Source: an uncultured Chlorobiota bacterium (GTDB taxonomy: Bacteria > Bacteroidota > Bacteroidia > Bacteroidales > JAADGE01). Taken from it: a stretch of 64,000 nucleotides of DNA. Position 1 is the first letter of the stretch, and each line of letters starts with the position of its first letter. Below the pieces are notes generated by a model. That model saw nothing but the letters and a program-made list of their open reading frames with translations, had not been told where the DNA came from and did no database searches. Below, piece by piece: positions 1-64,000 of this stretch. The position numbers were made by a program, and so were the translations under genes. The stretch covers positions 62,001 through 126,000 of the forward strand of contig CAMZKL010000006.1 in NCBI GenBank assembly GCA_947311255.1, written 5' to 3'.

Positions 1-42
1 TGCAACACCGTCTACAGCGGTTCGAATCCGCTCGTGACCTCT
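1..42 (+). tRNA. tRNA 3' fragment, probably tRNA-Leu (cut by window edge)
   Basis: The first bases form a T arm, stem AGCGG / CCGCT around the loop TTCGAAT, followed by the acceptor 3' strand CGTGACC and a discriminator base. The acceptor would pair with GGTCACG, and a long variable arm seems to precede the T arm, both typical of bacterial tRNA-Leu. No CCA is encoded. The anticodon lies outside the window, so the isotype is an inference from the acceptor stem and variable arm. Confidence 0.7.
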
Positions 43-52
43 CAGTATCAAT

Positions 53-80
53 GAGTTGTGAAAGGTTTTTTTCACAACTC
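53..80. terminator. Hairpin after the tRNA, likely terminator
   Basis: GAGTTGTGAAA at 53-63 pairs perfectly with TTTCACAACTC at 70-80 around a 6-nt loop. It lies just after the tRNA and beyond the 3' end of the leftward DUF255 gene. A plus-strand U tract after the stem is weak (GTTATATT), so it may stop or process the tRNA transcript rather than be a textbook intrinsic terminator. Confidence 0.6.
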
Positions 81-204
81 GTTATATTAAGGAGTTTAGT
101 TTTCAAATTCTTAAATTTTTGAAATACATTTTTTCATAGTTTTTAGCAAAATGTTTACTTATTTCACCCCTCAACAATTTGCAAAAATATGTGTGCATAA
201 ATAT

Positions 205-1860
205 TTAATTTGTTTTATAATATTTATTTAATTCCTGATAAACTACATTTTGAACTGCAATAATTGAAGGAAGAGAAGTATTATTTTCGGGAAACTGTTT
301 CCCTTCTTTTGTCTTGTTTTGAAAATCTATAAATAATTTTTGGGCAAACTCTATATATTTTTTGTTTTTGCTATACTTGTACAGTTCAATTAATGCTTTT
401 GCTAAATACAAATTATCTTCTGGAAATGTTTTTGAATTAGAAACTCTATTTTCAAGATAGTAATGCTTTATTCTTTGGTCTTCGGAATATTTTTTCTCAA
501 AAAACAAAACCATTTTTTGTACCCTATCTATGTATTTTTGATCTTTTGTTAGTGCATATAGTTCAATAAAAGAACTAATTAGTAATGCGTTCCAAGAACT
601 AATAAGCTTTGTTCCTTTTTCTGGATTTTGTTTTGTTTTTCTAATTTTTAATAGCTTTTGTTTTGTTATTTTAAGTTTCTGAAGAAATTTTTCTTTTAAA
701 ATATTATTCTTTTTTGCAAAATCACTTTCTTTTTCCATGCAAAATAAATGATAGCTTGTGTCTCGCCAAACGTTTTCATCAGAAATATTAAAATATTTGA
801 AAAACGTATTATGATTATTTTCAAATGCTTGTTTTAATTCTTTTATAGAATAAACATAATAACTTCCCTCAGAATATTGGTCTGCATCTAATGAACCTAC
901 AAACAAGGGTGTTTCAGAAGACATCTTAGAAAACAAAAAATCTGCTGTTTTTATTGCACAAATTTTATAGTTTTCATCATTAAACGTCTTATACATTTTT
1001 GAATAAAACGAAATCATACTTGCATTTGTATATAGCATTTTCTCAAAATGGGGAATGTGCCATTTTTCGTCCATTGAAAACCTGAAAAACCCTCCTTCTA
1101 TCTGGTCGAAAATTCCCCCTTGGTACATTTTATCTGCTGTAAGTTTTAAAAATTTTTCAATTTTTTTATTTTGGGATATTTTATATTCTTTTAAAAGATA
1201 TGATAAAAAGTAGGGCATCGGATATTTTCTTCTGTAATGTGTCGGTATTAATCCTCCGTTAATTGTGTCAAACTGCTTAAATAATAATTGATTAATAATA
1301 TTAAAATCTATTTCTTTTACTTTATTTTTATTTTTTGGTGAAATATTATTTTCGGTATAAATATAATCCGGGTTTTTTTCAATTTGTTTTGCAATAAACA
1401 TTAGGTGTTCTTGCCATTTTTTTGGTTTCATATATACTCCTGTCCAAACAACTGTTTTATCTGGTTTTAAAATAAAGTGCATTGGCCAGCCCGCCCAACC
1501 GGTTAGTTTTTTTTGTATGTTTGAAAAATGGGCATCAACATCTGGGAACTGTTCTCTATCAATTTTAACATTATAAAAATACTTGTTCATTATTTCTGCT
1601 GTTTCTTTGTTCTTAAAACTCTCATTTTGCATAACATGACACCAATGACAAGCAAAATATCCTATACTTATTAGAATTAGTTTATTTTCTTTTTTTGCAT
1701 TTTTCCATACCTTTTCTGACCAAACATTCCAATTTACTGGGTCTGATGCGTGTTTTTGAATATACTTACTGTCTGAATTCAATAATTCTATATTCCTTTT
1801 TTCTTTTAGGCAAGAAGAAATTATAATAATTAAAAAAATTAATGTTAGTTTTCGTATCAT
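205..1860 (-). CDS. DUF255/YyaL-family thioredoxin-like lipoprotein
   Basis: This 551-residue protein starts with a lipoprotein signal (hydrophobic stretch then SSC near residue 17), so it should be membrane-anchored outside the cytoplasm. Residues about 35-150 match the DUF255 (Thioredox_DsbH/YyaL, SPATA20) domain: HASDPVNW, the redox-type motif CHWCHVM, KIDREQFPD and GWAGWPMHF. The rest looks like the alpha/alpha barrel region seen after this domain. Family members are usually about 650-700 residues and cytosolic, so this one is short at the C-terminal end and unusual in having a lipobox. The function of the family is poorly known. Its ATG overlaps the stop of the upstream small lipoprotein by 4 bp (ATGA), so the two are probably translationally coupled. 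Confidence 0.85.
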   Translation of the reverse strand: MIRKLTLIFLIIIISSCLKEKRNIELLNSDSKYIQKHASDPVNWNVWSEKVWKNAKKENKLILISIGYFACHWCHVMQNESFKNKETAEIMNKYFYNVKIDREQFPDVDAHFSNIQKKLTGWAGWPMHFILKPDKTVVWTGVYMKPKKWQEHLMFIAKQIEKNPDYIYTENNISPKNKNKVKEIDFNIINQLLFKQFDTINGGLIPTHYRRKYPMPYFLSYLLKEYKISQNKKIEKFLKLTADKMYQGGIFDQIEGGFFRFSMDEKWHIPHFEKMLYTNASMISFYSKMYKTFNDENYKICAIKTADFLFSKMSSETPLFVGSLDADQYSEGSYYVYSIKELKQAFENNHNTFFKYFNISDENVWRDTSYHLFCMEKESDFAKKNNILKEKFLQKLKITKQKLLKIRKTKQNPEKGTKLISSWNALLISSFIELYALTKDQKYIDRVQKMVLFFEKKYSEDQRIKHYYLENRVSNSKTFPEDNLYLAKALIELYKYSKNKKYIEFAQKLFIDFQNKTKEGKQFPENNTSLPSIIAVQNVVYQELNKYYKTN

Positions 1861-2249
1861 CTTTTATCTTCTCTTTCTCTCCAAACCTCAATAGGAACAA
1901 TATCTCCCTCTTCTTTATCCAAAATTGAAACTTTTAATGTTTTTGTATCAACATAAAAATGATAATACGGTTCAAACCACGTTTCCTTATTGTAACCTGC
2001 TTCAATATGATACCGATTATCTTTGCCTTCCGGTTCGTTAATAATACATGTAAGTTGCTGTTTGTTTGATGTCATTGCCCGAACTATTTGGTCTGCCTCT
2101 TTGTATTCTGGCAAAAAAATTACAGCTTCTAAAACCTGATCTTCAAGAGATTTTTCTGTGTCAATATTGTTCTCTTTTTCATTTTTTGTTTCATTACAAT
2201 TAGAAAAAAAAGCAACTATCAGTAAAATTAATATGAGATGTTTTTTCAT
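1857..2249 (-). CDS. Small lipoprotein of unknown function
   Basis: I do not recognise the family. The 130-residue product has a clear type II signal (MKKHLILILLIVAFFSNC, lipobox FSNC), an acidic Glu/Asp/Asn linker, then a compact soluble part rich in aromatic and charged residues (EAGYNKETWFEPYYHFYVD, then TLKVSILDKEEGDIV) that looks like a small beta-rich domain. It is the second ORF of a leftward transcript and its stop overlaps the start of the DUF255 lipoprotein by 4 bp. Both would sit on the same membrane face, so they may act together, but this is inference from the arrangement only. Confidence 0.75.
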   Translation of the reverse strand: MKKHLILILLIVAFFSNCNETKNEKENNIDTEKSLEDQVLEAVIFLPEYKEADQIVRAMTSNKQQLTCIINEPEGKDNRYHIEAGYNKETWFEPYYHFYVDTKTLKVSILDKEEGDIVPIEVWREREDKR

Positions 2250-2312
2250 GTGTCTGAATTTTATAATTAATTGATATCGAACGGGTTGCTCGTGTTCTGT
2301 TGTTAATAATAT

Positions 2313-2408
2313 TTATTTTGCTCTGCACATAGGAACACTTGCTTTCTTTTGCACGTTATCATTGTACTGAATTATAGTCATGCCTTTGGGTGTCAAAATC
2401 TTTGTCAT
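2313..2408 (-). CDS. Candidate 31-residue leader peptide
   Basis: A short ORF, too small for the ORF track, begins MTKILTPKGM and ends with a Cys-containing basic tail (VPMCRAK). It lies 41 nt downstream of the predicted start of a transcript from a good Bacteroidota-type promoter (2455-2483) and is the first ORF on the mRNA that leads into the two lipoprotein genes. The stretch is less AT-rich than neighbouring spacers and has varied amino-acid content, which favours coding. It could be a regulatory leader or a small independent protein; no homolog is recognised. Confidence 0.4.
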   Translation of the reverse strand: MTKILTPKGMTIIQYNDNVQKKASVPMCRAK

Positions 2409-2454
2409 TTGTGTTTCATTTTTTATTTATATTGTTTGTTTTAAGATTTACCCT

Positions 2455-2483
2455 CAAATATAAAAAAGAAAAAGAAATAACAA
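2455..2483 (-). promoter_or_regulatory. Promoter of the small-peptide/lipoprotein operon
   Basis: On the minus strand TTG at 2483-2481 is followed after 18 nt by TATATTTG at 2462-2455, matching the Bacteroidota form TTTG-N-TANNTTTG. Transcription would start near 2449, upstream of the 31-residue ORF. Confidence 0.6.
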
Positions 2484-2520
2484 TGTAAAAAAGAATTTTA
2501 TATTTTTACAGAAAATTTGT

Positions 2521-3060
2521 ATGTCTTTTTTACCCGAGTTTTCTTTTAATTTTTATAACCTTTGGTTGTTTTCTTCTTTCTATTTTGTAGTTAGTGTTGG
2601 ACTCTTATTTATAATTCCCAAATATAATCTTTCAAAATTTGTTAAAACTCCAAAAATTAAGTTTGTAACAACAATTAATTATATTTTGTATTATACATTT
2701 TTGTTGCTTTCAATTTTTATTTCGTTTAAACAGTGTTCTTTGTTTTTTAGTATCGGTTTTGTCGTGTTTATTTTTGGAATGATTTTATATATAATTTCAT
2801 TTTTTTATTTCGCAATTTCAGAATACGATAAACCGGTAACTGAAAAAATATATAAATTTTCAAGACATCCTGTATATTTATCTTTTTTTATAATCGGTAT
2901 TGGAATTTCTCTTATCGGGGCTTCTGTTATTTTAATAATTATTGTATTTTTGCATTTTATTTCTACATATTTTATAATGAAAGAAGAAGAAAAAATGTGT
3001 CTTGAAATATATGGCAAAGAATATGAAACTTATATGAAAAAAGTAAGAATGATTATATAA
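2521..3060 (+). CDS. ICMT/PEMT-like membrane methyltransferase
   Basis: The 179-residue protein has about five membrane segments and the C-terminal signature of the isoprenylcysteine carboxyl methyltransferase / phospholipid methyltransferase family: RHPVYLSFF followed by a hydrophobic stretch and EEEKMCLEIYGKEYETYMKKV. The RHP and the E/Y pair are the parts that bind S-adenosylmethionine in this fold. Bacterial members methylate varied or unknown lipid or amine substrates, so the substrate cannot be assigned. The SDR gene starts about 35 bp after its stop in the same direction, which suggests co-transcription. Confidence 0.75.
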   Translation: MSFLPEFSFNFYNLWLFSSFYFVVSVGLLFIIPKYNLSKFVKTPKIKFVTTINYILYYTFLLLSIFISFKQCSLFFSIGFVVFIFGMILYIISFFYFAISEYDKPVTEKIYKFSRHPVYLSFFIIGIGISLIGASVILIIIVFLHFISTYFIMKEEEKMCLEIYGKEYETYMKKVRMII

Positions 3061-3095
3061 TTATTATATTGATTAACAATAGAATAAACAATAAA

Positions 3096-3908
3096 ATGGA
3101 TTTAAAAAATAAAACAATTCTTATAACCGGAGCTACAGACGGTATTGGAAAACAAACTGCAATAAATGCAGGAAAACTTGGTGCAAATATTATAGTTCAT
3201 GGAAGAAATAAAAAAAGAGTGGATGAAATTGTAAATAAGGTTTATCAAGTAAATAACAATATTGATGTCTTTGGTGTAACAGCAGATTTTGAAAGTTTAA
3301 ATGAGGTTTTTAATATGGGAAATGAAATAAATGAAAAGTTTTCTGTTATTGATATTCTTTTTAATAATGCTGCTGAATTTATTAAAGATAGGAGTTTAAC
3401 AAAAGATGGTTTTGAAAAAACTTTTCAAGTAAATCATCTTTCCCATTTTTTATTAACAGAACTACTTTTGCCCTTATTACAAAATAGTAAAATGTCAAAA
3501 ATATTAAATGTAACATCAATGATTCATTCTTCAACTATTAATTTTGACAATTTACAGGGAGAAAAATTTTATTCAGGAAATGATGCTTATTCTTTATCAA
3601 AACTTTTAAATATACTACATACTTATAAATTAGCCGACATATTGGAAAACACATCTGTAAAAGCAAATTGTTTACATCCGGGAGTAATTGAAACAAAACT
3701 TTTAAATGCAGCATGGAGCGGAGGAATGCCGGTTAGTGAGGGTGCAGAAACATTGTTGTATTCTGCAGAAAGTACGGTAACAGAGCAAATGAGTGGCTTA
3801 TATTTAGAAAACAGAAGACCTATGCAAAGCAATCCTATTTCTTATGATAAAGAAGTGCAAAACAAAGTTTGGGAACTTAGTAAAAAACTATTAAAAGGTT
3901 TTTTATAG
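3096..3908 (+). CDS. Short-chain dehydrogenase/reductase (SDR) family protein
   Basis: This is a classical SDR of about 270 residues. The dinucleotide-binding motif TGATDGIG lies near the N-terminus, NNAA follows after about 85 residues, and the catalytic Ser (NVTSMIHSS) and YSLSK pair (YxxxK) are in place. The late HPGVIETKLL segment resembles the retinol dehydrogenase/WWOX-like group. The ORF track begins at a TTG at 3069; I chose the ATG at 3096 because it puts the Rossmann strand at the usual distance from the start. The substrate is unknown. It follows the methyltransferase gene closely and may share its transcript. Confidence 0.85.
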   Translation: MDLKNKTILITGATDGIGKQTAINAGKLGANIIVHGRNKKRVDEIVNKVYQVNNNIDVFGVTADFESLNEVFNMGNEINEKFSVIDILFNNAAEFIKDRSLTKDGFEKTFQVNHLSHFLLTELLLPLLQNSKMSKILNVTSMIHSSTINFDNLQGEKFYSGNDAYSLSKLLNILHTYKLADILENTSVKANCLHPGVIETKLLNAAWSGGMPVSEGAETLLYSAESTVTEQMSGLYLENRRPMQSNPISYDKEVQNKVWELSKKLLKGFL

Positions 3909-3977
3909 GTAGAATATAAAGTTTTTTTTAAAACTAATTAGTATCTATCAATAAAGCGTAGGTGTCGTTTAACTTTA

Positions 3978-3985
3978 TAAATTTG
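3978..3985 (+). promoter_or_regulatory. Possible -7 element upstream of the GNAT gene
   Basis: TAAATTTG fits TANNTTTG and lies in the 197-bp spacer before the acetyltransferase, giving a leader of about 115 nt. No good -33 TTTG is at the right distance, so this is weak. Confidence 0.3.
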
Positions 3986-4105
3986 AAAAAACCTAACAGT
4001 CCCACAACCAGCTTATTAATATATACACCGAAACTATTTATTAAAAAAATGATTTTATAGAATCGCTCTTATTAGTTTAAAAAGGAAAAATATAAATTTA
4101 TTAAT

Positions 4106-4537
4106 ATGTCGATTAAAGTTTTTATATTTAACACAAAAGAAAAAGAGCTTTTTGAAAAAGCAAGAAAGATTAGAACCGCTGTTTTTGTTGAAGAACAAAA
4201 AGTTAGCAAAGAAGAAGAATTTGACGGCTTAGACGATATTTCTATTCAATATTTGATTTTTGACAATGGAAATGCTGTTTGTACAGGGCGGCGAAGAATA
4301 ACAGACGAAGGTCATAAACTGGAAAGGTTTGCTGTTTGTAAACAATACAGAGGAAAACAGTTTGGAGCTCGATTGTTGGAAGCAATGTTAAATGACATTT
4401 TACCGAGTAGAAAAAATATATATTTAAATTCTCAAGTTTCTGCTGAGAAATTTTACGCCAAGTTTGGATTTGAAAAAACAGGTAAAATGTTTGAAGAAGC
4501 TGGTATTGAACATTTTAAAATGTTTTACAAAACATAA
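4106..4537 (+). CDS. GNAT family N-acetyltransferase
   Basis: The 143-residue protein has the GNAT layout. An N-terminal IRTAVFVEEQKV segment is typical of the YjcF/ElaA-like branch, the central strand has TGRRRI, the acetyl-CoA pyrophosphate loop is ERFAVCKQYRGKQFGARLL (consensus Q/RxxGxG/A), and the C-terminal AEKFYAKFGFEKTG is the usual YxxxGF motif. It would transfer an acetyl group from acetyl-CoA to an unknown small molecule or protein amine. Only 17 bp separate it from the TMTC-like gene, so they probably form one transcript. Confidence 0.85.
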   Translation: MSIKVFIFNTKEKELFEKARKIRTAVFVEEQKVSKEEEFDGLDDISIQYLIFDNGNAVCTGRRRITDEGHKLERFAVCKQYRGKQFGARLLEAMLNDILPSRKNIYLNSQVSAEKFYAKFGFEKTGKMFEEAGIEHFKMFYKT

Positions 4538-4554
4538 TTTAATACTCCCAAAAA

Positions 4555-6705
4555 ATGAAAAGAGTAAAAAAAGCAGCAAAATTAAGTTCCAAAAAACAAA
4601 ATATAAAAGTTTCCGAGAATAAAATTTCATTTTCTTCAAAAAAAGCAACTTTTTTTGCTGTTATTATTATTTCTGCTTTGTCCTTTTTCTCATACTACCC
4701 ATCTCTTGACAATGAAATTACTTCTTGGGATGACGAATTTTACATTACAAATAATCCTTATTTAAAAACCTTAAATTCAGAAAATATAGCAAAGGTATTT
4801 AATACAGAAACTTATTATATGGGAAACTACCACCCTTTGTCAATGGTTTCTTTATCAATAGATTATGCTATTTCAGGTGAAACTGAAAAAGGAGAAATTA
4901 ATCCTTTTACTTTTCATTTTACAAACCTTTTTTTGCACATTTTAATAAGCCTTTTGGTTTTTTGGTTTGTTTTACTTTTATTTAAAAACTTTAATCTTGC
5001 TTTAATTGTTGGCCTTCTATTTGGTGTTCATACAATACATGTTGAATCCGTTGCTTGGATTTCCGAAAGAAAAGATGTATTATATTCATTCTTTTTCATG
5101 GCCTCTTTGATTACTTACGTTAAATACACCGAAAAGAAAAGTGCTTTTTTATATAGTCTGTCCTTGTTTTTGTTTTTGCTTTCATTGTTTTCAAAAGGAC
5201 AAGCAGTTTCTTTGGCAATAACAATAATTCTGATTGATTGGTTCAAAAACAGGACACTTACAGACATTAAACTTATTGTAGAAAAAATTCCTTTTTTGGC
5301 TCTTGCAATTTTTTTCGGACTTATTGCAATAGGTGCTCAAAAAGAAAGTGATGCTTTAATTGATGAACAAGCATACAGTCTTATTCAGAGAACAGGAATT
5401 GCCTCTTATGCTTTTATGCAATATATTTTTAAATTAATTTTACCCGTTAATTTATCTGCAATTTACCCCTATCCGGATATAATTAATCAGAAAATCCCAA
5501 GTTTCTATTATTTAATGATTTTACCTACTCTTGGAATTTTAGCTATTTTTATTTGGCTTTTAAAAAAAAAGAAAAAAATTTTATTTTTTGGAATTGCTTT
5601 TTTTATAATAAACATTTTCTTACTGCTTCAATTTATACCTGTTGGAAGTGCAACACATGCAGATAGATACGCATATATCCCGTCAATTGGGTTTTTTATT
5701 TTGCTTTCTGCATTTATAGTAAAAATTTTAAAAGAAAAACCTAAAGCTAAAAATGTTGTTTTTATAATAACAGGAATTTATATTGTTCTTTTGAGTATTT
5801 TAAGTTTTCAAAGATGTAATATTTGGAAAAATAGTGAAACATTGTGGACAGATACAACCGAGAAGTCTCCAAAGTCAGTTGTTGCATGGAACAATCTTGG
5901 AAGTTTTAAAGACAAACAAGCAAAAATATCAATAGAACAATCAAAAAATGAACGTTCTAAAGTATTAAGAGCTGAGGCAATCGTTTGTTTTTCAAAAGCT
6001 ATTGAAGGAAAACCCGACTATAGAAATGCATATTATAATAGAGGGGTTTCAGAACTAGAATTAGGAAAAATAAATAATGACAGTGTTCTCATAAAAAAAT
6101 CAATTAAAGACTTTGATTTTGCCCTTGCACAAGACGGACAATTTGCAGATGCATACCACAACAGAGGAAATGCAAAAGCAGAACTTTGGCAATTAGAATC
6201 TGCAATAAAAGACTATAATATTGCAATAGATATAAAACTATCCCGCAACCTACTCGGTGAACTTGGAACATATTATTCCAACAGAGGTGTTGCAAAAGGA
6301 AAATCAAGAGATCTTAAGGGTGCAATTAAAGATTTTGATTATGCTCTTAAATATAATCCCGAAGAGCCGTCTGTTTATTCAAATTTAGGGAGAGCATATT
6401 TATTAACAGGAGACATAAAAAACGCAATATCTTTTTTAGATAAAAGTATTAAGCTAGACCCAAAAAGCTTTTCCGCTTATTTAAATAGAGCTAGTGCAAA
6501 ACAAAGAAACAAAGATTTAAATGGTGCTTTACTGGATTTTAATATGGCAATAAAATTAAATCCAAATATGGCAAACATATATATATCAAGAGGAATTTTG
6601 TTAAAATCCTTAGGTAAAAAATTTGATGCTTGCTCTGATTTTAAATTTGCTAAAAAACTTGGAGATTTAAGTGCCGATGCTTTGATAATTAATTATTGTA
6701 AATAA
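4555..6705 (+). CDS. TMTC-like multi-pass membrane protein with C-terminal TPR repeats
   Basis: The 716-residue protein begins with a basic segment, has about ten membrane helices up to residue about 425, then about seven tetratricopeptide repeats to the C-terminus. The N-terminal half carries marks of the DUF1736/TMTC group: SWDDEFYITNNPYL after the first helix, HPLSM, FHFTNLFLHI, HVESVAWISERKDVLY and DRYAYIPSIGFF. TMTC proteins in animals are O-mannosyltransferases of the GT-C type; bacterial relatives are mostly untested. The acidic DD pair in the first loop is where GT-C enzymes keep their catalytic acid. The gene converges with the next minus-strand gene, with only one base between their stops. 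Confidence 0.8.
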   Translation: MKRVKKAAKLSSKKQNIKVSENKISFSSKKATFFAVIIISALSFFSYYPSLDNEITSWDDEFYITNNPYLKTLNSENIAKVFNTETYYMGNYHPLSMVSLSIDYAISGETEKGEINPFTFHFTNLFLHILISLLVFWFVLLLFKNFNLALIVGLLFGVHTIHVESVAWISERKDVLYSFFFMASLITYVKYTEKKSAFLYSLSLFLFLLSLFSKGQAVSLAITIILIDWFKNRTLTDIKLIVEKIPFLALAIFFGLIAIGAQKESDALIDEQAYSLIQRTGIASYAFMQYIFKLILPVNLSAIYPYPDIINQKIPSFYYLMILPTLGILAIFIWLLKKKKKILFFGIAFFIINIFLLLQFIPVGSATHADRYAYIPSIGFFILLSAFIVKILKEKPKAKNVVFIITGIYIVLLSILSFQRCNIWKNSETLWTDTTEKSPKSVVAWNNLGSFKDKQAKISIEQSKNERSKVLRAEAIVCFSKAIEGKPDYRNAYYNRGVSELELGKINNDSVLIKKSIKDFDFALAQDGQFADAYHNRGNAKAELWQLESAIKDYNIAIDIKLSRNLLGELGTYYSNRGVAKGKSRDLKGAIKDFDYALKYNPEEPSVYSNLGRAYLLTGDIKNAISFLDKSIKLDPKSFSAYLNRASAKQRNKDLNGALLDFNMAIKLNPNMANIYISRGILLKSLGKKFDACSDFKFAKKLGDLSADALIINYCK

Positions 6706-6706
6706 G

Positions 6707-7207
6707 CTAATTGTTAGATCCGTTTTTTAAAACATTAATTGTTGTTTCCAAATCTTTAATCCGGATTTTTAACATCTCATTTTCTTTTTTTAGCATCTCT
6801 AATTCCAAATTATTATTTTCTTTTACGATAACATCTTCTGAAACATTTTGGTTCTCCCTGTAAATTGTTTTTTCTACTTCTGTTACAAAATATTTTGTTT
6901 CTCCCAGCCAAGGAAACGTCTTATATCTTTCTGTATATGTTAATTTTACATTTTTCCCTTGTAATTGTTTTAATTGCTCTATAACATCTTCTTCATTATC
7001 TTGAACAGAAAAATAAAAAACTTGTGCTTCGGAAACTCCCTGACTTATTTGCCCTTCCCAAGTTTTAAAGCCAATACCTTTTTTGCTGAATTTCACTAAT
7101 TCTCCTGCTCTAAAACCCTCACTAAAAGGAACATAATAAATAAATGCGTAGTATCCTGCAAAAGCTAAAATTATAACAGCTAACGATATAAATAGAAATT
7201 TTTTCAT
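6707..7207 (-). CDS. Membrane-anchored protein of unknown function
   Basis: The 166-residue protein has one N-terminal hydrophobic helix, then a soluble part containing FSEGFRAGELVKFSKKG, FKTWEGQ, FYFSVQD and KLTYTERYKTFPWLGETKYFVTEVE, ending in a short Glu/Lys-rich coiled coil (LEMLKKENEMLKIRIKDLETTINVLK). Similar Bacteroidota proteins are often labelled 6-phosphogluconate dehydrogenase in annotations, but nothing here supports that activity (no Rossmann motif, far too short). The beta-rich middle and coiled-coil end suggest a small extracytoplasmic protein that oligomerises. Confidence 0.7.
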   Translation of the reverse strand: MKKFLFISLAVIILAFAGYYAFIYYVPFSEGFRAGELVKFSKKGIGFKTWEGQISQGVSEAQVFYFSVQDNEEDVIEQLKQLQGKNVKLTYTERYKTFPWLGETKYFVTEVEKTIYRENQNVSEDVIVKENNNLELEMLKKENEMLKIRIKDLETTINVLKNGSNN

Positions 7208-7399
7208 AATCTATAATTTGAGAACTTTATTAATATTGTGTAAAAGTAATAATTTGTTTGAAAATAAAAACTTATAACCTTTTTCATTGTTTCAAATAAT
7301 TTGAAACCTCTATGTTTATAAAAAGCTATTAATAAATTGCAAAACATGAAACATATGGCACAGTTTTTTCGTATAAACAAATAAAAACAATCTTATATT

Positions 7400-8203
7400 T
7401 TGAAACCTATTATTTTAATATTATCTCTTTTTTTTCTGTTTGCTTCGAGCATAAAAGCCCAAAGCTTTGAGTTTATTGAAGGAGATACTATTAATTTAAC
7501 AGATGAAAACGGCTTAAAACAAGGACATTGGATAGATATAGAAAAAAGAACAGAAGGTAATTTTTTTAACAACAAACAAGAAGGTGTTTGGAAGGCATAT
7601 TATACAAACAAAAATATTAAATCTGAAATTACGTACCTCAACGGAGAAAAAAAAGGTTATGCAAGAATATATTATGAAGATGGAAATATTGCAGAAGAGG
7701 GCACTTGGATTGTTGATAAATGGGTAGGAATGTATAAATCTTATTACTCAAATGGTAAACTTTCATATCTTTGGAACTATAACGACCAAGGTTCTCGTTG
7801 TGGATATCAAGCATATTTTTATGAAAATGGTATAGTAAAAATTGAAGGTGAATGGGAAGAAGGTAAAGAGTCTGGTTTAATTAAAGAATATTTCAATTCC
7901 GGCTCTTTAAGATCTCAACGTTTTTTTGAATCCGGAAAATGTAATCAAAAAAAAACAAAATTGTTTTTAGACGGTAGTTTTGCAGAAGAAACAATACATA
8001 AAGAAAAAGGAGATAGTCTTGTTGTTTTCTCTGGAAACGGAAAACACACCCTATACAATAGAAATAATCTTACTGAAAAAGTGGGTTTTTTTAAAAACGG
8101 TATTTTAACCGATGGCAAACATTATATTTATAACGATAAGAATATTCTTATAAAAACAATTACTATAAAAAATGGTAAAGTAACAAATACAGAAAATCAT
8201 TAA
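7400..8203 (+). CDS. Secreted YwqK-like protein with MORN-variant repeats
   Basis: The 267-residue protein starts at a TTG immediately followed by a good signal peptide (MKPIILILSLFFLFASSIKAQ); no in-frame ATG gives a better start. The mature part is built of repeats of about 23 residues with the form G.W..YY.NG.....Y..G, for example GVWKAYYTNKNIKSEITYLNGEKKG and GTWIVDKWVGMYKSYYSNGK. This is the MORN_2/YwqK repeat, called an antitoxin in some databases on slim evidence. In Bacteroidota such proteins are common and secreted; their role is unknown. A strong bidirectional terminator directly follows the stop. Confidence 0.8.
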   Translation: MKPIILILSLFFLFASSIKAQSFEFIEGDTINLTDENGLKQGHWIDIEKRTEGNFFNNKQEGVWKAYYTNKNIKSEITYLNGEKKGYARIYYEDGNIAEEGTWIVDKWVGMYKSYYSNGKLSYLWNYNDQGSRCGYQAYFYENGIVKIEGEWEEGKESGLIKEYFNSGSLRSQRFFESGKCNQKKTKLFLDGSFAEETIHKEKGDSLVVFSGNGKHTLYNRNNLTEKVGFFKNGILTDGKHYIYNDKNILIKTITIKNGKVTNTENH

Positions 8204-8237
8204 AAAAACCGTCTAAAAATATTTAGACGGTTTTTTT
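8202..8237. terminator. Bidirectional intrinsic terminator
   Basis: CCGTCTAAA at 8209-8217 pairs with TTTAGACGG at 8222-8230 around AATA, flanked by seven A on one side and seven T on the other. It sits between the convergent YwqK-like and nrdJ genes, so it can serve both. Confidence 0.9.
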
Positions 8238-8243
8238 ATTTTC

Positions 8244-10817
8244 TTAGCCACATTTTGAATATCCACAAGATTGGCAAGTTAAACAACCTTCCTGATAAAA
8301 AAGAGTATCGGCTCCACATTCCATGCAAACCTTACCTTTTTTTGCCTTTGTGCCATCAGGAATGTAATTTTTTAAAGCTCTCTCAATTCCTTTTTTCCAA
8401 GTATTTATTGTATCTGTTTCAAAATGTAAAGAAGATATTAAATTTACAGTATGTTGAACTGGCATTCCGTGTCTTAAAACTCCTGAAATTAACTTAGCGT
8501 AGTTCCAATATTCTGGATTAAACTTATAAGATAATCCTTCAATTATTATATTAAAACCAAACTTATTTTTAAACTTAAAGTCATATCTTTTTGAGCCATC
8601 TTCAAATCTATGTTTAATAATTATTCCTTTTTTAACAGATTTTGGAATTGGAAGAGCATCTACCTCAGAACGACCGGAAAATATTTCATATGGGCTTCCT
8701 TCTTTTATTCCTATAAAAGCAATCCATTCTTCATCATTATTACTAAAGTGAATAACATCTGCATGAAGCTCTTTTGGTCTTTTTGTATGTTTTTTCTGAC
8801 GTTCTTGCTCTTCTTCTTTTTTATTATCCGCAGAAATAAGCACTCCGTCCCTTGAGCCATCTCTATATACAGTTACTCCTTTACAACCACTTTTCCATGC
8901 TTCTAAATATACATCACCAACGAGCTTAACAGAAGCATCTTTGGGTAAGTTTACGGTTACACTTATTGAATGATCAACCCATTTTTGAACTCCTCCTTGC
9001 AATCTTACTTTATTAATCCAGTCTACGTCATTTGATGTAGATTTATAATAAGGAGAGTCTTGTATTAATGTCTTAATTTCAGATTGATTCATCTTTTTTG
9101 CTTTTGTTGAATCAATTCCATTTGCATCCATCCATGTCATAAAATTATGATGAAAAACATTATATTCTTCCCAATGATCTCCCGATTCATCTGTAAAATT
9201 TATTTTTACATCTTTATCATTTGGATTTACTTTTCTTCTTCTTTTATAGAAAGGCATAAATACAGGCTCTATTCCGGAAGTTGTTTGTGTCATAATACTT
9301 GTAGAACCAGTTGGAGCAATGGTTAAAAGAGAAATATTTCTTCTTCCATGTTCTTGCATTTCTGTAAATAATTCGGGGTCTGCATCTTTAATTCTGTTCA
9401 CAAAAGGATTGTTTTTCTCTTTTTCTGCATTAAATATTTTAAATGCTCCTCTTTCTTTGGCCATTTCAACTGATGAACGATAAGCCTCAAGAGCCAATGT
9501 TTTATGAACTTGCACAGAAAAATCTGTTGCATTTTCGCTTCCATACTGTAAACCAAGAGCAGCAAGCATATCTCCCTCTGCTGTTATTCCAACTCCCGTT
9601 CTTCTTCCTTGTGTTGCCTTTTCTTTAATGTTTTCCCAAAGTTTTCTTTCTGTTCTTTTTATTTCTTCATTTTCTGGGTCTTTGTTTATTTTATTTAAAA
9701 TACCGTCTATTTTTTCAAGCTCCAAATCTATTATATCGTCCATAATTCGTTGAGCATAGCCAGCATGTTTTTTAAATTTTTCAAAATTAAATTTTGCTTT
9801 TGAAGTGAATGCCTGATCAACATATCCATATAAGTTTACAGCAAGTAATCTGCAACTATCATAGGGACATAGGGGTATTTCTCCACAAGGGTTTGTTGAA
9901 ACCGTTTTAAAACCTTGATCTGCATAGCTGTCTGCAACAGATTCATTAATTACAGTATCCCAAAATAAAATCCCAGGTTCTGCAGATTTCCATGCATTAT
10001 TTATAATTTTTTTCCATAAATTTCTTGGATTTATTACTTTTTTTACCGTAGGGTTATTTGACTCTATTGGGTATTGTTGTTGATATGGTTTATTGTCTAT
10101 AACAGCATTCATAAACTCATCATCTATTTTAACAGATATATTTGCTCCTGTTATTTTTCCTGCTTCTAATTTTGCATCTATAAAGTTTTCTGCATCAGGA
10201 TGTTTCACTGAAATTGAAAGCATTAATGCCCCTCTTCTTCCATCTTGTGCAACTTCTCTTGTTGAGTTTGAATATCTTTCCATAAATGGCACAACTCCGG
10301 TTGAAGTTAGTGCACTATTACTAACAGGGCTTCCTTTGGGACGAATATGTGAAAGGTCGTGTCCTACCCCACCCCTTCTTTTCATAAGCTGAACTTGCTC
10401 TTGATCTGTTTTCATAATTCCTCCATAGGAATCCGCAGGATTATCATCTCCAATAACAAAACAATTTGATAATGAAACTGTTTGGTATTTATTTCCAATA
10501 CCAGACATTGGGCTTCCTGCAGGAACAATGTATTTAAAGTCTTTTAAAAGGCTATAAATTTTTTCTTCTGAAAGAGGATTCGGATATTTTTGTTCAATCC
10601 GAGAAATTTCTTTTGCGAGTCTTCTATGCATTTGTTCTGGACTATTTTCATAAATATTCCCAAAAGAATCTTTTAGGGCATATTTAGTTGTCCAAACTTT
10701 TGCGGCAAGTTCATCGCCTTTAAAATATTTTTTTGCTTCTTGATAAGCTTCGTCGAAAGTATAACCGACAGCTTTGCTTTTTGCCGAAAAAGAGATAATT
10801 TGTTCTTTAATTTGCAT
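8244..10817 (-). CDS. nrdJ: Adenosylcobalamin-dependent (class II) ribonucleoside-diphosphate reductase
   Basis: The protein reduces ribonucleotides to deoxyribonucleotides with a B12-generated radical. The N-terminal part shows VSLSNCFVIGD with the first active-site Cys, RRGGVGHDLSHIRPKGS, then STNPCGEIPL with the thiyl-radical Cys, and APTGSTSIMTQTTSGIEP as phosphate-binding loop. The last 25 residues form a CMECG...CLTCQSCGYSKCG zinc-ribbon/cysteine tail used to shuttle reducing power. About 857 residues is normal for the class II enzyme with this tail. The ORF track starts at TTG 10859, but that codon overlaps a promoter -7 box (10857-10864), so I chose the ATG at 10817. No class I or III enzyme gene is seen here, and no cobalamin riboswitch is recognised upstream. 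Confidence 0.95.
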   Translation of the reverse strand: MQIKEQIISFSAKSKAVGYTFDEAYQEAKKYFKGDELAAKVWTTKYALKDSFGNIYENSPEQMHRRLAKEISRIEQKYPNPLSEEKIYSLLKDFKYIVPAGSPMSGIGNKYQTVSLSNCFVIGDDNPADSYGGIMKTDQEQVQLMKRRGGVGHDLSHIRPKGSPVSNSALTSTGVVPFMERYSNSTREVAQDGRRGALMLSISVKHPDAENFIDAKLEAGKITGANISVKIDDEFMNAVIDNKPYQQQYPIESNNPTVKKVINPRNLWKKIINNAWKSAEPGILFWDTVINESVADSYADQGFKTVSTNPCGEIPLCPYDSCRLLAVNLYGYVDQAFTSKAKFNFEKFKKHAGYAQRIMDDIIDLELEKIDGILNKINKDPENEEIKRTERKLWENIKEKATQGRRTGVGITAEGDMLAALGLQYGSENATDFSVQVHKTLALEAYRSSVEMAKERGAFKIFNAEKEKNNPFVNRIKDADPELFTEMQEHGRRNISLLTIAPTGSTSIMTQTTSGIEPVFMPFYKRRRKVNPNDKDVKINFTDESGDHWEEYNVFHHNFMTWMDANGIDSTKAKKMNQSEIKTLIQDSPYYKSTSNDVDWINKVRLQGGVQKWVDHSISVTVNLPKDASVKLVGDVYLEAWKSGCKGVTVYRDGSRDGVLISADNKKEEEQERQKKHTKRPKELHADVIHFSNNDEEWIAFIGIKEGSPYEIFSGRSEVDALPIPKSVKKGIIIKHRFEDGSKRYDFKFKNKFGFNIIIEGLSYKFNPEYWNYAKLISGVLRHGMPVQHTVNLISSLHFETDTINTWKKGIERALKNYIPDGTKAKKGKVCMECGADTLFYQEGCLTCQSCGYSKCG

Positions 10818-10856
10818 CCGAAATAATAATTTAATGTGTTGTGGAAAATGGTTCAA

Positions 10857-10887
10857 CAAAAATAGATTAAAACCGGTTTTTTACAAA
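10857..10887 (-). promoter_or_regulatory. nrdJ promoter
   Basis: On the minus strand TTTG at 10887-10884 is followed after 19 nt by TATTTTTG at 10864-10857, an excellent match to the Bacteroidota promoter. Transcription should begin near 10851, which rules out the upstream TTG start and supports ATG 10817 with a leader of about 35 nt. Confidence 0.75.
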
Positions 10888-11089
10888 GTCGGGTTTTCAA
10901 TAAGTTCTTTGTTTGTAATAGTGAATAAATTGAATATCAACACTTAAATCTGTTAATAACTTTATATTCTTTTTTGGTAACTTCTCTTTTTAAATATGCA
11001 AAAGAATATACATATTTTTATGTTTTGTTCATATAAACAGACAGTTACACCAACAAAAGAAATATGTTGAAATTTAGAGTTTTGTATTT

Positions 11090-12064
11090 CTAAAAAACAG
11101 ATTTCGCAATATTTTTTATATTATTGGATTTTCCTATTGTATAATAATGAACTGCCGGTACTCCAAATTTTATTAATTCTTTAGACTGTTTTATTGTCCA
11201 TTCAATTCCTATTTCATTTACCTCTTTATTATTTTTTGCTTTTACTATTTCAGAAGCGAGTTCTTCTGGTAAATCAATATTAAAAACTTGAGGAAGAAGT
11301 TCTAAATCTCTTTTTGTTCTTACAGGCTTTATTCCTGGTATAATTGGAACTTTTATTCCCTCGTTTCTACATAGTTTTACAAAATCATAATATTTTTGAT
11401 TATCAAAAAACATTTGCGTTACTATATATTCTGCTCCCGCATCTATTTTTTGTTTTAAATATTTTATGTCTGACTTCATATTTGGGGCTTCGTTATGTTT
11501 TTCGGGATAACCGGCAACTCCAACAGAAAAATTTGTTTTCCTAATATTGTATAAATCTTCATCACAATACCTTCCTTGGTTCATGTGCATTATCTGTCTA
11601 ATAAGCCCTGTTGTGTGTTCATGCCCGTTTTCTTCTGCTCTAAAATATTTATTATTTGCTGGTGGGTCGCCTCGTAAAACAAGAATATTTGTCATTCCAA
11701 GAAAGTTCAAATCTATCAAGGCATCTTCTGTTTCATCTTTTGTAAATCCTCCACAAATTAAATGAGGAACTACAATTGGCTTTTGATAACGGTATTTTAT
11801 TGCCGCAGAAATAGCTACTGTTCCTGGGCGTTTTCTTATTGTTTTTCTTTCAATAATTCCTTGTTTATTTTGCTTATAAACAACCTCTTGCTGATGGTAT
11901 GTTACATTAATATTCATTGGGTCAAAATCCATTAATGGATCAATAACTCTATATATATCTTCCATACTTCCACCCTTCATTGGCGGTAAAATTTCAAAAG
12001 AAAAGTATGTTTTTTTTGTATCTTTTAGTTTATCAACTAGTTTCATATTTTTATATTTTGTCAC
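11090..12064 (-). CDS. metF: Methylenetetrahydrofolate reductase
   Basis: This 324-residue protein is a TIM-barrel flavoprotein that reduces 5,10-methylene-THF to 5-methyl-THF, the methyl donor used by MetH next door. Visible marks are FSFEILPPMKG (catalytic Glu region), NVTYHQQEV, PHLICGGFTKDETEDAL, LRGDPP, and QMFFDNQKYYDFVKLCR. Length fits the family. It lies 48 bp downstream of metH on the same strand, so it probably shares the SAM-riboswitch-controlled transcript. A TACATTTG box in the spacer could give it an extra start. Confidence 0.95.
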   Translation of the reverse strand: MTKYKNMKLVDKLKDTKKTYFSFEILPPMKGGSMEDIYRVIDPLMDFDPMNINVTYHQQEVVYKQNKQGIIERKTIRKRPGTVAISAAIKYRYQKPIVVPHLICGGFTKDETEDALIDLNFLGMTNILVLRGDPPANNKYFRAEENGHEHTTGLIRQIMHMNQGRYCDEDLYNIRKTNFSVGVAGYPEKHNEAPNMKSDIKYLKQKIDAGAEYIVTQMFFDNQKYYDFVKLCRNEGIKVPIIPGIKPVRTKRDLELLPQVFNIDLPEELASEIVKAKNNKEVNEIGIEWTIKQSKELIKFGVPAVHYYTIGKSNNIKNIAKSVF

Positions 12065-12071
12065 GAAATCG

Positions 12072-12079
12072 CAAATGTA
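12072..12079 (-). promoter_or_regulatory. Possible metF -7 element
   Basis: On the minus strand TACATTTG fits TANNTTTG and would start RNA about 2-4 nt before the metF ATG. No -33 TTTG lies at a standard distance, so an internal promoter is only possible. Confidence 0.35.
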
Positions 12080-12112
12080 TATTTTATTGGTAAAATAGTG
12101 GCTGTTTAATTT

Positions 12113-15100
12113 TTAATAGTCCAAATTACTCCCCAAATACTTCTCCGCTAGTTCAAAACTAATTTTTTTTCTTTCAGCATAGTCCTCAACTTGTTCTTTT
12201 GAAATTTTTCCTAAGTTAAAGTATTTTGCTTCGGAATTTGCAAAATAAAGTCCACTTACTGATGCTCCTGGGTACATTGAAAAATTTTCTGTTAGGCTCA
12301 TTCCTGTATTTTTTTGGGCATTTAATAAATCAAACAATACTTTTTTTTCTGAATGTTCGGGACAGGCAGGGTAGCCAATTGCTGGGCGTATTCCTTGGTA
12401 TTTGCCTTTAAATAAGTCTGCCAGACCCTGCGGGTTTTGAAAACCCGCAGGGTCTTCTTCTGCATATCCCCAAAACTCATTTCTAAGTTTTTTATGTAAT
12501 AATTCGGCAAAAGCCTCAGCAAAACGGTCGGCAAGAGTTTTTAACATTATTGCAGAATAATCATCATTTGCTTCTTCAAATTCTTTTACTTTTTTCTCAA
12601 TTCCAAGTCCCGTTGTTAGAGCAAATGTGCCTATGTAATCTTGCTTTTTGCTTGTTTTGGGTGAAATGTAATCTGCCAAACAAAGGTTGGGTTTATTTTT
12701 TTGTTTTTCTATTTGTTGTCTTAAAAATCTGAAAGTTGTAAGTTGTTTTCCTTCTTTATTAAAAACTTCAATATCATCACCGAGAGAGTTTGCAGGAAAC
12801 AATCCTATAACGGCATTTGCTTGTAACCATTTTTCAGAGATTATTTTTTTAAGCATTACTTGTGCATCATCGTAGAGTTTTTTTGCTTCTTTTTCTTTTT
12901 GGGAAAGTCCGTGCGGGTTTTGACTGTCTTCATCTGACAGACCCTGCGGGTTTTGGAAACCCGCAGGGTCTGTTATCTTAGGAAACCTTCCTTTTATTTC
13001 CCAAGCATGAAAAAAGAATGTCCAATCAAAATACGGTAAAATTTCTTTAAGAGGAAAATCTTTTAATGTTTTAATTCCTATAAAATTAGGTTCTGAAATA
13101 TCATAATCCGGGACAAATTTATTTTTTCTTGCTTCCGACAAGGGTATTAATTTTTTTGCTTTTTTGTTAGCGTGTTTTTCTCTTACTTTTTCATATTCTA
13201 AATTCAAATTCTCAATAAAATTGTCTTTATTTTGAATTAGTTTTTGTGTAATTCCTACTGATTGTGAAGCATCTACAACATAAACTGAAGCACCATTATA
13301 TTCTGGTGCAATTTTCACGGCAGTGTGAATTTTTGATGTTGTTGCTCCTCCAATTAACAAAGGCATTTTCATTTTTCGCTTTTGCATTTCTTTGGCAACA
13401 TTTACCATTTCTTCCAAAGACGGAGTTATTAGTCCGCTTAATCCAATTATGTCAACATTCTGTTTCTCAGCCTCTTCCAATATTTTTTCAGTATGTACCA
13501 TAACACCCAAATCAATAATTTCAAAATTGTTGCAAGCCAAAATTACACCTGTGATATTTTTTCCAATATCATGAACATCTCCTTTTACGGTTGCCAAAAG
13601 AATTTTTCCGGCAGAACTGTTTTCTCCTTCAACTTTCTCAGCTTCAATATAAGGTAAAAGAATTGCAACAGCCTTTTTCATAACTCTTGCACTTTTTACA
13701 ACTTGTGGAAGAAACATTTTTCCATCACCAAAAAGTTTTCCAACTTTATTCATTCCCGCCATTAAAGGTTGCTCAATTACATTAATTGCTTGTTTGTAAT
13801 TTTTCCTTGCTTCTTCAACATCTTCATCAATAAATTCGGTAATGCCTTTTACCAAAGCATAGCTTAATCGCTCATCAACAGGGTTTTTCCGCCAATCTTC
13901 AATTTTCTTTTCTTTTTTTCCGGAACTTTTAACAGTTTCGGCATATTCAATTAGTCTTTCTGTGGCATCTTCTCTTTTATTAAAAACCACATCCTCAGTA
14001 AGTTGCAATAAATCTTTCGGAATTTCATCATAAATTTGTAACATTCCTGCATTTACAATTCCCATATCTAAACCGGCTTTTACGGCATGATATAAAAATA
14101 CGGAGTGCATTGCTTCACGAACTACATTATTACCTCTGAATGAGAAAGATAGATTACTAATTCCTCCGCTGACTTTTGCATAAGGCAAGTTCTTTTTTAT
14201 CCATTTTACAGTATTTATAAAATCAACAGCATAATTATTATGCTCGTCAATTCCTGTTGCTATTGTAAGAATATTCGGGTCAAAAATTATATCCTGAGGA
14301 GGATAATTAACTTTCTGAGTAAGAATATCATAGGCTCGTTTGCAAATATCAATTTTTTCTTGATAAGTTGCGGCTTGTCCATTTTCATCAAAAGCCATAA
14401 CTACGGCAGCAGCACCATATTGGCGTATTTCTTTTGCATGCTTAATAAAAACATCCTCACCTTCTTTTAAACTTATTGAATTTACAATTGCTTTTCCTTG
14501 CAAACATTTTAGTCCTGAAATAATTACATTATGCTTCGAACTATCAATCATAATAGGCACTTTTGCTATATCCGGTTCAGAAACAAGAAGGTTAAGAAAT
14601 GTTACCATTTCAGTTTCTGCGTCAAGCATTGCATCGTCCATGCAAACATCAATAATTTGAGCACCGTTTTCAACTTGCTGTCTTGCAATAGTTAAGGCTT
14701 CTTCATATTTTTTTTCTCTTATTAATCTTGCAAATTTTAATGAACCAGCAACATTTGTGCGTTCTCCAATATTTATAAAGTTATTTTCTTTGCTAATTTC
14801 TAAAAGTTCTAAACCGCTTAGTTTACTTTTTATTTCTTTTTCAGAAATTTTATGAATATGTGATTTGTCAGCAATTTTAGCAATTTCACGAATATGCTCA
14901 GGCGTTGTTCCGCAGCAACCTCCAATAATATTGACATAAGAATTATCTAAAAACTGCTTAACTTCCACAGCCATTTTCTTGGGCGTTTCATCATATTCTC
15001 CAAACTGGTTTGGCATTCCGGCATTTGGATGTGCTGATATTTTAAAATTAGATTTTTCTGCCATTTCTGCAATATGCGGCAACATATCGTGTGCACCTGT

Positions 15101-15847
15101 TGAGCAATTTAGACCAATTGTAAGCAAATCTACATGCGAAAGTGAACTTATAAATGCTCCTACGGTTTGCCCGGAAAGTGTTCTTCCACTTTTATCGGTA
15201 ACAGTTCCTGAAACCATAATTGGGATGATAATTTTTCGTTCTTTTGCCTCTCTTTGTACAGTAAAAAGTGCAGCTTTTGCAATTAGTGTGTCAAAAACTG
15301 TTTCAATAAGAATTATATCTGCACCGCCATCTAGCAATCCTTTAACTTGCGGTGTGTAACTTGCAACAACATCGTCGAAAGTTACTGCACGTTTGCCTGG
15401 GTCTTCAACATCGGGCGACATTGATGCTGTTTTATTTGTTGGACCAATTGAGCCTGCAACAAAACGAAATTTATCTTTATTTTTTTCTGAAAACTCATCA
15501 CACACAGCTCTTGCAATTTGTGCAGACGCTAGGTTCATTTCATAAACCAAACTGTATTGGTGCATATCATAATCTTCCATTGAGATTAGGTTTGCATTAA
15601 AGGTGTTTGTTTCAATAATGTCTGCACCTGCTTCAAGGTATTGAGTATGAATTGACTTTATTATTTGTGGCTGAGTTAATGAAAGCAAATCATTATTACC
15701 TTTTAAATCAAGATGCCAATCTTTAAACCTTTCGCCACGGAAACCATTTTCATCTAATTTGTGAGTTTGAATAAGGCTTCCCATTGCACCATCAAGAACG
15801 AGTACTCTATTTTTTAGGGCTGTATATAATTTTTTTGTGTTTTTCAT
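12113..15847 (-). CDS. metH: Cobalamin-dependent methionine synthase
   Basis: The 1244-residue enzyme transfers the methyl of 5-methyl-THF to homocysteine. Domains in order: homocysteine-binding barrel (about 1-330; zinc site ending [11 protein letters not shown]), pterin-binding barrel (about 350-620; [23 protein letters not shown]), cobalamin domain (about 650-890; DVHDIGKNI with the B12-ligand His) and SAM-dependent reactivation domain (about 900-1244; GYPACPEH). Two loops of the reactivation domain contain the peptide [11 protein letters not shown], encoded by perfect DNA palindromes that look like inserted repeats. A third partial copy encodes QNPHGL. The frame stays open and all catalytic motifs are present, so the gene is probably functional. 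A SAM-I riboswitch lies directly upstream. Confidence 0.95.
12423..12455. repeat. Palindromic repeat copy 1 inserted in metH
   Basis: AGACCCTGCGGGTTTT is followed by one base and its exact reverse complement, giving a perfect 16-bp inverted repeat that is much more GC-rich than the surrounding gene. On the coding strand it reads as [11 protein letters not shown], at about residues 1132-1142, in a loop before [17 protein letters not shown] where family members have unrelated sequence. It matches copy 2 apart from the centre. Confidence 0.9.
12907..12928. repeat. Degenerate half copy of the metH palindrome
   Basis: GTCCGTGCGGGTTTTGACTGTC resembles one arm of the palindromes (TGCGGGTTTTG) but lacks the second arm. 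It encodes QNPHGL, an echo of QNPQGL, and sits about 9 bp from the full copy, suggesting an older decayed insertion or a partial duplication. Confidence 0.7.
12937..12973. repeat. Palindromic repeat copy 2 inserted in metH
   Basis: A perfect 17-bp inverted repeat around TGG begins ACAGACCCTGCGGGTTT and ends with its reverse complement. It encodes [11 protein letters not shown] at about residues 959-971 of MetH, after the RFPKIT segment at the start of the reactivation domain. It shares the CAGACCCTGCGGGTTT arm with copy 1, about 510 bp away. Confidence 0.9.
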
Positions 15848-15862
15848 AATTTTTATGTTAAA

Positions 15863-15962
15863 TTATTATTCCCAAAATCGGGCAGGTATTGGCACCTTCC
15901 TCTTCAGAAAAGGGGTTGCCGGAGTTTCTCAGAGCCTGTTCTCTTCACTCCTCTTAATAAAT
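15863..15962 (-). promoter_or_regulatory. SAM-I (S-box) riboswitch upstream of metH
   Basis: Read on the minus strand the leader shows the S-box core in order: TTATTAAGAG with the P1 5' strand, GAGTGAAGAGAACAGGCTC, the invariant CCGGCAACC, AAGGTGCCAATACCTGC, a small P4 hairpin CCCGATTTTGGG, and a P1 3' strand AATAA. The aptamer ends about 15 nt before the metH ATG and no intrinsic terminator follows, so control is probably at translation initiation: SAM binding would stabilise P1 near the start codon. Regulating methionine synthase by SAM is the expected logic. Confidence 0.9.
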
Positions 15963-16060
15963 CAAACTTTCCGGACACGAAAAGAATGAATGAAAGATTT
16001 TACAAATAAAATGTAATTTTGTTTTATTTACAAAAATCTTTTTTTATTTCTGAATAAACT

Positions 16061-16068
16061 TATTTTTG
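16061..16068 (+). promoter_or_regulatory. -7 element of the YgjP-like gene (near-leaderless)
   Basis: TATTTTTG fits TANNTTTG and lies 8 bp before the ATG at 16076, so transcription would start within a few bases of the start codon. The -33 box is not obvious. Confidence 0.45.
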
Positions 16069-16075
16069 CAAATAA

Positions 16076-16786
16076 ATGAGAAAAAAAATAATCATCCCGG
16101 ATATAGGAGTTGTAAAAATTACAAAAAAAAGAGCTGTTAAAAGGCTTACTCTAAGCATTAAACCTTTTAGCGGTATTAATGTAACAATTCCTTATTCTTA
16201 TTCTTTTTCTGCTGCGGAGTCTTTTGTTAAGGAGAAAAAAAATTGGATTATTAAAGCACAAAAGAAAATTTCGCAAACAGAAAATCAAAGAACATTATTT
16301 TTACCCAAAACAAAATTTTATACAAAAAAAAGAGAATTAGTGTTTGTACTGTCTGAACAAACTAAAATATATATTACAAAAACTAAAATAACAGTAGAAT
16401 ACGAAAAAGAAGAAAACTTATTGTCCGCTGAAAATCAGGATTATATACGCAAAGGAATTATTGAAGCATTAAGATTTGAAGCAAAAGAGTATCTTCCGGA
16501 AAGGACGGAATATTTGGCAATTAAATATGGTTTCGAATATGGAAAAGTTACTGTAAGAAATGCAAAAACACGATGGGGAAGTTGTTCAGGTAAAAATAAT
16601 ATAAGTTTAAATATTCATTTAATGCGTTTGCCCGAACATCTTATTGATTATATTATTTTGCACGAGCTTTGCCATACTGTTGAAAAAAATCACGGTAAAC
16701 ATTTTTGGTCTTTACTTGATAAGGTTTCAGGAGATGCAAAAGGTTTGGATAAAGAAATTAAACAATACAACCCAAGTATTTTTTAA
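16076..16786 (+). CDS. YgjP/DUF45-family zinc metallopeptidase (SprT-like, M48-type)
   Basis: The 236-residue protein carries the zinc-protease signature HELCHTVEKNHGKHFW near residue 200 (HExxH plus a third His and FW), preceded by RWGSCSGKNNISLNIHLMRLPEHLIDYIILHEL. This is the standard YgjP (DUF45) pattern. The N-terminal 100 residues form the beta-rich part with conserved KRAVKRLTLSIKP. It is predicted cytosolic with no signal peptide. The biological substrate of the family is unknown, and it is often found next to type I restriction or house-cleaning genes. Here it stands alone between metH and a convergent lipoprotein gene, with a bidirectional terminator after its stop. Confidence 0.85.
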   Translation: MRKKIIIPDIGVVKITKKRAVKRLTLSIKPFSGINVTIPYSYSFSAAESFVKEKKNWIIKAQKKISQTENQRTLFLPKTKFYTKKRELVFVLSEQTKIYITKTKITVEYEKEENLLSAENQDYIRKGIIEALRFEAKEYLPERTEYLAIKYGFEYGKVTVRNAKTRWGSCSGKNNISLNIHLMRLPEHLIDYIILHELCHTVEKNHGKHFWSLLDKVSGDAKGLDKEIKQYNPSIF

Positions 16787-16811
16787 AAAAAGCCCACAAT
16801 ATTTGTGGGCT
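16786..16811. terminator. Bidirectional terminator
   Basis: AGCCCACAA at 16791-16799 pairs with TTGTGGGCT at 16803-16811 across a TAT loop. A run of A precedes it, giving a strong U tract on the minus strand for the lipoprotein gene that ends at 16841; the plus side has a weaker T-rich tail. Confidence 0.85.
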
Positions 16812-16840
16812 ATATAAAATTCTTTTTTTTAAATATTTAT

Positions 16841-17713
16841 TTATTTCACAGATATAACTAAATATTTAGACATTTTCCAAAAATCATCAGCGTTTACGAT
16901 TTCCAATTTTTCGTATCTTTTTCCTGATTTTATTAATTTATAACTTCCCTCTGGATGATCTGTAACGAGCTTAACTTTTTTTGCATTATTTAGAGAAATT
17001 TCTTTAAGTTCTCTTATGTCAACTTGCTTAAATTCAGACTCTTTCATTGCAACTTTTTTATTTCCTCCAATTCCGATAAAACCACCGTCTGTTTTTAAAA
17101 CTCCTTTATCTTTAAGGTTTTTCTTAGAATCAACAATATAATAGGCAATATGTAATTTTGTGTCTTGACTTGTAATAGTTGAATCTTTCAAAACATTATC
17201 AAAAGACATTTCTGCAAGGAGAGAATCCATTTCTCCTATTCTAGCATTTAAACTTGAAATATCTATGTTTTTTTGCTCAAGTGTCATTCTCATTTCTGCT
17301 AACTCAAGTTCTTTTTGCACAATATTATCATTCAAGAGTTTAATTGTTGTTTTTAGTTCTTTGTTTTTTGAATTAGTCCTGTTTAGTTTTGATCTTAAAT
17401 AGCCAAGTTTCTTTTTATTTTCTTGCATTATTTCATAAATTGCAAGAATATCATTTGAAATTGCTTCAACATCTGCTTCCTCTAGTTCAACATCTCCAAC
17501 CGTTTTTGTTGTTATTATGTTTTCTTTTTCTTTAATTTCATTCAAATTCATTTGAATTTCATTAAATGCTTTCAAATATTCATTAATTGATGCTTCATCT
17601 CCTGCCGTTATTCCCATTAAGCTATCAACCTGAGCTTTTAATCTAATTTCTTCTTTACTTTCTCCGCATGCAAAAAAGAAAGGAATTAACAATAATACTA
17701 AATACTTTTTCAT
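16841..17713 (-). CDS. Coiled-coil lipoprotein (resembles Cbp1-family annotations)
   Basis: The 290-residue protein has a type II signal (MKKYLVLLLIPFFFACGESK, lipobox FFAC). Residues about 20-190 are nearly all heptad coiled coil, and a C-terminal globular part follows with AYYIVDSKKNLKDKGVLKTDGGFIGIGG and KLVTDHPEGSYKL. That C-terminal pattern recalls Bacteroidota proteins annotated Cbp1 family collagen-binding adhesin, but the name rests on memory of the pattern and the host-adhesion role need not apply. Expected location is the outer membrane or periplasm. It appears monocistronic, with a terminator behind it. Confidence 0.7.
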   Translation of the reverse strand: MKKYLVLLLIPFFFACGESKEEIRLKAQVDSLMGITAGDEASINEYLKAFNEIQMNLNEIKEKENIITTKTVGDVELEEADVEAISNDILAIYEIMQENKKKLGYLRSKLNRTNSKNKELKTTIKLLNDNIVQKELELAEMRMTLEQKNIDISSLNARIGEMDSLLAEMSFDNVLKDSTITSQDTKLHIAYYIVDSKKNLKDKGVLKTDGGFIGIGGNKKVAMKESEFKQVDIRELKEISLNNAKKVKLVTDHPEGSYKLIKSGKRYEKLEIVNADDFWKMSKYLVISVK

Positions 17714-17808
17714 GATTTTTGGATTTTTATTTATATAATTTTTGATATTAAAACAATTTGTTAAACGAGATAATAATAATAATATTGTATTGGTTTACAA
17801 CATAATAA

Positions 17809-18978
17809 TTATAATAAAACAAGAGTATAACCGACCAATAAACCGACAACAATATTTATTAATTTTGCAAGAATAAAACTTTTTCCTGACTCTGCCAAAA
17901 GGGGTATTGCTCCGTGTCCATCTTGCACTATTGAATTAGTTAATAAAATTGCAAATGCCTGAAAACCCTCATCGGGTAGCGTTCCACTAACATACATACT
18001 TATAAAAATTATATGAGGACCGCTTTCAGGTATTATTCCTATAAGTGCTGCAATTAAAATTACAAGAAAAATATTTCCTTCTATCCACTGTTTTACATCA
18101 ACATACTGATTGAAAAAATGCAAAACTAAAAATGCTCCAAATGTCCACAAAAACAACCTTAAAAAATGTTTCTTTATTACATGACTCCAAAGATGTTTTT
18201 TTAAAAAGTGATCTGGTACGGTAAATGCAATAAAAAGTCCGATTAGTGTTACAAACAAAAAGGTTATTCTCTCCCAACCCCACGTATGTTTTTCTTCAAT
18301 ATTTTTATACGAATCTTGGCTGTGGTACAAATCAATCTCTTGTGAATGTTGATGTCCTGTATGAATAACTTCTTTATTAAAGTTTATTATATGCAAGGCA
18401 TGGTCGTGTCCTTTTCCTCCAAAAACTAATAGAGCAAGAAATGCTAAGCCAAAAAGAATAATAACAGCTCTTTGCCAAATTATTTTAATAATTTGAGAAA
18501 AAATTGTTCCTTTCTCATAACAAACGCAATCAGGTTCGTTTACGTGTAAATGGTTATGTTTTAGCGTTCTTCCAACATATTTTTTTTCTTTGAAGATAAT
18601 ATTTAAAATAAACCCTGTTATTAAAGAAATAATAAAAACGGAAACAACAACTTTAAGTGCTGTGCCTGGAATTACTGAAAACATAATAAAAGCCTCATCG
18701 CCAGATGTTGCAATAAGTGCAGTAACCAATGCAGCAAAACCTATTGTTCGATGAACATACATTGATACAACGGCAAAGGTGCCCAGACATCCAGGAACAA
18801 TTCCAAGAAGAGCAGACATAACTATTTGTAGCCATGGATTTTTTGAAAACTTTTCTGACCATTTTCCTTTGGTTTGTACAGTTATGTATTCAATAACCAA
18901 CATCATTACTAGCACAAACACAGTAATCATAAGTGTTTGCTTTAAAATTGGTAGTATAAAAAAAATGCTTGTTATCAT
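17809..18978 (-). CDS. Putative 10-TM heavy-metal/manganese exporter (ArsP_2-like)
   Basis: The 389-residue protein has about ten membrane helices in two repeats. The first half has GIVPGCLGTFAVVSMYVHRTIGFAALVTALIATSGDEAF and the second GIIPESGPHIIFISMYVSGTLPDEGFQAFAILLTNSIVQDGHG, a pair of inverted GxxPxxGxxxxxxSMY...SGDEAF motifs typical of the putative 10TM exporter family (PF11449), often labelled manganese or arsenic efflux. Between the halves is a His-rich, Cys-containing soluble loop (HNHLHVNEPDCVCYEK, GKGHDHALH, HTGHQHSQ) that probably binds metal. It follows the 162-residue CxxC protein by 8 bp. Confidence 0.85.
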   Translation of the reverse strand: MITSIFFILPILKQTLMITVFVLVMMLVIEYITVQTKGKWSEKFSKNPWLQIVMSALLGIVPGCLGTFAVVSMYVHRTIGFAALVTALIATSGDEAFIMFSVIPGTALKVVVSVFIISLITGFILNIIFKEKKYVGRTLKHNHLHVNEPDCVCYEKGTIFSQIIKIIWQRAVIILFGLAFLALLVFGGKGHDHALHIINFNKEVIHTGHQHSQEIDLYHSQDSYKNIEEKHTWGWERITFLFVTLIGLFIAFTVPDHFLKKHLWSHVIKKHFLRLFLWTFGAFLVLHFFNQYVDVKQWIEGNIFLVILIAALIGIIPESGPHIIFISMYVSGTLPDEGFQAFAILLTNSIVQDGHGAIPLLAESGKSFILAKLINIVVGLLVGYTLVLL

Positions 18979-18986
18979 TTGTTATT

Positions 18987-19475
18987 CTATAAAATCTTTA
19001 ATATTTCCGTTTTTTCAAGAACATACACATAGTGTGCTTCTTTTTTTTTATTAATTTTAAAAATACCTCTTACTTCTACATATGTATCATTTTTTATAAA
19101 CTTTCTTTTTTTATTTTCAGAAACAAATTCTAAAAGAATCATATTATAATGCTCATCATGGTTGCACATAAAACATACATCTGTAACAGTTTCAGTAAGT
19201 ATAATGTCCGTTTGACTTCCATGTTTTTGATTTTTTATAAACCCTTTAATTATTATTTCCTTTCCGTTAAGAGATAAAACTTTTTCTGTAAAGTTATATT
19301 TTTTTATAAATGTAAAATCTCTATAATCAAATTTTTTATATTTTTTTGTGTGATTTAAAATATCCCAACTTACATCATTGGCTCTAAAAATCGTTACTTG
19401 TTTTGAATAAGGGTAGATAATTAAAAACAACATCAATGCTGACAATAGTAATATGTTTTTTTTATTTATTATCAT
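18987..19475 (-). CDS. Membrane-anchored DUF3299-like protein with a Cys/His motif
   Basis: The 162-residue protein has one N-terminal membrane helix, then an extracytoplasmic part with SWDILNHTKKYKKFDYRDFTF, LNGKEIIIKGFIKN and a Cys/His cluster CFMCNHDEH, followed by VEVRGIFKIN. The order W.L, L.GK.V.I.GF, then Cys motif and V.V.G resembles the DUF3299 OB-fold family, where the Cys site is linked to metal handling. The start ATG overlaps the yidD stop by 4 bp and the exporter gene follows after 8 bp. The arrangement suggests a periplasmic metal-binding helper of the exporter, which is an inference. Confidence 0.65.
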   Translation of the reverse strand: MIINKKNILLLSALMLFLIIYPYSKQVTIFRANDVSWDILNHTKKYKKFDYRDFTFIKKYNFTEKVLSLNGKEIIIKGFIKNQKHGSQTDIILTETVTDVCFMCNHDEHYNMILLEFVSENKKRKFIKNDTYVEVRGIFKINKKKEAHYVYVLEKTEILKIL

Positions 19476-19753
19476 TTAGAATTATCTGGTTTATACTTTT
19501 TTACTTTTATTTTTCTCATTCCTTTGGGTAAAACAGGGTCTAAGCCAGATGTTCCCCAAGGATGACATTTTAAAATTCTTTTAGTTCCAAGCCAAATTCC
19601 TCTAATTCCATGAACTTTTACTGATTCAATTGCATATTCAGAACAAGAGGGAATATGCCTACAACTTGCAGGAGTATATGGTGAAATTGCATATCTATAA
19701 AAATAAATTGGTGCAGTTATTATATAAAATAATATTTTTTTTAATATCTTCAT
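19472..19753 (-). CDS. yidD: Membrane protein insertion efficiency factor YidD
   Basis: The 93-residue protein has an N-terminal hydrophobic/amphipathic segment and the strongly conserved core ISPYTPASCRHIPSCSEYAIESVKVHGIRGIWLGTKRILKCHPWGTSGLDPV. This is the YidD signature with its three cysteines and RCHPwG-like end. YidD assists YidC-dependent insertion of membrane proteins. It normally sits in the rpmH-rnpA-yidD-yidC cluster near the origin; here it is separated from those genes and placed after pabB, at the head of the metal-exporter pair. Confidence 0.92.
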   Translation of the reverse strand: MKILKKILFYIITAPIYFYRYAISPYTPASCRHIPSCSEYAIESVKVHGIRGIWLGTKRILKCHPWGTSGLDPVLPKGMRKIKVKKYKPDNSK

Positions 19754-19761
19754 TTATACTG

Positions 19762-19769
19762 CAAAATTA
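19762..19769 (-). promoter_or_regulatory. Possible yidD -7 element
   Basis: On the minus strand TAATTTTG fits TANNTTTG, 9 bp before the yidD ATG in the 39-bp gap after pabB. The -33 box is unclear, so yidD may be read both from here and from pabB. Confidence 0.35.
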
Positions 19770-19792
19770 AATTTTTCTTTTGAAATATACTT

Positions 19793-20731
19793 TTAACAAG
19801 GAATATAAATTTTGTCAATCATTTCATTATATTCTGATTTTAAATCACTTTTACTTGTTATTCCTCCCCCGCTTTTAAAAAACAACTTTTTACCTTGTTT
19901 TTCAATAAACCTAATCATAACAAAGCTGTCCAAGTTTTTCCCATCAAAAAATCCGGCTACTCCGGTATAAAAATTCCTTTCATAGTTTTCGGTATCTTTT
20001 ATTATTTCAATCGTCTTTTTTTTTGGTGCACCAGTAATTGAGCCTGCCGGTAAAAGTTTTTCAAAAATATTTCCTATATTTTCATTATAGTTTTTTGGTA
20101 AATCTCCTGATATTTCTGAACTTACTTGTAATAGGTTTTTATTATTCGTCTCAATTTTATCAATATATCTAAATTTTAAAACTCTAATATTTTTAGCTAC
20201 AATATTTAAATCGTTTCTTATTAAGTCCACTATTGTATAATGTTCTGCTTTTTCCTTTTCGTCATTCAAAATAATATTTTCAGCGTTTTTTATATCGGCA
20301 TCTATTGTTCCTTTCATTGGGTAAGACAAGATTTTTGCGTTTTCAATTTTTATAAATGTTTCTGGGGAAAAAACAGTAAATTTATCTTTAAAATATAATT
20401 TGTATGGAGCTTTGCTATTTAAAAAAAAGTCTTTTAGTTTGCTTTTTGTTAAAATTTCGGTTTGAAAAGATAGGTTTAAAAGGTATGTATTTCCTTTTTT
20501 TATTTCATTAATTATTTTATTGAATGCTTTTTTATATTTTTGAAATGATACTAAGTTTTTCTTAAAATAAATCTTCTTTTTTTTATTTTTATTGTTAATA
20601 TTTGAATAATTGTTGAAAGAAAACATAATTTTGTCAGAAGAAAGTTGTTTTTTATTAAAAATTATTGCTTTCGTAAATTCAAAATCAATAATAAAAAAGA
20701 AAGGGTCTTTTTTTTTTCCTAACTTATTCAT
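19793..20731 (-). CDS. pabB: Aminodeoxychorismate synthase component I (short form)
   Basis: The 312-residue chorismate-binding enzyme would, with the amidotransferase encoded divergently, make 4-amino-4-deoxychorismate for folate. The catalytic core motifs are present: PMKGTIDAD, TIVDLIRNDLNIVAKNIRV, LPAGSITGAPKKKTIEII and FYTGVAGFFDG, and the end KSGGGITSKSDLKSEYNEM. Typical PabB/TrpE proteins are 430-500 residues; this one has only about 80 residues before the core, a shortened form known in Bacteroidota. The PIKG-type motif with Lys favours PabB over TrpE. No trp genes are nearby, so the folate role is preferred. Confidence 0.85.
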   Translation of the reverse strand: MNKLGKKKDPFFFIIDFEFTKAIIFNKKQLSSDKIMFSFNNYSNINNKNKKKKIYFKKNLVSFQKYKKAFNKIINEIKKGNTYLLNLSFQTEILTKSKLKDFFLNSKAPYKLYFKDKFTVFSPETFIKIENAKILSYPMKGTIDADIKNAENIILNDEKEKAEHYTIVDLIRNDLNIVAKNIRVLKFRYIDKIETNNKNLLQVSSEISGDLPKNYNENIGNIFEKLLPAGSITGAPKKKTIEIIKDTENYERNFYTGVAGFFDGKNLDSFVMIRFIEKQGKKLFFKSGGGITSKSDLKSEYNEMIDKIYIPC

Positions 20732-20767
20732 TTTTTTAATGGCAATATTTCTATCTAATGTCTTAAT
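20732..20767. promoter_or_regulatory. 36-bp divergent intergenic region between pabB and pabA
   Basis: Only 36 bp separate the two start codons, so both promoters must lie here or extend into the opposite gene. No clear TANNTTTG box is seen in either direction, which makes the promoter arrangement hard to explain. Confidence 0.5.
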
Positions 20768-21340
20768 ATGGAAAAAGTTTTACTTTTAGATAATTATGAT
20801 TCTTTTACTTATAATCTAGCACAATTGCTTTATGAAAGCAAATTATGTGAATATGAAATTATAAAAAACGATCTTGTCAATATTAATAATATTAATAAGT
20901 TTGATAAAATTTTAATTTCTCCTGGTGCAGGTTTACCAATTAATGCTGGCAAACTTAATGAAATAATTAAAAAATATCATAAAACAAAGCCTATACTTGG
21001 TATTTGCCTTGGAATGCAAGCTATTGCAGAGTTTTTTGGAGCAAAACTTTACAATCTTGAAGTTGTTTATCATGGAGTTCAAACAAAAACTTTAATTGTT
21101 GATAAAGAAGATGTTATATTTAAAAATATCTCAAAAAGTTTTAAAACAGGCTTATATCATTCTTGGGCAGTTTTCAAAGATTTTAATAACACAGACCTAA
21201 ATGTTTCTGCTGTTTCTGAAACAGGTATTATTATGGGAATAAACCATAAAACATATAATATTAAAGGTATTCAATTTCATCCTGAATCTTATATGACACA
21301 ATTTGGTAAAAAAATTATTGAAAATTGGTTAATTTCTTAA
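20768..21340 (+). CDS. pabA: Aminodeoxychorismate synthase glutamine amidotransferase
   Basis: The 190-residue class I glutamine amidotransferase shows LLDNYDSFTYNLAQLL, the oxyanion segment ISPGAGLPINAG, the nucleophile loop ILGICLGMQAIAEFFGA and the His-Glu pair in GIQFHPESYMT. It releases ammonia from glutamine for the partner synthase. TrpG and PabA share this fold; the head-to-head pabB and absence of trp genes favour PabA, although one protein may serve both pathways as in some bacteria. Length is normal. The stop lies 24 bp before the OmpA-like gene, whose promoter seems to reach into the pabA 3' end. Confidence 0.88.
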   Translation: MEKVLLLDNYDSFTYNLAQLLYESKLCEYEIIKNDLVNINNINKFDKILISPGAGLPINAGKLNEIIKKYHKTKPILGICLGMQAIAEFFGAKLYNLEVVYHGVQTKTLIVDKEDVIFKNISKSFKTGLYHSWAVFKDFNNTDLNVSAVSETGIIMGINHKTYNIKGIQFHPESYMTQFGKKIIENWLIS

Positions 21341-21345
21341 TTTTG
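21318..21345 (+). promoter_or_regulatory. Promoter of the OmpA-like lipoprotein gene
   Basis: TTG at 21318-21320 is followed after 17 nt by TAATTTTG at 21338-21345, overlapping the end of pabA. Transcription would start near 21351, 14 nt before the ATG. Confidence 0.55.
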
Positions 21346-21364
21346 TACTTTAAAAACATATGTT

Positions 21365-22300
21365 ATGAATAAAATATTAATTCTCGGAATAAGTATTATT
21401 ACTTTATTTTCGTCTTGCATTGTAACAAAGAAGAAATACGACGAATTAAATGCCAAGAACAGAAAATCAATTGATTCGTTAGATTTTATTCTTCAAAAAA
21501 ACAGGCATGACTACAAAATTTTAAGATATGTTTTTGCAGATGATGCAAAAATGAAAGACTCCATGCTTGATTCCCTGGATGTTTTAGTTAGTAGGTTAAC
21601 TAAAGACACAACAAATTTAAGTATTTCTCTTAATGAAGCAATTAAAGAATATGAATCTGAAAGAAATAAACTTGTTGAGATTGAAAAACGTTTGAACAAA
21701 AAAAGATTAGTTATTGATAAGTTGAATAATGAACAAAAGAAAAAGAAAAAAGAAATAGACTCCTTAAGAGTTTCTCTTATTGAAAAAGAAAAACGTTTGT
21801 CTCAATTAGAAAACATGATTGACAAAAACAAAACAGAGATGAACAAATTAAAAAAGATTATTAATAATGCTCTTAAAGGTTTTAATGGTTCAGAGCTTAA
21901 TGTTTATCAAAAAGATGGAAAAATATATGTGGCAATGGAAGAAAAGCTTCTTTTTAAAACCGGAAGTTCTTCAATAAACGAAAAAGGAAAAGATGCAATT
22001 ATTAAACTTGGTAAAATTTTGGAAGCAAATACAGATACAGAAATTTTAATTGAAGGACATACAGATAATGTTGGCGAAGATAAATACAACTGGAAATTAA
22101 GTACACAAAGGGCATTGTCCGTAGTTTATATTCTAACTAAAAACACAAAAATAAAACCAAAAAGAATATCTGCATCTGGAAGAGGAATGCACAAACCTGT
22201 TGCAGACAATACTTCTGAGGCCGGAAAACAAAAAAACAGAAGAATTGAAATTATTTTAATCCCTAAATTAGACTCTTTATATGATATTATGAATGAATAA
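21365..22300 (+). CDS. OmpA-family peptidoglycan-binding lipoprotein with coiled coil
   Basis: The 311-residue protein has a lipoprotein signal (lipobox FSSC at about residues 14-17), a Lys/Glu-rich coiled coil at about 30-170, and a C-terminal OmpA domain at about 195-305. The OmpA marks are LLFKTGSSSINEKGKDAI, EILIEGHTDNVGEDKYNWKLSTQRALSVVYIL and SASGRGMHKPVADNTSEAGKQKNRRIEI, including the Asp and Arg that hold diaminopimelate. It should tether the outer membrane or a lipoprotein complex to peptidoglycan across the periplasm. It appears monocistronic. Confidence 0.9.
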   Translation: MNKILILGISIITLFSSCIVTKKKYDELNAKNRKSIDSLDFILQKNRHDYKILRYVFADDAKMKDSMLDSLDVLVSRLTKDTTNLSISLNEAIKEYESERNKLVEIEKRLNKKRLVIDKLNNEQKKKKKEIDSLRVSLIEKEKRLSQLENMIDKNKTEMNKLKKIINNALKGFNGSELNVYQKDGKIYVAMEEKLLFKTGSSSINEKGKDAIIKLGKILEANTDTEILIEGHTDNVGEDKYNWKLSTQRALSVVYILTKNTKIKPKRISASGRGMHKPVADNTSEAGKQKNRRIEIILIPKLDSLYDIMNE

Positions 22301-22337
22301 TTTTTAACATATTTACATAATTATTTAAAACTTTTTT

Positions 22338-22769
22338 CTACAAAGGTATCTTTTCAATACGTCTAATATGCCTTCCTCCTTCAAACTTTGTTTCTAAAAA
22401 TTTATTAACAATGTTTTTTGCTAAATCGACACTTACAAAGCGTGCAGGAAGCGAGCAAATATTTGCATCATTATGCAGTCTAGCAAGTTCTGAAATTTCA
22501 ACATTCCAGCATAATGCCGAACGTATTCCTTTATGATGATTTACTGTCATATTAATACCATTTCCACTTCCGCAAAGAGAAATTCCTAAATCAAATTCAT
22601 TATTTTCAACAGCTGATGCCATAGGATGTGCAAAATCAGGATAATCTACACTATCGGTAGAGTTGCAACCAAAATCTTTAATTTCATGCCCTTGTTCTTT
22701 TAACATTTTTATTAACTCTTGTTTTGTTTCAAAACCAGCATGGTCACTTGCTAATGCAATTTTTTTCAT
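22338..22769 (-). CDS. rpiB: Ribose-5-phosphate isomerase B
   Basis: The 143-residue protein interconverts ribose 5-phosphate and ribulose 5-phosphate. It begins KIALASDHAGFETK, has DFGCNSTDSVDYPDFAHP, the catalytic-Cys loop LCGSGNGINM, and HNDANICSLPARFVS, all standard RpiB/LacAB motifs. Length fits. It converges with the OmpA-like gene, 37 bp apart, and stands alone. Together with the transaldolase at 50.6 kb it covers part of the non-oxidative pentose phosphate pathway. Confidence 0.95.
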   Translation of the reverse strand: MKKIALASDHAGFETKQELIKMLKEQGHEIKDFGCNSTDSVDYPDFAHPMASAVENNEFDLGISLCGSGNGINMTVNHHKGIRSALCWNVEISELARLHNDANICSLPARFVSVDLAKNIVNKFLETKFEGGRHIRRIEKIPL

Positions 22770-23378
22770 ATTTTTATATTTATCTATAATAAATTTTAAT
22801 CCTTAATATTTAAAAACAATCATCTTAAAAGTTAATTTAAAATATAAAAATTATATATTTTTTACAATTATCAATATTCATGTAATACGTTTAATATAAA
22901 GATATTACACGCTTTTAAAAAATTATTATGAATTTAAACAATATGTTAATAACTATCATTAGAAATCTAATTTTCAGACTGTTAAAAAATATAAAAAATT
23001 TTAATAAATCGTTGATAATTTTAATCTAAAAAATTAAAACTTATTTTTGCAAAGAAAACGTTTTTATCATTATATAAAGAATTTTATATTGTACAAACAT
23101 AGTTTTTAATATTTATTCTTATTTTTAAACAATTTATTAAAAACAAAACATAATAATTTTATTAAAATTAACTAATAAAATAGGTTTTCAACAATTGTTA
23201 AAAAAATAGCATAATATATTGATAATAAATATGTTTAAATATTTAAGTTATGTAAATATATGTTAATTAAATTTTAAGAATGTAAAAAGCAAATAAAAAC
23301 AGTTATTTTTATAAAATAATTAACAGGGTATCATCATTATTATTAATAAATTTTAATTAAATTATAATAAATATATAT
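22770..23378. other. 609-bp AT-rich intergenic region, no gene recognised
   Basis: This is the only gene-free stretch over 300 bp. It is extremely AT-rich, lacks any convincing ORF, and has no DnaA-box cluster, tRNA or known ncRNA motif. Minor signals are TGTAATA...TATTACA (22881-22909), a short AACAATTGTT palindrome (about 23193), and a TATTTTTG box at 23042-23049 that could start a leader of about 330 nt for nadA. Confidence 0.6.
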
Positions 23379-24362
23379 ATGTTAAATAAATTTAAGGAAA
23401 TAAAAGAAAAAGGATTTATAGAAATTAATAAAAATTTAGATATAGATTTCAAAAAAGAAATTGAAAAATTAAAAATAGAAAAAAATGCAATTATTCTTGC
23501 TCATTACTATGTTGATGGAGAAATTCAAGATATTGCCGATTTTGTTGGCGACAGTCTTGCTCTTGCACAAAAAGCAGCTTCTACCGATGCTGATATGATT
23601 GTTTTTGTTGGGGTTCATTTTATGGCTGAAACAGCAAAAATACTTTCACCAAATAAAAAAGTTATTTTACCTGATTTTAATGCAGGTTGCTCATTAGCAG
23701 ATAGTTGCCCAGATGATAAATTTGAAGAATTTATTAAGTTACATTCTGATCATACTGTAATTTCTTATGTAAATACAACCGCAAAAGTTAAAGCTCTTAC
23801 AGATATTGTATGTACCTCTTCAAATGCAAAAATAATTGTAAATTCAGTTCCAAAAGATAAAAAAATAATTTTTGGACCAGATAGAAATCTTGGAAATTAC
23901 ATAAGTAGAATAACAGGAAGAGAAATGGTAATTTGGGATGGTGCTTGCCATGTGCATAATGAATTTTCTTTAGAAGGTATTTTAGATTTAAAAAAACAAA
24001 ACCCTGATGCAAAAATAATTGCACATCCAGAGTGTCCTAAACAAATTGTTTTAGTTTCCGATTATGTTGGTTCAACCTCCGGATTAATTAACTTTGTAAA
24101 AGAAGATAAAGCAAAAACTTTTATTGTAGCTACTGAACCTGGTGTTATACACGAAATGCAAAAATTGAGTGTTGGTAAATTCTTTATTCCTGCTCCAGGA
24201 GAAGATAGCGAATGTGCTTGTAGTGAATGTGAGTTTATGAAACTTAATAGTATTAAAAAGTTATATTCTTGTTTGCTTCATGAACTTCCTGAAATTAAAG
24301 TAGATAAAGAAATTAGAGAAAGAGCATATAAACCAATAAAAGCAATGCTAGATTTATCTTAA
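23379..24362 (+). CDS. nadA: Quinolinate synthase
   Basis: The 327-residue enzyme condenses iminoaspartate with dihydroxyacetone phosphate to quinolinate for NAD synthesis, using a [4Fe-4S] cluster. Motifs in order: ILAHYYVDGEIQDIADFVGDSLALAQKA, FVGVHFMAETAKIL, DFNAGCSLADSCP (first cluster Cys), HVHNEF, AHPECP (second Cys), TEPGVIHEM and a C-terminal DSECACSECEFMKLNS (third Cys). Length is normal for the family. No nadB or nadC lies next to it. It follows the long AT-rich gap, from which its leader probably derives. Confidence 0.95.
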   Translation: MLNKFKEIKEKGFIEINKNLDIDFKKEIEKLKIEKNAIILAHYYVDGEIQDIADFVGDSLALAQKAASTDADMIVFVGVHFMAETAKILSPNKKVILPDFNAGCSLADSCPDDKFEEFIKLHSDHTVISYVNTTAKVKALTDIVCTSSNAKIIVNSVPKDKKIIFGPDRNLGNYISRITGREMVIWDGACHVHNEFSLEGILDLKKQNPDAKIIAHPECPKQIVLVSDYVGSTSGLINFVKEDKAKTFIVATEPGVIHEMQKLSVGKFFIPAPGEDSECACSECEFMKLNSIKKLYSCLLHELPEIKVDKEIRERAYKPIKAMLDLS

Positions 24363-24541
24363 TACCTAAAATTCGCAAGTATGGGTGTAAATAAGTTAAT
24401 AAACAGTAAGTTATAACAAATAATATTTTACTTTTTTTTAACAATTAACGTCCTTATTATCAGTTAATTAAATGCAAACTTATAAATTTAAGCTAATACA
24501 AAAATATTTCTTTATTTTTATGATAACATATAACAAATTAG

Positions 24542-26089
24542 ATGAAAAATATGTATAAAATATCATTTTTTATAATAATTATTTTTATGTTTTCAATAAT
24601 TTTGAAAGCTCAAAAAATAAATCCAAACGGATATAATAAATTTACATATCAAAATGGAAAAATTTCAAGTGAAGGTTATATGAAAAATGGTAAACCTATT
24701 GGCTATTGGAAATCATATTATCCTGATGGAACAATAAAAACAGAAGGTAACAGAAAAAATGAAAAACTTGATAGTGTGTGGAGGTTTTATGACAAACAAG
24801 GGCATCTAACAGAAATAATTGATTATAAAAATGATATAAAAAGTGGTTATTATAAAAAATTTAAATTTATTGATGATAGCAGTCAACAAAAAAATGTTCT
24901 TATTTCAAAAGAATTATATGTAAACGGAGAGAAAAACGGTAAATCCTATTTTTATGATGATAAAGCAAGGCTTAAAAAAACAATACAATTTGAAAAAAAT
25001 TATAAACACGGTTTTGAAAAACAATATGATACACTCGGAAATATTAATTTAATTATTAAATATTCATATAATAATATAACAAATTCAGAAAAATTAAATA
25101 GACGAGATAAATTTGGAAAAAAACAAGGTATTTGGAAAACTTTTTATCCAAATGAAAAAATACACACTTATGCAAATTATAAAAATCATAAGCTAAATGG
25201 TTATTACAGAGAATATAATATTTACGGAGAATTAATAAAATCTGAATATTTCATTGACGGAAAATTAACAATACTTAAAGAAGATGAAAATCCTGAGCTA
25301 AAAAAGAAACTAAAAAAAGAATATTTTTCAAATGGAAAATTGAAAATGTCAGGAGCATATATTGATACAATACCCGTAGGAATTCATAAAATATTTAATG
25401 AAAAAGGAGAAGTAATTAATTCATATTTATATACAGATAATGGAATTAAAAGAGGAGAGGGTATAATAGATAAAAAAGGAAAAAAACAAGGAAATTGGAA
25501 ATATTTATATCCCAATGGTAAAATAAAATCAAAAGGTAAATACAAAAACGGAAAAAAAGAAGGAAATTGGATTTATTTTTTTAATAATGGAAAAACAGAA
25601 CAAAAAGGAAGTTTTACTAACGGAAAGCTAAGTGGACTTTGGGTTTGGTATTACGAAAACGGAAATAAAAGAAGAAAAGGAAAATTTAACAAGGGAGAAG
25701 AACAAGGCTTCTTTTATGAACTAAGTGAAGAAGGAGATACTCTTTCTCAAGGAAATTATATATATGGTTTAAAATCAGGTAATTGGAAATATAAAGTTAA
25801 TGATTTAATAGAAATAGGTAAATATGTTTCAGGAAAAAAAGATGGAGTTTGGAAGCAATATTATCCAGATAATAAACTAAAATTTGAAGGTGCTTTTATT
25901 GAAGGATATTCAGATGGAAAACACAAACATTACTATCCTAACGGTAAATTAAGATTATTAAAAATATATGCTGCTGGGAACAAAACAGGCAAATGGAAAA
26001 AATATGATAAAGAAGGAAATTTAGAAACAATAATTGAATACAAAGCAAACAGAAAATATAAAATTGACGGAATAAAAATAAAAAACTAA
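24542..26089 (+). CDS. Large secreted MORN-variant (YwqK-like) repeat protein
   Basis: The 515-residue protein has a signal peptide (MYKISFFIIIIFMFSIILKAQ) and then about 18-20 MORN_2-type repeats across the whole mature chain, with the pattern G.WK.YYPNGK.K..G.Y.NGK..G, for example QGNWKYLYPNGKIKSKGKYKNGKKEG and DGVWKQYYPDNKLKFEGAF. It is the second such protein in the window and twice as long as the one at 7.4 kb. It should form an elongated beta structure outside the cytoplasm. The role is unknown; the database label toxin-antitoxin antitoxin YwqK is not supported here, as no toxin gene is adjacent. Confidence 0.8.
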   Translation: MKNMYKISFFIIIIFMFSIILKAQKINPNGYNKFTYQNGKISSEGYMKNGKPIGYWKSYYPDGTIKTEGNRKNEKLDSVWRFYDKQGHLTEIIDYKNDIKSGYYKKFKFIDDSSQQKNVLISKELYVNGEKNGKSYFYDDKARLKKTIQFEKNYKHGFEKQYDTLGNINLIIKYSYNNITNSEKLNRRDKFGKKQGIWKTFYPNEKIHTYANYKNHKLNGYYREYNIYGELIKSEYFIDGKLTILKEDENPELKKKLKKEYFSNGKLKMSGAYIDTIPVGIHKIFNEKGEVINSYLYTDNGIKRGEGIIDKKGKKQGNWKYLYPNGKIKSKGKYKNGKKEGNWIYFFNNGKTEQKGSFTNGKLSGLWVWYYENGNKRRKGKFNKGEEQGFFYELSEEGDTLSQGNYIYGLKSGNWKYKVNDLIEIGKYVSGKKDGVWKQYYPDNKLKFEGAFIEGYSDGKHKHYYPNGKLRLLKIYAAGNKTGKWKKYDKEGNLETIIEYKANRKYKIDGIKIKN

Positions 26090-26154
26090 TTATTAAATTC
26101 TATAATTTTAAAATATAATTAAACCACTAATATAATTGTTTAATTAAAAACAAT

Positions 26155-27165
26155 ATGGATTTCAGAACAAATGAAATATCAAAAGCAGAAGAAATTTTTG
26201 AACAACAATTAAGACCGGCACAATTTTCCGATTTTAAAGGGCAAGCAAAAATTATGGAAAACTTAAAAGTTTTTGTAAAAGCTGCAATTATGCGTGGAGA
26301 AGCTCTTGATCATGTTCTTTTACACGGACCACCCGGACTTGGAAAAACAACACTATCAAATATTATAGCCAACGAACTAGGTGTAAATATGAAAATAACT
26401 TCTGGTCCTGTTCTTGATAAACCTGGTGATTTAGCAGGTTTACTTACAGGTCTTGAAGAAAATGATGTTCTTTTCATAGATGAAATTCATAGACTTAGCC
26501 CCGTTATTGAAGAATATTTATATTCTGCAATGGAAGATTTTCGTATTGACATTATGATTGATAAAGGTCCTGCTGCTCGCTCTTTACAGCTCGAATTAAG
26601 CAATTTTACACTTGTGGGTGCAACAACACGTGCAGGACTTCTAACATCACCTTTAAGGGCACGTTTTGGCATAAAATTTTTATTAGAATATTACACTGCC
26701 GAAATTTTAAAAACAATTATAACTCGTTCATCAAGTATTTTAAATGTTGAAATTAAAGAAAACGCAGCAATTGAAATTGCTAGAAGGAGTAGGGGAACAC
26801 CACGTATTGCAAATGCACTTCTTCGTAGAGTCCGAGATTTTGCCCAAGTAAAAGGCAATGGAACAATTGATTTAGAAATTGCAAAATATTCTCTAGATGC
26901 TCTAAATATTGATAAAAAAGGACTTGATGAAATGGATAATAAAATACTTAATACAATTATTGATAAATTCAGCGGTGGACCCGTAGGAGTTGGCACAATC
27001 GCCACAGCAGTGGGCGAAGATGCTGGAACAATAGAAGAAGTTTATGAACCTTTTTTAATTATGGAAGGCTTTATAAAACGCACCATGAGGGGTAGGGAAG
27101 TAACAGAAGCAGCATATAAACATTTGGGAAAAATTAATTATAATCCTCAAAATCAATTATTTTAA
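26155..27165 (+). CDS. ruvB: Holliday junction branch migration DNA helicase RuvB
   Basis: The 336-residue AAA+ motor shows the RuvB order: [15 protein letters not shown], Walker [31 protein letters not shown], Walker [27 protein letters not shown], sensor [20 protein letters not shown], the arginine [18 protein letters not shown], and the winged-helix end [20 protein letters not shown]. It drives branch migration with RuvA, whose gene is not in this window. Length is normal. Its stop is 7 bp from the truncated nucleotidyltransferase fragment. Confidence 0.97.
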
Positions 27166-27171
27166 ATTAAT

Positions 27172-27345
27172 ATGCCAATTTTCAATCTTTTAAAAAGAAT
27201 TATAACAATATTTAATGACTTAGATATTCAATATATGTTGAGCGGAAGTATGGCAATGAGTTTTTATACTGTTACAAGAGCAACCAGAGATATTGATGTT
27301 GTTGTTCATATGCAAGAAAAAGATATTGAAAATAAATACATTTAA
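27172..27345 (+). pseudogene. Truncated nucleotidyltransferase (MNT/AbiEii-like) N-terminus
   Basis: A 57-residue ORF, below the track cut-off, contains FNDLDIQYMLSGSMAMSFYTVTRATRDIDVVV. This is the N-terminal core of nucleotidyltransferase-fold proteins: the GS-x-A/M helix cap and the RxTxDIDVV metal-binding Asp pair. It stops at KYI soon after the second strand, whereas full proteins of this type are about 150-200 residues. It is probably a remnant of a toxin-like or defence-associated nucleotidyltransferase, next to its usual small partner. It could still be expressed as a peptide but would lack most of the fold. Confidence 0.65.
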
Positions 27346-27354
27346 TTTAATATA

Positions 27355-27597
27355 ATGCAAGATACATCTGATGATATATATAAAATTCAGCATGATATTT
27401 TCATGAAAAAATCCCTTAAAGAAAGGTTTTTATTAAATATAGAACTTACAGAATTTGACAGAGAAATGACTAGAAGAAGAATTATAAAAGTAAATATTGG
27501 CATTTCAGAAAAGGAATTAAAAGCAAAAATTTTCAGAGAATATTATTCTGATGAATTTTCAGAAGACGAGATTATAAAAATTACAGAACTTTTTTAA
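27355..27597 (+). CDS. Small partner protein of nucleotidyltransferase pairs, unknown function
   Basis: The 80-residue acidic/basic alpha-helical protein reads MQDTSDDIYKIQHDIFMKKSLKERF and ends IFREYYSDEFSEDEIIKITELF. I recognise the pattern of small Bacteroidota ORFs that accompany nucleotidyltransferase genes (E.RF......D..R.....IK...P.ISE..LK...F..YY...FSE.E), though I cannot name a family. Here it lies 9 bp after the truncated nucleotidyltransferase, so the pair seems partly decayed. It might be an antitoxin-like binding partner that outlived its mate. Confidence 0.6.
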   Translation: MQDTSDDIYKIQHDIFMKKSLKERFLLNIELTEFDREMTRRRIIKVNIGISEKELKAKIFREYYSDEFSEDEIIKITELF

Positions 27598-27621
27598 ATA
27601 TAATAATAAATAAACAAATCA

Positions 27622-28617
27622 ATGAAACTAATAATACCAATGGCAGGAATGGGCAAAAGAATGCGTCCACATACATTAACATTACCAAAACCATTAATAC
27701 CTATTGCAGGAGAACCTATTGTTAAACGTTTGGCAGAAGAAATAACAAAAGTATCAAAGTCTAAAATTGATGAAATTGCATTTATTATTGGTGATTTTGG
27801 TGAAGTAGTTGAACAAACTTTATTAGATATTGCAAAAAACTTAGGAGCAAAAGGAAAAATATACTATCAAACAGAAGCACTTGGAACAGCACACGCAATT
27901 TATTGTGCAGAACCTTCTTTAAATGAGAAAGTTATAGTTGCATTTGCCGACACACTTTTTAAAGCAGATTTTGACCTTGATGAAGACATAAGTTCAATTA
28001 TTTGGACAAAAAAAGTTGAAAATCCCGAAGCATTTGGAGTAGTAAAAAAAGATGCAAAAGGCAACATAACTGATTTTATTGAAAAACCAAAAGAATTTGT
28101 TTCAGATGAAGCAATTATTGGAATTTATTACTTTAAAAATGGCGATAATTTAAGAAAAGAGTTAAAATATTTAATTGATAACGATATTCGTGGTAATAAT
28201 GAATATCAATTAACTGATGCTCTTGAAAATATGAAAAATAACGGAGTAAATTTCAAATCTGCAACAGTAACCGAATGGTTAGATTGTGGAAACAAAGATG
28301 CAACAGTTCATACAAACCAAAGAATTTTGCATCATCTTGGAAACAAAATTTCAAAAACAAGCAAACAAAAATTTTCAATAATTATAGAACCATGTTTTAT
28401 TGATGACGGAGCAATTATAAATAATTCAGTAGTAGGTCCTTACGTTTCAATTGGAAAAAATACTATTATTAAAAATTCAGTAATAAGCAACTCAATAATT
28501 CAAACAAATACAAACATAAAAGAAGCCATTTTTTCAAATTCAATGATTGGAAATTTTGTAAACATAAACAAAGAAAAAGACGATTTTAGCATTGGAGATT
28601 ACAATACTATAACTTAA
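27622..28617 (+). CDS. Sugar-phosphate nucleotidyltransferase
   Basis: The 331-residue protein has the nucleotidyltransferase signature MKLIIPMAGMGKRMRPHTLTLPKPLIPIAG, then QTEALGTAHAI and VAFADTLFKADF (metal-binding Asp), VEKP-like DFIEKPKEF, and a C-terminal left-handed beta-helix (NNSVVGPYVSIGKNTIIKNSVISNSIIQ). It should activate a sugar 1-phosphate to an NDP-sugar for cell-surface polysaccharide; the base and sugar cannot be told by eye (glucose-1-phosphate thymidylyl-/uridylyl- or mannose guanylyl-transferase). It heads the run of envelope genes that follows. Confidence 0.88.
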   Translation: MKLIIPMAGMGKRMRPHTLTLPKPLIPIAGEPIVKRLAEEITKVSKSKIDEIAFIIGDFGEVVEQTLLDIAKNLGAKGKIYYQTEALGTAHAIYCAEPSLNEKVIVAFADTLFKADFDLDEDISSIIWTKKVENPEAFGVVKKDAKGNITDFIEKPKEFVSDEAIIGIYYFKNGDNLRKELKYLIDNDIRGNNEYQLTDALENMKNNGVNFKSATVTEWLDCGNKDATVHTNQRILHHLGNKISKTSKQKFSIIIEPCFIDDGAIINNSVVGPYVSIGKNTIIKNSVISNSIIQTNTNIKEAIFSNSMIGNFVNINKEKDDFSIGDYNTIT

Positions 28618-28695
28618 AACTTTTAAACAGTTGTATAATATTAAAATTTGTATTGTATAATTATATATTTTAATCATTAAAAAATTTATAAATAT

Positions 28696-30486
28696 TTGAA
28701 AACTAAAATACACATATTAATCTTCATTTTAGCATTAATATTTTCCTCTTGTTCAATTACCAAAACAAAGAAAAGTGCAGGAATAAATATGCAAAAAAAC
28801 GAGCAAAAATTTATATATCTTTTTAGTGAAGCAAATAAAAACCGTTTACTTGGAAATTCGCAAAAAGCAGTAGAATTTTATATGTCTGCATTAGATTTAA
28901 AACCCAATAGTGCAGCATCAAATTATTATTTGGCAGAGCTTTTTATGGCTAATAAAAATTATAATTCAGCATTAAATTTTGCAGAAAAAGCAATAAAATT
29001 AGTACCTGATAATTTATGGTATTCTTTAATAAAAGGTGATATTTTGTATATACAAAAAAAAGATAACGAGGCCTATTTTGTCTATAAAAACTTACAACAA
29101 AAATATACAGATAACGAACTTATATATGATAGAATAATAGAGCTTTTGCTCGAAAAAATCAAAAAATCAAAAAATAATGAAAACCATTTATTAAAAAATA
29201 AAGATGTCTTTAATAAATTTATTTATATTTATAATGAAAAACAAAAACATTTTGGATATGATTTAAAAATTGCCGAATATTTATATAACATTTATATAGA
29301 AATTCAAAATAGAAAAAAAGCATTTTCAACCCTACAAGAAATGGTGAAATACGAACCAAACGAACTAAAATATAAAGCATTAATTGCAGAAAATTATGTA
29401 AATATGCATGAAGATGAAAAAGCAGAAAAACTTTACACGCAATTAAAAAATAAATTCCCTGATAATGTTGATATTAAACTTTCGTATCTAAAGTTTTGTA
29501 AATATAAAGGAAAATTTAACGAATATTTGAAAACAACAAAGGAATTATTAAAAACAAATTTAGAATTTAATAAAAAAGTAAATTTAATTATTTCTGGCAG
29601 GTACCCAAATTTTCCACCAAAAGAATATAAAGAAGTTTTAACAATTTTGTACAATAAACACCCAAAGGAAATAGTTTCAAACACCTTGTTTGCAGAATAT
29701 TATATTGAAAAAGACATAAATAAAGCTCTTCCCTATTTAATAAAAGCAGCAAACAAAAGCAATGGAGATTTTAATATAATTTTAACTTTATTTGAAGTAT
29801 CTTACGATAGTAAAAACTATGAAATATTATTTCAACAATCTTTAAAATATATGCAAATGTATCCAAATCAAGCAAAAGTATTTTTGTATAATGGAATTGG
29901 TGCATATAAAACAAAAAGATACAATGAGGCAATAAAAGTTTTAAAAATGGGAAAAGATTTTGTTATTGAAGATAATAATCTTCTTCTTCAATTTCATTTT
30001 TATTTGGCAGAAACCTATCATAGTCAAAAAGATAATAAAAAATCTGATGAAAATTTTGATAAAGTTTTAGATTTAAATCCTAAATTTTATTTAGCATTAA
30101 ATAATTATTCATATTATCTTTCAGAAAGAAAAATAAAATTACAAAAAGCCCTATCTATGGCGGAAACTTGTATAAAATATCAAAATGAAAATCCAGTTTT
30201 TTGCGATACTTACGCTAAAGCACTATTCGAAAATAAATACTATAAAAAAGCTCTAATATATTCAGAAAAAGCAATTAAAATTATATCTAACAACCCAGAT
30301 TTTCTTGAAAACTATGGAGATATTTTATTTGCTAATAATATGAAAGATAAAGCATTAATAAATTGGACGCTATCAAAAGCAAATGGAAACAAATCAAAAA
30401 AACTTAACTTTAAAATCGATAAAAAAAGTTTAATAACAAATGAAGAAGAGTTTATAAAATATTTAAATGAAAAAGAAGATAAATAA
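28696..30486 (+). CDS. TPR-repeat outer-membrane lipoprotein
   Basis: The 596-residue protein starts at a TTG followed by a signal peptide and lipobox (ALIFSSCSITK), then a chain of about 12-14 tetratricopeptide-like repeats, for example SAASNYYLAELFMANKNYNSALNFAEKAIKLVPDN and FYLALNNYSYYLSERKIKLQKALSMAETCIKY. Such proteins scaffold complexes at the inner face of the outer membrane. In Bacteroidota this gene commonly precedes DUF4292 and an M23/EnvC protein, as it does here, implying a joint envelope role. The next gene starts one base after its stop. Confidence 0.85.
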   Translation: MKTKIHILIFILALIFSSCSITKTKKSAGINMQKNEQKFIYLFSEANKNRLLGNSQKAVEFYMSALDLKPNSAASNYYLAELFMANKNYNSALNFAEKAIKLVPDNLWYSLIKGDILYIQKKDNEAYFVYKNLQQKYTDNELIYDRIIELLLEKIKKSKNNENHLLKNKDVFNKFIYIYNEKQKHFGYDLKIAEYLYNIYIEIQNRKKAFSTLQEMVKYEPNELKYKALIAENYVNMHEDEKAEKLYTQLKNKFPDNVDIKLSYLKFCKYKGKFNEYLKTTKELLKTNLEFNKKVNLIISGRYPNFPPKEYKEVLTILYNKHPKEIVSNTLFAEYYIEKDINKALPYLIKAANKSNGDFNIILTLFEVSYDSKNYEILFQQSLKYMQMYPNQAKVFLYNGIGAYKTKRYNEAIKVLKMGKDFVIEDNNLLLQFHFYLAETYHSQKDNKKSDENFDKVLDLNPKFYLALNNYSYYLSERKIKLQKALSMAETCIKYQNENPVFCDTYAKALFENKYYKKALIYSEKAIKIISNNPDFLENYGDILFANNMKDKALINWTLSKANGNKSKKLNFKIDKKSLITNEEEFIKYLNEKEDK

Positions 30487-30487
30487 A

Positions 30488-31309
30488 ATGAAAAATCACA
30501 TTAAATATACTTCTTTATTCACATTTCTGATTCTGTTTTTTTCATCATCATGTGGAATATTAAAAAAAAATATAAATAATAAAACATCACTATTAAGTAA
30601 AACAATAAAAATACAATCAGTTATAGATACCTTACAAAATAACTACTTAGATTTTGAAACATTCCATTCTGTATTTTCCGGTAAACTTATTCAAAATGGT
30701 AAATCTATGCCTCTAAAAGGAATTGTTAAGATTAAAAAAGATACAATTATTTTAATTTCTATTAGACCAGCTTTTGGAATTGAACTATACAAAATATTAC
30801 TAGAACCAACAAACATAAAAATATTAGATAAAATAAAACAAGAATATATTATTACAGATTATAAATACTTAGAAAAAAAATTCCAAATAGATTTAGATTT
30901 TAAAAAAATACAATCAATTTTTATAAATAGATTTTTTGTTTATCCAATAGGAAATAAAATTAATAATTACAAATTGGAATATTTAAAAAATGATAGAACC
31001 TTAGAAATTTCCTCAAAAACTAATTTTTATGGAAAAATCATATATCATAAGCTAAAAACATCACAGAATAATTTTTTTTTAATATCTAATAATTTTTCTC
31101 AAATTGGATATGAAAAATATATAAATATCTTATATTCAGACTTTAATAAAATAAAAAATGTTAAATTTCCCAAAAATATTGAAATTAAACTCTCTGAGAA
31201 TAATATAAAATCTTATATCAATATATCTTACAAGAATATAAAGTTAAATAAGACTTTAAATTTTAATTTTTCATTACCTAATAATTATAAAACAATAAAA
31301 ATTGATTAA
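30488..31309 (+). CDS. DUF4292 lipoprotein
   Basis: The ORF track starts at 30467, but that overlaps the upstream gene; the ATG at 30488 gives a normal lipoprotein signal (MKNHIKYTSLFTFLILFFSSSC). The 273-residue product matches the DUF4292 pattern: FHSVFSGKLIQNGKSMPLKGIVKIKKDTIILISIRPAFGIELYKILLEPTNIKILD, with repeated beta strands as in LolA/LolB-like folds, and a late YSDFNKIKNVKFPKNIEIKL. It is likely an outer-membrane lipoprotein that carries a hydrophobic ligand or aids lipoprotein insertion; this is inference from the fold. It overlaps the EnvC-like gene by 8 bp. Confidence 0.82.
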   Translation: MKNHIKYTSLFTFLILFFSSSCGILKKNINNKTSLLSKTIKIQSVIDTLQNNYLDFETFHSVFSGKLIQNGKSMPLKGIVKIKKDTIILISIRPAFGIELYKILLEPTNIKILDKIKQEYIITDYKYLEKKFQIDLDFKKIQSIFINRFFVYPIGNKINNYKLEYLKNDRTLEISSKTNFYGKIIYHKLKTSQNNFFLISNNFSQIGYEKYINILYSDFNKIKNVKFPKNIEIKLSENNIKSYINISYKNIKLNKTLNFNFSLPNNYKTIKID

Positions 31310-32423
31310 AAAACTTTTTACATATACTTTTCTAATTTTAATTTTAACATTTTTTTCCGCTGAGATTTTTGCTCAATCAAAATTATCAAAAGTCGAAAAA
31401 GATTTAAAAGCTGCAAAAACATTATTAAAGTCATTAGATAAAAAATCTATTAGAACTCTAACAAGGTATAAAATTAGACAGAAACAAATTGAGCTTCAAG
31501 AAATATTAATACAAAAAATTAATAAAGAAATAGAATTATTAGATAATAAGATTTTAAAAAATATACAACAAAAAGAAAAATATCAAAATGAAATAAACAG
31601 ATTAAAAAAAGAATATGAAGAACTAATTTTATATGCTTATAAAACTAGGAAGACAAGAGACAAAACCATGTATATTTTTTCGTCTAAAACTTTTAATCAA
31701 GCATATAAAAGATTTGTATATTTACAATATCTAACAGAATACCTTGAACAAACAACAAAAGATTTAGAAATACTAACAGATAGTATTTCAATAATTAATG
31801 ATAATCTTTTAGAACAAAAAAATACAAAATTAATTTTAAAAGAAAAACAAACAGATGAATTAATTCAACTAAATCAATCTAAATCAATACTATCAAAATT
31901 TTTAAAAAGTCTGCAAACAAAAAAATCTCAATTGCTTGCAGATGTAAAATTAAAAGAAAAAATTGCATCATCTTTAAGAAAATCAATAAAGAAAAATATT
32001 GCATCAAATAAAAATGTTAAAAAATCTAAAATATCAAAAAGATTTGAAAAAAAAAGAGGTAAACTTCCATTTCCTGCAAAAGGAATTATTACATCATCTT
32101 TTGGAAAACATACACATTCCGTCCTAAAAAACGTTCAAGTTAATAACGATGGAATTGAAATAGCAACAGCAAAAGGAGAAAAAGTAAAATCCGTTTATGC
32201 TGGAATAATTTCACAAGTTTTAAAAATACCCGGAGGACATAATGCTGTAATAATTAAACACGGACAATACTATACTGTTTATTCAAACCTAGCAGAAGTT
32301 TTTGTTAATAAAGGTGAAAAAGTAAAAGCCGGAAAAATTGTTGGAATACCAAGTTCAAGAATAATAAGTTTTCAAATTTGGTATCTTAACAATAAACTGA
32401 ATCCTCAAAAGTGGTTACGTTAA
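31302..32423 (+). CDS. EnvC-like M23 (LytM) protein, catalytically degenerate
   Basis: The 373-residue protein has a signal peptide, a long two-helix coiled coil (about 25-235) and a C-terminal LytM domain (about 255-370) beginning KLPFPAKGIITSSFGKH. Active M23 enzymes have HxxxD and HxH. Here the first His position is Asn (VNNDGIEIATAKG) and the second motif is only KHGQYYTVYSNL, so the zinc site is probably incomplete, as in EnvC activators. It likely activates a periplasmic amidase at division. The start is a TTG inside the end of the DUF4292 gene (8-bp overlap). Confidence 0.82.
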   Translation: MIKKLFTYTFLILILTFFSAEIFAQSKLSKVEKDLKAAKTLLKSLDKKSIRTLTRYKIRQKQIELQEILIQKINKEIELLDNKILKNIQQKEKYQNEINRLKKEYEELILYAYKTRKTRDKTMYIFSSKTFNQAYKRFVYLQYLTEYLEQTTKDLEILTDSISIINDNLLEQKNTKLILKEKQTDELIQLNQSKSILSKFLKSLQTKKSQLLADVKLKEKIASSLRKSIKKNIASNKNVKKSKISKRFEKKRGKLPFPAKGIITSSFGKHTHSVLKNVQVNNDGIEIATAKGEKVKSVYAGIISQVLKIPGGHNAVIIKHGQYYTVYSNLAEVFVNKGEKVKAGKIVGIPSSRIISFQIWYLNNKLNPQKWLR

Positions 32424-32457
32424 TTGGCCAAATTATTAAAAAAAAACACACAAAAAA

Positions 32458-35400
32458 ATGCAAGCATATAACAATCTTATACAAAAGCTTGATAATTTTA
32501 TAAAGAAATATTATAAAATAAGATTAGTAAGAGGAATAATATTAACTTTTATTATATTACTATCTTCATATTTAATTGCAACATTATCAGAGTTTTATAT
32601 ACATTTTTCCATTGCAGGAAGAACCATAATTTTCTTTTTACTAGTTTCTCTATTATTGGTAGTTTCAATATGGTATATTTTTGTTCCCCTTTTAAAATTA
32701 ATAAAAATTGGCAAAATAATATCCTATAAAGAAGCATCAAATATTATTTCTGAGCATTTTCCTGAGATTAAAGATAAACTTATTAACATTCTTGAGTTAA
32801 AAAATCAAAATGATAACAATATTTTAGTAGAAGCATCAATAAATCAAAAAGCAGAAAGGATAAAAATTTTTTCTTTTAAAAAAGCTGTTCAACATAAAGA
32901 TAATCTTAAATATTTAAAATATGCTCTCCCGGTATTGCTTGTTTTTGTTGCACTTTTTCTGATATCTCCTTCAATTTTTAAAGAGAGCAACAAAAGAATT
33001 GTAAATTTTGAAAAAGAATTTAAAGAACCTGCACCTTTCAGTTTTATTTTACTAAACGATACATTAAACATAAAAAGAGGAGATAGTTTCATTGCAAAAC
33101 TTAAAATAAAAGGTAAATATATTCCAAAAGACGTTTTTATTAATTATGCAGGAAACAATTTCTTAATGAAATCTAATAAAAATAACAAAACAGAATTTTC
33201 CTATGAATTTAGAAATTTAAATAACTCTGTTGATTTTTATTTTTCTTCACAGGATATTTCATCAAATAAATATAAAATAAATGTTCTACCATCTCCTATG
33301 ATTTTAAGTTTTTATGTTAATGTAGATGTCCCCTCATATACAGGAGAACAGGATACAAGCTATACAAATATTGGAAACCTTGTAGTTCCTTTTGGTTCAA
33401 AATTAAAATGGAAGTTTATTTCTAAAAATGTAGATAGTCTTTGCCTAATATCGGATAAAAATATAATAAATACACAACAAAACAACTCAATATTTACTTT
33501 TTATAAAACAATATTTAAAAATTTTAATTATTCAGTATCCGTAGAAAATCAACATTTTATAAATAAGGATTTAATAAATTTTAATATTTCTGTTATTCCG
33601 GACTTATATCCTTCTATTGCAGTTCAAGAGTTAAAAGATAGTGCAAACTTTTTTATTTCCTATTTTAAAGGAATGCTAAATGATGATTACGGAATAAAAA
33701 AACTACATTTCAAATATAGAGTTGTCCCAAAAAATATAGATGAAAATGATAAAACAATAAAGTATAAAACAAATTATTTACAATTTAATAAAGGAGAACT
33801 AAAGCAAGAATTTTATTATACATTTGATTTTAATTCAATAAATGCAATAGACATTAATATAATTCAATATTATTTTGAAGTATGGGATAATGATGCTGTT
33901 TCAGGAACTAAGTCATCACGTACACAAATAATGACTTTTAAAATCCCAACATTCAATGAAATTTCAGAATTTGAAAACTCTGCAAATAAAAACATAAGAG
34001 AAAAGCTAGATAAAAGTATGAGTTTAGCAGAAGAAATTCAAAAAGACTTACAAAAACTTAGAGAAAGAAACCTTGATGGAAATTCAAACAATTGGGAGAA
34101 CAAACAAATTCTAGAAAATATACTTGAGAAACAAAACTTATTGCAAAAACTCACCGAAGAAATTGCACAAGAAAATAAGGAGAAAAATAAAATGCAACAT
34201 CAACTCAAAGAAGATGACAAAGAAATATTAAAAAAACAAGAAGAAATACAAAAACTTTTAGATGAACTTATGACAGATGAGTTAAAAAAGCTAATGGAAG
34301 AATTAAAAAAACTTCAAGAAAAGTTTAATGAAAAAATGATGAACCAACTTCTTGAAAAAAATGAATTTTCTTATAAAGAAATGAAAGAACGTTTAGATAG
34401 AACAAAAGAAATTTTAAAAAGAGAGCAGGTAGAACAAAAAGTTAATAAATCTATTGATGAGTTAAATAAACTTTCAGAAGAACAAAAGCAACTTTCTGAA
34501 CAAACAAAAAATAAAGAATTAAAAAAAGAAGAATTAAAATCTAAACAAGATGATATTGAAAAACGTTTTGACGAAATAACAGAAAACTATGATAAAGCAA
34601 AAGAAATGAACGAAGAATTAAAGTCTCCAATGAAAATGGATGACTTTAAAAAAGAAAAAGAACAAATAAAAAAGGAATTTCAACAGTCAAAATCTAGCTT
34701 AGATAAAGGTAAAAAGAACAAGGCATCAAAATCACAGAAGCAAAACTCTGCAAACATGAATAAAATGGCAGAAACAATGCAGTCAATGATGCAATCAAAT
34801 TCCTCTGAGCAGGAAGGCGAAGATATTGAAAGTTTAAGAAAAATTCTCGACAATATTCTAACCTTTTCATTTAAACAAGAAAAAATAAAAGAAGATTTTA
34901 AAAATATAAGAAACACAGATCCTAAATATATTGATCTTACAGATTCTCAATTATCCATGAAGGAAGATTTTAAAATAATAAATGATAGTTTAAAATCATT
35001 AGCTGGTAGGGTAAGACAAATTTCAAAACCTATTTTAGATGAAGTTTATAAAATAAATTCAAAACTAAGACAAGTTCCTAATGAGTTTGAAAAAAGAAGT
35101 GTTTCAAGAGCACGACAGATGCAAGGAGAAATTATGACGTCTTCAAACAATCTAGCTCTACTACTTTCAGAAATTATTAATCAGATGAAAAAATCTCAAA
35201 ATTCAGGTGGCTCAGGGAGTGGTAAATCCAAGCCAAAAAAAGGAGATAAAAAACCTGGAGAAGGAAAGAAAAAAGGAATGGGAGATTTGAAAAGTATGCA
35301 AAAAGGTCTCAAAAAGCAAATGGAACAAATGCTTAAAGATATGAAAGAGGGAAAAGATGGTAAAGGCGGAATGGGCAAAAACGGAGAAAATAAACGTTTA

Positions 35401-35808
35401 GCAAAAATGCTAGCACAACAAGAAATATTCCGCCAAATGATGAAAGACCTAAACGCACAATTTTCTTTAAGTCCTGAAACTCAAAGAATGCTAAGAGAAA
35501 TAGATAAAATGGCAGAAGAAAACGAAAAAGACATTGTTAATAGAAGAATAACTCCCCAACTAATAGAACGACAAAAACGAATAGAAACAAGATTATTAGA
35601 GGCTGAAAAAGCAGAAAATAAAAGAAAAACTGAAAATAAAAGAAAATCAACAGAGGGTAAAGATAAGATATATAAATCAGCAGAAGATATTTTTAAAAAA
35701 GCAAAAAAAGAAAATTCATTTAATGAAGATTTATATAGAAAAAACATACAATTAAATAATTTTTATAAAAAATTGTATGATGAATATTCAAAAGAATTAA
35801 CTAAGTAA
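32458..35808 (+). CDS. DUF4175-family membrane protein with long coiled coil
   Basis: The 1116-residue protein has two N-terminal membrane helices (about 25-45 and 50-75), a third at about 152-170, an extracytoplasmic beta-rich part to about 500, and then about 500 residues of Glu/Lys/Gln-rich coiled coil, with a low-complexity Gly/Lys segment (GGSGSGKSKPKKGDKKPGEGKKKG, split here as one stretch) near residue 925. This is the DUF4175 layout seen across Bacteroidota. The function is unknown; the size and coiled coil suggest a structural envelope element. It closes the run TPR lipoprotein, DUF4292, EnvC-like, 35 bp downstream of the last. Confidence 0.85.
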   Translation: MQAYNNLIQKLDNFIKKYYKIRLVRGIILTFIILLSSYLIATLSEFYIHFSIAGRTIIFFLLVSLLLVVSIWYIFVPLLKLIKIGKIISYKEASNIISEHFPEIKDKLINILELKNQNDNNILVEASINQKAERIKIFSFKKAVQHKDNLKYLKYALPVLLVFVALFLISPSIFKESNKRIVNFEKEFKEPAPFSFILLNDTLNIKRGDSFIAKLKIKGKYIPKDVFINYAGNNFLMKSNKNNKTEFSYEFRNLNNSVDFYFSSQDISSNKYKINVLPSPMILSFYVNVDVPSYTGEQDTSYTNIGNLVVPFGSKLKWKFISKNVDSLCLISDKNIINTQQNNSIFTFYKTIFKNFNYSVSVENQHFINKDLINFNISVIPDLYPSIAVQELKDSANFFISYFKGMLNDDYGIKKLHFKYRVVPKNIDENDKTIKYKTNYLQFNKGELKQEFYYTFDFNSINAIDINIIQYYFEVWDNDAVSGTKSSRTQIMTFKIPTFNEISEFENSANKNIREKLDKSMSLAEEIQKDLQKLRERNLDGNSNNWENKQILENILEKQNLLQKLTEEIAQENKEKNKMQHQLKEDDKEILKKQEEIQKLLDELMTDELKKLMEELKKLQEKFNEKMMNQLLEKNEFSYKEMKERLDRTKEILKREQVEQKVNKSIDELNKLSEEQKQLSEQTKNKELKKEELKSKQDDIEKRFDEITENYDKAKEMNEELKSPMKMDDFKKEKEQIKKEFQQSKSSLDKGKKNKASKSQKQNSANMNKMAETMQSMMQSNSSEQEGEDIESLRKILDNILTFSFKQEKIKEDFKNIRNTDPKYIDLTDSQLSMKEDFKIINDSLKSLAGRVRQISKPILDEVYKINSKLRQVPNEFEKRSVSRARQMQGEIMTSSNNLALLLSEIINQMKKSQNSGGSGSGKSKPKKGDKKPGEGKKKGMGDLKSMQKGLKKQMEQMLKDMKEGKDGKGGMGKNGENKRLAKMLAQQEIFRQMMKDLNAQFSLSPETQRMLREIDKMAEENEKDIVNRRITPQLIERQKRIETRLLEAEKAENKRKTENKRKSTEGKDKIYKSAEDIFKKAKKENSFNEDLYRKNIQLNNFYKKLYDEYSKELTK

Positions 35809-35855
35809 GTTAATAAAGTTTTCAAACACCCCTTTAAATAAGGGATTTTAATTGT

Positions 35856-35871
35856 CGTTCCACGTGGAACA
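35856..35871. promoter_or_regulatory. parS-like site 1 (upstream of ybeY)
   Basis: cGTTCCACGTGGAACa is a perfect 14-bp palindrome matching the widely conserved ParB-binding consensus TGTTNCACGTGNAACA. It sits 20 bp before the ybeY ATG. Read as protein it gives SFHVEQF, which explains the falsely extended ORF in the track. Confidence 0.8.
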
Positions 35872-35890
35872 ATTTTGTAAAAAACTAATA

Positions 35891-36307
35891 ATGAAAATAA
35901 AAATTTTTTATGAAGAGATAGAATCTTTCGCTCTTCAAGAAAACATACAAGATTGGATTGACAGTGCAATTCAAAATGAAAATTTGCAAACAGGAGAAAT
36001 AAATATAATCTTTTGTTCCGATGAATATCTTTTAAAAATGAATAAAGAACATTTAAAACATGACTTTTATACAGATATTATTACTTTCGACTATTGTGAA
36101 AACAGCATTGTTTCTGGCGATTTGTTTATAAGTAAACAAAGGGTAGAGGAAAATGCAAGAGAATTTGCTACAAGCTTTCGCAATGAAATAAACAGGGTAG
36201 TGATACACGGAATTTTACATTTAATTGGTTATAAAGATAAAACGAATGAGCAACAAAAAGAAATATCAACAAAAGAGGATTTTTATCTTTCTAAACTACA
36301 CGTTTAA
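35891..36307 (+). CDS. ybeY: Endoribonuclease YbeY (rRNA maturation factor)
   Basis: I set the start at the ATG 35891, because the ORF track start at TTG 35852 runs through a parS-like palindrome. The 138-residue product has the YbeY core INIIFCSDEYLLKMNKEHLKHDFYTDIITFDY, SGDLFISKQRVEENA and the zinc site VVIHGILHLIGYKDKT. The canonical motif is HGxLHLxGYDH; here the third His position is Asp within KDK, a variation common in Bacteroidota as far as I recall. YbeY processes 16S rRNA 3' ends and helps 70S quality control. It is followed by mnmG, with another parS-like site between. Confidence 0.92.
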   Translation: MKIKIFYEEIESFALQENIQDWIDSAIQNENLQTGEINIIFCSDEYLLKMNKEHLKHDFYTDIITFDYCENSIVSGDLFISKQRVEENAREFATSFRNEINRVVIHGILHLIGYKDKTNEQQKEISTKEDFYLSKLHV

Positions 36308-36349
36308 TAAACTATTTGTAACTTGCTAGTTATAAGTCTTTTTGAGCTT

Positions 36350-36365
36350 TGTTCCACGTGGAACG
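36350..36365. promoter_or_regulatory. parS-like site 2 (upstream of mnmG)
   Basis: tGTTCCACGTGGAACg carries the same perfect 14-bp palindrome as sites 1 and 3, in the 123-bp spacer between ybeY and mnmG. Confidence 0.8.
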
Positions 36366-36430
36366 GTTTGCTTAGGAAAAAAATTACTGTACCAACAGGG
36401 TCTTTTTTTTACCTTTAAAAAAAACACAGA

Positions 36431-38308
36431 ATGAATAATTATTATGATATAATAGTCATAGGAGCTGGACATGCCGGAAGTGAGGCTGCTGCCGCATCGG
36501 CAAATATGGGTTCAAAAACCCTGCTTATTACTATGGATATGTCGGCAATTGCAAAAATGTCATGTAACCCTGCAATAGGGGGCATTGCCAAAGGACAAAT
36601 TGTTCGTGAAATTGATGCATTAGGCGGTTATACTGGCATTGTAACAGACCTTACAAGCATACAGTTCCGTATGTTAAATCAATCTAAAGGTCCTGCAATG
36701 TGGAGTCCAAGAGCACAGTCAGATAGGGTAAAGTTTACAATAAAGTGGAGAGAAATGTTGGAACAAACCCCAAATCTTTCATTTTGGCAGGATATGGCAA
36801 GTTCGTTAATTATTGAGAAAAACAAAGTTGTCGGAGTTAAAACAAATTTAGGAAAAAAGTTTTATGCAAAAGCTGTAATTTTAACGAATGGAACTTTTTT
36901 AAATGGACTAATGCATGTTGGGCGTATTCAAATTCCGGGAGGAAGAGATGCTGATGCTCCTTCAAAAGGTATTTCTGAACAATTGGCAAAATACAATATT
37001 CCTGTTAAGAGAATGAAAACTGGAACTCCAGCACGTTTGGATGGAAGGACTATTGATTTTTCTAAAACTATTGAACAGCCAGGGGATGATTTAATTAGGA
37101 GTTTTTCATATTTGCCCAACATAAAAAACGTTTTAAAGCAACGTAACTGTTATATTGTATATACAAATTCAAATGTCCACGATGAGTTAAAGAAAGGTTT
37201 CAAATTTTCCCCACTTTTTACAGGAATTATCGATGGGGTAGGGCCAAGGTATTGTCCAAGTATTGAAGATAAACTTGTAACTTTTTCTGAAAAGAACTCA
37301 CATATGCTATTTTTAGAACCCGAGGGAGAAAAAACTGTTGAATATTATATTAATGGATTTTCATCATCTTTGCCTCTAGATGTTCAAGAAGAAGCCCTTC
37401 ATAGAATTAAAGGGCTTGAAAATGTTAAAATGTTTAGACCAGGTTATGCAATAGAATATGACTATTTTGACCCAACATTTCTAAATTTAACTTTGGAAAG
37501 TAAAAAAGTAGATAACTTATTTTTTGCTGGGCAAATAAATGGAACAACAGGATATGAAGAGGCTGCTGCACAAGGACTTATTGCAGGTATAAACGCATCT
37601 CTAAAAGTAAATAATAAAGAAGAGTTTGTTCTAAAACGAGATGAGGCATATATTGGAGTTTTAATTGATGACCTTATTAATAAGGGAGTTGATGAACCAT
37701 ACAGAATGTTTACATCACGTGCGGAATACAGAATTTTATTAAGACAAGATAATGCTGATTTTAGATTAACAGAAATGTCTTACAATATTGGATTAGCATC
37801 AGAAAAAAGATATAAATTAGTTAAAAAAAAGAAAGAAACAACAGATAAGATTATAGAATTTCTTAAAAAAACAAATATTAAGCCTTTGCAAATAAAAGAC
37901 CTTTTAGAAAGTTTAAAAACTCCGAAAATGAAGCAAACAGAGAAACTTCATAAAGTTTTACTTCGTCCTCAAATACATATTTCTCATCTTTTAGAAAATC
38001 ACCAAGAATTTAATAATTTTGTTGAAAATATTCTATCTGAAAGAAAAGAAGAAATATTAGAAAGTGTAGAAATTCAAATAAAATATGAAAGTTATATTGA
38101 AAGAGAAAGGCTTACCGCCGATAAATCTAACAGGTTAGAATATGTTAAAATACCAAAAAACTTTGATTTTGACAAACTATTGTCCATATCAACAGAAGCC
38201 CGACAAAAATTAAAAAAAATTGAACCAAAAAATATAGGTCAAGCCTCTAGAATATCGGGTGTTTCTCCTGCAGATATAAGTGCATTGTTAGTTTATTTTG
38301 GAAGATAA
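36431..38308 (+). CDS. mnmG: tRNA uridine-5-carboxymethylaminomethyl modification enzyme MnmG (GidA)
   Basis: The 625-residue FAD protein, with MnmE, modifies wobble U34 of certain tRNAs. The FAD motif [22 protein letters not shown] starts at residue 5. [22 protein letters not shown], then [58 protein letters not shown] and [16 protein letters not shown] follow, and the C-terminal helical domain ends [12 protein letters not shown]. Length is normal. mnmG is classically close to oriC and the parAB genes, which agrees with the parS-like sites on both sides. Confidence 0.97.
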
Positions 38309-38377
38309 ACAACATACAACTCACAATTTTTTTTAACAAACAAACACAAACATTTAAATTTGAATTATTTATATTTG

Positions 38378-38393
38378 TGTTCCACGTGGAACT
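38378..38393. promoter_or_regulatory. parS-like site 3 (upstream of uvrC)
   Basis: tGTTCCACGTGGAACt is the third copy of the perfect palindrome, 7 bp before the uvrC ATG. The three copies fall within 2.5 kb. Confidence 0.8.
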
Positions 38394-38399
38394 ATTTTT

Positions 38400-40232
38400 A
38401 TGAATAAAATTTATAATATAAAACAACTTCTAAAAAAAGAAGCCCTAAAACTTCCAAAAGAACCTGGTGTTTATATTTATTATAATGATAAAGACATTGT
38501 AATTTATGTTGGGAAAGCAAAGAATTTAAAAAATCGAGTAAGTTCCTATTTTTTAAAAGATTATGATAACGCAAAAACAAAGATACTTGTAAAACACATT
38601 GTTCGTTTTGAGCATATAGTTGTTGAAACAGAAACAGATGCTTTGCTTTTAGAAAATAATCTAATTAAAAAATACCAACCTCGATATAATATAATGTTGA
38701 AAGATGACAAAACTTATCCTTGGATTTGTATTAAAAATGAACCTTTTCCAAGAGTTTTTCAAACACGAAACATTATTAAAGATGGTTCAAAATATTATGG
38801 ACCATATACTTCTGTACGCTTAGTGAGAGTTCTTACTAAAATGTTTAAAGAATTTTTTTTGCTAAGAACGTGTAAGCATAAACTTTCTGAAAACAATATT
38901 AAAAATAATAAATTTAAGGTTTGTCTTGAATATCATATAAACAATTGCAAAGCTCCGTGTGTAGGACTACAAACGCAAAAAGACTACGATGAAAAAATTG
39001 AACAAGTACATAATATTTTAAAAGGAAATTTTAAATCTGCAAAAGAATTTCTCAATTTGCAAATGAAGAACTATGCAAAAAATTTAGAATATGAAAAAGC
39101 TCAACAGATTAAAGAAAAATTAGCAACGCTTCAAGAATATCAAAGTAAATCTACCGTAATAACTTCAAAAGAAGGAAATTTTGATGTTTTTACTATTGAA
39201 GCCGATCAAAAGTATGCATATGTAAACTATCTTAAAGTTGTTAATGGTGCAATTATTAATGTTCATACGGTTGAATTACAAAAAAAATTAGATGAAAAAA
39301 ACGAAGATATTTTGCCCTATGCAATTGTTCAAATTATTGATAATCAACAGTCTGGATTAAGTGAAATAAAAGAATTAATTTTACCTTTTAATATTAAATT
39401 TCCTTTTGCTGAACTTAAAATAACTATTCCAAAAATAGGGGACAAACAGAAACTTATTGAGCTTTCTAAAAGAAACGCAAAGTACTTTAGATTAGATAAA
39501 ATTAAGAAGAGAACGCTGCTTTCTGCTAACAGAAGAACAGACGAGATTTTGCAAACGATGCAAAAAGATTTAAGAATGAGAGAACTGCCTCGCCATATTG
39601 AATGTTTTGACAATTCAAATATTCAAGGGACAAATGCTGTTGCTGCATGTGTAGTTTTTATGAACACGAAACCCGCAAAAAAAGAATATCGTAGATTCAA
39701 CATAAAAACAGTTGTTGGCCCAGATGATTATGCTTCAATGGAGGAGGTGATTTACAGAAGATATAAACGCTTACTTAAAGAAAAACAAGAGCTTCCTCAG
39801 TTAATAATTATTGATGGAGGAAAAGGACAGTTAAGTTCTGCGGTAAATAGTTTAAAGAAACTTAATCTTTTTGGCAAAATTACCATATTGGGAATAGCAA
39901 AGCGTCTAGAAGAATTGTTTTTTCCCGGTGATTCTATTCCTCTTTACTTGGATAAAAATTCTATAACACTAAAAATTATTCAACATGCAAGAAATGAAGC
40001 ACACAGATTTGGAATCGAATTTCATAGAAATAAGCGTTCTAAAAATTTTATAAAATCAGAGTTAGAAAATATTCCGGGAGTAGGAACAAAAACAATTTCT
40101 GATTTATTTAAAGTTTTTAATTCTGTCAAAGAAATTTCTGAATCTAAAAAGGAAAAGTTAGAAAAAGCTGTTGGCAAAAAACGAGCAGAAAGAATTTTCA
40201 CATATTTCTCAAATAAAACTAATAAAATATAG
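38400..40232 (+). CDS. uvrC: UvrABC excinuclease subunit C
   Basis: The 610-residue nuclease makes the dual incisions of nucleotide excision repair. An N-terminal GIY-YIG domain (EPGVYIYYNDKDIVIYVGKAKNLKNRVSSYF) is followed by KYQPRYNIMLKDDKTYPWICI, a central UVR motif (EYEKAQQIKEKLATLQEYQ, about residue 225), the RNase H-like C-terminal domain (HIECFDNSNIQGTNAVAACVVF, GPDDYASMEEVIYRRY, IIDGGKGQLSSA) and a helix-hairpin-helix end (LENIPGVGTKTISDLFKVF). Length and order are standard. The start ATG lies directly after parS-like site 3. Confidence 0.96.
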   Translation: MNKIYNIKQLLKKEALKLPKEPGVYIYYNDKDIVIYVGKAKNLKNRVSSYFLKDYDNAKTKILVKHIVRFEHIVVETETDALLLENNLIKKYQPRYNIMLKDDKTYPWICIKNEPFPRVFQTRNIIKDGSKYYGPYTSVRLVRVLTKMFKEFFLLRTCKHKLSENNIKNNKFKVCLEYHINNCKAPCVGLQTQKDYDEKIEQVHNILKGNFKSAKEFLNLQMKNYAKNLEYEKAQQIKEKLATLQEYQSKSTVITSKEGNFDVFTIEADQKYAYVNYLKVVNGAIINVHTVELQKKLDEKNEDILPYAIVQIIDNQQSGLSEIKELILPFNIKFPFAELKITIPKIGDKQKLIELSKRNAKYFRLDKIKKRTLLSANRRTDEILQTMQKDLRMRELPRHIECFDNSNIQGTNAVAACVVFMNTKPAKKEYRRFNIKTVVGPDDYASMEEVIYRRYKRLLKEKQELPQLIIIDGGKGQLSSAVNSLKKLNLFGKITILGIAKRLEELFFPGDSIPLYLDKNSITLKIIQHARNEAHRFGIEFHRNKRSKNFIKSELENIPGVGTKTISDLFKVFNSVKEISESKKEKLEKAVGKKRAERIFTYFSNKTNKI

Positions 40233-40472
40233 TTTTTTCTTCTCTTTTAATAAAATTTCATAACAAAAGACACGTTGTTTAATTGCCTTATTATCAGCAA
40301 GTTAAGGGGCATAATGTATAGTTTTAACTCAAATTCCTTCTTTTGTTTTTTTATAGTATGAATAATTGGTGGAAAAATAAAATCTAGAAGACTTCTTTTT
40401 TAGAAAAAGAACATTGAAAATTTAGCATTTTTTTAATAATTTTTTTAAAAACTCAACTAAAAAAATGATTTT

Positions 40473-41201
40473 TTATTTTTTAACTTTATAAATAAAATTA
40501 TAATCTTTAATAATTTTCTCCAAAAATAACAAAGGAATATCAAGAGATCTAATACCTGCTTTTTCTTTTATAGCAGTTGCAGTATCTTTAAGCATTGATA
40601 TTGCAGATTCATTTGTAAGATTTTTTTTATAATGAGCAATTACATCTTTAATTGTCTGAATATCAGAGTTTTCTAGCATTTCTGTTTCTGGGAATGAAAG
40701 TTGATATTCCTCTGGAAGGTCAACATATATTGTGTTTTTTAGAGAATTTTTTCTTTTTAGACTAATAACAGAAGTTTTGGCAACTAAATCTCCAAGCCTT
40801 TGTCCTTTTCCATTAACAGCAATTGTTATCATAGCAACAGAGCCATACAGAAAATTTACATCAATTAAGCGAAAAACCCAGCGAATAAGATAACTCCCAA
40901 CAGTAGGCTGTCCTCCATCAATTTTTTCAACTTTAATTTTTATTGCCTTTTTTCCTAAACTTTGACCATTCATAAAAATTTCTGATAAAAGAGAATAAAA
41001 GAATACCGGAATTATTAAAATAACAGTAAATATATCTTTGCTTTTAGAACCATTAAAAGCATCTGATATTATAAAGATAATCATTACATAGGAAAAAATA
41101 ACAAAATAGTCAATTAACTGAGAACCAATACGTTCTCCAATATTTGCTAAATCTTTTTTTATAATAACATTTTGTCCTGTTTCAATTCCTAATTGTTTCA
41201 T
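40473..41201 (-). CDS. RDD-family membrane protein
   Basis: The 242-residue protein has about three to four membrane helices in the first 145 residues with the RDD marks: IGERIGSQLIDYFVIF, GQSLGKKAIKIKVEKIDGGQPTVGSYLIRWVFRLIDV and NGKGQRLGDLVAKTSVI. About 90 residues of soluble C-terminal tail follow. It is divergent from the SpoIIM-like gene (87 bp apart), and RDD plus SpoIIM proteins regularly accompany MoxR/DUF4129 operons in Bacteroidota, so it probably belongs to the same system. The molecular role of RDD proteins there is unknown. Confidence 0.88.
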   Translation of the reverse strand: MKQLGIETGQNVIIKKDLANIGERIGSQLIDYFVIFSYVMIIFIISDAFNGSKSKDIFTVILIIPVFFYSLLSEIFMNGQSLGKKAIKIKVEKIDGGQPTVGSYLIRWVFRLIDVNFLYGSVAMITIAVNGKGQRLGDLVAKTSVISLKRKNSLKNTIYVDLPEEYQLSFPETEMLENSDIQTIKDVIAHYKKNLTNESAISMLKDTATAIKEKAGIRSLDIPLLFLEKIIKDYNFIYKVKK

Positions 41202-41227
41202 AATTTTGAAATTCTAAATTTGAAATA

Positions 41228-41235
41228 CAAAAATA
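41228..41235 (-). promoter_or_regulatory. Possible -7 element of the RDD gene
   Basis: On the minus strand TATTTTTG fits TANNTTTG, about 27 bp upstream of the RDD ATG. The -33 box is at an unusual spacing, so confidence is moderate. Confidence 0.4.
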
Positions 41236-41258
41236 ACAAAAAATTTGAGCAATTTTGT

Positions 41259-41266
41259 TAGATTTG
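41259..41266 (+). promoter_or_regulatory. Possible -7 element of the SpoIIM/MoxR operon
   Basis: TAGATTTG fits TANNTTTG, with transcription starting near 41272, about 17 nt before the SpoIIM-like ATG. No clean -33 box is seen. It would drive the nine-kilobase membrane/MoxR operon. Confidence 0.4.
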
Positions 41267-41288
41267 TGAGTTCCTAAACTTCTTATAA

Positions 41289-42260
41289 ATGAAAGAAATA
41301 GTTTTTTTAAATGAAAATGCCGAACGTTGGAAACAATTTGAAAAGATTTTAAATAAAAAATCCAAAAATAATCCGGATTTATATGCAGACCTTTTTATTA
41401 AGATTACAGATGATTTATCATATGCACAAACATACTTTCCAAATAGCGAAACAGAAGACTATCTGAATATTCTTGCTTCAAGAACGCATCAATTAATATA
41501 TAAAAATAAAAAAGAAAAAAAGGGAAGACTAGCTTTTTTTTGGAAATATGAAATACCAAAGGAGCTTTTGGTTTCTAGAAAATATATATTTTATTCACTA
41601 ATTATTTTTTTTGTAACAGTTCTTATTGGTGTTGTTTCTTCGGCAAACGATGGTGAATATTCTAGACTTATTCTTGGAGATTCATACGTAAACATGACAA
41701 TAGACAATATTGAAAAAGGGGACCCAATGGGGGTTTATAAAGATACCGATAGTTTGTCAATGTTTGTGTTAATTGCCATAAATAATGTTAAAGTAATGAT
41801 AATGGTCTATCTTCTTGGATTAATTTTATCTATTGGATCAATTTATTATATTTTTGTTCATGGAATAATGATTGGAACATTTCATTATATTTTTTACCAA
41901 TATAATGTTCTTGAAGAATCTTTAATAACTGTTTGGATACACGGAACAGTTGAAATATTTACACTAGTTGTGTCTGGAGGTGCAGGTATAATGCTTGGAA
42001 ATAGCATCCTTTTTCCTGGAACTTATTCAAGAAAACAATCTTTTTTGAGAGGAGCAAAAAGTACTACAAAAATTATAGTTGCCTTAATTCCTTTTATAAT
42101 TTTTGCTGCTTTTTTAGAAGGTTTTGTTACAAGGCATTCAGAATGGAACGATATAATAAGAATTGGAATAATTGTTTTGTCAATGGCAATGATAATTTGG
42201 TATTTCTTTATTTATCCTGAAAAAAATAAAAATAGAATTAAATCAATACAACAGATTTAG
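41289..42260 (+). CDS. SpoIIM-family (stage II sporulation M-like) membrane protein
   Basis: The 323-residue protein has a soluble N-terminal domain (FLNENAERWKQFEKILNKKSKNNPDLYADLFIKITDDLSYAQTYFPNSETEDYLNILASRTHQLIY) and about six membrane helices. VFVLIAINNVKVMIMVYLLGLILSIGSIYYIFVHGIMIGTFHY and the HGTVEIFTLVVSGGAGIMLG stretch are the SpoIIM/DUF95 signature. In spore-formers this protein belongs to the DMP peptidoglycan hydrolase complex, but Bacteroidota do not sporulate and its role there is unknown. It is the first gene of the rightward operon leading to MoxR. Confidence 0.88.
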   Translation: MKEIVFLNENAERWKQFEKILNKKSKNNPDLYADLFIKITDDLSYAQTYFPNSETEDYLNILASRTHQLIYKNKKEKKGRLAFFWKYEIPKELLVSRKYIFYSLIIFFVTVLIGVVSSANDGEYSRLILGDSYVNMTIDNIEKGDPMGVYKDTDSLSMFVLIAINNVKVMIMVYLLGLILSIGSIYYIFVHGIMIGTFHYIFYQYNVLEESLITVWIHGTVEIFTLVVSGGAGIMLGNSILFPGTYSRKQSFLRGAKSTTKIIVALIPFIIFAAFLEGFVTRHSEWNDIIRIGIIVLSMAMIIWYFFIYPEKNKNRIKSIQQI

Positions 42261-42322
42261 TTTTTTTATATCTTTTTCAAAACTAAAAGATAAAATTATA
42301 ATATGTAAATTGTTAAAAAAAC

Positions 42323-43372
42323 ATGGAAAAAAAGAAAAAAGAAAACGTAGATTTTATAAAAAACAGAGATTTTGGTGATAAACTGGGAATTCCAATTTTT
42401 TTCTTTATTCAAGAATTTAAATTTTTATCTTTAATAATTCTTCGTTTTGTAGGACCTTGGTTAGCAATTGTTATTTTAGTAACATCTTTGATTTCAAATT
42501 CAATATATAAGGCTTCAATTTCAAATACAGAACCAACAGAAATAGTTATTTTATATGGGTTTTTAATCTTATTGTTTTTAATGATAGGGTTTTTGGTGTC
42601 TATTGCAACAACCCATAGTTATATTCGCTTATATGTAAAAGAAGGAAAAGGGAATTTTACAATTGATGATGTTGGAAACTTAATCAAAAAGAAAATTTTT
42701 AAAATATTCTTTGGTGGAATTTTGATTTCTCTAATTGTTGTTGTAGGCTTCTTCTTTTTTTATATTCCGGGTATATATTTGACAATTGCAATGTCCTTTT
42801 TCTCAATTGTAATTGTTTATGAAGATGCAAAAATAAGAGAATCAATAAGCAGAAGTTTTAAAATTATTAAAGGTCATTGGTGGGAAACTTTTGGATTGAT
42901 ATTTATTTTTGGACTAATTGTTGGTTTTGCTTCTTACGTGTTTATCATTCCTATTTATGTTGTTTTTATTGTTGCTGCTATAGGAGGTAAAACCATTGGT
43001 GTTGGTTCTGTTATTGTATTAGTTTTATTTATATCTTTATATTTTGTAGCTTATATGTTTTTTGTTTCCTTAAAACAAACAATAATTGCAGTTCAGTATT
43101 TTAGTCTGATTACAAATAAAGAAGGTTTGGGTTTAAAAGAAAGAATAGCTTCAATAAATAAAGAAAAAGAGATAATAAAAGAAGATATTTTTGAAGAAAA
43201 AACTGAAAACGAGGAAAAATGGGAAGAGCTTTTAGAAAAACACAAAAATAAAACTGTTGAAACAAAGGAAAAACAAACAAAAAAAGAAGACAAATCAACC
43301 AAGAGTTCTGACGATGAACAAAACAGATTTCTAGATAGTAACGATAACAATAGATTTAAACAAAAATTTTAA
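42323..43372 (+). CDS. Multi-pass membrane protein with conserved NRF...RF tail (paralog 1)
   Basis: The 349-residue protein has about six to seven membrane helices, with phrases SRSFKIIKGHWWETFGLIFIFG and FSIVIVYEDAKIRESISRS, recalling the DUF7544/glycerophosphodiesterase-membrane-domain group. Its first 30 residues (NRDFGDKLGIPIFFFIQEFK) resemble those of the next gene (ERDFGEIISVTISFFIQEIK), and both have SRSF..IKGHWW, so the two are paralogs. A charged linker with EKWEELLEKHK leads to the C-terminal tail NRFLDSNDNNRFKQKF, also found in variant form in the next two proteins. I cannot assign a function. Confidence 0.8.
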   Translation: MEKKKKENVDFIKNRDFGDKLGIPIFFFIQEFKFLSLIILRFVGPWLAIVILVTSLISNSIYKASISNTEPTEIVILYGFLILLFLMIGFLVSIATTHSYIRLYVKEGKGNFTIDDVGNLIKKKIFKIFFGGILISLIVVVGFFFFYIPGIYLTIAMSFFSIVIVYEDAKIRESISRSFKIIKGHWWETFGLIFIFGLIVGFASYVFIIPIYVVFIVAAIGGKTIGVGSVIVLVLFISLYFVAYMFFVSLKQTIIAVQYFSLITNKEGLGLKERIASINKEKEIIKEDIFEEKTENEEKWEELLEKHKNKTVETKEKQTKKEDKSTKSSDDEQNRFLDSNDNNRFKQKF

Positions 43373-43383
43373 AAATTACAAAA

Positions 43384-44472
43384 ATGAACAAACAAGACAT
43401 AAAAATATTTCAGGAAAGAGATTTTGGAGAAATAATAAGCGTAACAATATCTTTTTTTATACAAGAGATTAAATCAATAATTATGGTTTTACTATATTTT
43501 GTAGGCCCCTTTGTTCTCATAAGTTCAGTTTTATCTTCATACTTTAATCTAGGAACAGTAAATGATTTTACAAAAATGATTGAAATCTTTAAAGGGAATA
43601 ATATAACGCAAACCACACAAAATTCAGGAGGTACATTTATAATAATACTTTCTAACCTTTTACAAGGAATTATGCTATATACTGTTATTGGTGTATATGC
43701 TAAACTCTATTCTGAAAAAGGAAAAGGAAACTTTGAAATGCAAGATATTTGGAATGAATTATCAAAAAGATACTTTTCGGTTCTTGGCGGACAAATTTTA
43801 GCCGGACTAATGGTTGTTGCCGGATTTATTTTATTAATTATTCCGGGCTTTTATCTTTTAATTGCTGTGTCTCTTCTTTTTGTTGTTATTGTTTTTGAAG
43901 AACTTAGCATTGGAGATTCAATTTCAAGATCATTTGTTCTTATAAAAGGTCATTGGTGGTTTACTTTTGGAACTTTTATTGTTATTGGAATTTTAACATC
44001 AGTTTTATCTGCAATGTTTGTGGGAGCAATTGGTGCAGCATCTTTAATAGGAAGCAACCAGCTTGTAACTACACTTTTTAATGTTATAATTGGCTTTGGA
44101 AGTGTTATCATTTCTGCAGTATCTGTTTTTCTTCCAATATTTTTATACGCTTCTTTTGTTACAAAAAAAGAAAACCCAACACTTCTAGATAGAATTACAA
44201 ACATAAACCAAAATAATGAAAACAATTCTAATATTTTTGAAGAATCAAAAGTTTTAGAACAAGAAGATATAAAAAATGAAGAACAAAAGACAAAAAACGA
44301 AAATGATTGGGAAGAATTACTAGACAAACACAAAAAAACAATAGATAAAAACAAAGAAAATACTGACAAAATTATAGAAGAAGAAGAAAGTAATGAAGTT
44401 AAAAAATCGAAAACTGAAAAAAATAGATTTGAGGACGAAAATGAGAACGACAGATTTAAACCAAAATATTAA
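43384..44472 (+). CDS. Multi-pass membrane protein with conserved NRF...RF tail (paralog 2)
   Basis: The 362-residue protein follows its paralog by 11 bp. It has about six membrane helices and the shared motifs ERDFGEIISVTISFFIQEIK, EELSIGDSISRSFVLIKGHWWFTFGTFIVIG, and a charged linker with NDWEELLDKHKK. The last residues, NRFEDENENDRFKPKY, match the tail of paralog 1 closely. Tandem duplication with retention of only a few motifs (N-terminus, SRSF..IKGHWW, WEELL.KHK, tail) suggests these are the functional parts. The function is unknown; the context is the MoxR operon. Confidence 0.8.
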   Translation: MNKQDIKIFQERDFGEIISVTISFFIQEIKSIIMVLLYFVGPFVLISSVLSSYFNLGTVNDFTKMIEIFKGNNITQTTQNSGGTFIIILSNLLQGIMLYTVIGVYAKLYSEKGKGNFEMQDIWNELSKRYFSVLGGQILAGLMVVAGFILLIIPGFYLLIAVSLLFVVIVFEELSIGDSISRSFVLIKGHWWFTFGTFIVIGILTSVLSAMFVGAIGAASLIGSNQLVTTLFNVIIGFGSVIISAVSVFLPIFLYASFVTKKENPTLLDRITNINQNNENNSNIFEESKVLEQEDIKNEEQKTKNENDWEELLDKHKKTIDKNKENTDKIIEEEESNEVKKSKTEKNRFEDENENDRFKPKY

Positions 44473-44564
44473 TTAATGCTTTTTTTAGTATCATAGTAAA
44501 ATGTTTTATTGAATACTAAAAATATGATTCTAAATATTTTTAAGAATGGATATAAAAAAATAGA

Positions 44565-45509
44565 ATGGCAACAAACCAAAATACAAAACAAAACGAAGAA
44601 TTTAAAGGTTTTAAAATAAAAAAAGGTTCAAAACACATCCTTATTCTTTTAGAAAACAGAAAAGTTTTTTTGTCTTTTCTCTTGCTAGTTGTTTTTCCAA
44701 TAATTGTTTTACAAACAACTATAGAATACTATAATTATGAAATAACAGGAATTTCTATAAATTGGTATTTTTTACAATGGTTAATTATTGCACCATTTTC
44801 CATTTTAATTTATTCAATAGTTATGTTGTTTACAATGTCATACACAACACTTCGAAAAATTAAAGGGGAAAACAAAATATCTTTTCTCTGTATAAGAAAA
44901 CTAATTCCTGAAATTGCTAAAAAAACATTATTTTCTGTTGTTTTTGTTGCACTTATATTTACTGTTCTAAAAACAATAATGTTTATTGTCCCATTTGTTT
45001 TTTTAATAATCTTCCCAATATCTGCAATAGCAACACTTTATAATAAAGATATTTTAAATTCTGATATTATAAAAATATCAAAAGAATATAGAAAAACAAA
45101 AGGAGGACAAAAACACATAGGAACACTAATTTTAGTTGGAATCATAACATTTATTGCTTTTAGTATATTGTTTTTTGTTTTCACAGGACTTACTTCAAGT
45201 TTTAATATAGGTTACTATCTAAATAATATTATAATTCAATCTGTTAATGAGCTTTTTACTTCAACAGGACTTTTTATTATTTTTGTTTATATAAATACCA
45301 TATATTCTGAAAAAGTTTTTAATATACCAAGCAATATTCATAAAAAGGCAATTGAAATATTATCTGGAACCAAAAGAGAGGAAAAAAACAGAAGAAAAAA
45401 TTTTAGAAAAAAGAATAATAAATTAAGTTTTAAAAACGATAAAGTAAAAGAGAAAAACAGATTTGAAGAAGACCATAGCTTTAATAGGTTTGAAAACACA
45501 AAATTTTAA
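44565..45509 (+). CDS. Multi-pass membrane protein with NRF...RF tail (third member)
   Basis: The 314-residue protein has about six membrane helices and little overall similarity to the two upstream paralogs, but it ends EKNRFEEDHSFNRFENTKF, the same tail type, after a strongly basic stretch (RREEKNRRKNFRKKNNKLSFKNDKVK-like). It lies in the same operon, after a 92-bp spacer. The family is not recognised. Sharing only the terminal tail with otherwise different membrane proteins suggests the tail is a docking or sorting signal; this is inference. Confidence 0.75.
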   Translation: MATNQNTKQNEEFKGFKIKKGSKHILILLENRKVFLSFLLLVVFPIIVLQTTIEYYNYEITGISINWYFLQWLIIAPFSILIYSIVMLFTMSYTTLRKIKGENKISFLCIRKLIPEIAKKTLFSVVFVALIFTVLKTIMFIVPFVFLIIFPISAIATLYNKDILNSDIIKISKEYRKTKGGQKHIGTLILVGIITFIAFSILFFVFTGLTSSFNIGYYLNNIIIQSVNELFTSTGLFIIFVYINTIYSEKVFNIPSNIHKKAIEILSGTKREEKNRRKNFRKKNNKLSFKNDKVKEKNRFEEDHSFNRFENTKF

Positions 45510-45518
45510 CTAATCTTA

Positions 45519-46211
45519 ATGAAAACTGTAATAATAATTATATTATTCTTGTTCGTTTCCTTTTCTGCGACCTCTCAAACAATCGATACATTAAATTACG
45601 ACTATAGTTCAAATGTTGAAATTAGAACATCGGAGAAAATAAATACTTTTTTAAATGATGATTTCTATAAATATAACAATGAAATTGTAGCATCTCAATC
45701 TATATGGAATGTTTTTTTTAGATGGCTAGCTAAATTATTACACCTACTTGATACAAGAGTAAGTTTTGTTTCATATTTCTTTTATATAGCTATTCTAACC
45801 ATATTTGTTTATGCTATAATAAAACTATTAGGTATAAACATGCAATCCATATTTCTAAAAAGTAAAAAAATTAATATCCCGGAATTTGAAGTTTTTGATG
45901 AAGATATTTACGGAATAAACTTTGAAAATATAATTTTAAAATCAGAAAAAGCACAAGATTTTAAAACAGCAATTAGATACCTATATATTTTATTCCTCAA
46001 AGTTTTAACAGAAAGAGAACTAATAGAATGGAAGATAAATAAAACAAATATAGATTATAGAAACGAAATTATCAATACAAAACACTTTTCAAATTTTAAG
46101 TATTTAACTTTAATATATGAATATGTTTGGTACGGTGAATTTTCTGTTGATAAAACTCAATACAAAAAATATAAAAAAAGCTTTGAAAAAACATATAAAG
46201 AACTATCATAA
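45519..46211 (+). CDS. DUF4129 domain membrane protein
   Basis: The 230-residue protein has a signal peptide (FVSFSATSQ), an N-terminal extracytoplasmic segment, one membrane helix (about 85-105, VSYFFYIAILTIFVYAIIKLL) and a cytosolic C-terminal DUF4129 domain: KAQDFKTAIRYLYILFLKVLTERELIEWKINKTNIDYRNEI and EYVWYGEFSVDKTQYKKYKKSFE. DUF4129 proteins are constant members of MoxR/DUF58 operons and are sometimes fused to transglutaminases. It starts 9 bp after the third tail protein. Confidence 0.88.
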   Translation: MKTVIIIILFLFVSFSATSQTIDTLNYDYSSNVEIRTSEKINTFLNDDFYKYNNEIVASQSIWNVFFRWLAKLLHLLDTRVSFVSYFFYIAILTIFVYAIIKLLGINMQSIFLKSKKINIPEFEVFDEDIYGINFENIILKSEKAQDFKTAIRYLYILFLKVLTERELIEWKINKTNIDYRNEIINTKHFSNFKYLTLIYEYVWYGEFSVDKTQYKKYKKSFEKTYKELS

Positions 46212-46249
46212 TAAACTTTGCAAAAGCACATAAAAAACAATAATCCTTT

Positions 46250-47428
46250 ATGAATAAAAAAGACATAAAATATTATGCCATAATAGCTTTTGTGTTAATA
46301 CTAACAATTGTATTCGAAATAATGAAACCAAAACAAATTGATTGGACATTTAATTTGGAAGCAAGTAAAAAAAGTCCATACGGCACTTTTGTACTTTTTA
46401 ATACCATACAAGAAATATTTCCCAATAAAAAAATTATTACAAACAAAAAAACAACAACTGAATTTAATAATAATAAAAACAAAATATTAAAAAACTACAT
46501 TTACATTTCAGATGTTTTTTCTGCAGATAAACTTGAAACAAAAACAATTTTAAATATACTAAATAAAGGAAACTCTGTTTTTATCTCAGCACACGATTTT
46601 AGTAGAGTATTTAAAGACACCTTTAAAATATCTGTAAAATACACATCTTTTTTTGATACAATTGGAAATTATAACTTTTATAATAAAAAATTAAAAAGAA
46701 AAAATCCATTTTTCTTTGGTAAATCAGCATCAAAAAATGTTTTCTCTGGCTTTAATGGATGTAAAACAGAAGTTCTTGCCTTTTCCAAAAACAAAGAACC
46801 AATTTTTATAAAGCAAACTTTTGACAAAGGGGGTGTGTTATATTTAAACACAAGCCCTGAGATTTTTACAAATTATGGAATGGTAACGGAAAAAAACTTT
46901 GAATTTACATACAAATCATTATCATATTTAAAATTAAACGATATTGTTTGGGACGAATATTACAAACCATTCAGAAAACGAAACAAAGGAAAGTTAGATT
47001 TTATTTTTAATAGTCAAAGCCTTAAAATTGCATATATAATTCTTTTAGTAACAACCGGAATATTTGTGTTCTTTACCATAAAACGAAGACAAAGAATAAT
47101 TCCTATTATAAAACCATTTGAAAACAAAACACTTGAATTTGTAGAAACTATTAGTAGCGTATATTTTAACTCAAAAAACCATAAAGACATAGCATTAAAA
47201 AAACACCAACACTTAAAATATTTTTTATTTAATAAATATTTTATTAAACTCCCTGAAAACAAGGATGTTGACTATAATATAATTGCAGAAAAAACAGGTG
47301 TCCACATTGATATTGTAAAAAAAGTTTTGCAGACTTACACAAAAATTAATAAGCTTGAAAAAATTTCACAACAAGAACTAAATAATTTTAATAATTCAAT
47401 AGAAGATTTTTATGAAAACTGTAAGTAA
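46250..47428 (+). CDS. DUF4350 domain membrane protein
   Basis: The 392-residue protein has an N-terminal membrane helix, an extracytoplasmic part starting DWTFNLEASKKSPYGTFVLFNTIQEIFPNKKI (the DUF4350 signature), a segment KGNSVFISAHDF, a second helix at about 262-282 (LKIAYIILLVTTGIFVFFTI) and a cytosolic end with NKTLEFVETISSVYFNSKNHKDIALKK. DUF4350 proteins are glutamine-amidotransferase/GATase-like folds often placed between DUF4129 and MoxR. The stop overlaps the start of the following Lys-rich protein gene by 17 bp, so the two are coupled. Confidence 0.85.
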   Translation: MNKKDIKYYAIIAFVLILTIVFEIMKPKQIDWTFNLEASKKSPYGTFVLFNTIQEIFPNKKIITNKKTTTEFNNNKNKILKNYIYISDVFSADKLETKTILNILNKGNSVFISAHDFSRVFKDTFKISVKYTSFFDTIGNYNFYNKKLKRKNPFFFGKSASKNVFSGFNGCKTEVLAFSKNKEPIFIKQTFDKGGVLYLNTSPEIFTNYGMVTEKNFEFTYKSLSYLKLNDIVWDEYYKPFRKRNKGKLDFIFNSQSLKIAYIILLVTTGIFVFFTIKRRQRIIPIIKPFENKTLEFVETISSVYFNSKNHKDIALKKHQHLKYFLFNKYFIKLPENKDVDYNIIAEKTGVHIDIVKKVLQTYTKINKLEKISQQELNNFNNSIEDFYENCK

Positions 47429-48206
47429 AGTATCCACAAAATTAGCATTAATTGTTTTGCTTTTAATAATTATTCCTTTGCAAAATATTATTGGACAAAA
47501 CTCATTCTATGTTTATTTCAAACAAGACGGGAAAAGAATAAATATTAAAAAAAATAAGGTTGAATTAAAGAAAAAACCATTTACAATTTTTGTAGAATAC
47601 ATCCAACCTGTTGATTTATATATAAACGCATCAAATAAGGCAAAAACATATAATCAAGCACAAAAAGGAAAATTATTATTTGAAATGTCTGGGTTTAATA
47701 ACATTAAAGATTCAGAAGACTTTTTTGTAAACAAAGGAACGATTAATATGTTTAAAGAAAAAACACAAATATGGAAAAAAGGAAAAACAGAAGGAGGAGA
47801 AATGATAAAAACAGAAAAAAACCATTTTGTTGTTAAAAAATATATTGAAAAGTTATATTCTGTTGATGAAAAAAGAATGATGTATGTTAAAGACATTGAC
47901 AAAATGCTACTCCACATGGTTTTTATTTATGCAGAAAAAGATTCTGACGGAGAATTCCAAGAAATTCAAAGAGAAATAGTTAAAATAAAATGGGTAAACA
48001 TATATAATGAAGAAACAAAAAGCTATGCTCGAATGAAAAAAATTGAAGGGAAAGCAAAAATTAGACAAGCAAAAAGAAACCTAAAACTAAAAAAAAGAAA
48101 TATTAAAAGAGAAGCAAAAAGATTAAAAAAATTAGAAGCTAAAAAAATAAAAAACAAAAGAAAAGAGAAAAAAAAGAAAAACAAACAAGACTCCGAAAAG
48201 AAATAA
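47412..48206 (+). CDS. Secreted protein with Lys-rich C-terminal tail, unknown
   Basis: I do not recognise this family. The 264-residue protein has a signal peptide (LALIVLLLIIIPLQNIIGQ), a compact middle part with KKPFTIFVEYIQPVDLYINASNKAKTYNQAQ and MLLHMVFIYAEKDSDGEFQEIQREIVKIKW, and an extremely basic end: about 55 residues composed mainly of Lys and Arg (for example RNLKLKKRNIKREAKRLKKL). It overlaps DUF4350 by 17 bp and precedes MoxR by 26 bp, a position where I do not know of a regular family member. A highly basic tail outside the cytoplasm could bind peptidoglycan, anionic polymers or nucleic acid. Confidence 0.7.
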   Translation: MKTVSKVSTKLALIVLLLIIIPLQNIIGQNSFYVYFKQDGKRINIKKNKVELKKKPFTIFVEYIQPVDLYINASNKAKTYNQAQKGKLLFEMSGFNNIKDSEDFFVNKGTINMFKEKTQIWKKGKTEGGEMIKTEKNHFVVKKYIEKLYSVDEKRMMYVKDIDKMLLHMVFIYAEKDSDGEFQEIQREIVKIKWVNIYNEETKSYARMKKIEGKAKIRQAKRNLKLKKRNIKREAKRLKKLEAKKIKNKRKEKKKKNKQDSEKK

Positions 48207-48232
48207 GTGCAAAAATTATTAATTAGCCTATT

Positions 48233-49216
48233 ATGACACCAGACACACAAGAATTCAAAAACCGTATAAATTTAGATAAACTAAAAGAAAAAGTTGATAA
48301 AATTAAAGAAAGTATTGGAAGTATTGTAATTGGGCAAGAAGATATGATTGAGCAAATCTTAATAGCTCTTTTATCCAATGGTCATATCCTTATTGAAGGA
48401 GTTCCCGGTGTTGCAAAAACACTAACAGCAAAATTGTTTGCAAAAACAATTTCAGCTGAATATTCAAGAATTCAATTCACACCAGATTTAATGCCGTCTG
48501 ACGTTACAGGAACATCAATTTTTAATCTTAAAACATCGTCCTTTGAATTTAAAAAAGGACCCGTTTTTGGAAATATAATTTTAATAGACGAAATAAATAG
48601 AGCTCCTGCAAAAACACAAGCAGCACTTTTTGAAGTAATGGAAGAACGGCAAATAACAATTGACGGAAACACACATAAAATGGAGCATCCTTTTGTTGTT
48701 TTTGCAACACAAAACCCAATTGAACAAGAAGGAACATATCGTTTGCCAGAAGCTCAGTTAGACAGGTTTTTGTTTAAAATTAACGTAGGATACCCAAAAA
48801 CAGAAGATGAGATAACAATTTTGAAAAACAGCCAAGCACGAAAAGGCAAAAATGAAATAGAAAATATAAAAACGTTAATTACCAAAGAAGAAATCGCTTT
48901 TTTTAGGCAACAAACAACGGAGATTTATATTGACGAAAATTTAATAAAATATATTGCACAAATAACAGCAAAAACACGAAATAATAATTCTCTTTTTCTT
49001 GGAGCATCTCCAAGAGCATCTTTAAACATTTTGGCAGCAAGTAAAGCCAAAGCCGCAATAAGCGGAAGAGATTTTGTTATCCCAGACGATATAAAAATAG
49101 TTGCTTATCCGGTTATGCGACACAGAATTATTCTAAGTCCCGAAAAGGAAATGGAAGGAGTAACAACAGAAAAAGTTATAAAACAAATTATTGAAAGTGT
49201 AGAAATTCCAAGGTAA
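48233..49216 (+). CDS. MoxR-family AAA+ ATPase
   Basis: The 327-residue cytosolic ATPase shows the MoxR pattern: VIGQEDMIEQILIALLSNGHILIEGVPGVAKTLTAKLFA (Walker A), RIQFTPDLMPSDVTGT, Walker B NIILIDEINRAPAKTQAALFEVMEERQIT, sensor FVVFATQNPIEQEGTYRLPEAQLDRFL, and LGASPRASLNILAASKAKA near the end. MoxR proteins act as chaperone-like ATPases that assemble or activate partners carrying von Willebrand A domains, usually a DUF58 protein encoded directly downstream. No DUF58 gene follows here: a terminator and tRNA-Asn come next. Confidence 0.95.
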   Translation: MTPDTQEFKNRINLDKLKEKVDKIKESIGSIVIGQEDMIEQILIALLSNGHILIEGVPGVAKTLTAKLFAKTISAEYSRIQFTPDLMPSDVTGTSIFNLKTSSFEFKKGPVFGNIILIDEINRAPAKTQAALFEVMEERQITIDGNTHKMEHPFVVFATQNPIEQEGTYRLPEAQLDRFLFKINVGYPKTEDEITILKNSQARKGKNEIENIKTLITKEEIAFFRQQTTEIYIDENLIKYIAQITAKTRNNNSLFLGASPRASLNILAASKAKAAISGRDFVIPDDIKIVAYPVMRHRIILSPEKEMEGVTTEKVIKQIIESVEIPR

Positions 49217-49220
49217 AAAC

Positions 49221-49260
49221 AAAAAAAGACCTTGTAAAAAAATATACAAGATCTTTTTTT
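49221..49260. terminator. Bidirectional terminator between moxR and tRNA-Asn
   Basis: CTTGTA at 49231-49236 pairs with TACAAG at 49245-49250, extended by AAAAAAAGA / TCTTTTTTT after one mismatch. It closes the MoxR operon and, on the other strand, the tRNA-Asn gene, which ends 2 bp away. Confidence 0.8.
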
Positions 49261-49261
49261 G

Positions 49262-49335
49262 CTCCTCCTCTAGGACTTGAACCTAGGACCTGCGGATTAA
49301 CAGTCCGACGCTCTAACCAACTGAGCTAAGGAGGA
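49262..49335 (-). tRNA. tRNA-Asn (anticodon GTT)
   Basis: On the minus strand the acceptor TCCTCCT pairs with AGGAGGA, the D arm reads AGCTCAGTTGGTTAGAGC, the anticodon loop is CTGTTAA giving GTT, and the T arm is CTAGG-TTCAAGT-CCTAG. The gene is 74 nt with G as discriminator and no encoded CCA. It has its own consensus promoter upstream and a terminator right behind. Confidence 0.95.
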
Positions 49336-49356
49336 ATGTTTTTTAAAATTGAGTTG

Positions 49357-49386
49357 CAAAAGTAATACCTTTTTTGAAAAAACAAA
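49357..49386 (-). promoter_or_regulatory. tRNA-Asn promoter
   Basis: On the minus strand TTTG (49386-49383) is followed after 18 nt by TACTTTTG (49364-49357), a full Bacteroidota consensus 22 bp before the tRNA. It abuts the pfkB-like -7 box on the opposite strand. Confidence 0.75.
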
Positions 49387-49394
49387 TATATTTG
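49387..49394 (+). promoter_or_regulatory. -7 element of the PfkB-like gene
   Basis: TATATTTG fits TANNTTTG; transcription would start near 49400, about 27 nt before the ATG at 49427. This rules out the upstream TTG start of the track ORF. Confidence 0.5.
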
Positions 49395-49426
49395 CAAAAA
49401 AAATTAAAAATTTAATAAAAAATAAG

Positions 49427-50353
49427 ATGAGTTTAACAGTAGTAGGATCAGTTGCATTTGACGCAATAGAAACACCTTTCGGAAAAACAGACAAAATAAT
49501 TGGCGGTGCGGGGACATATATTTCTCTTTCTGCATCATATTTTGAAAAAAAAACAAATATAATTTCAGTTGTGGGAGATGATTTTCCTCAAGAATATTTA
49601 AATATGCTAAACTCTCACAGTATTGACACAAAAGGAATTCAAATAAAAAAAGGAGAAAAAACATTCTTTTGGTCTGGAAAATATCATAGTAATATGAATG
49701 TTCGAGATACTATTACAACCGAGCTAAATTCTTTAGCTACATTTAACCCAGAAGTACCCGACCAATACCAAGACACAAAATATTTAATGTTGGGAAACCT
49801 AACTCCAGTTATACAAAGGCAAGTTGTTGAACGCATAAAAAAAAGACCAAAATTAGTTGTAATGGATACAATGAATTTTTGGATGGATACAATGCTTGAT
49901 GAACTTAAAAAAACAATAAAACTTGTTGATGTTCTTTCAATTAATGATGAGGAAGCACAACAATTATCAGGTAAACATTCTTTGGTAAAAGCGGCAAGAG
50001 TTATTAGTGAAATGGGTCCAAAGTTTGTTATAATTAAAAAAGGAGCACATGGAGCATTACTTTTTGGAGAAGGGAAAATGTTTAGTGCCCCAGCATTACC
50101 TCTCGAATTTGTTTTTGACCCGACAGGTGCCGGAGATACATTTGCCGGAGGTTTTATTGGATATCTTGCAAAAACGGATGATATTTCTTTCAATAATATG
50201 AAAAATGCAGTTATTGCTGGTTCTGTAATGGCATCTTTTAATGTTGAAAAATTTGGAACTGAACGAATACAAGAATTAAACGAAAAGATTATTAACCAAA
50301 GGGTAGAAAAATTTGTGGACTTAGTATCATTTGACATGAAACACCCTTTTTAA
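49427..50353 (+). CDS. PfkB-family sugar kinase
   Basis: I chose ATG 49427 over the track start at TTG 49349, which lies upstream of the promoter. The 308-residue kinase shows the ribokinase fold: SLTVVGSVAFDAIETPFGKTDKIIGGAGTYISLSASYF at the N-terminus, the signature DPTGAGDTFAGGFIGYL with the catalytic Asp near the C-terminus, and VIKKGAHGALLF. It would phosphorylate a sugar or nucleoside with ATP. The substrate is not deducible, although close relatives in Bacteroidota are labelled sugar kinase or adenosine kinase-like. A terminator follows about 155 bp downstream. Confidence 0.88.
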   Translation: MSLTVVGSVAFDAIETPFGKTDKIIGGAGTYISLSASYFEKKTNIISVVGDDFPQEYLNMLNSHSIDTKGIQIKKGEKTFFWSGKYHSNMNVRDTITTELNSLATFNPEVPDQYQDTKYLMLGNLTPVIQRQVVERIKKRPKLVVMDTMNFWMDTMLDELKKTIKLVDVLSINDEEAQQLSGKHSLVKAARVISEMGPKFVIIKKGAHGALLFGEGKMFSAPALPLEFVFDPTGAGDTFAGGFIGYLAKTDDISFNNMKNAVIAGSVMASFNVEKFGTERIQELNEKIINQRVEKFVDLVSFDMKHPF

Positions 50354-50506
50354 ACATCTTGTTTTTAGGTGAATGATTATAATATAGTATATTGATTTCT
50401 TGCAGAACAATATAATTATTTTAAATAAAAAATTATAACAACTTATTAAACGTTAAGAAATTATAAAATTTTAGATTCATAAAAAAATATAACAAATTAA
50501 AACGCG

Positions 50507-50540
50507 AAAAAAAAGCGAAACTTTTGGTTTCGCTTTTTTA
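50507..50540. terminator. Bidirectional terminator
   Basis: GCGAAAC at 50515-50521 pairs with GTTTCGC at 50527-50533 around TTTTG, flanked by a run of A before and TTTTTT after. It separates the convergent PfkB-like and transaldolase genes. Confidence 0.9.
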
Positions 50541-50577
50541 TTTTCAGAATTCCTCAAATAATTATATTTGTTTTTAA

Positions 50578-51234
50578 TTATCCGTTTAGTTTTTTGTAAT
50601 CAGCCAAAAAAGTTTTTAAACCGCTGTCTGTTAGAGGATGTTTTAAAAGTCCTACAATTGCACTAAGTGGTGCTGTTATAACATCGGCGCCAACTTCAGC
50701 ACATTGAATAATGTGTTGTGTGTGTCTTATTGATGCAGCAAGAACTTGCGTTCCGTATCCGTAATAATTATACATATCAACAATCTGTCTTACCAATTCA
50801 ACTCCATTAGCAGAAATGTCGTCTAGCCTGCCAATAAAAGGAGAAACATATGTTGCACCAGCTTTTGCTGCCAATAATGCTTGACCTATCGAGAATACTA
50901 ATGTGCAATTTGTGTTAAAACCTTTCTCCGAAAAGTATTTTATAGCTTTAATACCATCTTTAATCATAGGAATTTTAATTGTAATTTGAGGATGCAAAGC
51001 CGCAAGAATTTCCCCTTCTTTTATCATTCCTTTAAAATCTGTTGAAATAACTTCTGCACTTACATCTCCTTCAACAATTTCGCAAATTGTTTTGTAGTGG
51101 TTTTTTATGTTCTCATCTCCTTTAATCCCTTCTTTTGCCATTAACGAAGGATTTGTTGTAACTCCGTCTAAAATCCCAAGGTCTTGAGCCTCTTTAATTT
51201 GTTCAAGATTTGCTGTATCTATAAAAAATTTCAT
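50578..51234 (-). CDS. Transaldolase of the small (fructose-6-phosphate aldolase-like) type
   Basis: The 218-residue barrel enzyme begins [36 protein letters not shown] and has the Schiff-base Lys in [11 protein letters not shown], then [35 protein letters not shown] and [12 protein letters not shown]. This is the short subtype 3 form of transaldolase, shared with Fsa aldolases; in most bacteria with this sequence type the activity is transaldolase of the pentose phosphate pathway. Length is exactly typical. It has its own promoter and is monocistronic. Confidence 0.93.
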
Positions 51235-51266
51235 AAGTATTTTTTTAAAATTTGTTTAATTTTCTG

Positions 51267-51297
51267 CAAAAGTAATTTATTGAATAAGATTTAGCAA
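51267..51297 (-). promoter_or_regulatory. Transaldolase promoter
   Basis: On the minus strand TTG (51297-51295) is followed after 20 nt by TACTTTTG (51274-51267). Transcription would begin near 51261, about 27 nt before the ATG. Confidence 0.6.
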
Positions 51298-51524
51298 GAA
51301 ATAAAAAAAAAGATACAGGGCAAACCTATATTTTTATTTTTTTACACAATTTATGAAATTTAATAATTCAAACTAGTGTTTTTAAGAATAATGAAACTAA
51401 AAAATGTGAAAATCTAAAACTATTGTTATTATTACATATTAAAAACTAATACTATTTAAAGCAAAAAAATACTTTTAAAAGATTTTAACAAAGCTTGAAT
51501 TTGCCCTGAAAAAAAATATTTTGC

Positions 51525-52982
51525 CTATTCAAAAGCTTCACCCACATTAAAAAACTCTTTTTTAAAATTTACAAGAGAAAGTTCTTTGCTTGCACGTGTT
51601 ATCGCAGTATAAAGCCAACGCAAAAACTCTCTGTTAATCATATCTTCCGTTAACCAACCCTGATCAATAAAAACTTTTTTCCATTGCCCTCCCTGTGCCT
51701 TGTGGCAAGTAATGGCATATGCAAATTTTATTTGCAAAGCATTAAAATAAGGGTTTTTCTTTATTTCTTTAAATCGACTTTTTCTATTTTTAATATCTAA
51801 AAAATCCTCTTCAACCTTTCCATAAAACCTTTGAATCTCTTTATATGAAAGAGAAGCCGACTCAGAGTGTAATGTGTCTAAAATAATTTTAACATCGATT
51901 TCAATGTCTTTATAATCATGAAATTTTAGAGTAAGGTCAGCAAAACGATAGCCATATCGTTCTGTATATTTTTGAATTCTTAAAATTTCTGCTATATCTC
52001 CATTTGCAATAAAATCAATACTATCATAGTCTTCTGTCCAAAAATAATTGTTTTTTACAACCATAACCAAATCTCCTGCAGAAATTTCTTCTTCTTTATA
52101 AAGAACACTTGAGCGAATACCTTGGTTGTATTGATTGGCTCGTTTATTCGATCTGCAAATTATAGCAACATCTTTTTCGGAAAATTTTGCATAAGCATCA
52201 GAAATTTCTTCAATAAGTTCACTGCCCAAACTTTGGCCAATATCATTAAAACCAGAAAGTTTTATTTTCGGAAAACCTTTATATTTTACATTTGTATAAG
52301 GCAAATTTTTTGCAAGAATATTCCTAATTTTTGTTGCATTAAATAATATTCCTGAATCTTTTTTTTGCCTAACAACTTCGGTTAATTCGTGTTCAATAAT
52401 TTCAAAACCATAAACAGCAAGCTCGTTTTTGTCTAAAGCGGGACTTAAATCCAACTTTACAGGAGGAAGTTGAGCAGTATCTCCTATTAATATTAACTTA
52501 CAAAATTGTTTATTATAAACATATTTAATTAAATCATCCAATAATCTTCCTGTTCCAAAAATGGAATTTTCAAAAGATTGATTTGAAATCATTGATGCTT
52601 CGTCCACAATAAAAATTGTATTTGTATGAAGGTTGGTGTCTAAACCAAACTTTCCCAAACCATCATTGGAGCTATGCTGCCGATATATTTTTTTGTGAAT
52701 TGTAAACGCCTCTTTATTTGAATAAGCACCCAATACCTTTGCCGCTCTTCCAGTGGGAGCCATAAGTATGGTTTTAAGTTTAAGATTTTTTAATGCCTTT
52801 ACGAGTCCTGCAATTGCACTTGTTTTTCCGGTTCCTGCATAACCTTTTAATAAAAAAAGTTCATTTTCCGAAGAAGAAGACGAAACAAATAAAGATAGTT
52901 TATTTATAAGTTCTTTTTGTCCATCTAAAGGCTCATAAATTAAACTTTTTATAATTTCGTTATATATAAAATCGTTAAGCAT
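51525..52982 (-). CDS. RecD-like ATP-dependent DNA helicase
   Basis: The track ORF begins at TTG 52991, which lies inside a promoter -7 box; the ATG at 52982 gives a 485-residue protein. SF1B helicase motifs are clear: Walker A LLKGYAGTGKTSAIAGLVKAL, motif Ia LMAPTGRAAKVL, Walker B TIFIVDEASMIS, motif III LILIGDTAQLPPV, and the late KFAYAITCHKAQGGQWKKVFIDQGW and REFLRWLYTAITRASKEL (UvrD_C_2). It resembles the helicase core of RecD2/Dda-type proteins but is shorter, lacking the N-terminal HhH region, and likely acts in replication-fork or repair steps. It is monocistronic. Confidence 0.9.
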   Translation of the reverse strand: MLNDFIYNEIIKSLIYEPLDGQKELINKLSLFVSSSSSENELFLLKGYAGTGKTSAIAGLVKALKNLKLKTILMAPTGRAAKVLGAYSNKEAFTIHKKIYRQHSSNDGLGKFGLDTNLHTNTIFIVDEASMISNQSFENSIFGTGRLLDDLIKYVYNKQFCKLILIGDTAQLPPVKLDLSPALDKNELAVYGFEIIEHELTEVVRQKKDSGILFNATKIRNILAKNLPYTNVKYKGFPKIKLSGFNDIGQSLGSELIEEISDAYAKFSEKDVAIICRSNKRANQYNQGIRSSVLYKEEEISAGDLVMVVKNNYFWTEDYDSIDFIANGDIAEILRIQKYTERYGYRFADLTLKFHDYKDIEIDVKIILDTLHSESASLSYKEIQRFYGKVEEDFLDIKNRKSRFKEIKKNPYFNALQIKFAYAITCHKAQGGQWKKVFIDQGWLTEDMINREFLRWLYTAITRASKELSLVNFKKEFFNVGEAFE

Positions 52983-52988
52983 TAAAAT

Positions 52989-52996
52989 CAAATTTA
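52989..52996 (-). promoter_or_regulatory. -7 element of the RecD-like gene (near-leaderless)
   Basis: On the minus strand TAAATTTG fits TANNTTTG and ends 6 bp before the ATG at 52982, so the mRNA would start at or beside the start codon. No clear -33 box is seen. Confidence 0.5.
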
Positions 52997-53058
52997 AAAA
53001 TTTAGGTGTGAATATAACATTATTTGCAAAGAAAATTTATAATTAAGATTTATTTTTT

Positions 53059-53066
53059 TAAATTTG
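53059..53066 (+). promoter_or_regulatory. -7 element of the 304-residue membrane protein gene
   Basis: TAAATTTG fits TANNTTTG; transcription would start near 53072, before ATG 53093 and after the track ORF start at 53024, supporting the later start. Confidence 0.5.
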
Positions 53067-53092
53067 CAATCAAACTAAAAAAATTAATTCTG

Positions 53093-54007
53093 ATGACAAT
53101 TTATATTATTATTTTGATTGTTGCAACAATAGGAGTTGCCTTAGTTGCTTCCTTAAAAAAATTATCTGATAATAAGCTGATAAAGTATGGTTCTTTTGTA
53201 GCATATTTTTTGCTTATAGAAGGAATCTTATACGCCGTAACAGATAGTTTGGATATCCCAATAGTTATTTTAGGAGTTGCTATTGGAATTGGCATACTTG
53301 TACTGCTTATAGGAGGAAGTTATTTTATCTCTTCCGGGAATAAATTTATTAAGTATATTTTAAGCTTTGTGTTTTTAGGTATTGCTATTTTTGCCGGTTA
53401 TACATTGTACGAAAGTATAATGGATCCCATTAGGTTTAATATTGAAAAAGATAAACGTTTTCAAGAAACGGTAAATGAATTAAAAAAAATAAGGACTGCA
53501 CAAGTTGCCTTTAAAAACGAATATGAAAAATATACTCCCAGCCTTGATAGTTTAAAAAAGTTTGTTCAAACAGGAACAATGTCTGTTGTTAAAAAAATAG
53601 GAGAAGTTCCTGATTCAATATACTTGCAACAAGACAATAATCTTTTAAAAGCTGAAAAAGCCTGTTTAAAAATGGGAATAATTAGTAGAGATACTTTAAA
53701 AATCAATATTATTGACACTCTTTTTAAAAATTATGACATTGAAAGATTTGGAAAAGTTCCTTTTACCGATGGTTATAAATTTGAAATGGACACTGCATCT
53801 ATTCAGGCTGGAGGTGTTAATATTAATGTTTTTGAAGCAAAAGTTCCCAATTTAGTTTTATTAAAAGGAATGAAAAAACAATTAATTTTGAATCTTAATG
53901 ATGATGCAATAAAGAACAGTAAGTACCCTGGTCTTAAAGTTGGGTCTCTTGAAGAAAACAATAATAATGATGGTAATTGGTTGAAAGAATACGATTTGAA
54001 AAAATAA
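53093..54007 (+). CDS. Membrane protein of unknown function
   Basis: I chose the ATG at 53093, because the track start at 53024 is upstream of the predicted promoter. The 304-residue protein has about four N-terminal membrane helices (IYIIILIVATIGVALVASL, YGSFVAYFLLIEGILYAV, IPIVILGVAIGIGILVLLIGGSY, YILSFVFLGIAIFAGYTLY), then an extracytoplasmic domain with ELKKIRTAQVAFKNEYEKYTPSLDSLKKFVQTG. That phrase, with the RxAQ...Y...Y..sLdsL pattern, resembles a region seen in Bacteroidota proteins of unknown role and in type IV pilin-like helices. No function is assigned. It stands alone, with a hairpin after the stop. Confidence 0.72.
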   Translation: MTIYIIILIVATIGVALVASLKKLSDNKLIKYGSFVAYFLLIEGILYAVTDSLDIPIVILGVAIGIGILVLLIGGSYFISSGNKFIKYILSFVFLGIAIFAGYTLYESIMDPIRFNIEKDKRFQETVNELKKIRTAQVAFKNEYEKYTPSLDSLKKFVQTGTMSVVKKIGEVPDSIYLQQDNNLLKAEKACLKMGIISRDTLKINIIDTLFKNYDIERFGKVPFTDGYKFEMDTASIQAGGVNINVFEAKVPNLVLLKGMKKQLILNLNDDAIKNSKYPGLKVGSLEENNNNDGNWLKEYDLKK

Positions 54008-54049
54008 AAACTAAAAAATTATTAATTCGCTATGGTTTTTTTATATATT

Positions 54050-54085
54050 AAATGTTTATCTGTGAACTACTTACGATAAACATTT
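54050..54085. terminator. Inverted repeat, possible terminator
   Basis: AAATGTTTATC at 54050-54060 pairs perfectly with GATAAACATTT at 54075-54085, with a 14-nt loop. It lies 43 bp after the membrane protein gene. The short TTTT at the end of the right arm is a poor U tract, so it could be a terminator or a protein-binding site. Confidence 0.45.
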
Positions 54086-54232
54086 TATCATCCAAAAATA
54101 TGACCAAAGATTAGCATATAGATTACTAACAAAAAAAATAAAGTGTTCTTATGTGCTGAAAAATATAATAATTTTAAATACAAATATTAATGCAACTTAT
54201 TTAACATCAATTAATAAGAGAAAACTAGACAC

Positions 54233-55087
54233 ATGAAAAATTTCTTTGTATTTAATGACGGTTTCTCGAAAAGTAAAACATCTTCTTATATATTGTCATT
54301 ACAATTAGACGATAAAGGGTATTCATATGCTATTATTGATTTAGTTGGAAAAACCTATGCAGCTTTAAACCATCATAATTTCGATAAAAAATTAATTGGA
54401 AAAACAATTGCCGAAAAAGCTGAATCAATGATAAAAGAAGATTTGTTTTTAAGTAAAAATTATAAAACAGTATATTTTAGTTACTTAACCCAAAAATCAA
54501 CATTTATTCCCTCAGAATATTTTGATAAAACAAAAGCAAAACAATATTTTACTTTTAATCACAAACTAGAAGAAAACGAAGAACTACTATTTAATTTTAA
54601 TAAAGAAATTGATGCATACAATGTTTTTTCGATTTCGTCAGATTTAACCACAATTCTTGTTAATAAATTTCCGGAAATAATTTTTTTACACCAAAATAAT
54701 TTTTTTGTAAACAATCTCATTGTAAAGGGTAAGGCAACAAAATTTAAACTACCCGTTGTACATATTAACATTAACTCTGGAACTTTTAATATTGGTATTT
54801 ATAAAGATGATAGGTTTGTAATGTACAACACTTATAAATATGAAAACCAAGACGATTTTGTGTATTACCTAATGAATACTCTTGCACAATATAAAATTGA
54901 ACAAAACAAAATGCACCTTAATGTTTCTGGTCTAATTGAGAAAAACTCCGAGTTTTATAAATTTATAAAAGGTTTTTTTCCAAATATGAAGTTTTTAAAA
55001 CTAGACCATAAACTTAAATACAACTTTAAAGATATTGGGGAACATATTCTTTATAATATTTTAAATATGTATAATGAGGATTATTAG
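54233..55087 (+). CDS. DUF3822 family protein
   Basis: The 284-residue cytosolic protein has an actin/hexokinase-like pattern of the DUF3822 family: YILSLQLDDKGYSYAIID near the start, TVYFSYLTQKSTFIPSEYF, and VHININSGTFNIGIYKDDRFVMYNTYKY in the second half. In many Bacteroidota this gene immediately precedes rsmD, as here, where the two overlap by 14 bp. The function is unknown; the fixed linkage to an rRNA methylase suggests a role near ribosome assembly or simple co-regulation. Confidence 0.85.
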   Translation: MKNFFVFNDGFSKSKTSSYILSLQLDDKGYSYAIIDLVGKTYAALNHHNFDKKLIGKTIAEKAESMIKEDLFLSKNYKTVYFSYLTQKSTFIPSEYFDKTKAKQYFTFNHKLEENEELLFNFNKEIDAYNVFSISSDLTTILVNKFPEIIFLHQNNFFVNNLIVKGKATKFKLPVVHININSGTFNIGIYKDDRFVMYNTYKYENQDDFVYYLMNTLAQYKIEQNKMHLNVSGLIEKNSEFYKFIKGFFPNMKFLKLDHKLKYNFKDIGEHILYNILNMYNEDY

Positions 55088-55616
55088 AGGAAGCCAAAAA
55101 GGACGAAAAATACTTCCACCAAAAAACTTCAATTCTCGACCAACAACTGATTTTGCAAAAGAATCTCTTTTTAATATTCTAGAAAATAAATACAACCTTG
55201 AAAACCTAAAAGTATTAGACCTATTTTCTGGAACAGGAAACATAAGTTTAGAGTTTTTATCAAGAGGAAGCAAAGAAGTAACATCAGTAGAAATTAGAAA
55301 AAAGAACTGTTTGCATATAAAAACACAAATAAATACTCTTTTTACAGGAAAAGGCAATGTAATATCTTCTGATGTTTATAAATTTTGTGAAAAAACAATG
55401 CGTGAGGTAGATTTAATATTTGCAGACCCACCATTTGAAGATAAAAAAATACACAAACTACCAGAATTAATTTTTAATAATAAAGCATTACAGAAAGCAG
55501 TTTTTATATTAGAACATTCTGCAAAAAATGATTTTTCAACAAATAAATATTTTGAGGAAAGAAGGAAATATGGAAATATAAATTTTACATTTTTTAAAAA
55601 AAAGAAAGAAAAATAA
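55074..55616 (+). CDS. rsmD: 16S rRNA (guanine(966)-N(2))-methyltransferase RsmD
   Basis: The 180-residue SAM-dependent methyltransferase begins MRIIRGSQKGRKILPPKNFNSRPTTDFAKESLFNIL, which is the RsmD N-terminal pattern (R...G...RPT.D..RE.LFN.L). The SAM site KVLDLFSGTGNISLEFLSRG and the catalytic DPPF motif (IFADPPFEDKKIHKLPELIF) follow. It methylates G966 of 16S rRNA. The length is normal. The start lies inside the end of the DUF3822 gene (14-bp overlap). Confidence 0.95.
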   Translation: MRIIRGSQKGRKILPPKNFNSRPTTDFAKESLFNILENKYNLENLKVLDLFSGTGNISLEFLSRGSKEVTSVEIRKKNCLHIKTQINTLFTGKGNVISSDVYKFCEKTMREVDLIFADPPFEDKKIHKLPELIFNNKALQKAVFILEHSAKNDFSTNKYFEERRKYGNINFTFFKKKKEK

Positions 55617-55625
55617 AAATAAAGT

Positions 55626-55655
55626 TTTGCAGAAAAAAAAAAAGATTTACATTTG
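55626..55655 (+). promoter_or_regulatory. tRNA-Asp promoter
   Basis: TTTG at 55626-55629 is followed after 18 nt by TACATTTG at 55648-55655, a full Bacteroidota consensus starting RNA about 14 bp before the mature tRNA. Confidence 0.75.
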
Positions 55656-55674
55656 CACACGCAAAAAGCGAAAA

Positions 55675-55749
55675 GGTCCGGTAGTTCAGTTTGGTTAGAA
55701 TACATGCCTGTCACGCATGGGGTCGCGAGTTCGAGTCTCGTCCGGACCG
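55675..55749 (+). tRNA. tRNA-Asp (anticodon GTC)
   Basis: The acceptor GGTCCGG pairs with CCGGACC, the D arm holds AGTTCAGTTTGGTTAGAAT, the anticodon loop in GCCTGTCACGC gives GTC, and the T arm is GCGAG-TTCGAGT-CTCGT. The gene is 75 nt with discriminator G and no encoded CCA. It is flanked by its own promoter and terminator. Confidence 0.95.
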
Positions 55750-55751
55750 CT

Positions 55752-55787
55752 AAAAACCTGTTAGTCTTATGATTAACAGGTTTTTTT
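55752..55787 (+). terminator. Intrinsic terminator after tRNA-Asp
   Basis: AACCTGTTA at 55755-55763 pairs with TAACAGGTT at 55774-55782, followed by TTTTT. It lies 2 bp after the tRNA. Confidence 0.88.
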
Positions 55788-55823
55788 AATAAATATTAAA
55801 AATTAATATATTTACATAAAAAA

Positions 55824-56375
55824 ATGAGTAAAATTTTAATAATTGATATTGAAACTACAGGTTTTATTAACAAAGGAGGTAAAATTGTAGAAATTGGAAT
55901 TGTGGAATTAGATACTGAAAATGGAAATAGAAAAGTAGTTTTTGATAAAGTTACTCACGAAAAAGGAATAACAAGAAATGAAGTTGAAAACTCCTGGATT
56001 ATAAAAAACTCTGACTTATCTGTTGAGGATGTAAGACTATCAAAACGCCTAGATTTATTAAAAAATGAAATTCAAGGAATAATAAACAACTATCCTGCTG
56101 GAGTGACTGCCTATAATAGAAGTTTTGATTTTGATTTTTTAGAAAGCAGAGGATTTAAATTTCCCAAAAAGCTACCATGTCCGATGATTTTGTCAACAAA
56201 TATTTTAAAACTACCTGGCAAGTACGGAGATTTTAAATGGCCCAAAGTTGAGGAAGCATACGATTATTTTTTTTCAAATAATAACTATACAGAAAAGCAC
56301 AGAGGTGCTGATGATGCCATGCATGAAGCCGAAATAGTTTTTGAACTTGTAAAACGTGGAATTTTTAAAATATAA
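55824..56375 (+). CDS. DnaQ-like 3'-5' exonuclease (DEDDh)
   Basis: The 183-residue protein carries the three exonuclease motifs: Exo I IIDIETTGFINKGGKIVEIGIVEL (Asp, Glu), Exo II VTAYNRSFDFDFLESRG (Asp) and Exo III HRGADDAMHEAEIV (His, Asp), the DEDDh type of the DNA polymerase III epsilon family. At this size it has no C-terminal extension for binding the polymerase core, so it may be the proofreading subunit homolog or a stand-alone nuclease. It is preceded by the tRNA-Asp terminator and converges with the YifB gene after 33 bp. Confidence 0.88.
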   Translation: MSKILIIDIETTGFINKGGKIVEIGIVELDTENGNRKVVFDKVTHEKGITRNEVENSWIIKNSDLSVEDVRLSKRLDLLKNEIQGIINNYPAGVTAYNRSFDFDFLESRGFKFPKKLPCPMILSTNILKLPGKYGDFKWPKVEEAYDYFFSNNNYTEKHRGADDAMHEAEIVFELVKRGIFKI

Positions 56376-56408
56376 GACAATTATAAACTTGCTAAATACT
56401 TCTAATTC

Positions 56409-57947
56409 TTAACTCCCCCAATTATCCCTATCTAAGCTTCTATATTGTATTGCCTCTGCAAGATGTTCTGTTTTTATGTTTTCAGAAGAAGCTAAATCAG
56501 CAATTGTTCTTGAGACCTTTAAAATTCTGTCATAAGCTCTTGCCGAAAGACCAAGTTTTTCCATAGCATTTTTTAAAAGAGATCCTCCTGATTCATCAAT
56601 TTCGCAATAAATTCTCATCATTTTTGGTGTCATTTGGGCATTACTATGTATTTCTTTAAAATCTTTAAACCTTTTCTTTTGAATGTTTCTTGCTTCAATA
56701 ACTCTTTTTCTAACAGCCTCGCCACCTTCTCCGGTTTTTGCTTCATCTAATTTAGAGAAAGGTACGGGAACAACTTCTATATGAATATCTATTCTGTCAA
56801 GCAAAGGACCGGAAATTTTATTCAAATATTTTTGAACAACACCTGTTCCACAAACACAACTTTTTTCAGGATGATTATAATATCCACAAGGGCAAGGATT
56901 CATAGATGCAACAAGCATAAAACTTGCAGGATAATCTACTGTAAATTTTGCTCTCGAAATAGTTATTTTTCTATCCTCTAAAGGTTGTCGCATAACCTCT
57001 AAAACAGTACGTTTAAATTCAGGAAGTTCATCTAAAAATAAAACTCCGTTATGAGCCAAAGAAATTTCTCCCGGTTGAGGAAATTGCCCTCCGCCAACTA
57101 GTGCAACATCACTTATTGTATGATGCGGAGAACGAAAAGGCCTTTGAGTAATTAAAGAAGAATTTTTATCAGTTTTTCCAGCAACAGAGTGTATTTTTGT
57201 TGTTTCTAAGGCTTCTTGTAATGAAAGTGGCGGAAGAATTGTTGGTATTCTTTTTGAAATCATTGTTTTTCCTGCCCCCGGAGGCCCTATCATAATAATG
57301 TTATGCCCCCCTGCTGCTGCAATTTCTAATGCCCTTTTAACATTTTCTTGTCCTTTAACATCAGAAAAATCTAAATCTGAAAGTGTAATATTTTCATAAA
57401 ACTCTTTGCGAGTATCAACAATTGTTGGTTTAAGTTCTTTTCTTTCATTAAAAAAATCAATAACATCTTTTATGTTTTCAACACCAAAAACATCAAGTTT
57501 ATTAACAACAGCAGCTTCCCTTGCATTTTCTTTTGGTAAAATAAAACCCTTAAAACCTTCTGCTCTAGCTTGAATCGCAATAGGTAAAACACCTTTTATA
57601 GGATTTAAAGTTCCATCAAGAGAAAGTTCTCCCATTATCACATAATCAGATATTTTCTCGGCCTTTATATCTTCATTTGCGGCAAGAATTCCTATTGCAA
57701 TAGTTAAATCGTAGGATGAGCCTTCTTTTCGAATATCTGCAGGTGCCATATTAATTACAATTTTTTTCCCGGGAATTTTATATTCGTGCTCTCTTAATGC
57801 CGACTCTATTCTTTGTTGGCTTTCTTTAACAGCAGCATCCGGTAAACCAACTAAGTAAAAATTTGCACCTCTTGAAATATTCACCTCAACGGCAATTGTA
57901 GTTGCATCCACTCCCTGAACAGCACTTCCATACGTTTTTACCAACAT
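56409..57947 (-). CDS. YifB/ComM family Mg-chelatase-like AAA+ ATPase
   Basis: The 512-residue protein has a Lon-like N-terminal domain (AVQGVDATTIAVEVNISRGANFYLVGLPDAAVKESQQRIESAL, MGELSLDGTLNPIKGVLPIAIQAR) and a Mg-chelatase AAA+ core: Walker A MIGPPGAGKTMISKRIPTILPPL, RPFRSPHHTISDVALVGGG, Walker B GVLFLDELPEFKR, and a Cys cluster NPCPCGYYNHPEKSCVCG, ending SRTIADLASSENIKTEHLAEAIQYRSLDR. The homolog ComM is a hexameric branch-migration helicase that promotes integration of incoming DNA during transformation. The length is standard. It is monocistronic. Confidence 0.93.
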   Translation of the reverse strand: MLVKTYGSAVQGVDATTIAVEVNISRGANFYLVGLPDAAVKESQQRIESALREHEYKIPGKKIVINMAPADIRKEGSSYDLTIAIGILAANEDIKAEKISDYVIMGELSLDGTLNPIKGVLPIAIQARAEGFKGFILPKENAREAAVVNKLDVFGVENIKDVIDFFNERKELKPTIVDTRKEFYENITLSDLDFSDVKGQENVKRALEIAAAGGHNIIMIGPPGAGKTMISKRIPTILPPLSLQEALETTKIHSVAGKTDKNSSLITQRPFRSPHHTISDVALVGGGQFPQPGEISLAHNGVLFLDELPEFKRTVLEVMRQPLEDRKITISRAKFTVDYPASFMLVASMNPCPCGYYNHPEKSCVCGTGVVQKYLNKISGPLLDRIDIHIEVVPVPFSKLDEAKTGEGGEAVRKRVIEARNIQKKRFKDFKEIHSNAQMTPKMMRIYCEIDESGGSLLKNAMEKLGLSARAYDRILKVSRTIADLASSENIKTEHLAEAIQYRSLDRDNWGS

Positions 57948-58123
57948 ATTATAAATTATTTAATTAAAATTGTGAAAGTAAAAAGAAAATCTTAAAACAG
58001 AAAAACAACTATTGCTTACTTATGGTATAATTTATGACCATCTCTTTATGAGTAATTTAACGAAACTAAATATTTATTACTTGGTATGCTTTTTGAGTTA
58101 TATAAAAATATCAATCTATAAGA

Positions 58124-58342
58124 ATGGAAAATACTATACGCGTCGAAAGAGCTAAAAAGAGAATTACCCAAGCAGAACTCGCTAAACAAGTTGAAGTTTC
58201 TAGGCAAACAATTCATGCAATAGAAACCAGAAAATTTGTTCCCTCAACAGTTCTTGCATTAAAAATTGCTCGCTATTTTAATGTTATGCTCGAAGACCTT
58301 TTTAAATTAGAAAAAACAGATTTTAAAAACAATAAAACCTGA
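58124..58342 (+). CDS. Small XRE-family HTH transcriptional regulator
   Basis: The 72-residue protein is nearly all a helix-turn-helix domain: RVERAKKRITQAELAKQVEVSRQTIHAIETRKFVPSTVLALKIARYFNVMLEDLF. It matches the YozG-like group of stand-alone Cro/CI regulators, which often sit beside small membrane-protein genes that they control. Here the next gene is the ion channel 21 bp downstream, though that gene seems to have its own promoter. Operator sites cannot be picked out by eye. Confidence 0.9.
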   Translation: MENTIRVERAKKRITQAELAKQVEVSRQTIHAIETRKFVPSTVLALKIARYFNVMLEDLFKLEKTDFKNNKT

Positions 58343-58349
58343 AATCTAA

Positions 58350-58357
58350 TAATTTTG
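58350..58357 (+). promoter_or_regulatory. -7 element of the ion channel gene (near-leaderless)
   Basis: TAATTTTG fits TANNTTTG and ends 6 bp before the ATG at 58364, so the RNA would start at the start codon. No clear -33 box is seen; the gene may also be read from the XRE promoter. Confidence 0.45.
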
Positions 58358-58363
58358 TAATCT

Positions 58364-59191
58364 ATGACTACAAAGCTAAAACAAAAACTATATGAAATAG
58401 TTTTTGAAGCCGATACAAAATCCGGAAAAGCGTTTGATATTTTTCTTTTAATAGCAGTAGTTTTAAGTGTTATTGTGGTAATGCTTGAAAGTGTTGATAC
58501 TTTTGCATCACAACACAAAAAGTTTCTTCTTATTGCTGAATGGTTTTTTACTATAATTTTCTCTATTGAATATATTTTAAGAATTTTAATTATAAATAAA
58601 AAATCTAAATATATTTTTAGTTTTTATGGAATAATTGATTTTCTTGCAATTTTGCCAACATTTGTTAGCCTTATAATTCCAGGAACCTACCATAGTCTTG
58701 TTGTTATTCGTTCATTGAGGCTTTTAAGAGTTTTTAGAATATTTAAGTTGTCAAGATTTGTGTCAGAAAGCCAATCATTATTAAGAGCATTGGTTTCTTC
58801 AAAACAAAAAATAAGTGTCTTTTTCTTTTTTGTTATAATGATTGTTATTTTACTCGGAACAATTATGTATTTAATTGAAGACAAAGAAGGAGGATTTACG
58901 AGCATTCCTCAAAGTATATATTGGGCTATAGTAACTTTAACAACTGTTGGATATGGAGACATAGCTCCTGTAACAGATTTAGGAAAATTAATTGCAGGAG
59001 CCGTTATGATTCTTGGTTATGCAATTATTGCTATTCCAACGGGAATTATTACGTCTGAAATGGCAAAAAAAAACTCAAAAGATATAACAACACAAGTTTG
59101 TCCCGAATGTCTTAAAGAAGGGCATGATAAAGACGCAGAATTTTGTAAGTTTTGTGGCTCTGAAATGAATCCTAAAATATCAGGCAATTAA
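58364..59191 (+). CDS. Voltage-gated K+ channel-type protein with C-terminal zinc ribbon
   Basis: The 275-residue protein has six membrane helices. The S4 voltage sensor is RSLRLLRVFRIFKLSRF with regularly spaced Arg, and the pore selectivity filter is TLTTVGYGD, diagnostic of K+ selectivity. S3 includes IDFLAILPTF. After S6 (IIAIPTGIITSEMAKK) comes a short cytosolic tail with two CxxC pairs, CPECLKEGHDKDAEFCKFCGSEM, a zinc-ribbon. Kv-like bacterial channels of this size are known; the zinc ribbon in place of a regulator domain is less usual. It lies 21 bp after the XRE gene. Confidence 0.92.
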   Translation: MTTKLKQKLYEIVFEADTKSGKAFDIFLLIAVVLSVIVVMLESVDTFASQHKKFLLIAEWFFTIIFSIEYILRILIINKKSKYIFSFYGIIDFLAILPTFVSLIIPGTYHSLVVIRSLRLLRVFRIFKLSRFVSESQSLLRALVSSKQKISVFFFFVIMIVILLGTIMYLIEDKEGGFTSIPQSIYWAIVTLTTVGYGDIAPVTDLGKLIAGAVMILGYAIIAIPTGIITSEMAKKNSKDITTQVCPECLKEGHDKDAEFCKFCGSEMNPKISGN

Positions 59192-59219
59192 AAAACGCCC
59201 ATATTTTCAATTTTTTTTT

Positions 59220-59227
59220 TAACTTTG
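59220..59227 (+). promoter_or_regulatory. Possible -7 element of the LURP-one-like gene
   Basis: TAACTTTG fits TANNTTTG, with RNA starting near 59233 and a leader of about 34 nt. A T-rich tract lies just upstream; no TTTG -33 box is seen. Confidence 0.45.
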
Positions 59228-59266
59228 TATGTTACAGAAAAATAAATATATAAACTAAAAAAAAAC

Positions 59267-59854
59267 ATGAAATTCCCCTTAAATTTTACTTTTAAAATTG
59301 GAACACTTGCAAATGATTTTACTGCAAAAGATGCTAACAATGAAACAGTTGCTTATGTTAAACAAAAACTATTTAAACTTAAAGAACAAGTTATTGTTTA
59401 TTCAGATGAAAAAAAGACAAAAGAAATGTTTTATATTAAAGCCAATAAATGGTTAGACTTTAATACAACATATAATTTTACCTCTGCAGATGGAATAGAA
59501 CTTGGAAAAATTGCAAGAAAAGGCTGGAAGTCCCTAATGAAAGCACAATACGAATTATATGATGAAAATGAAAAACAAGACCTTGTTATTAAGGAAGAAA
59601 ATCCATGGGCAAAAGTTTTTGACAGTTTGTTTTCAGAAATACCGATTATTGGAATGCTTACAGGATATGTCTTTAATCCAAAATATATCATTACTAGACC
59701 AGACGGGACACTTGTTGCAAGAATTTCAAAAAGAAAATCATTTTTTGGAAGAAGATTTTCAATAGACAAACTATCAGAATTTGAAAGTGGAGAAGAACTT
59801 CGAGTCTTATTAGGAAGTATGATGTTGTTATTGTTAGAAAGGAGAAGAGGATAG
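59267..59854 (+). CDS. LURP-one/scramblase-like (tubby-fold) protein
   Basis: The 195-residue protein reads like the LURP-one-related/phospholipid-scramblase fold: repeated beta strands KIGTLANDFTAKDANNETVAYVKQKLFKLKEQVIVYSDEKKTKEMFYIKANKWLDFNTTYNFTSADGIELGKIARKGWKSLMKAQYELYDEN. It ends with a hydrophobic helix (LGSMMLLLLERRRG). There is no signal peptide; the buried-helix end of the tubby-like barrel fits this fold. Function in bacteria is unknown, possibly membrane-lipid association. It lies downstream of the channel and has its own weak promoter. Confidence 0.72.
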   Translation: MKFPLNFTFKIGTLANDFTAKDANNETVAYVKQKLFKLKEQVIVYSDEKKTKEMFYIKANKWLDFNTTYNFTSADGIELGKIARKGWKSLMKAQYELYDENEKQDLVIKEENPWAKVFDSLFSEIPIIGMLTGYVFNPKYIITRPDGTLVARISKRKSFFGRRFSIDKLSEFESGEELRVLLGSMMLLLLERRRG

Positions 59855-59989
59855 AAGCACCTTAACCCACAATATTATACTATGTATAAGAAACCTTCGT
59901 AAAACTCAATGATTAATACGAAAATTGCTTGTAAACACAAAAAAATGTACTAATAATACGGATTAAATGTTTTTTATATATAAAAACTC

Positions 59990-60463
59990 ATGAAACTATC
60001 GCTCATTTTTATAGGAAAAACAGTTTCTGACTATCTAGAAAAAGGAATTTCAGAATATGAAAAAAGAATAAAAAGGTATATTGATTTTGAAATAAAGATA
60101 TTAAAAGACCTTAAGGCAAGCAAAAGTATGCCAATTAAGATTGTTAAAAGCAAAGAAGGAGACCAAGTTTTAAAAAATATTTCTAAAAAAGATTTCTTAA
60201 TTTTACTTGATGAAAATGGAAAAATGCTTTCTTCAAGAGAATTTTCAAAATTTATTGAAAATAAGCAACTTACAGGAATAAAAAACTTGGTTTTCTTAAT
60301 TGGAGGAGCCTATGGTTTTTCAGAAGAAGTTTACAGAAGAGCAAATGGCAAAATATCATTGTCAAAAATGACATTTTCTCATCAACCGGTAAGATTATTG
60401 TTTTCTGAACAATTGTACAGGGCTTTTACAATTATTAAAGGAGAACCCTATCATAATGATTAA
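59990..60463 (+). CDS. rlmH: 23S rRNA (pseudouridine(1915)-N(3))-methyltransferase RlmH
   Basis: The 157-residue SPOUT methyltransferase shows the complete RlmH pattern: MKLSLIFIGKTVSDYLEKGISEYEKRIKRYIDFEIK, LLDENGKMLSSREFSKFI, LVFLIGGAYGFSEEVYRRANGKISLSKMTFSHQPVRLLFSEQLYRAFTIIKGEPYHND with the trefoil-knot SAM site GGAYGF and the terminal YH. It methylates Psi1915 in helix 69 of 23S rRNA. The length is normal. Its last codons overlap the start of the sensor kinase by 8 bp. Confidence 0.97.
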   Translation: MKLSLIFIGKTVSDYLEKGISEYEKRIKRYIDFEIKILKDLKASKSMPIKIVKSKEGDQVLKNISKKDFLILLDENGKMLSSREFSKFIENKQLTGIKNLVFLIGGAYGFSEEVYRRANGKISLSKMTFSHQPVRLLFSEQLYRAFTIIKGEPYHND

Positions 60464-63400
60464 AAATAAGAAATTAATATTATTATTAGTGTTTTCATTG
60501 CTTGTGTTTATTTTGTCATATACCATAAGTTTGTATGAAAAAAAACAAGCAAATTACAAAATAAATGTTGAAAAAATAGAATTTGAGTTACACTCCTTTG
60601 AAAACAAACTTGAAAATATTATTTCTACTATTAACAAAGAAATAAAAACAACCGAAAACGAAAAGTTTTGGTCTTTAGACAACATAAAAGATACGAGATT
60701 AACAGTTTTAATTTATAAAAATAAAGAATTAAAATATTGGTCAAATAATACAGTTCCTGTTAATTATTATTTTTCTGATTCTGTTTTTAAAAATAATAAA
60801 ATTATTAATCTAAAAAATGGTTGGTACCAAGTAAAAACAAAAAAAAATAACAATATAGATATTGTTGGTTTATTGAAAATTAAAAATAATTATTTCTATG
60901 AAAATCAATATTTAAAAACAAAATTTGTAATAAATAATGAAATACCTTCGTCCGTTATTTTATCAACATCTCCAATAAGTATAGGAAAAAACATATACGG
61001 AAAAAATGGAAAATATTTGTTTTCTTTAATTCCTTCACAAAATTCTAACATTAAAGCATATTCAAGAGAATTACCGTTTATATTCTTTTTTATTTCTATA
61101 GTTCTTTTCTTATTATTTTTTAACACCCTTTTTTTTAAAATATCAGATAAAAACAATTCATATTTAGCAAATACAGTTATTGCATTTAGCGTAATTTTTA
61201 GCATACTCTTCCTTACAAATATTGTTTCTGGAGGCTTTTTAAAAATAAGCAACTTTTTCACAGATAAGATTTTTGTTTACAAGTTTATAAACCTATGTTT
61301 TGGAAAGCTGTTAGTTTTTTCTGTTTTATTGCTTTTTTTAGTGTCAAATTTATTTAGAATTATTCCTTTTGAAGGTTTTGCAGAAAACACCTTAAAAAAT
61401 AAAAAGTTTTTTAAAATTGGAGTTTTTGTTGTTTTTATCTTTATAAGCTATCTTTTTTTTAATGTTATTTTAACAGTTATATCAAATTTTATTAAAGCTA
61501 ATACTTCTTTTTTCAACCTTAGGCACATTTTCAAATCAGATATTTATTTAGAATTTTCTTATCTTTTTGTTGGAGTTCTATTTTTTTCATTTTTCTCCTT
61601 CATAGACCATTTTTTAAAACTTTTAAGAAGGTTGTCTAATACAAAAGATGCCGGTTTAGTTTTGTTAATTAGCCTGCTACCGGTCAATATATATATGGTA
61701 TTTGCAGGGTTTGTTCTGTTACCTGTTTTAACTTTTTACCTTTTCATATTATTAATCTTTTTTATTCGGTTTTTTAAACAAGACTATACCTATCTTTCTG
61801 TAATTTTTATTGTTTTTGTTTTTAGTGTTTTCTTTGTTGTTTTTGAAAATAAGAACATTCAAGAACACGAAATTATTAAGCAAAATCTAGCAATTAATAA
61901 TTTAGCAAACGAAAGAGATGAAACTGCAGAATATTTTTTAAGAGAAATTAATAACAGAATTGAAAAAGATACTGTTTTACAACAAATTATTTCAGATGTT
62001 AATTACGAGCAAGATTTAAAAGTTCATGAATATTTAATGCGTAAATATTTTTATGGATTTTGGGAAAAATATACTTTATCTGTCGTTCTTTGTGGCAACA
62101 CAGAAATATACACAGAAGAAAACCAGGCAGCAAATTGTAAAGGATATTATTTAAAAAAACTTAAAAAATATGGAAAGAAAATTAACAGCACAAACTTTTG
62201 GTTTGTAAATGACAATACAGGAAAAATAATTTATACAGGAATTATTGAATTGCCAATAAATAAAGACCAAAGAAACCTAAGTTTATACATAACCTTAAAC
62301 GAACGCCTTGTGTCAAAACGTTTAGGATATCCAAAACTGTTAATTGATAAAAGTGCTCCAATTAATAAAGATTTTGATAAATACTCATACGCAAAATACA
62401 ACAAAGGGGTGCTTATTGTTAAATCCGGCAAATATTATTACGATTTAACAGATAAAAAATTTAATATTAAAAATAAAAAAAAATACTTAATAGAAACCGA
62501 AAAATACAAACATCTTGTTTTAAATGAAAAAAATGGGCAAAGAATAGTTTTAAGTAAAGAAAAAGTGCGATATTTTGATTTAATAATATCATTTGCCTAT
62601 CTTTTTGTTTTATTAAATTTGTTTGTTTTTGTAGCAATTATTTTTTCAAACTATAAATTTATAATAAAAAGATTTCGCTTTGATTTTACAGCACAAATAA
62701 GATTAGCAATGATTTTTATTCTCTTGTTGTCGTTTGTTTTTTTTGGTGCAGGAACAGTTTATTTTGCAATAAAACAAAATAAAAAAACTGTTAATAAAGA
62801 AATTGCAGATAAGGTACAATCAGTTTTAGTAGAACTAAAACACAAACTCGAAAACGAAGAAGAACTTACACCTGCATGGAGAAGTGCCAAATATGACCAT
62901 TTAGACGAACTGCTAATTAAGTTCTCGCAAGTTTTTTTCTCAGACATAAACCTCTATGACATAAATGGATTTTTATTAGCAACATCAAGAGCAGAAATTT
63001 TCAACAAAGGTCTTATTGGAAAACAAATGAACTCAGAAGCATATAAAATGATGTTTTTACAAAAAAAAACAGAATTTATAAACGAAGAACACATTGGAAA
63101 CCTGCACTTTGCATCTATTTATGTTCCTTTAAAAAATGAAAACAACAAAATAATTGCATATATTAACTTGCCATATTTTATTGATAATAACAGACTTCAA
63201 AATAATATTTTTAATGTTTTTATAGCAACCTTAAACTTATATTTAGTATTATTTCTAATAACAATTTTCATTGCATTTATTATTTCAACAGCAATTTCCC
63301 GACCTCTAAGAATGTTGCAGTCTAAGTTTAAAGCAGTTCAACTTGGAAAGAAACAGTCTGAAATAATCTATAATAAAAAAGATGAAATAGGTGCACTTGT

Positions 63401-64000
63401 TAAAGAATATAACTCAATGGTAACTAAGTTAGAAAAAAGTGCAAAAAAACTAGCAGAATCCGAAAGAGAAAGTGCTTGGAGAGAAATGGCAAAACAAATA
63501 GCCCATGAGATTAAAAACCCATTAACCCCTATGAAACTTAGCATACAGCTTCTTCAAAAAACATGGATTGATAGTGAAGAAAATAATCCGGAATTTGAAA
63601 AAAGATTAAACTCTGTTTCCCGAATTTTAATTGAACAAATAGACACACTTTCCTCAATAGCTTCTGAATTTTCAGCTTTCGCTAAAATGCCAAAAGCAAG
63701 AAATGAAGAGGTAGATATTGTTCAGAAGCTAAAATCTGTTACAGCTCTGTTTGAAAACACAATAAATATAGACATAAACCTTGAACTCAATAAAATTAAA
63801 AAATTAAATATTATTACCGATAAAGAACAGGTTTCAAGGGTCTTTATAAATCTTATTAAAAATGCAATACAAGCAATTCCCAAAACTAAACAAGGAGAAA
63901 TAGAAGTGTCGTTAATAAACAAGCAGACAAGAGTTATTATAACTGTAAAAGATAACGGAAAAGGAATTCCTGACAACAAAAAAGAACGTCTTTTTGAACC
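60456..64000 (+). CDS. NtrY-like sensor histidine kinase, partial (runs off window)
   Basis: This ORF is missing from the track because it has no stop inside the window. From ATG 60456 it stays open for 1181 codons. It has a first membrane helix, a long extracytoplasmic segment, about six helices (about 210-460), another extracytoplasmic segment with a helix pair (about 710-780), a Cache-like region, a membrane helix at about 930-950, a HAMP domain (SRPLRMLQSKF...NKKDEIGALVKEYNSMV), the H-box AHEIKNPLTPMKL with the phospho-accepting His, and a HATPase domain with N-box NLIKNAIQAIP and G1 motif DNGKGIP. The end is cut. The layout resembles NtrY. It overlaps rlmH by 8 bp, so the two are coupled. 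The response regulator should lie beyond the edge. Confidence 0.9.
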   Translation, partial: MIKNKKLILLLVFSLLVFILSYTISLYEKKQANYKINVEKIEFELHSFENKLENIISTINKEIKTTENEKFWSLDNIKDTRLTVLIYKNKELKYWSNNTVPVNYYFSDSVFKNNKIINLKNGWYQVKTKKNNNIDIVGLLKIKNNYFYENQYLKTKFVINNEIPSSVILSTSPISIGKNIYGKNGKYLFSLIPSQNSNIKAYSRELPFIFFFISIVLFLLFFNTLFFKISDKNNSYLANTVIAFSVIFSILFLTNIVSGGFLKISNFFTDKIFVYKFINLCFGKLLVFSVLLLFLVSNLFRIIPFEGFAENTLKNKKFFKIGVFVVFIFISYLFFNVILTVISNFIKANTSFFNLRHIFKSDIYLEFSYLFVGVLFFSFFSFIDHFLKLLRRLSNTKDAGLVLLISLLPVNIYMVFAGFVLLPVLTFYLFILLIFFIRFFKQDYTYLSVIFIVFVFSVFFVVFENKNIQEHEIIKQNLAINNLANERDETAEYFLREINNRIEKDTVLQQIISDVNYEQDLKVHEYLMRKYFYGFWEKYTLSVVLCGNTEIYTEENQAANCKGYYLKKLKKYGKKINSTNFWFVNDNTGKIIYTGIIELPINKDQRNLSLYITLNERLVSKRLGYPKLLIDKSAPINKDFDKYSYAKYNKGVLIVKSGKYYYDLTDKKFNIKNKKKYLIETEKYKHLVLNEKNGQRIVLSKEKVRYFDLIISFAYLFVLLNLFVFVAIIFSNYKFIIKRFRFDFTAQIRLAMIFILLLSFVFFGAGTVYFAIKQNKKTVNKEIADKVQSVLVELKHKLENEEELTPAWRSAKYDHLDELLIKFSQVFFSDINLYDINGFLLATSRAEIFNKGLIGKQMNSEAYKMMFLQKKTEFINEEHIGNLHFASIYVPLKNENNKIIAYINLPYFIDNNRLQNNIFNVFIATLNLYLVLFLITIFIAFIISTAISRPLRMLQSKFKAVQLGKKQSEIIYNKKDEIGALVKEYNSMVTKLEKSAKKLAESERESAWREMAKQIAHEIKNPLTPMKLSIQLLQKTWIDSEENNPEFEKRLNSVSRILIEQIDTLSSIASEFSAFAKMPKARNEEVDIVQKLKSVTALFENTINIDINLELNKIKKLNIITDKEQVSRVFINLIKNAIQAIPKTKQGEIEVSLINKQTRVIITVKDNGKGIPDNKKERLFE

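Follow-up and report, generated by a model that had tools for sequence, protein, structure and literature searches.

In the NorQ-NorD, RavA-ViaA and CbbQ-CbbO systems, a MoxR-type AAA+ ATPase is paired with a VWA-type partner and acts on membrane or enzyme clients, and the locus described here would likewise combine the two. In NorQD, a C-terminus contacts the post-sensor-1 loop of MoxR (PMC13036017). That C-terminus belongs to the VWA partner, whereas here repeated tails are found on membrane subunits. Likewise, the canonical metal site of the VWA protein in MoxR/VWA systems is DxSxS, whereas the DUF58 protein here reads DxGRxM; the site (L226 4577-5917) is IDMGRTM, and not DxSxS, in members of the family and in outgroups. 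According to the passages of Makarova et al. 2015 (PMC5898192) that deal with these genes, SpoIIM neighbourhoods encode a COG0714 (MoxR) ATPase together with a vWA protein, DUF4350 occurs with MoxR/vWA, and these SpoIIM/MoxR/vWA/DUF4350 neighbourhoods have been proposed to be membrane-remodelling or secretion complexes. The genes named there overlap with the module here (SpoIIM, MoxR, vWA/DUF58 and DUF4350); the same passages mention no C-terminal tail, whereas the tail here appears to be specific to a single family of uncultured bacteria of Bacteroidales type.

The GPDPase_memb family (PF10110) is defined by its membrane domain, to which the proteins studied here add a predicted cytosolic extension of 30-80 residues with NRF repeats. 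The MoxR-SpoIIM-RDD-DUF58-DUF4129-DUF4350 gene set is found repeatedly in distant bacteria, and our search of the open-licence literature returned neither a study of its function nor a report joining a MoxR/SpoIIM/DUF module with such a tail. The module, although uncharacterised, is therefore known already, and what is new is a putative lineage-specific C-terminal short linear motif. A bacterial C-terminal docking motif of this kind is the C-terminal peptide of FtsZ, a conserved short peptide that follows a variable disordered linker. The tail described here has the same layout, but its sequence differs, it is carried by membrane proteins, and its units are repeated two or three times.

Three consecutive genes with the same C-terminal pattern

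The window, the whole stretch of 64,000 nucleotides that was analysed, is part of contig C6 of a 2.8-Mb draft genome (G000). Its close relatives, as identified by sequence, are metagenome bins that carry the label Bacteroidales or 'Chlorobi/Chlorobiota'. The gene order at the locus is RDD (divergent), SpoIIM, P1, P2, P3, DUF4129-like, DUF4350, X264, MoxR and pfkB kinase. Pfam matches, sub-threshold for DUF4129 and DUF4350, and synteny in relatives place MoxR, SpoIIM, RDD and the DUF4129- and DUF4350-type proteins in one locus. Its features, in window coordinates, are the following:

40473..41201, - strand: RDD-family membrane protein, divergent gene of the module (PF06271, E 2.4e-17)
41289..42260, + strand: SpoIIM-family membrane protein (PF01944, E 3.2e-33); missing where the tail is lost
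42323..43372, + strand: P1, GPDPase_memb-like inner-membrane protein of 349 aa, tandem paralog 1 (ORF; PF10110, E 3.6e-6, sub-threshold; family orthologs)
43220..43246, + strand: WEELLEKHK stretch in the P1 linker (sequence; common to P2; kept in the nearest relative only)
43322..43369, + strand: P1 tail, NRFLDSNDNNRFKQKF (sequence; tail profile)
43384..44472, + strand: P2, GPDPase_memb-like inner-membrane protein of 362 aa, tandem paralog 2 (ORF; family orthologs; predicted structure)
44308..44334, + strand: WEELLDKHK stretch in the P2 linker (sequence)
44422..44469, + strand: P2 tail, NRFEDENENDRFKPKY, nearest of all to the family consensus (sequence; tail profile)
44565..45509, + strand: P3, membrane protein of 314 aa, third of the series and probably a remote paralog of P1/P2 (ORF; profile comparison; P3-type homologs)
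45456..45506, + strand: P3 tail, NRFEEDHSFNRFENTKF (sequence; tail profile)
45519..46211, + strand: DUF4129-like protein (PF13559, E 0.0033, sub-threshold; synteny)
46250..47428, + strand: DUF4350 protein (PF14258, E 3.3e-5, sub-threshold); missing where the tail is lost
47412..48206, + strand: X264, signal-peptide protein with a lysine-rich end (sequence); kept beside P1/P2 even without module and tail
48233..49216, + strand: MoxR AAA+ ATPase (PF07726, E 8e-64); ortholog missing where the tail is lost

P1 aligns with the C-terminal half of the PF10110 profile at 26.4 bits, against a gathering score of 29.6 that one ortholog passes (30.4), while a Pfam search gave no PF10110 match for P2 or P3 and no match of any kind for P3. 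The MoxR operon of the window (48233-50353) lacks the DUF58 gene that comes after MoxR in outgroups and is unlinked in most of the family. The VWA-like DUF58 gene of this genome is found on another contig (G000:C3:58579-59913), at 82% to the operon-linked copy of G001, which is matched by PF01882 (DUF58) with an E of 3e-19.

As an earlier note on this DNA had pointed out, the products of the three consecutive genes P1, P2 and P3 end in the same pattern, which reads NRF-x6/7-[ND]RF-x3/5-[FY]. No other ORF of at least 100 aa in the window has such an end. Genome-wide counts of the tail rest on profile and pattern searches. A 22-position tail profile, of which P3 is itself a part, finds only these three proteins in the whole 2.8-Mb genome at E<=10 (9e-10, 5.5e-9 and 2.3e-6), and a profile built without P3 still aligns to the end of P3 (9.8 bits, i-E 0.13 for 3000 proteins). 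Among random 24-mers drawn from the composition of the tails themselves, [ND]RF.{3,10}[ND]RF.{2,6}[FY]$ was matched once per 2 million. DNA pattern searches of the genome returned, beyond the operon, only chance sites at about the control level. Since codon choice differs among the three tails, recent DNA copying between them is ruled out. The WEELL-x-KHK motif, also reported for the linkers of P1 and P2, is present in both; the nearest relative has WEDLL/WEELL (WEDLLEKHK in G004), and the motif as such is absent from the other orthologs of the family.

Conservation of the tail and kinship of P3

Both tandem paralogs bear the tail across the bacterial family, so that the tails withstand the refutation proposed in the earlier note, namely a lack of conservation in orthologs. 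The usual tail, kept by most P1/P2 proteins of the family, is NRF-x5/7-[ND]RFKPK[YF], with an acidic spacer between the units. The R and F residues of both units are invariant in 18 aligned tails, and two proteins have three [ND]R[FY] units (YDRFNDNDEHNRFTNNDDDNDRFKPKY and NRYKKKDDSGNRFKNTDDDIDRFRPKY). The linkers before the tail differ freely in length and sequence. When P2 of G000 is compared with that of G008 and G003, the tails are 81% and 88% identical, respectively, versus 42% and 35% for the domains and 35-38% for the linkers, whereas for P1 the tails are 62-64% identical between genomes versus 49-62% for the domains. Across diverged homologs, the P2 tail is conserved above its disordered surroundings, as is typical of a short linear motif. 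These alignments support the view that the tail behaves like an independently constrained motif of this kind. The pattern has gaps within the family: in G001 and G020, P2 has no tail or has lost it while the module remains. In G007 a single P gene is seen, with a full tail.

Outside the family, the tail profile gave only two weak, unsupported matches in 295 genomes sampled from the order, one of which ends a 26-aa open frame while the other is without the NRF pattern. A lone C-terminal FNRF on a distant homolog (G030) was taken as chance, its second copy lacking FNRF. Because the P homologs in MoxR operons outside the family stop right after the membrane domain, without a tail, sequence comparison indicates that the tail was added to an older module within this family and is not a general feature of MoxR operons. 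This distribution bears on whether the tail serves in sorting or in binding to the membrane surface or to nucleic acids, with RFKPKY dipping into the bilayer or binding a polyanion and so setting the site of the protein in the cell. A flexible linker that ends in basic and aromatic residues beside acidic spacers would suit such a role. However, the near-invariant N/D-R-F spacing exceeds what a charged and aromatic patch needs, and restriction to one family and one module is unexpected for generic lipid binding, which makes this explanation quite improbable.

The earlier note had taken the third protein to be unrelated to the other two, which is probably not the case. A comparison of profiles, with P3 and its homolog from another genus (G015) on one side and P1/P2 on the other, gives a probability of 96-98% (domain only, E 2e-9), versus 0.1-0.2% for unrelated proteins of the operon. 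The kinship leans on the G015 homolog: without the tail, the domain reaches 96% when that homolog is in the profile, versus 15% for P3 alone, and the G019 protein gives 0.3%. Pairwise domain-only scores of P3 against P1/P2 (z up to 2.6) do not stand alone, and the predicted structure of P3, with a pLDDT of 46, is too poor for use. P3 is thus likely, though not proven, to be a remote paralog of P1/P2. Two further genera of the family also have tailed P3-type proteins, and in one case the gene lies outside the operon. The G015 protein, the one sequence homolog of P3 found across the family (E 6e-4), is encoded between aroA-like and pyrB-like genes, away from the MoxR operon, and ends in KEKDRFNDNNDRNIFEEQDSDIKF. 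The G019 protein, encoded directly before DUF4129, was recognised by its position and its tail (DRFDFENQTNRFSTDKDRKF).

This kinship of P1, P2 and probably P3 opens the way to an explanation by inheritance, in which the tail predates the duplication of the P genes and persists without a specific function, its decay in three genomes (see below) reflecting a relaxation of P1/P2. The shrinking of the linkers in genomes without the module would fit. However, the tail is better conserved than the adjoining linker and, for P2 at long distance, better than the domain, and it is kept in P3-type proteins the membrane parts of which have diverged almost beyond recognition. Since the tail is conserved beyond the linker and retained in such strongly diverged proteins, it appears to be under selection, and functionless inheritance is very improbable.

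Loss of the tail together with the MoxR module

We surveyed 21 genomes of the family. Three of them, G002 (99% complete), G011 (92%) and G010 (70%), are without SpoIIM, DUF4350 and the orthologs of MoxR and DUF58; their best MoxR matches are paralogs of about 50% identity, versus 64-81% for orthologs. P1 and/or P2 remain in all three, with X264 alongside in two. The tail is absent from P1 of G011 (which ends in YFTLKEKK), P2 of G010 and P2 of G002, and it is reduced in P1 of G002 (...NRFENQNETNRFIN), where NRF..NRF remains while the KPKY end is gone. The linkers shrink as well. Conversely, nearly all tail-bearing genomes have SpoIIM, DUF4350, MoxR and DUF58. This does not hold for G004, G005 or G009 (contig ends or 77% completeness), for G017 (71% complete, its broken P gene carrying one RFKPK unit) or for G015 (without a DUF58 ortholog, DUF4350 interrupted, and with a degenerate P1 tail, ENRFLLDDKKNKFNY). 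In G013, the module is present and no P gene was recovered.

In a tree built from two other MoxR-type paralogs, G011 falls inside a supported clade of tail-bearing genomes, apart from G002 and G010. The AU test rejected both monophyly of the three genomes (p=0.0016) and a grouping of G002 with G011 (p=0.0023), while G002 with G010 was not rejected (p=0.16). Since the three genomes without the module form no clade, tail and module were lost together at least twice independently; well-supported branches require two losses, and the best tree has three. The co-loss of DUF58 was not part of one deletion, since in G000 and most genomes of the family this gene and the operon are on separate contigs. 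Two or three events, one of them in a 70%-complete genome, are suggestive and not statistically conclusive, and a general relaxation of P1/P2 would give the same picture. The main caution comes from G004, in which the tails are intact while the MoxR ortholog and DUF4350 were not found; the contig ends shortly after P2, and the missing genes may reflect an assembly gap or a recent loss. In this closest relative (L003/L176 1-1207, G004:C15), a restriction-type DEAD helicase gene comes after P2, in the place of P3 and DUF4129. In G015, which possibly has a module in decay, DUF4350 (L170 5852-7026) is broken by stops or frameshifts, and neither the DUF58 ortholog nor RDD was found. That its P3-type protein retains a tail away from the operon counts against docking to the module.

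The same genomes bear on whether the tail instead serves self-association or assembly, joining P1, P2 and P3 to each other without contacting MoxR or DUF58. The tail is common to all P-type subunits and occurs on little else, and it is found on tandem paralogs that may form hetero-oligomers. However, some genomes show only one P gene, which has a full tail (G007), and G002 keeps two P paralogs while both tails are lost or reduced along with the module. We therefore regard self-association as decidedly unlikely.

Topology and the docking reading

The predicted structure of P2 has a folded helical membrane domain, with a pLDDT mostly above 90, followed by a linker and tail of low confidence. Residues 336-355 of 362 have a pLDDT below 50 and the final residues about 49, with no secondary structure at the end, which places the P2 tail in a predicted disordered region. 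A fold search with this model gave only weak matches (CTL1/PNS1 and CysZ, E>=0.003), and the tail profile matched no chain among solved structures. Loop charges favour cytosolic N- and C-termini, provided that the long TM3/TM4 stretch is a hairpin. P1, P2 and P3 would then be six-helix inner-membrane subunits with both termini in the cytosol, each extended by a flexible charged linker that ends in a putative short linear motif of two, sometimes three, [ND]R[FY] units with an acidic spacer between them; the tails of P1 and P2 additionally close with a basic-aromatic KPKY.

Such an end could also be a C-terminal degron, read by a cytosolic protease or AAA+ unfoldase of general function (FtsH, Clp) that tunes the amount of each subunit. 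A C-terminal position, a flexible linker and an aromatic end are all features fitting for degrons in general, and the tail is present on several subunits of one system. Yet no other protein of the genome has it, it tracks the module, and a terminal degron has no need of NRF units that recur internally two to three times, separated by a regular spacer. We consider a degron unlikely.

Docking to a component of the module is the reading that best accounts for a peptide that appears to be cytosolic, repeated and flexible, since the constraint on it disappears with the module. The tail would act as a multivalent docking peptide that tethers the membrane subunits to a component of the MoxR/DUF58/SpoIIM/RDD/DUF4129/DUF4350 module on the cytosolic face, and the AAA+ machine would thereby be recruited to its membrane clients. 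Because all module genes were lost together, co-loss does not distinguish between these partners. The MoxR hexamer or its VWA-like DUF58 partner are favoured since both are soluble-face machinery and since contact of a C-terminus with MoxR is known from NorD-NorQ. This reading, of a multivalent peptide on the cytosolic side that docks to a component of the MoxR module, most likely MoxR or DUF58, has in our estimate a probability of roughly 0.55. The common docking partner that the earlier note proposed is thus favoured by the motif-like constraint and by a loss that tracks that of MoxR, DUF58, SpoIIM and DUF4350, while its premise of unrelated membrane proteins is not supported. Since MoxR modules outside the family work without a tail, the tail would be either an accessory or bound at a site that the partner has only in this family.

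More tentatively, the NRF tails may constitute a docking code, gained once at the base of the family, with which several of the membrane subunits would bring the MoxR hexamer or DUF58 to the membrane. If true, such a code would provide a direct handle on the targets of a widespread and functionally uncharacterised MoxR/SpoIIM/RDD/DUF58 machine. In any case, a lineage-specific peptide, the loss of which follows that of the module, offers a small, testable handle on the contact between membrane subunits and ATPase.

X264, the product of the gene upstream of MoxR, has a signal peptide, is conserved in the genus and has a very lysine-rich C-terminus, as do its orthologs; it matches no Pfam or NCBIfam family. 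As a partner of the tail, X264 is made unlikely by its distribution, being kept where the tail is lost and not found in the tail-bearing G014-G016. In G011 (L083 3222-4950) and G002 (L084 4176-6734), P1 and/or P2 lie beside X264 despite the loss of MoxR, SpoIIM, DUF4350 and DUF58. P1/P2 are thus able to persist without the module, together with X264, which suggests a P-X264 function apart from it.
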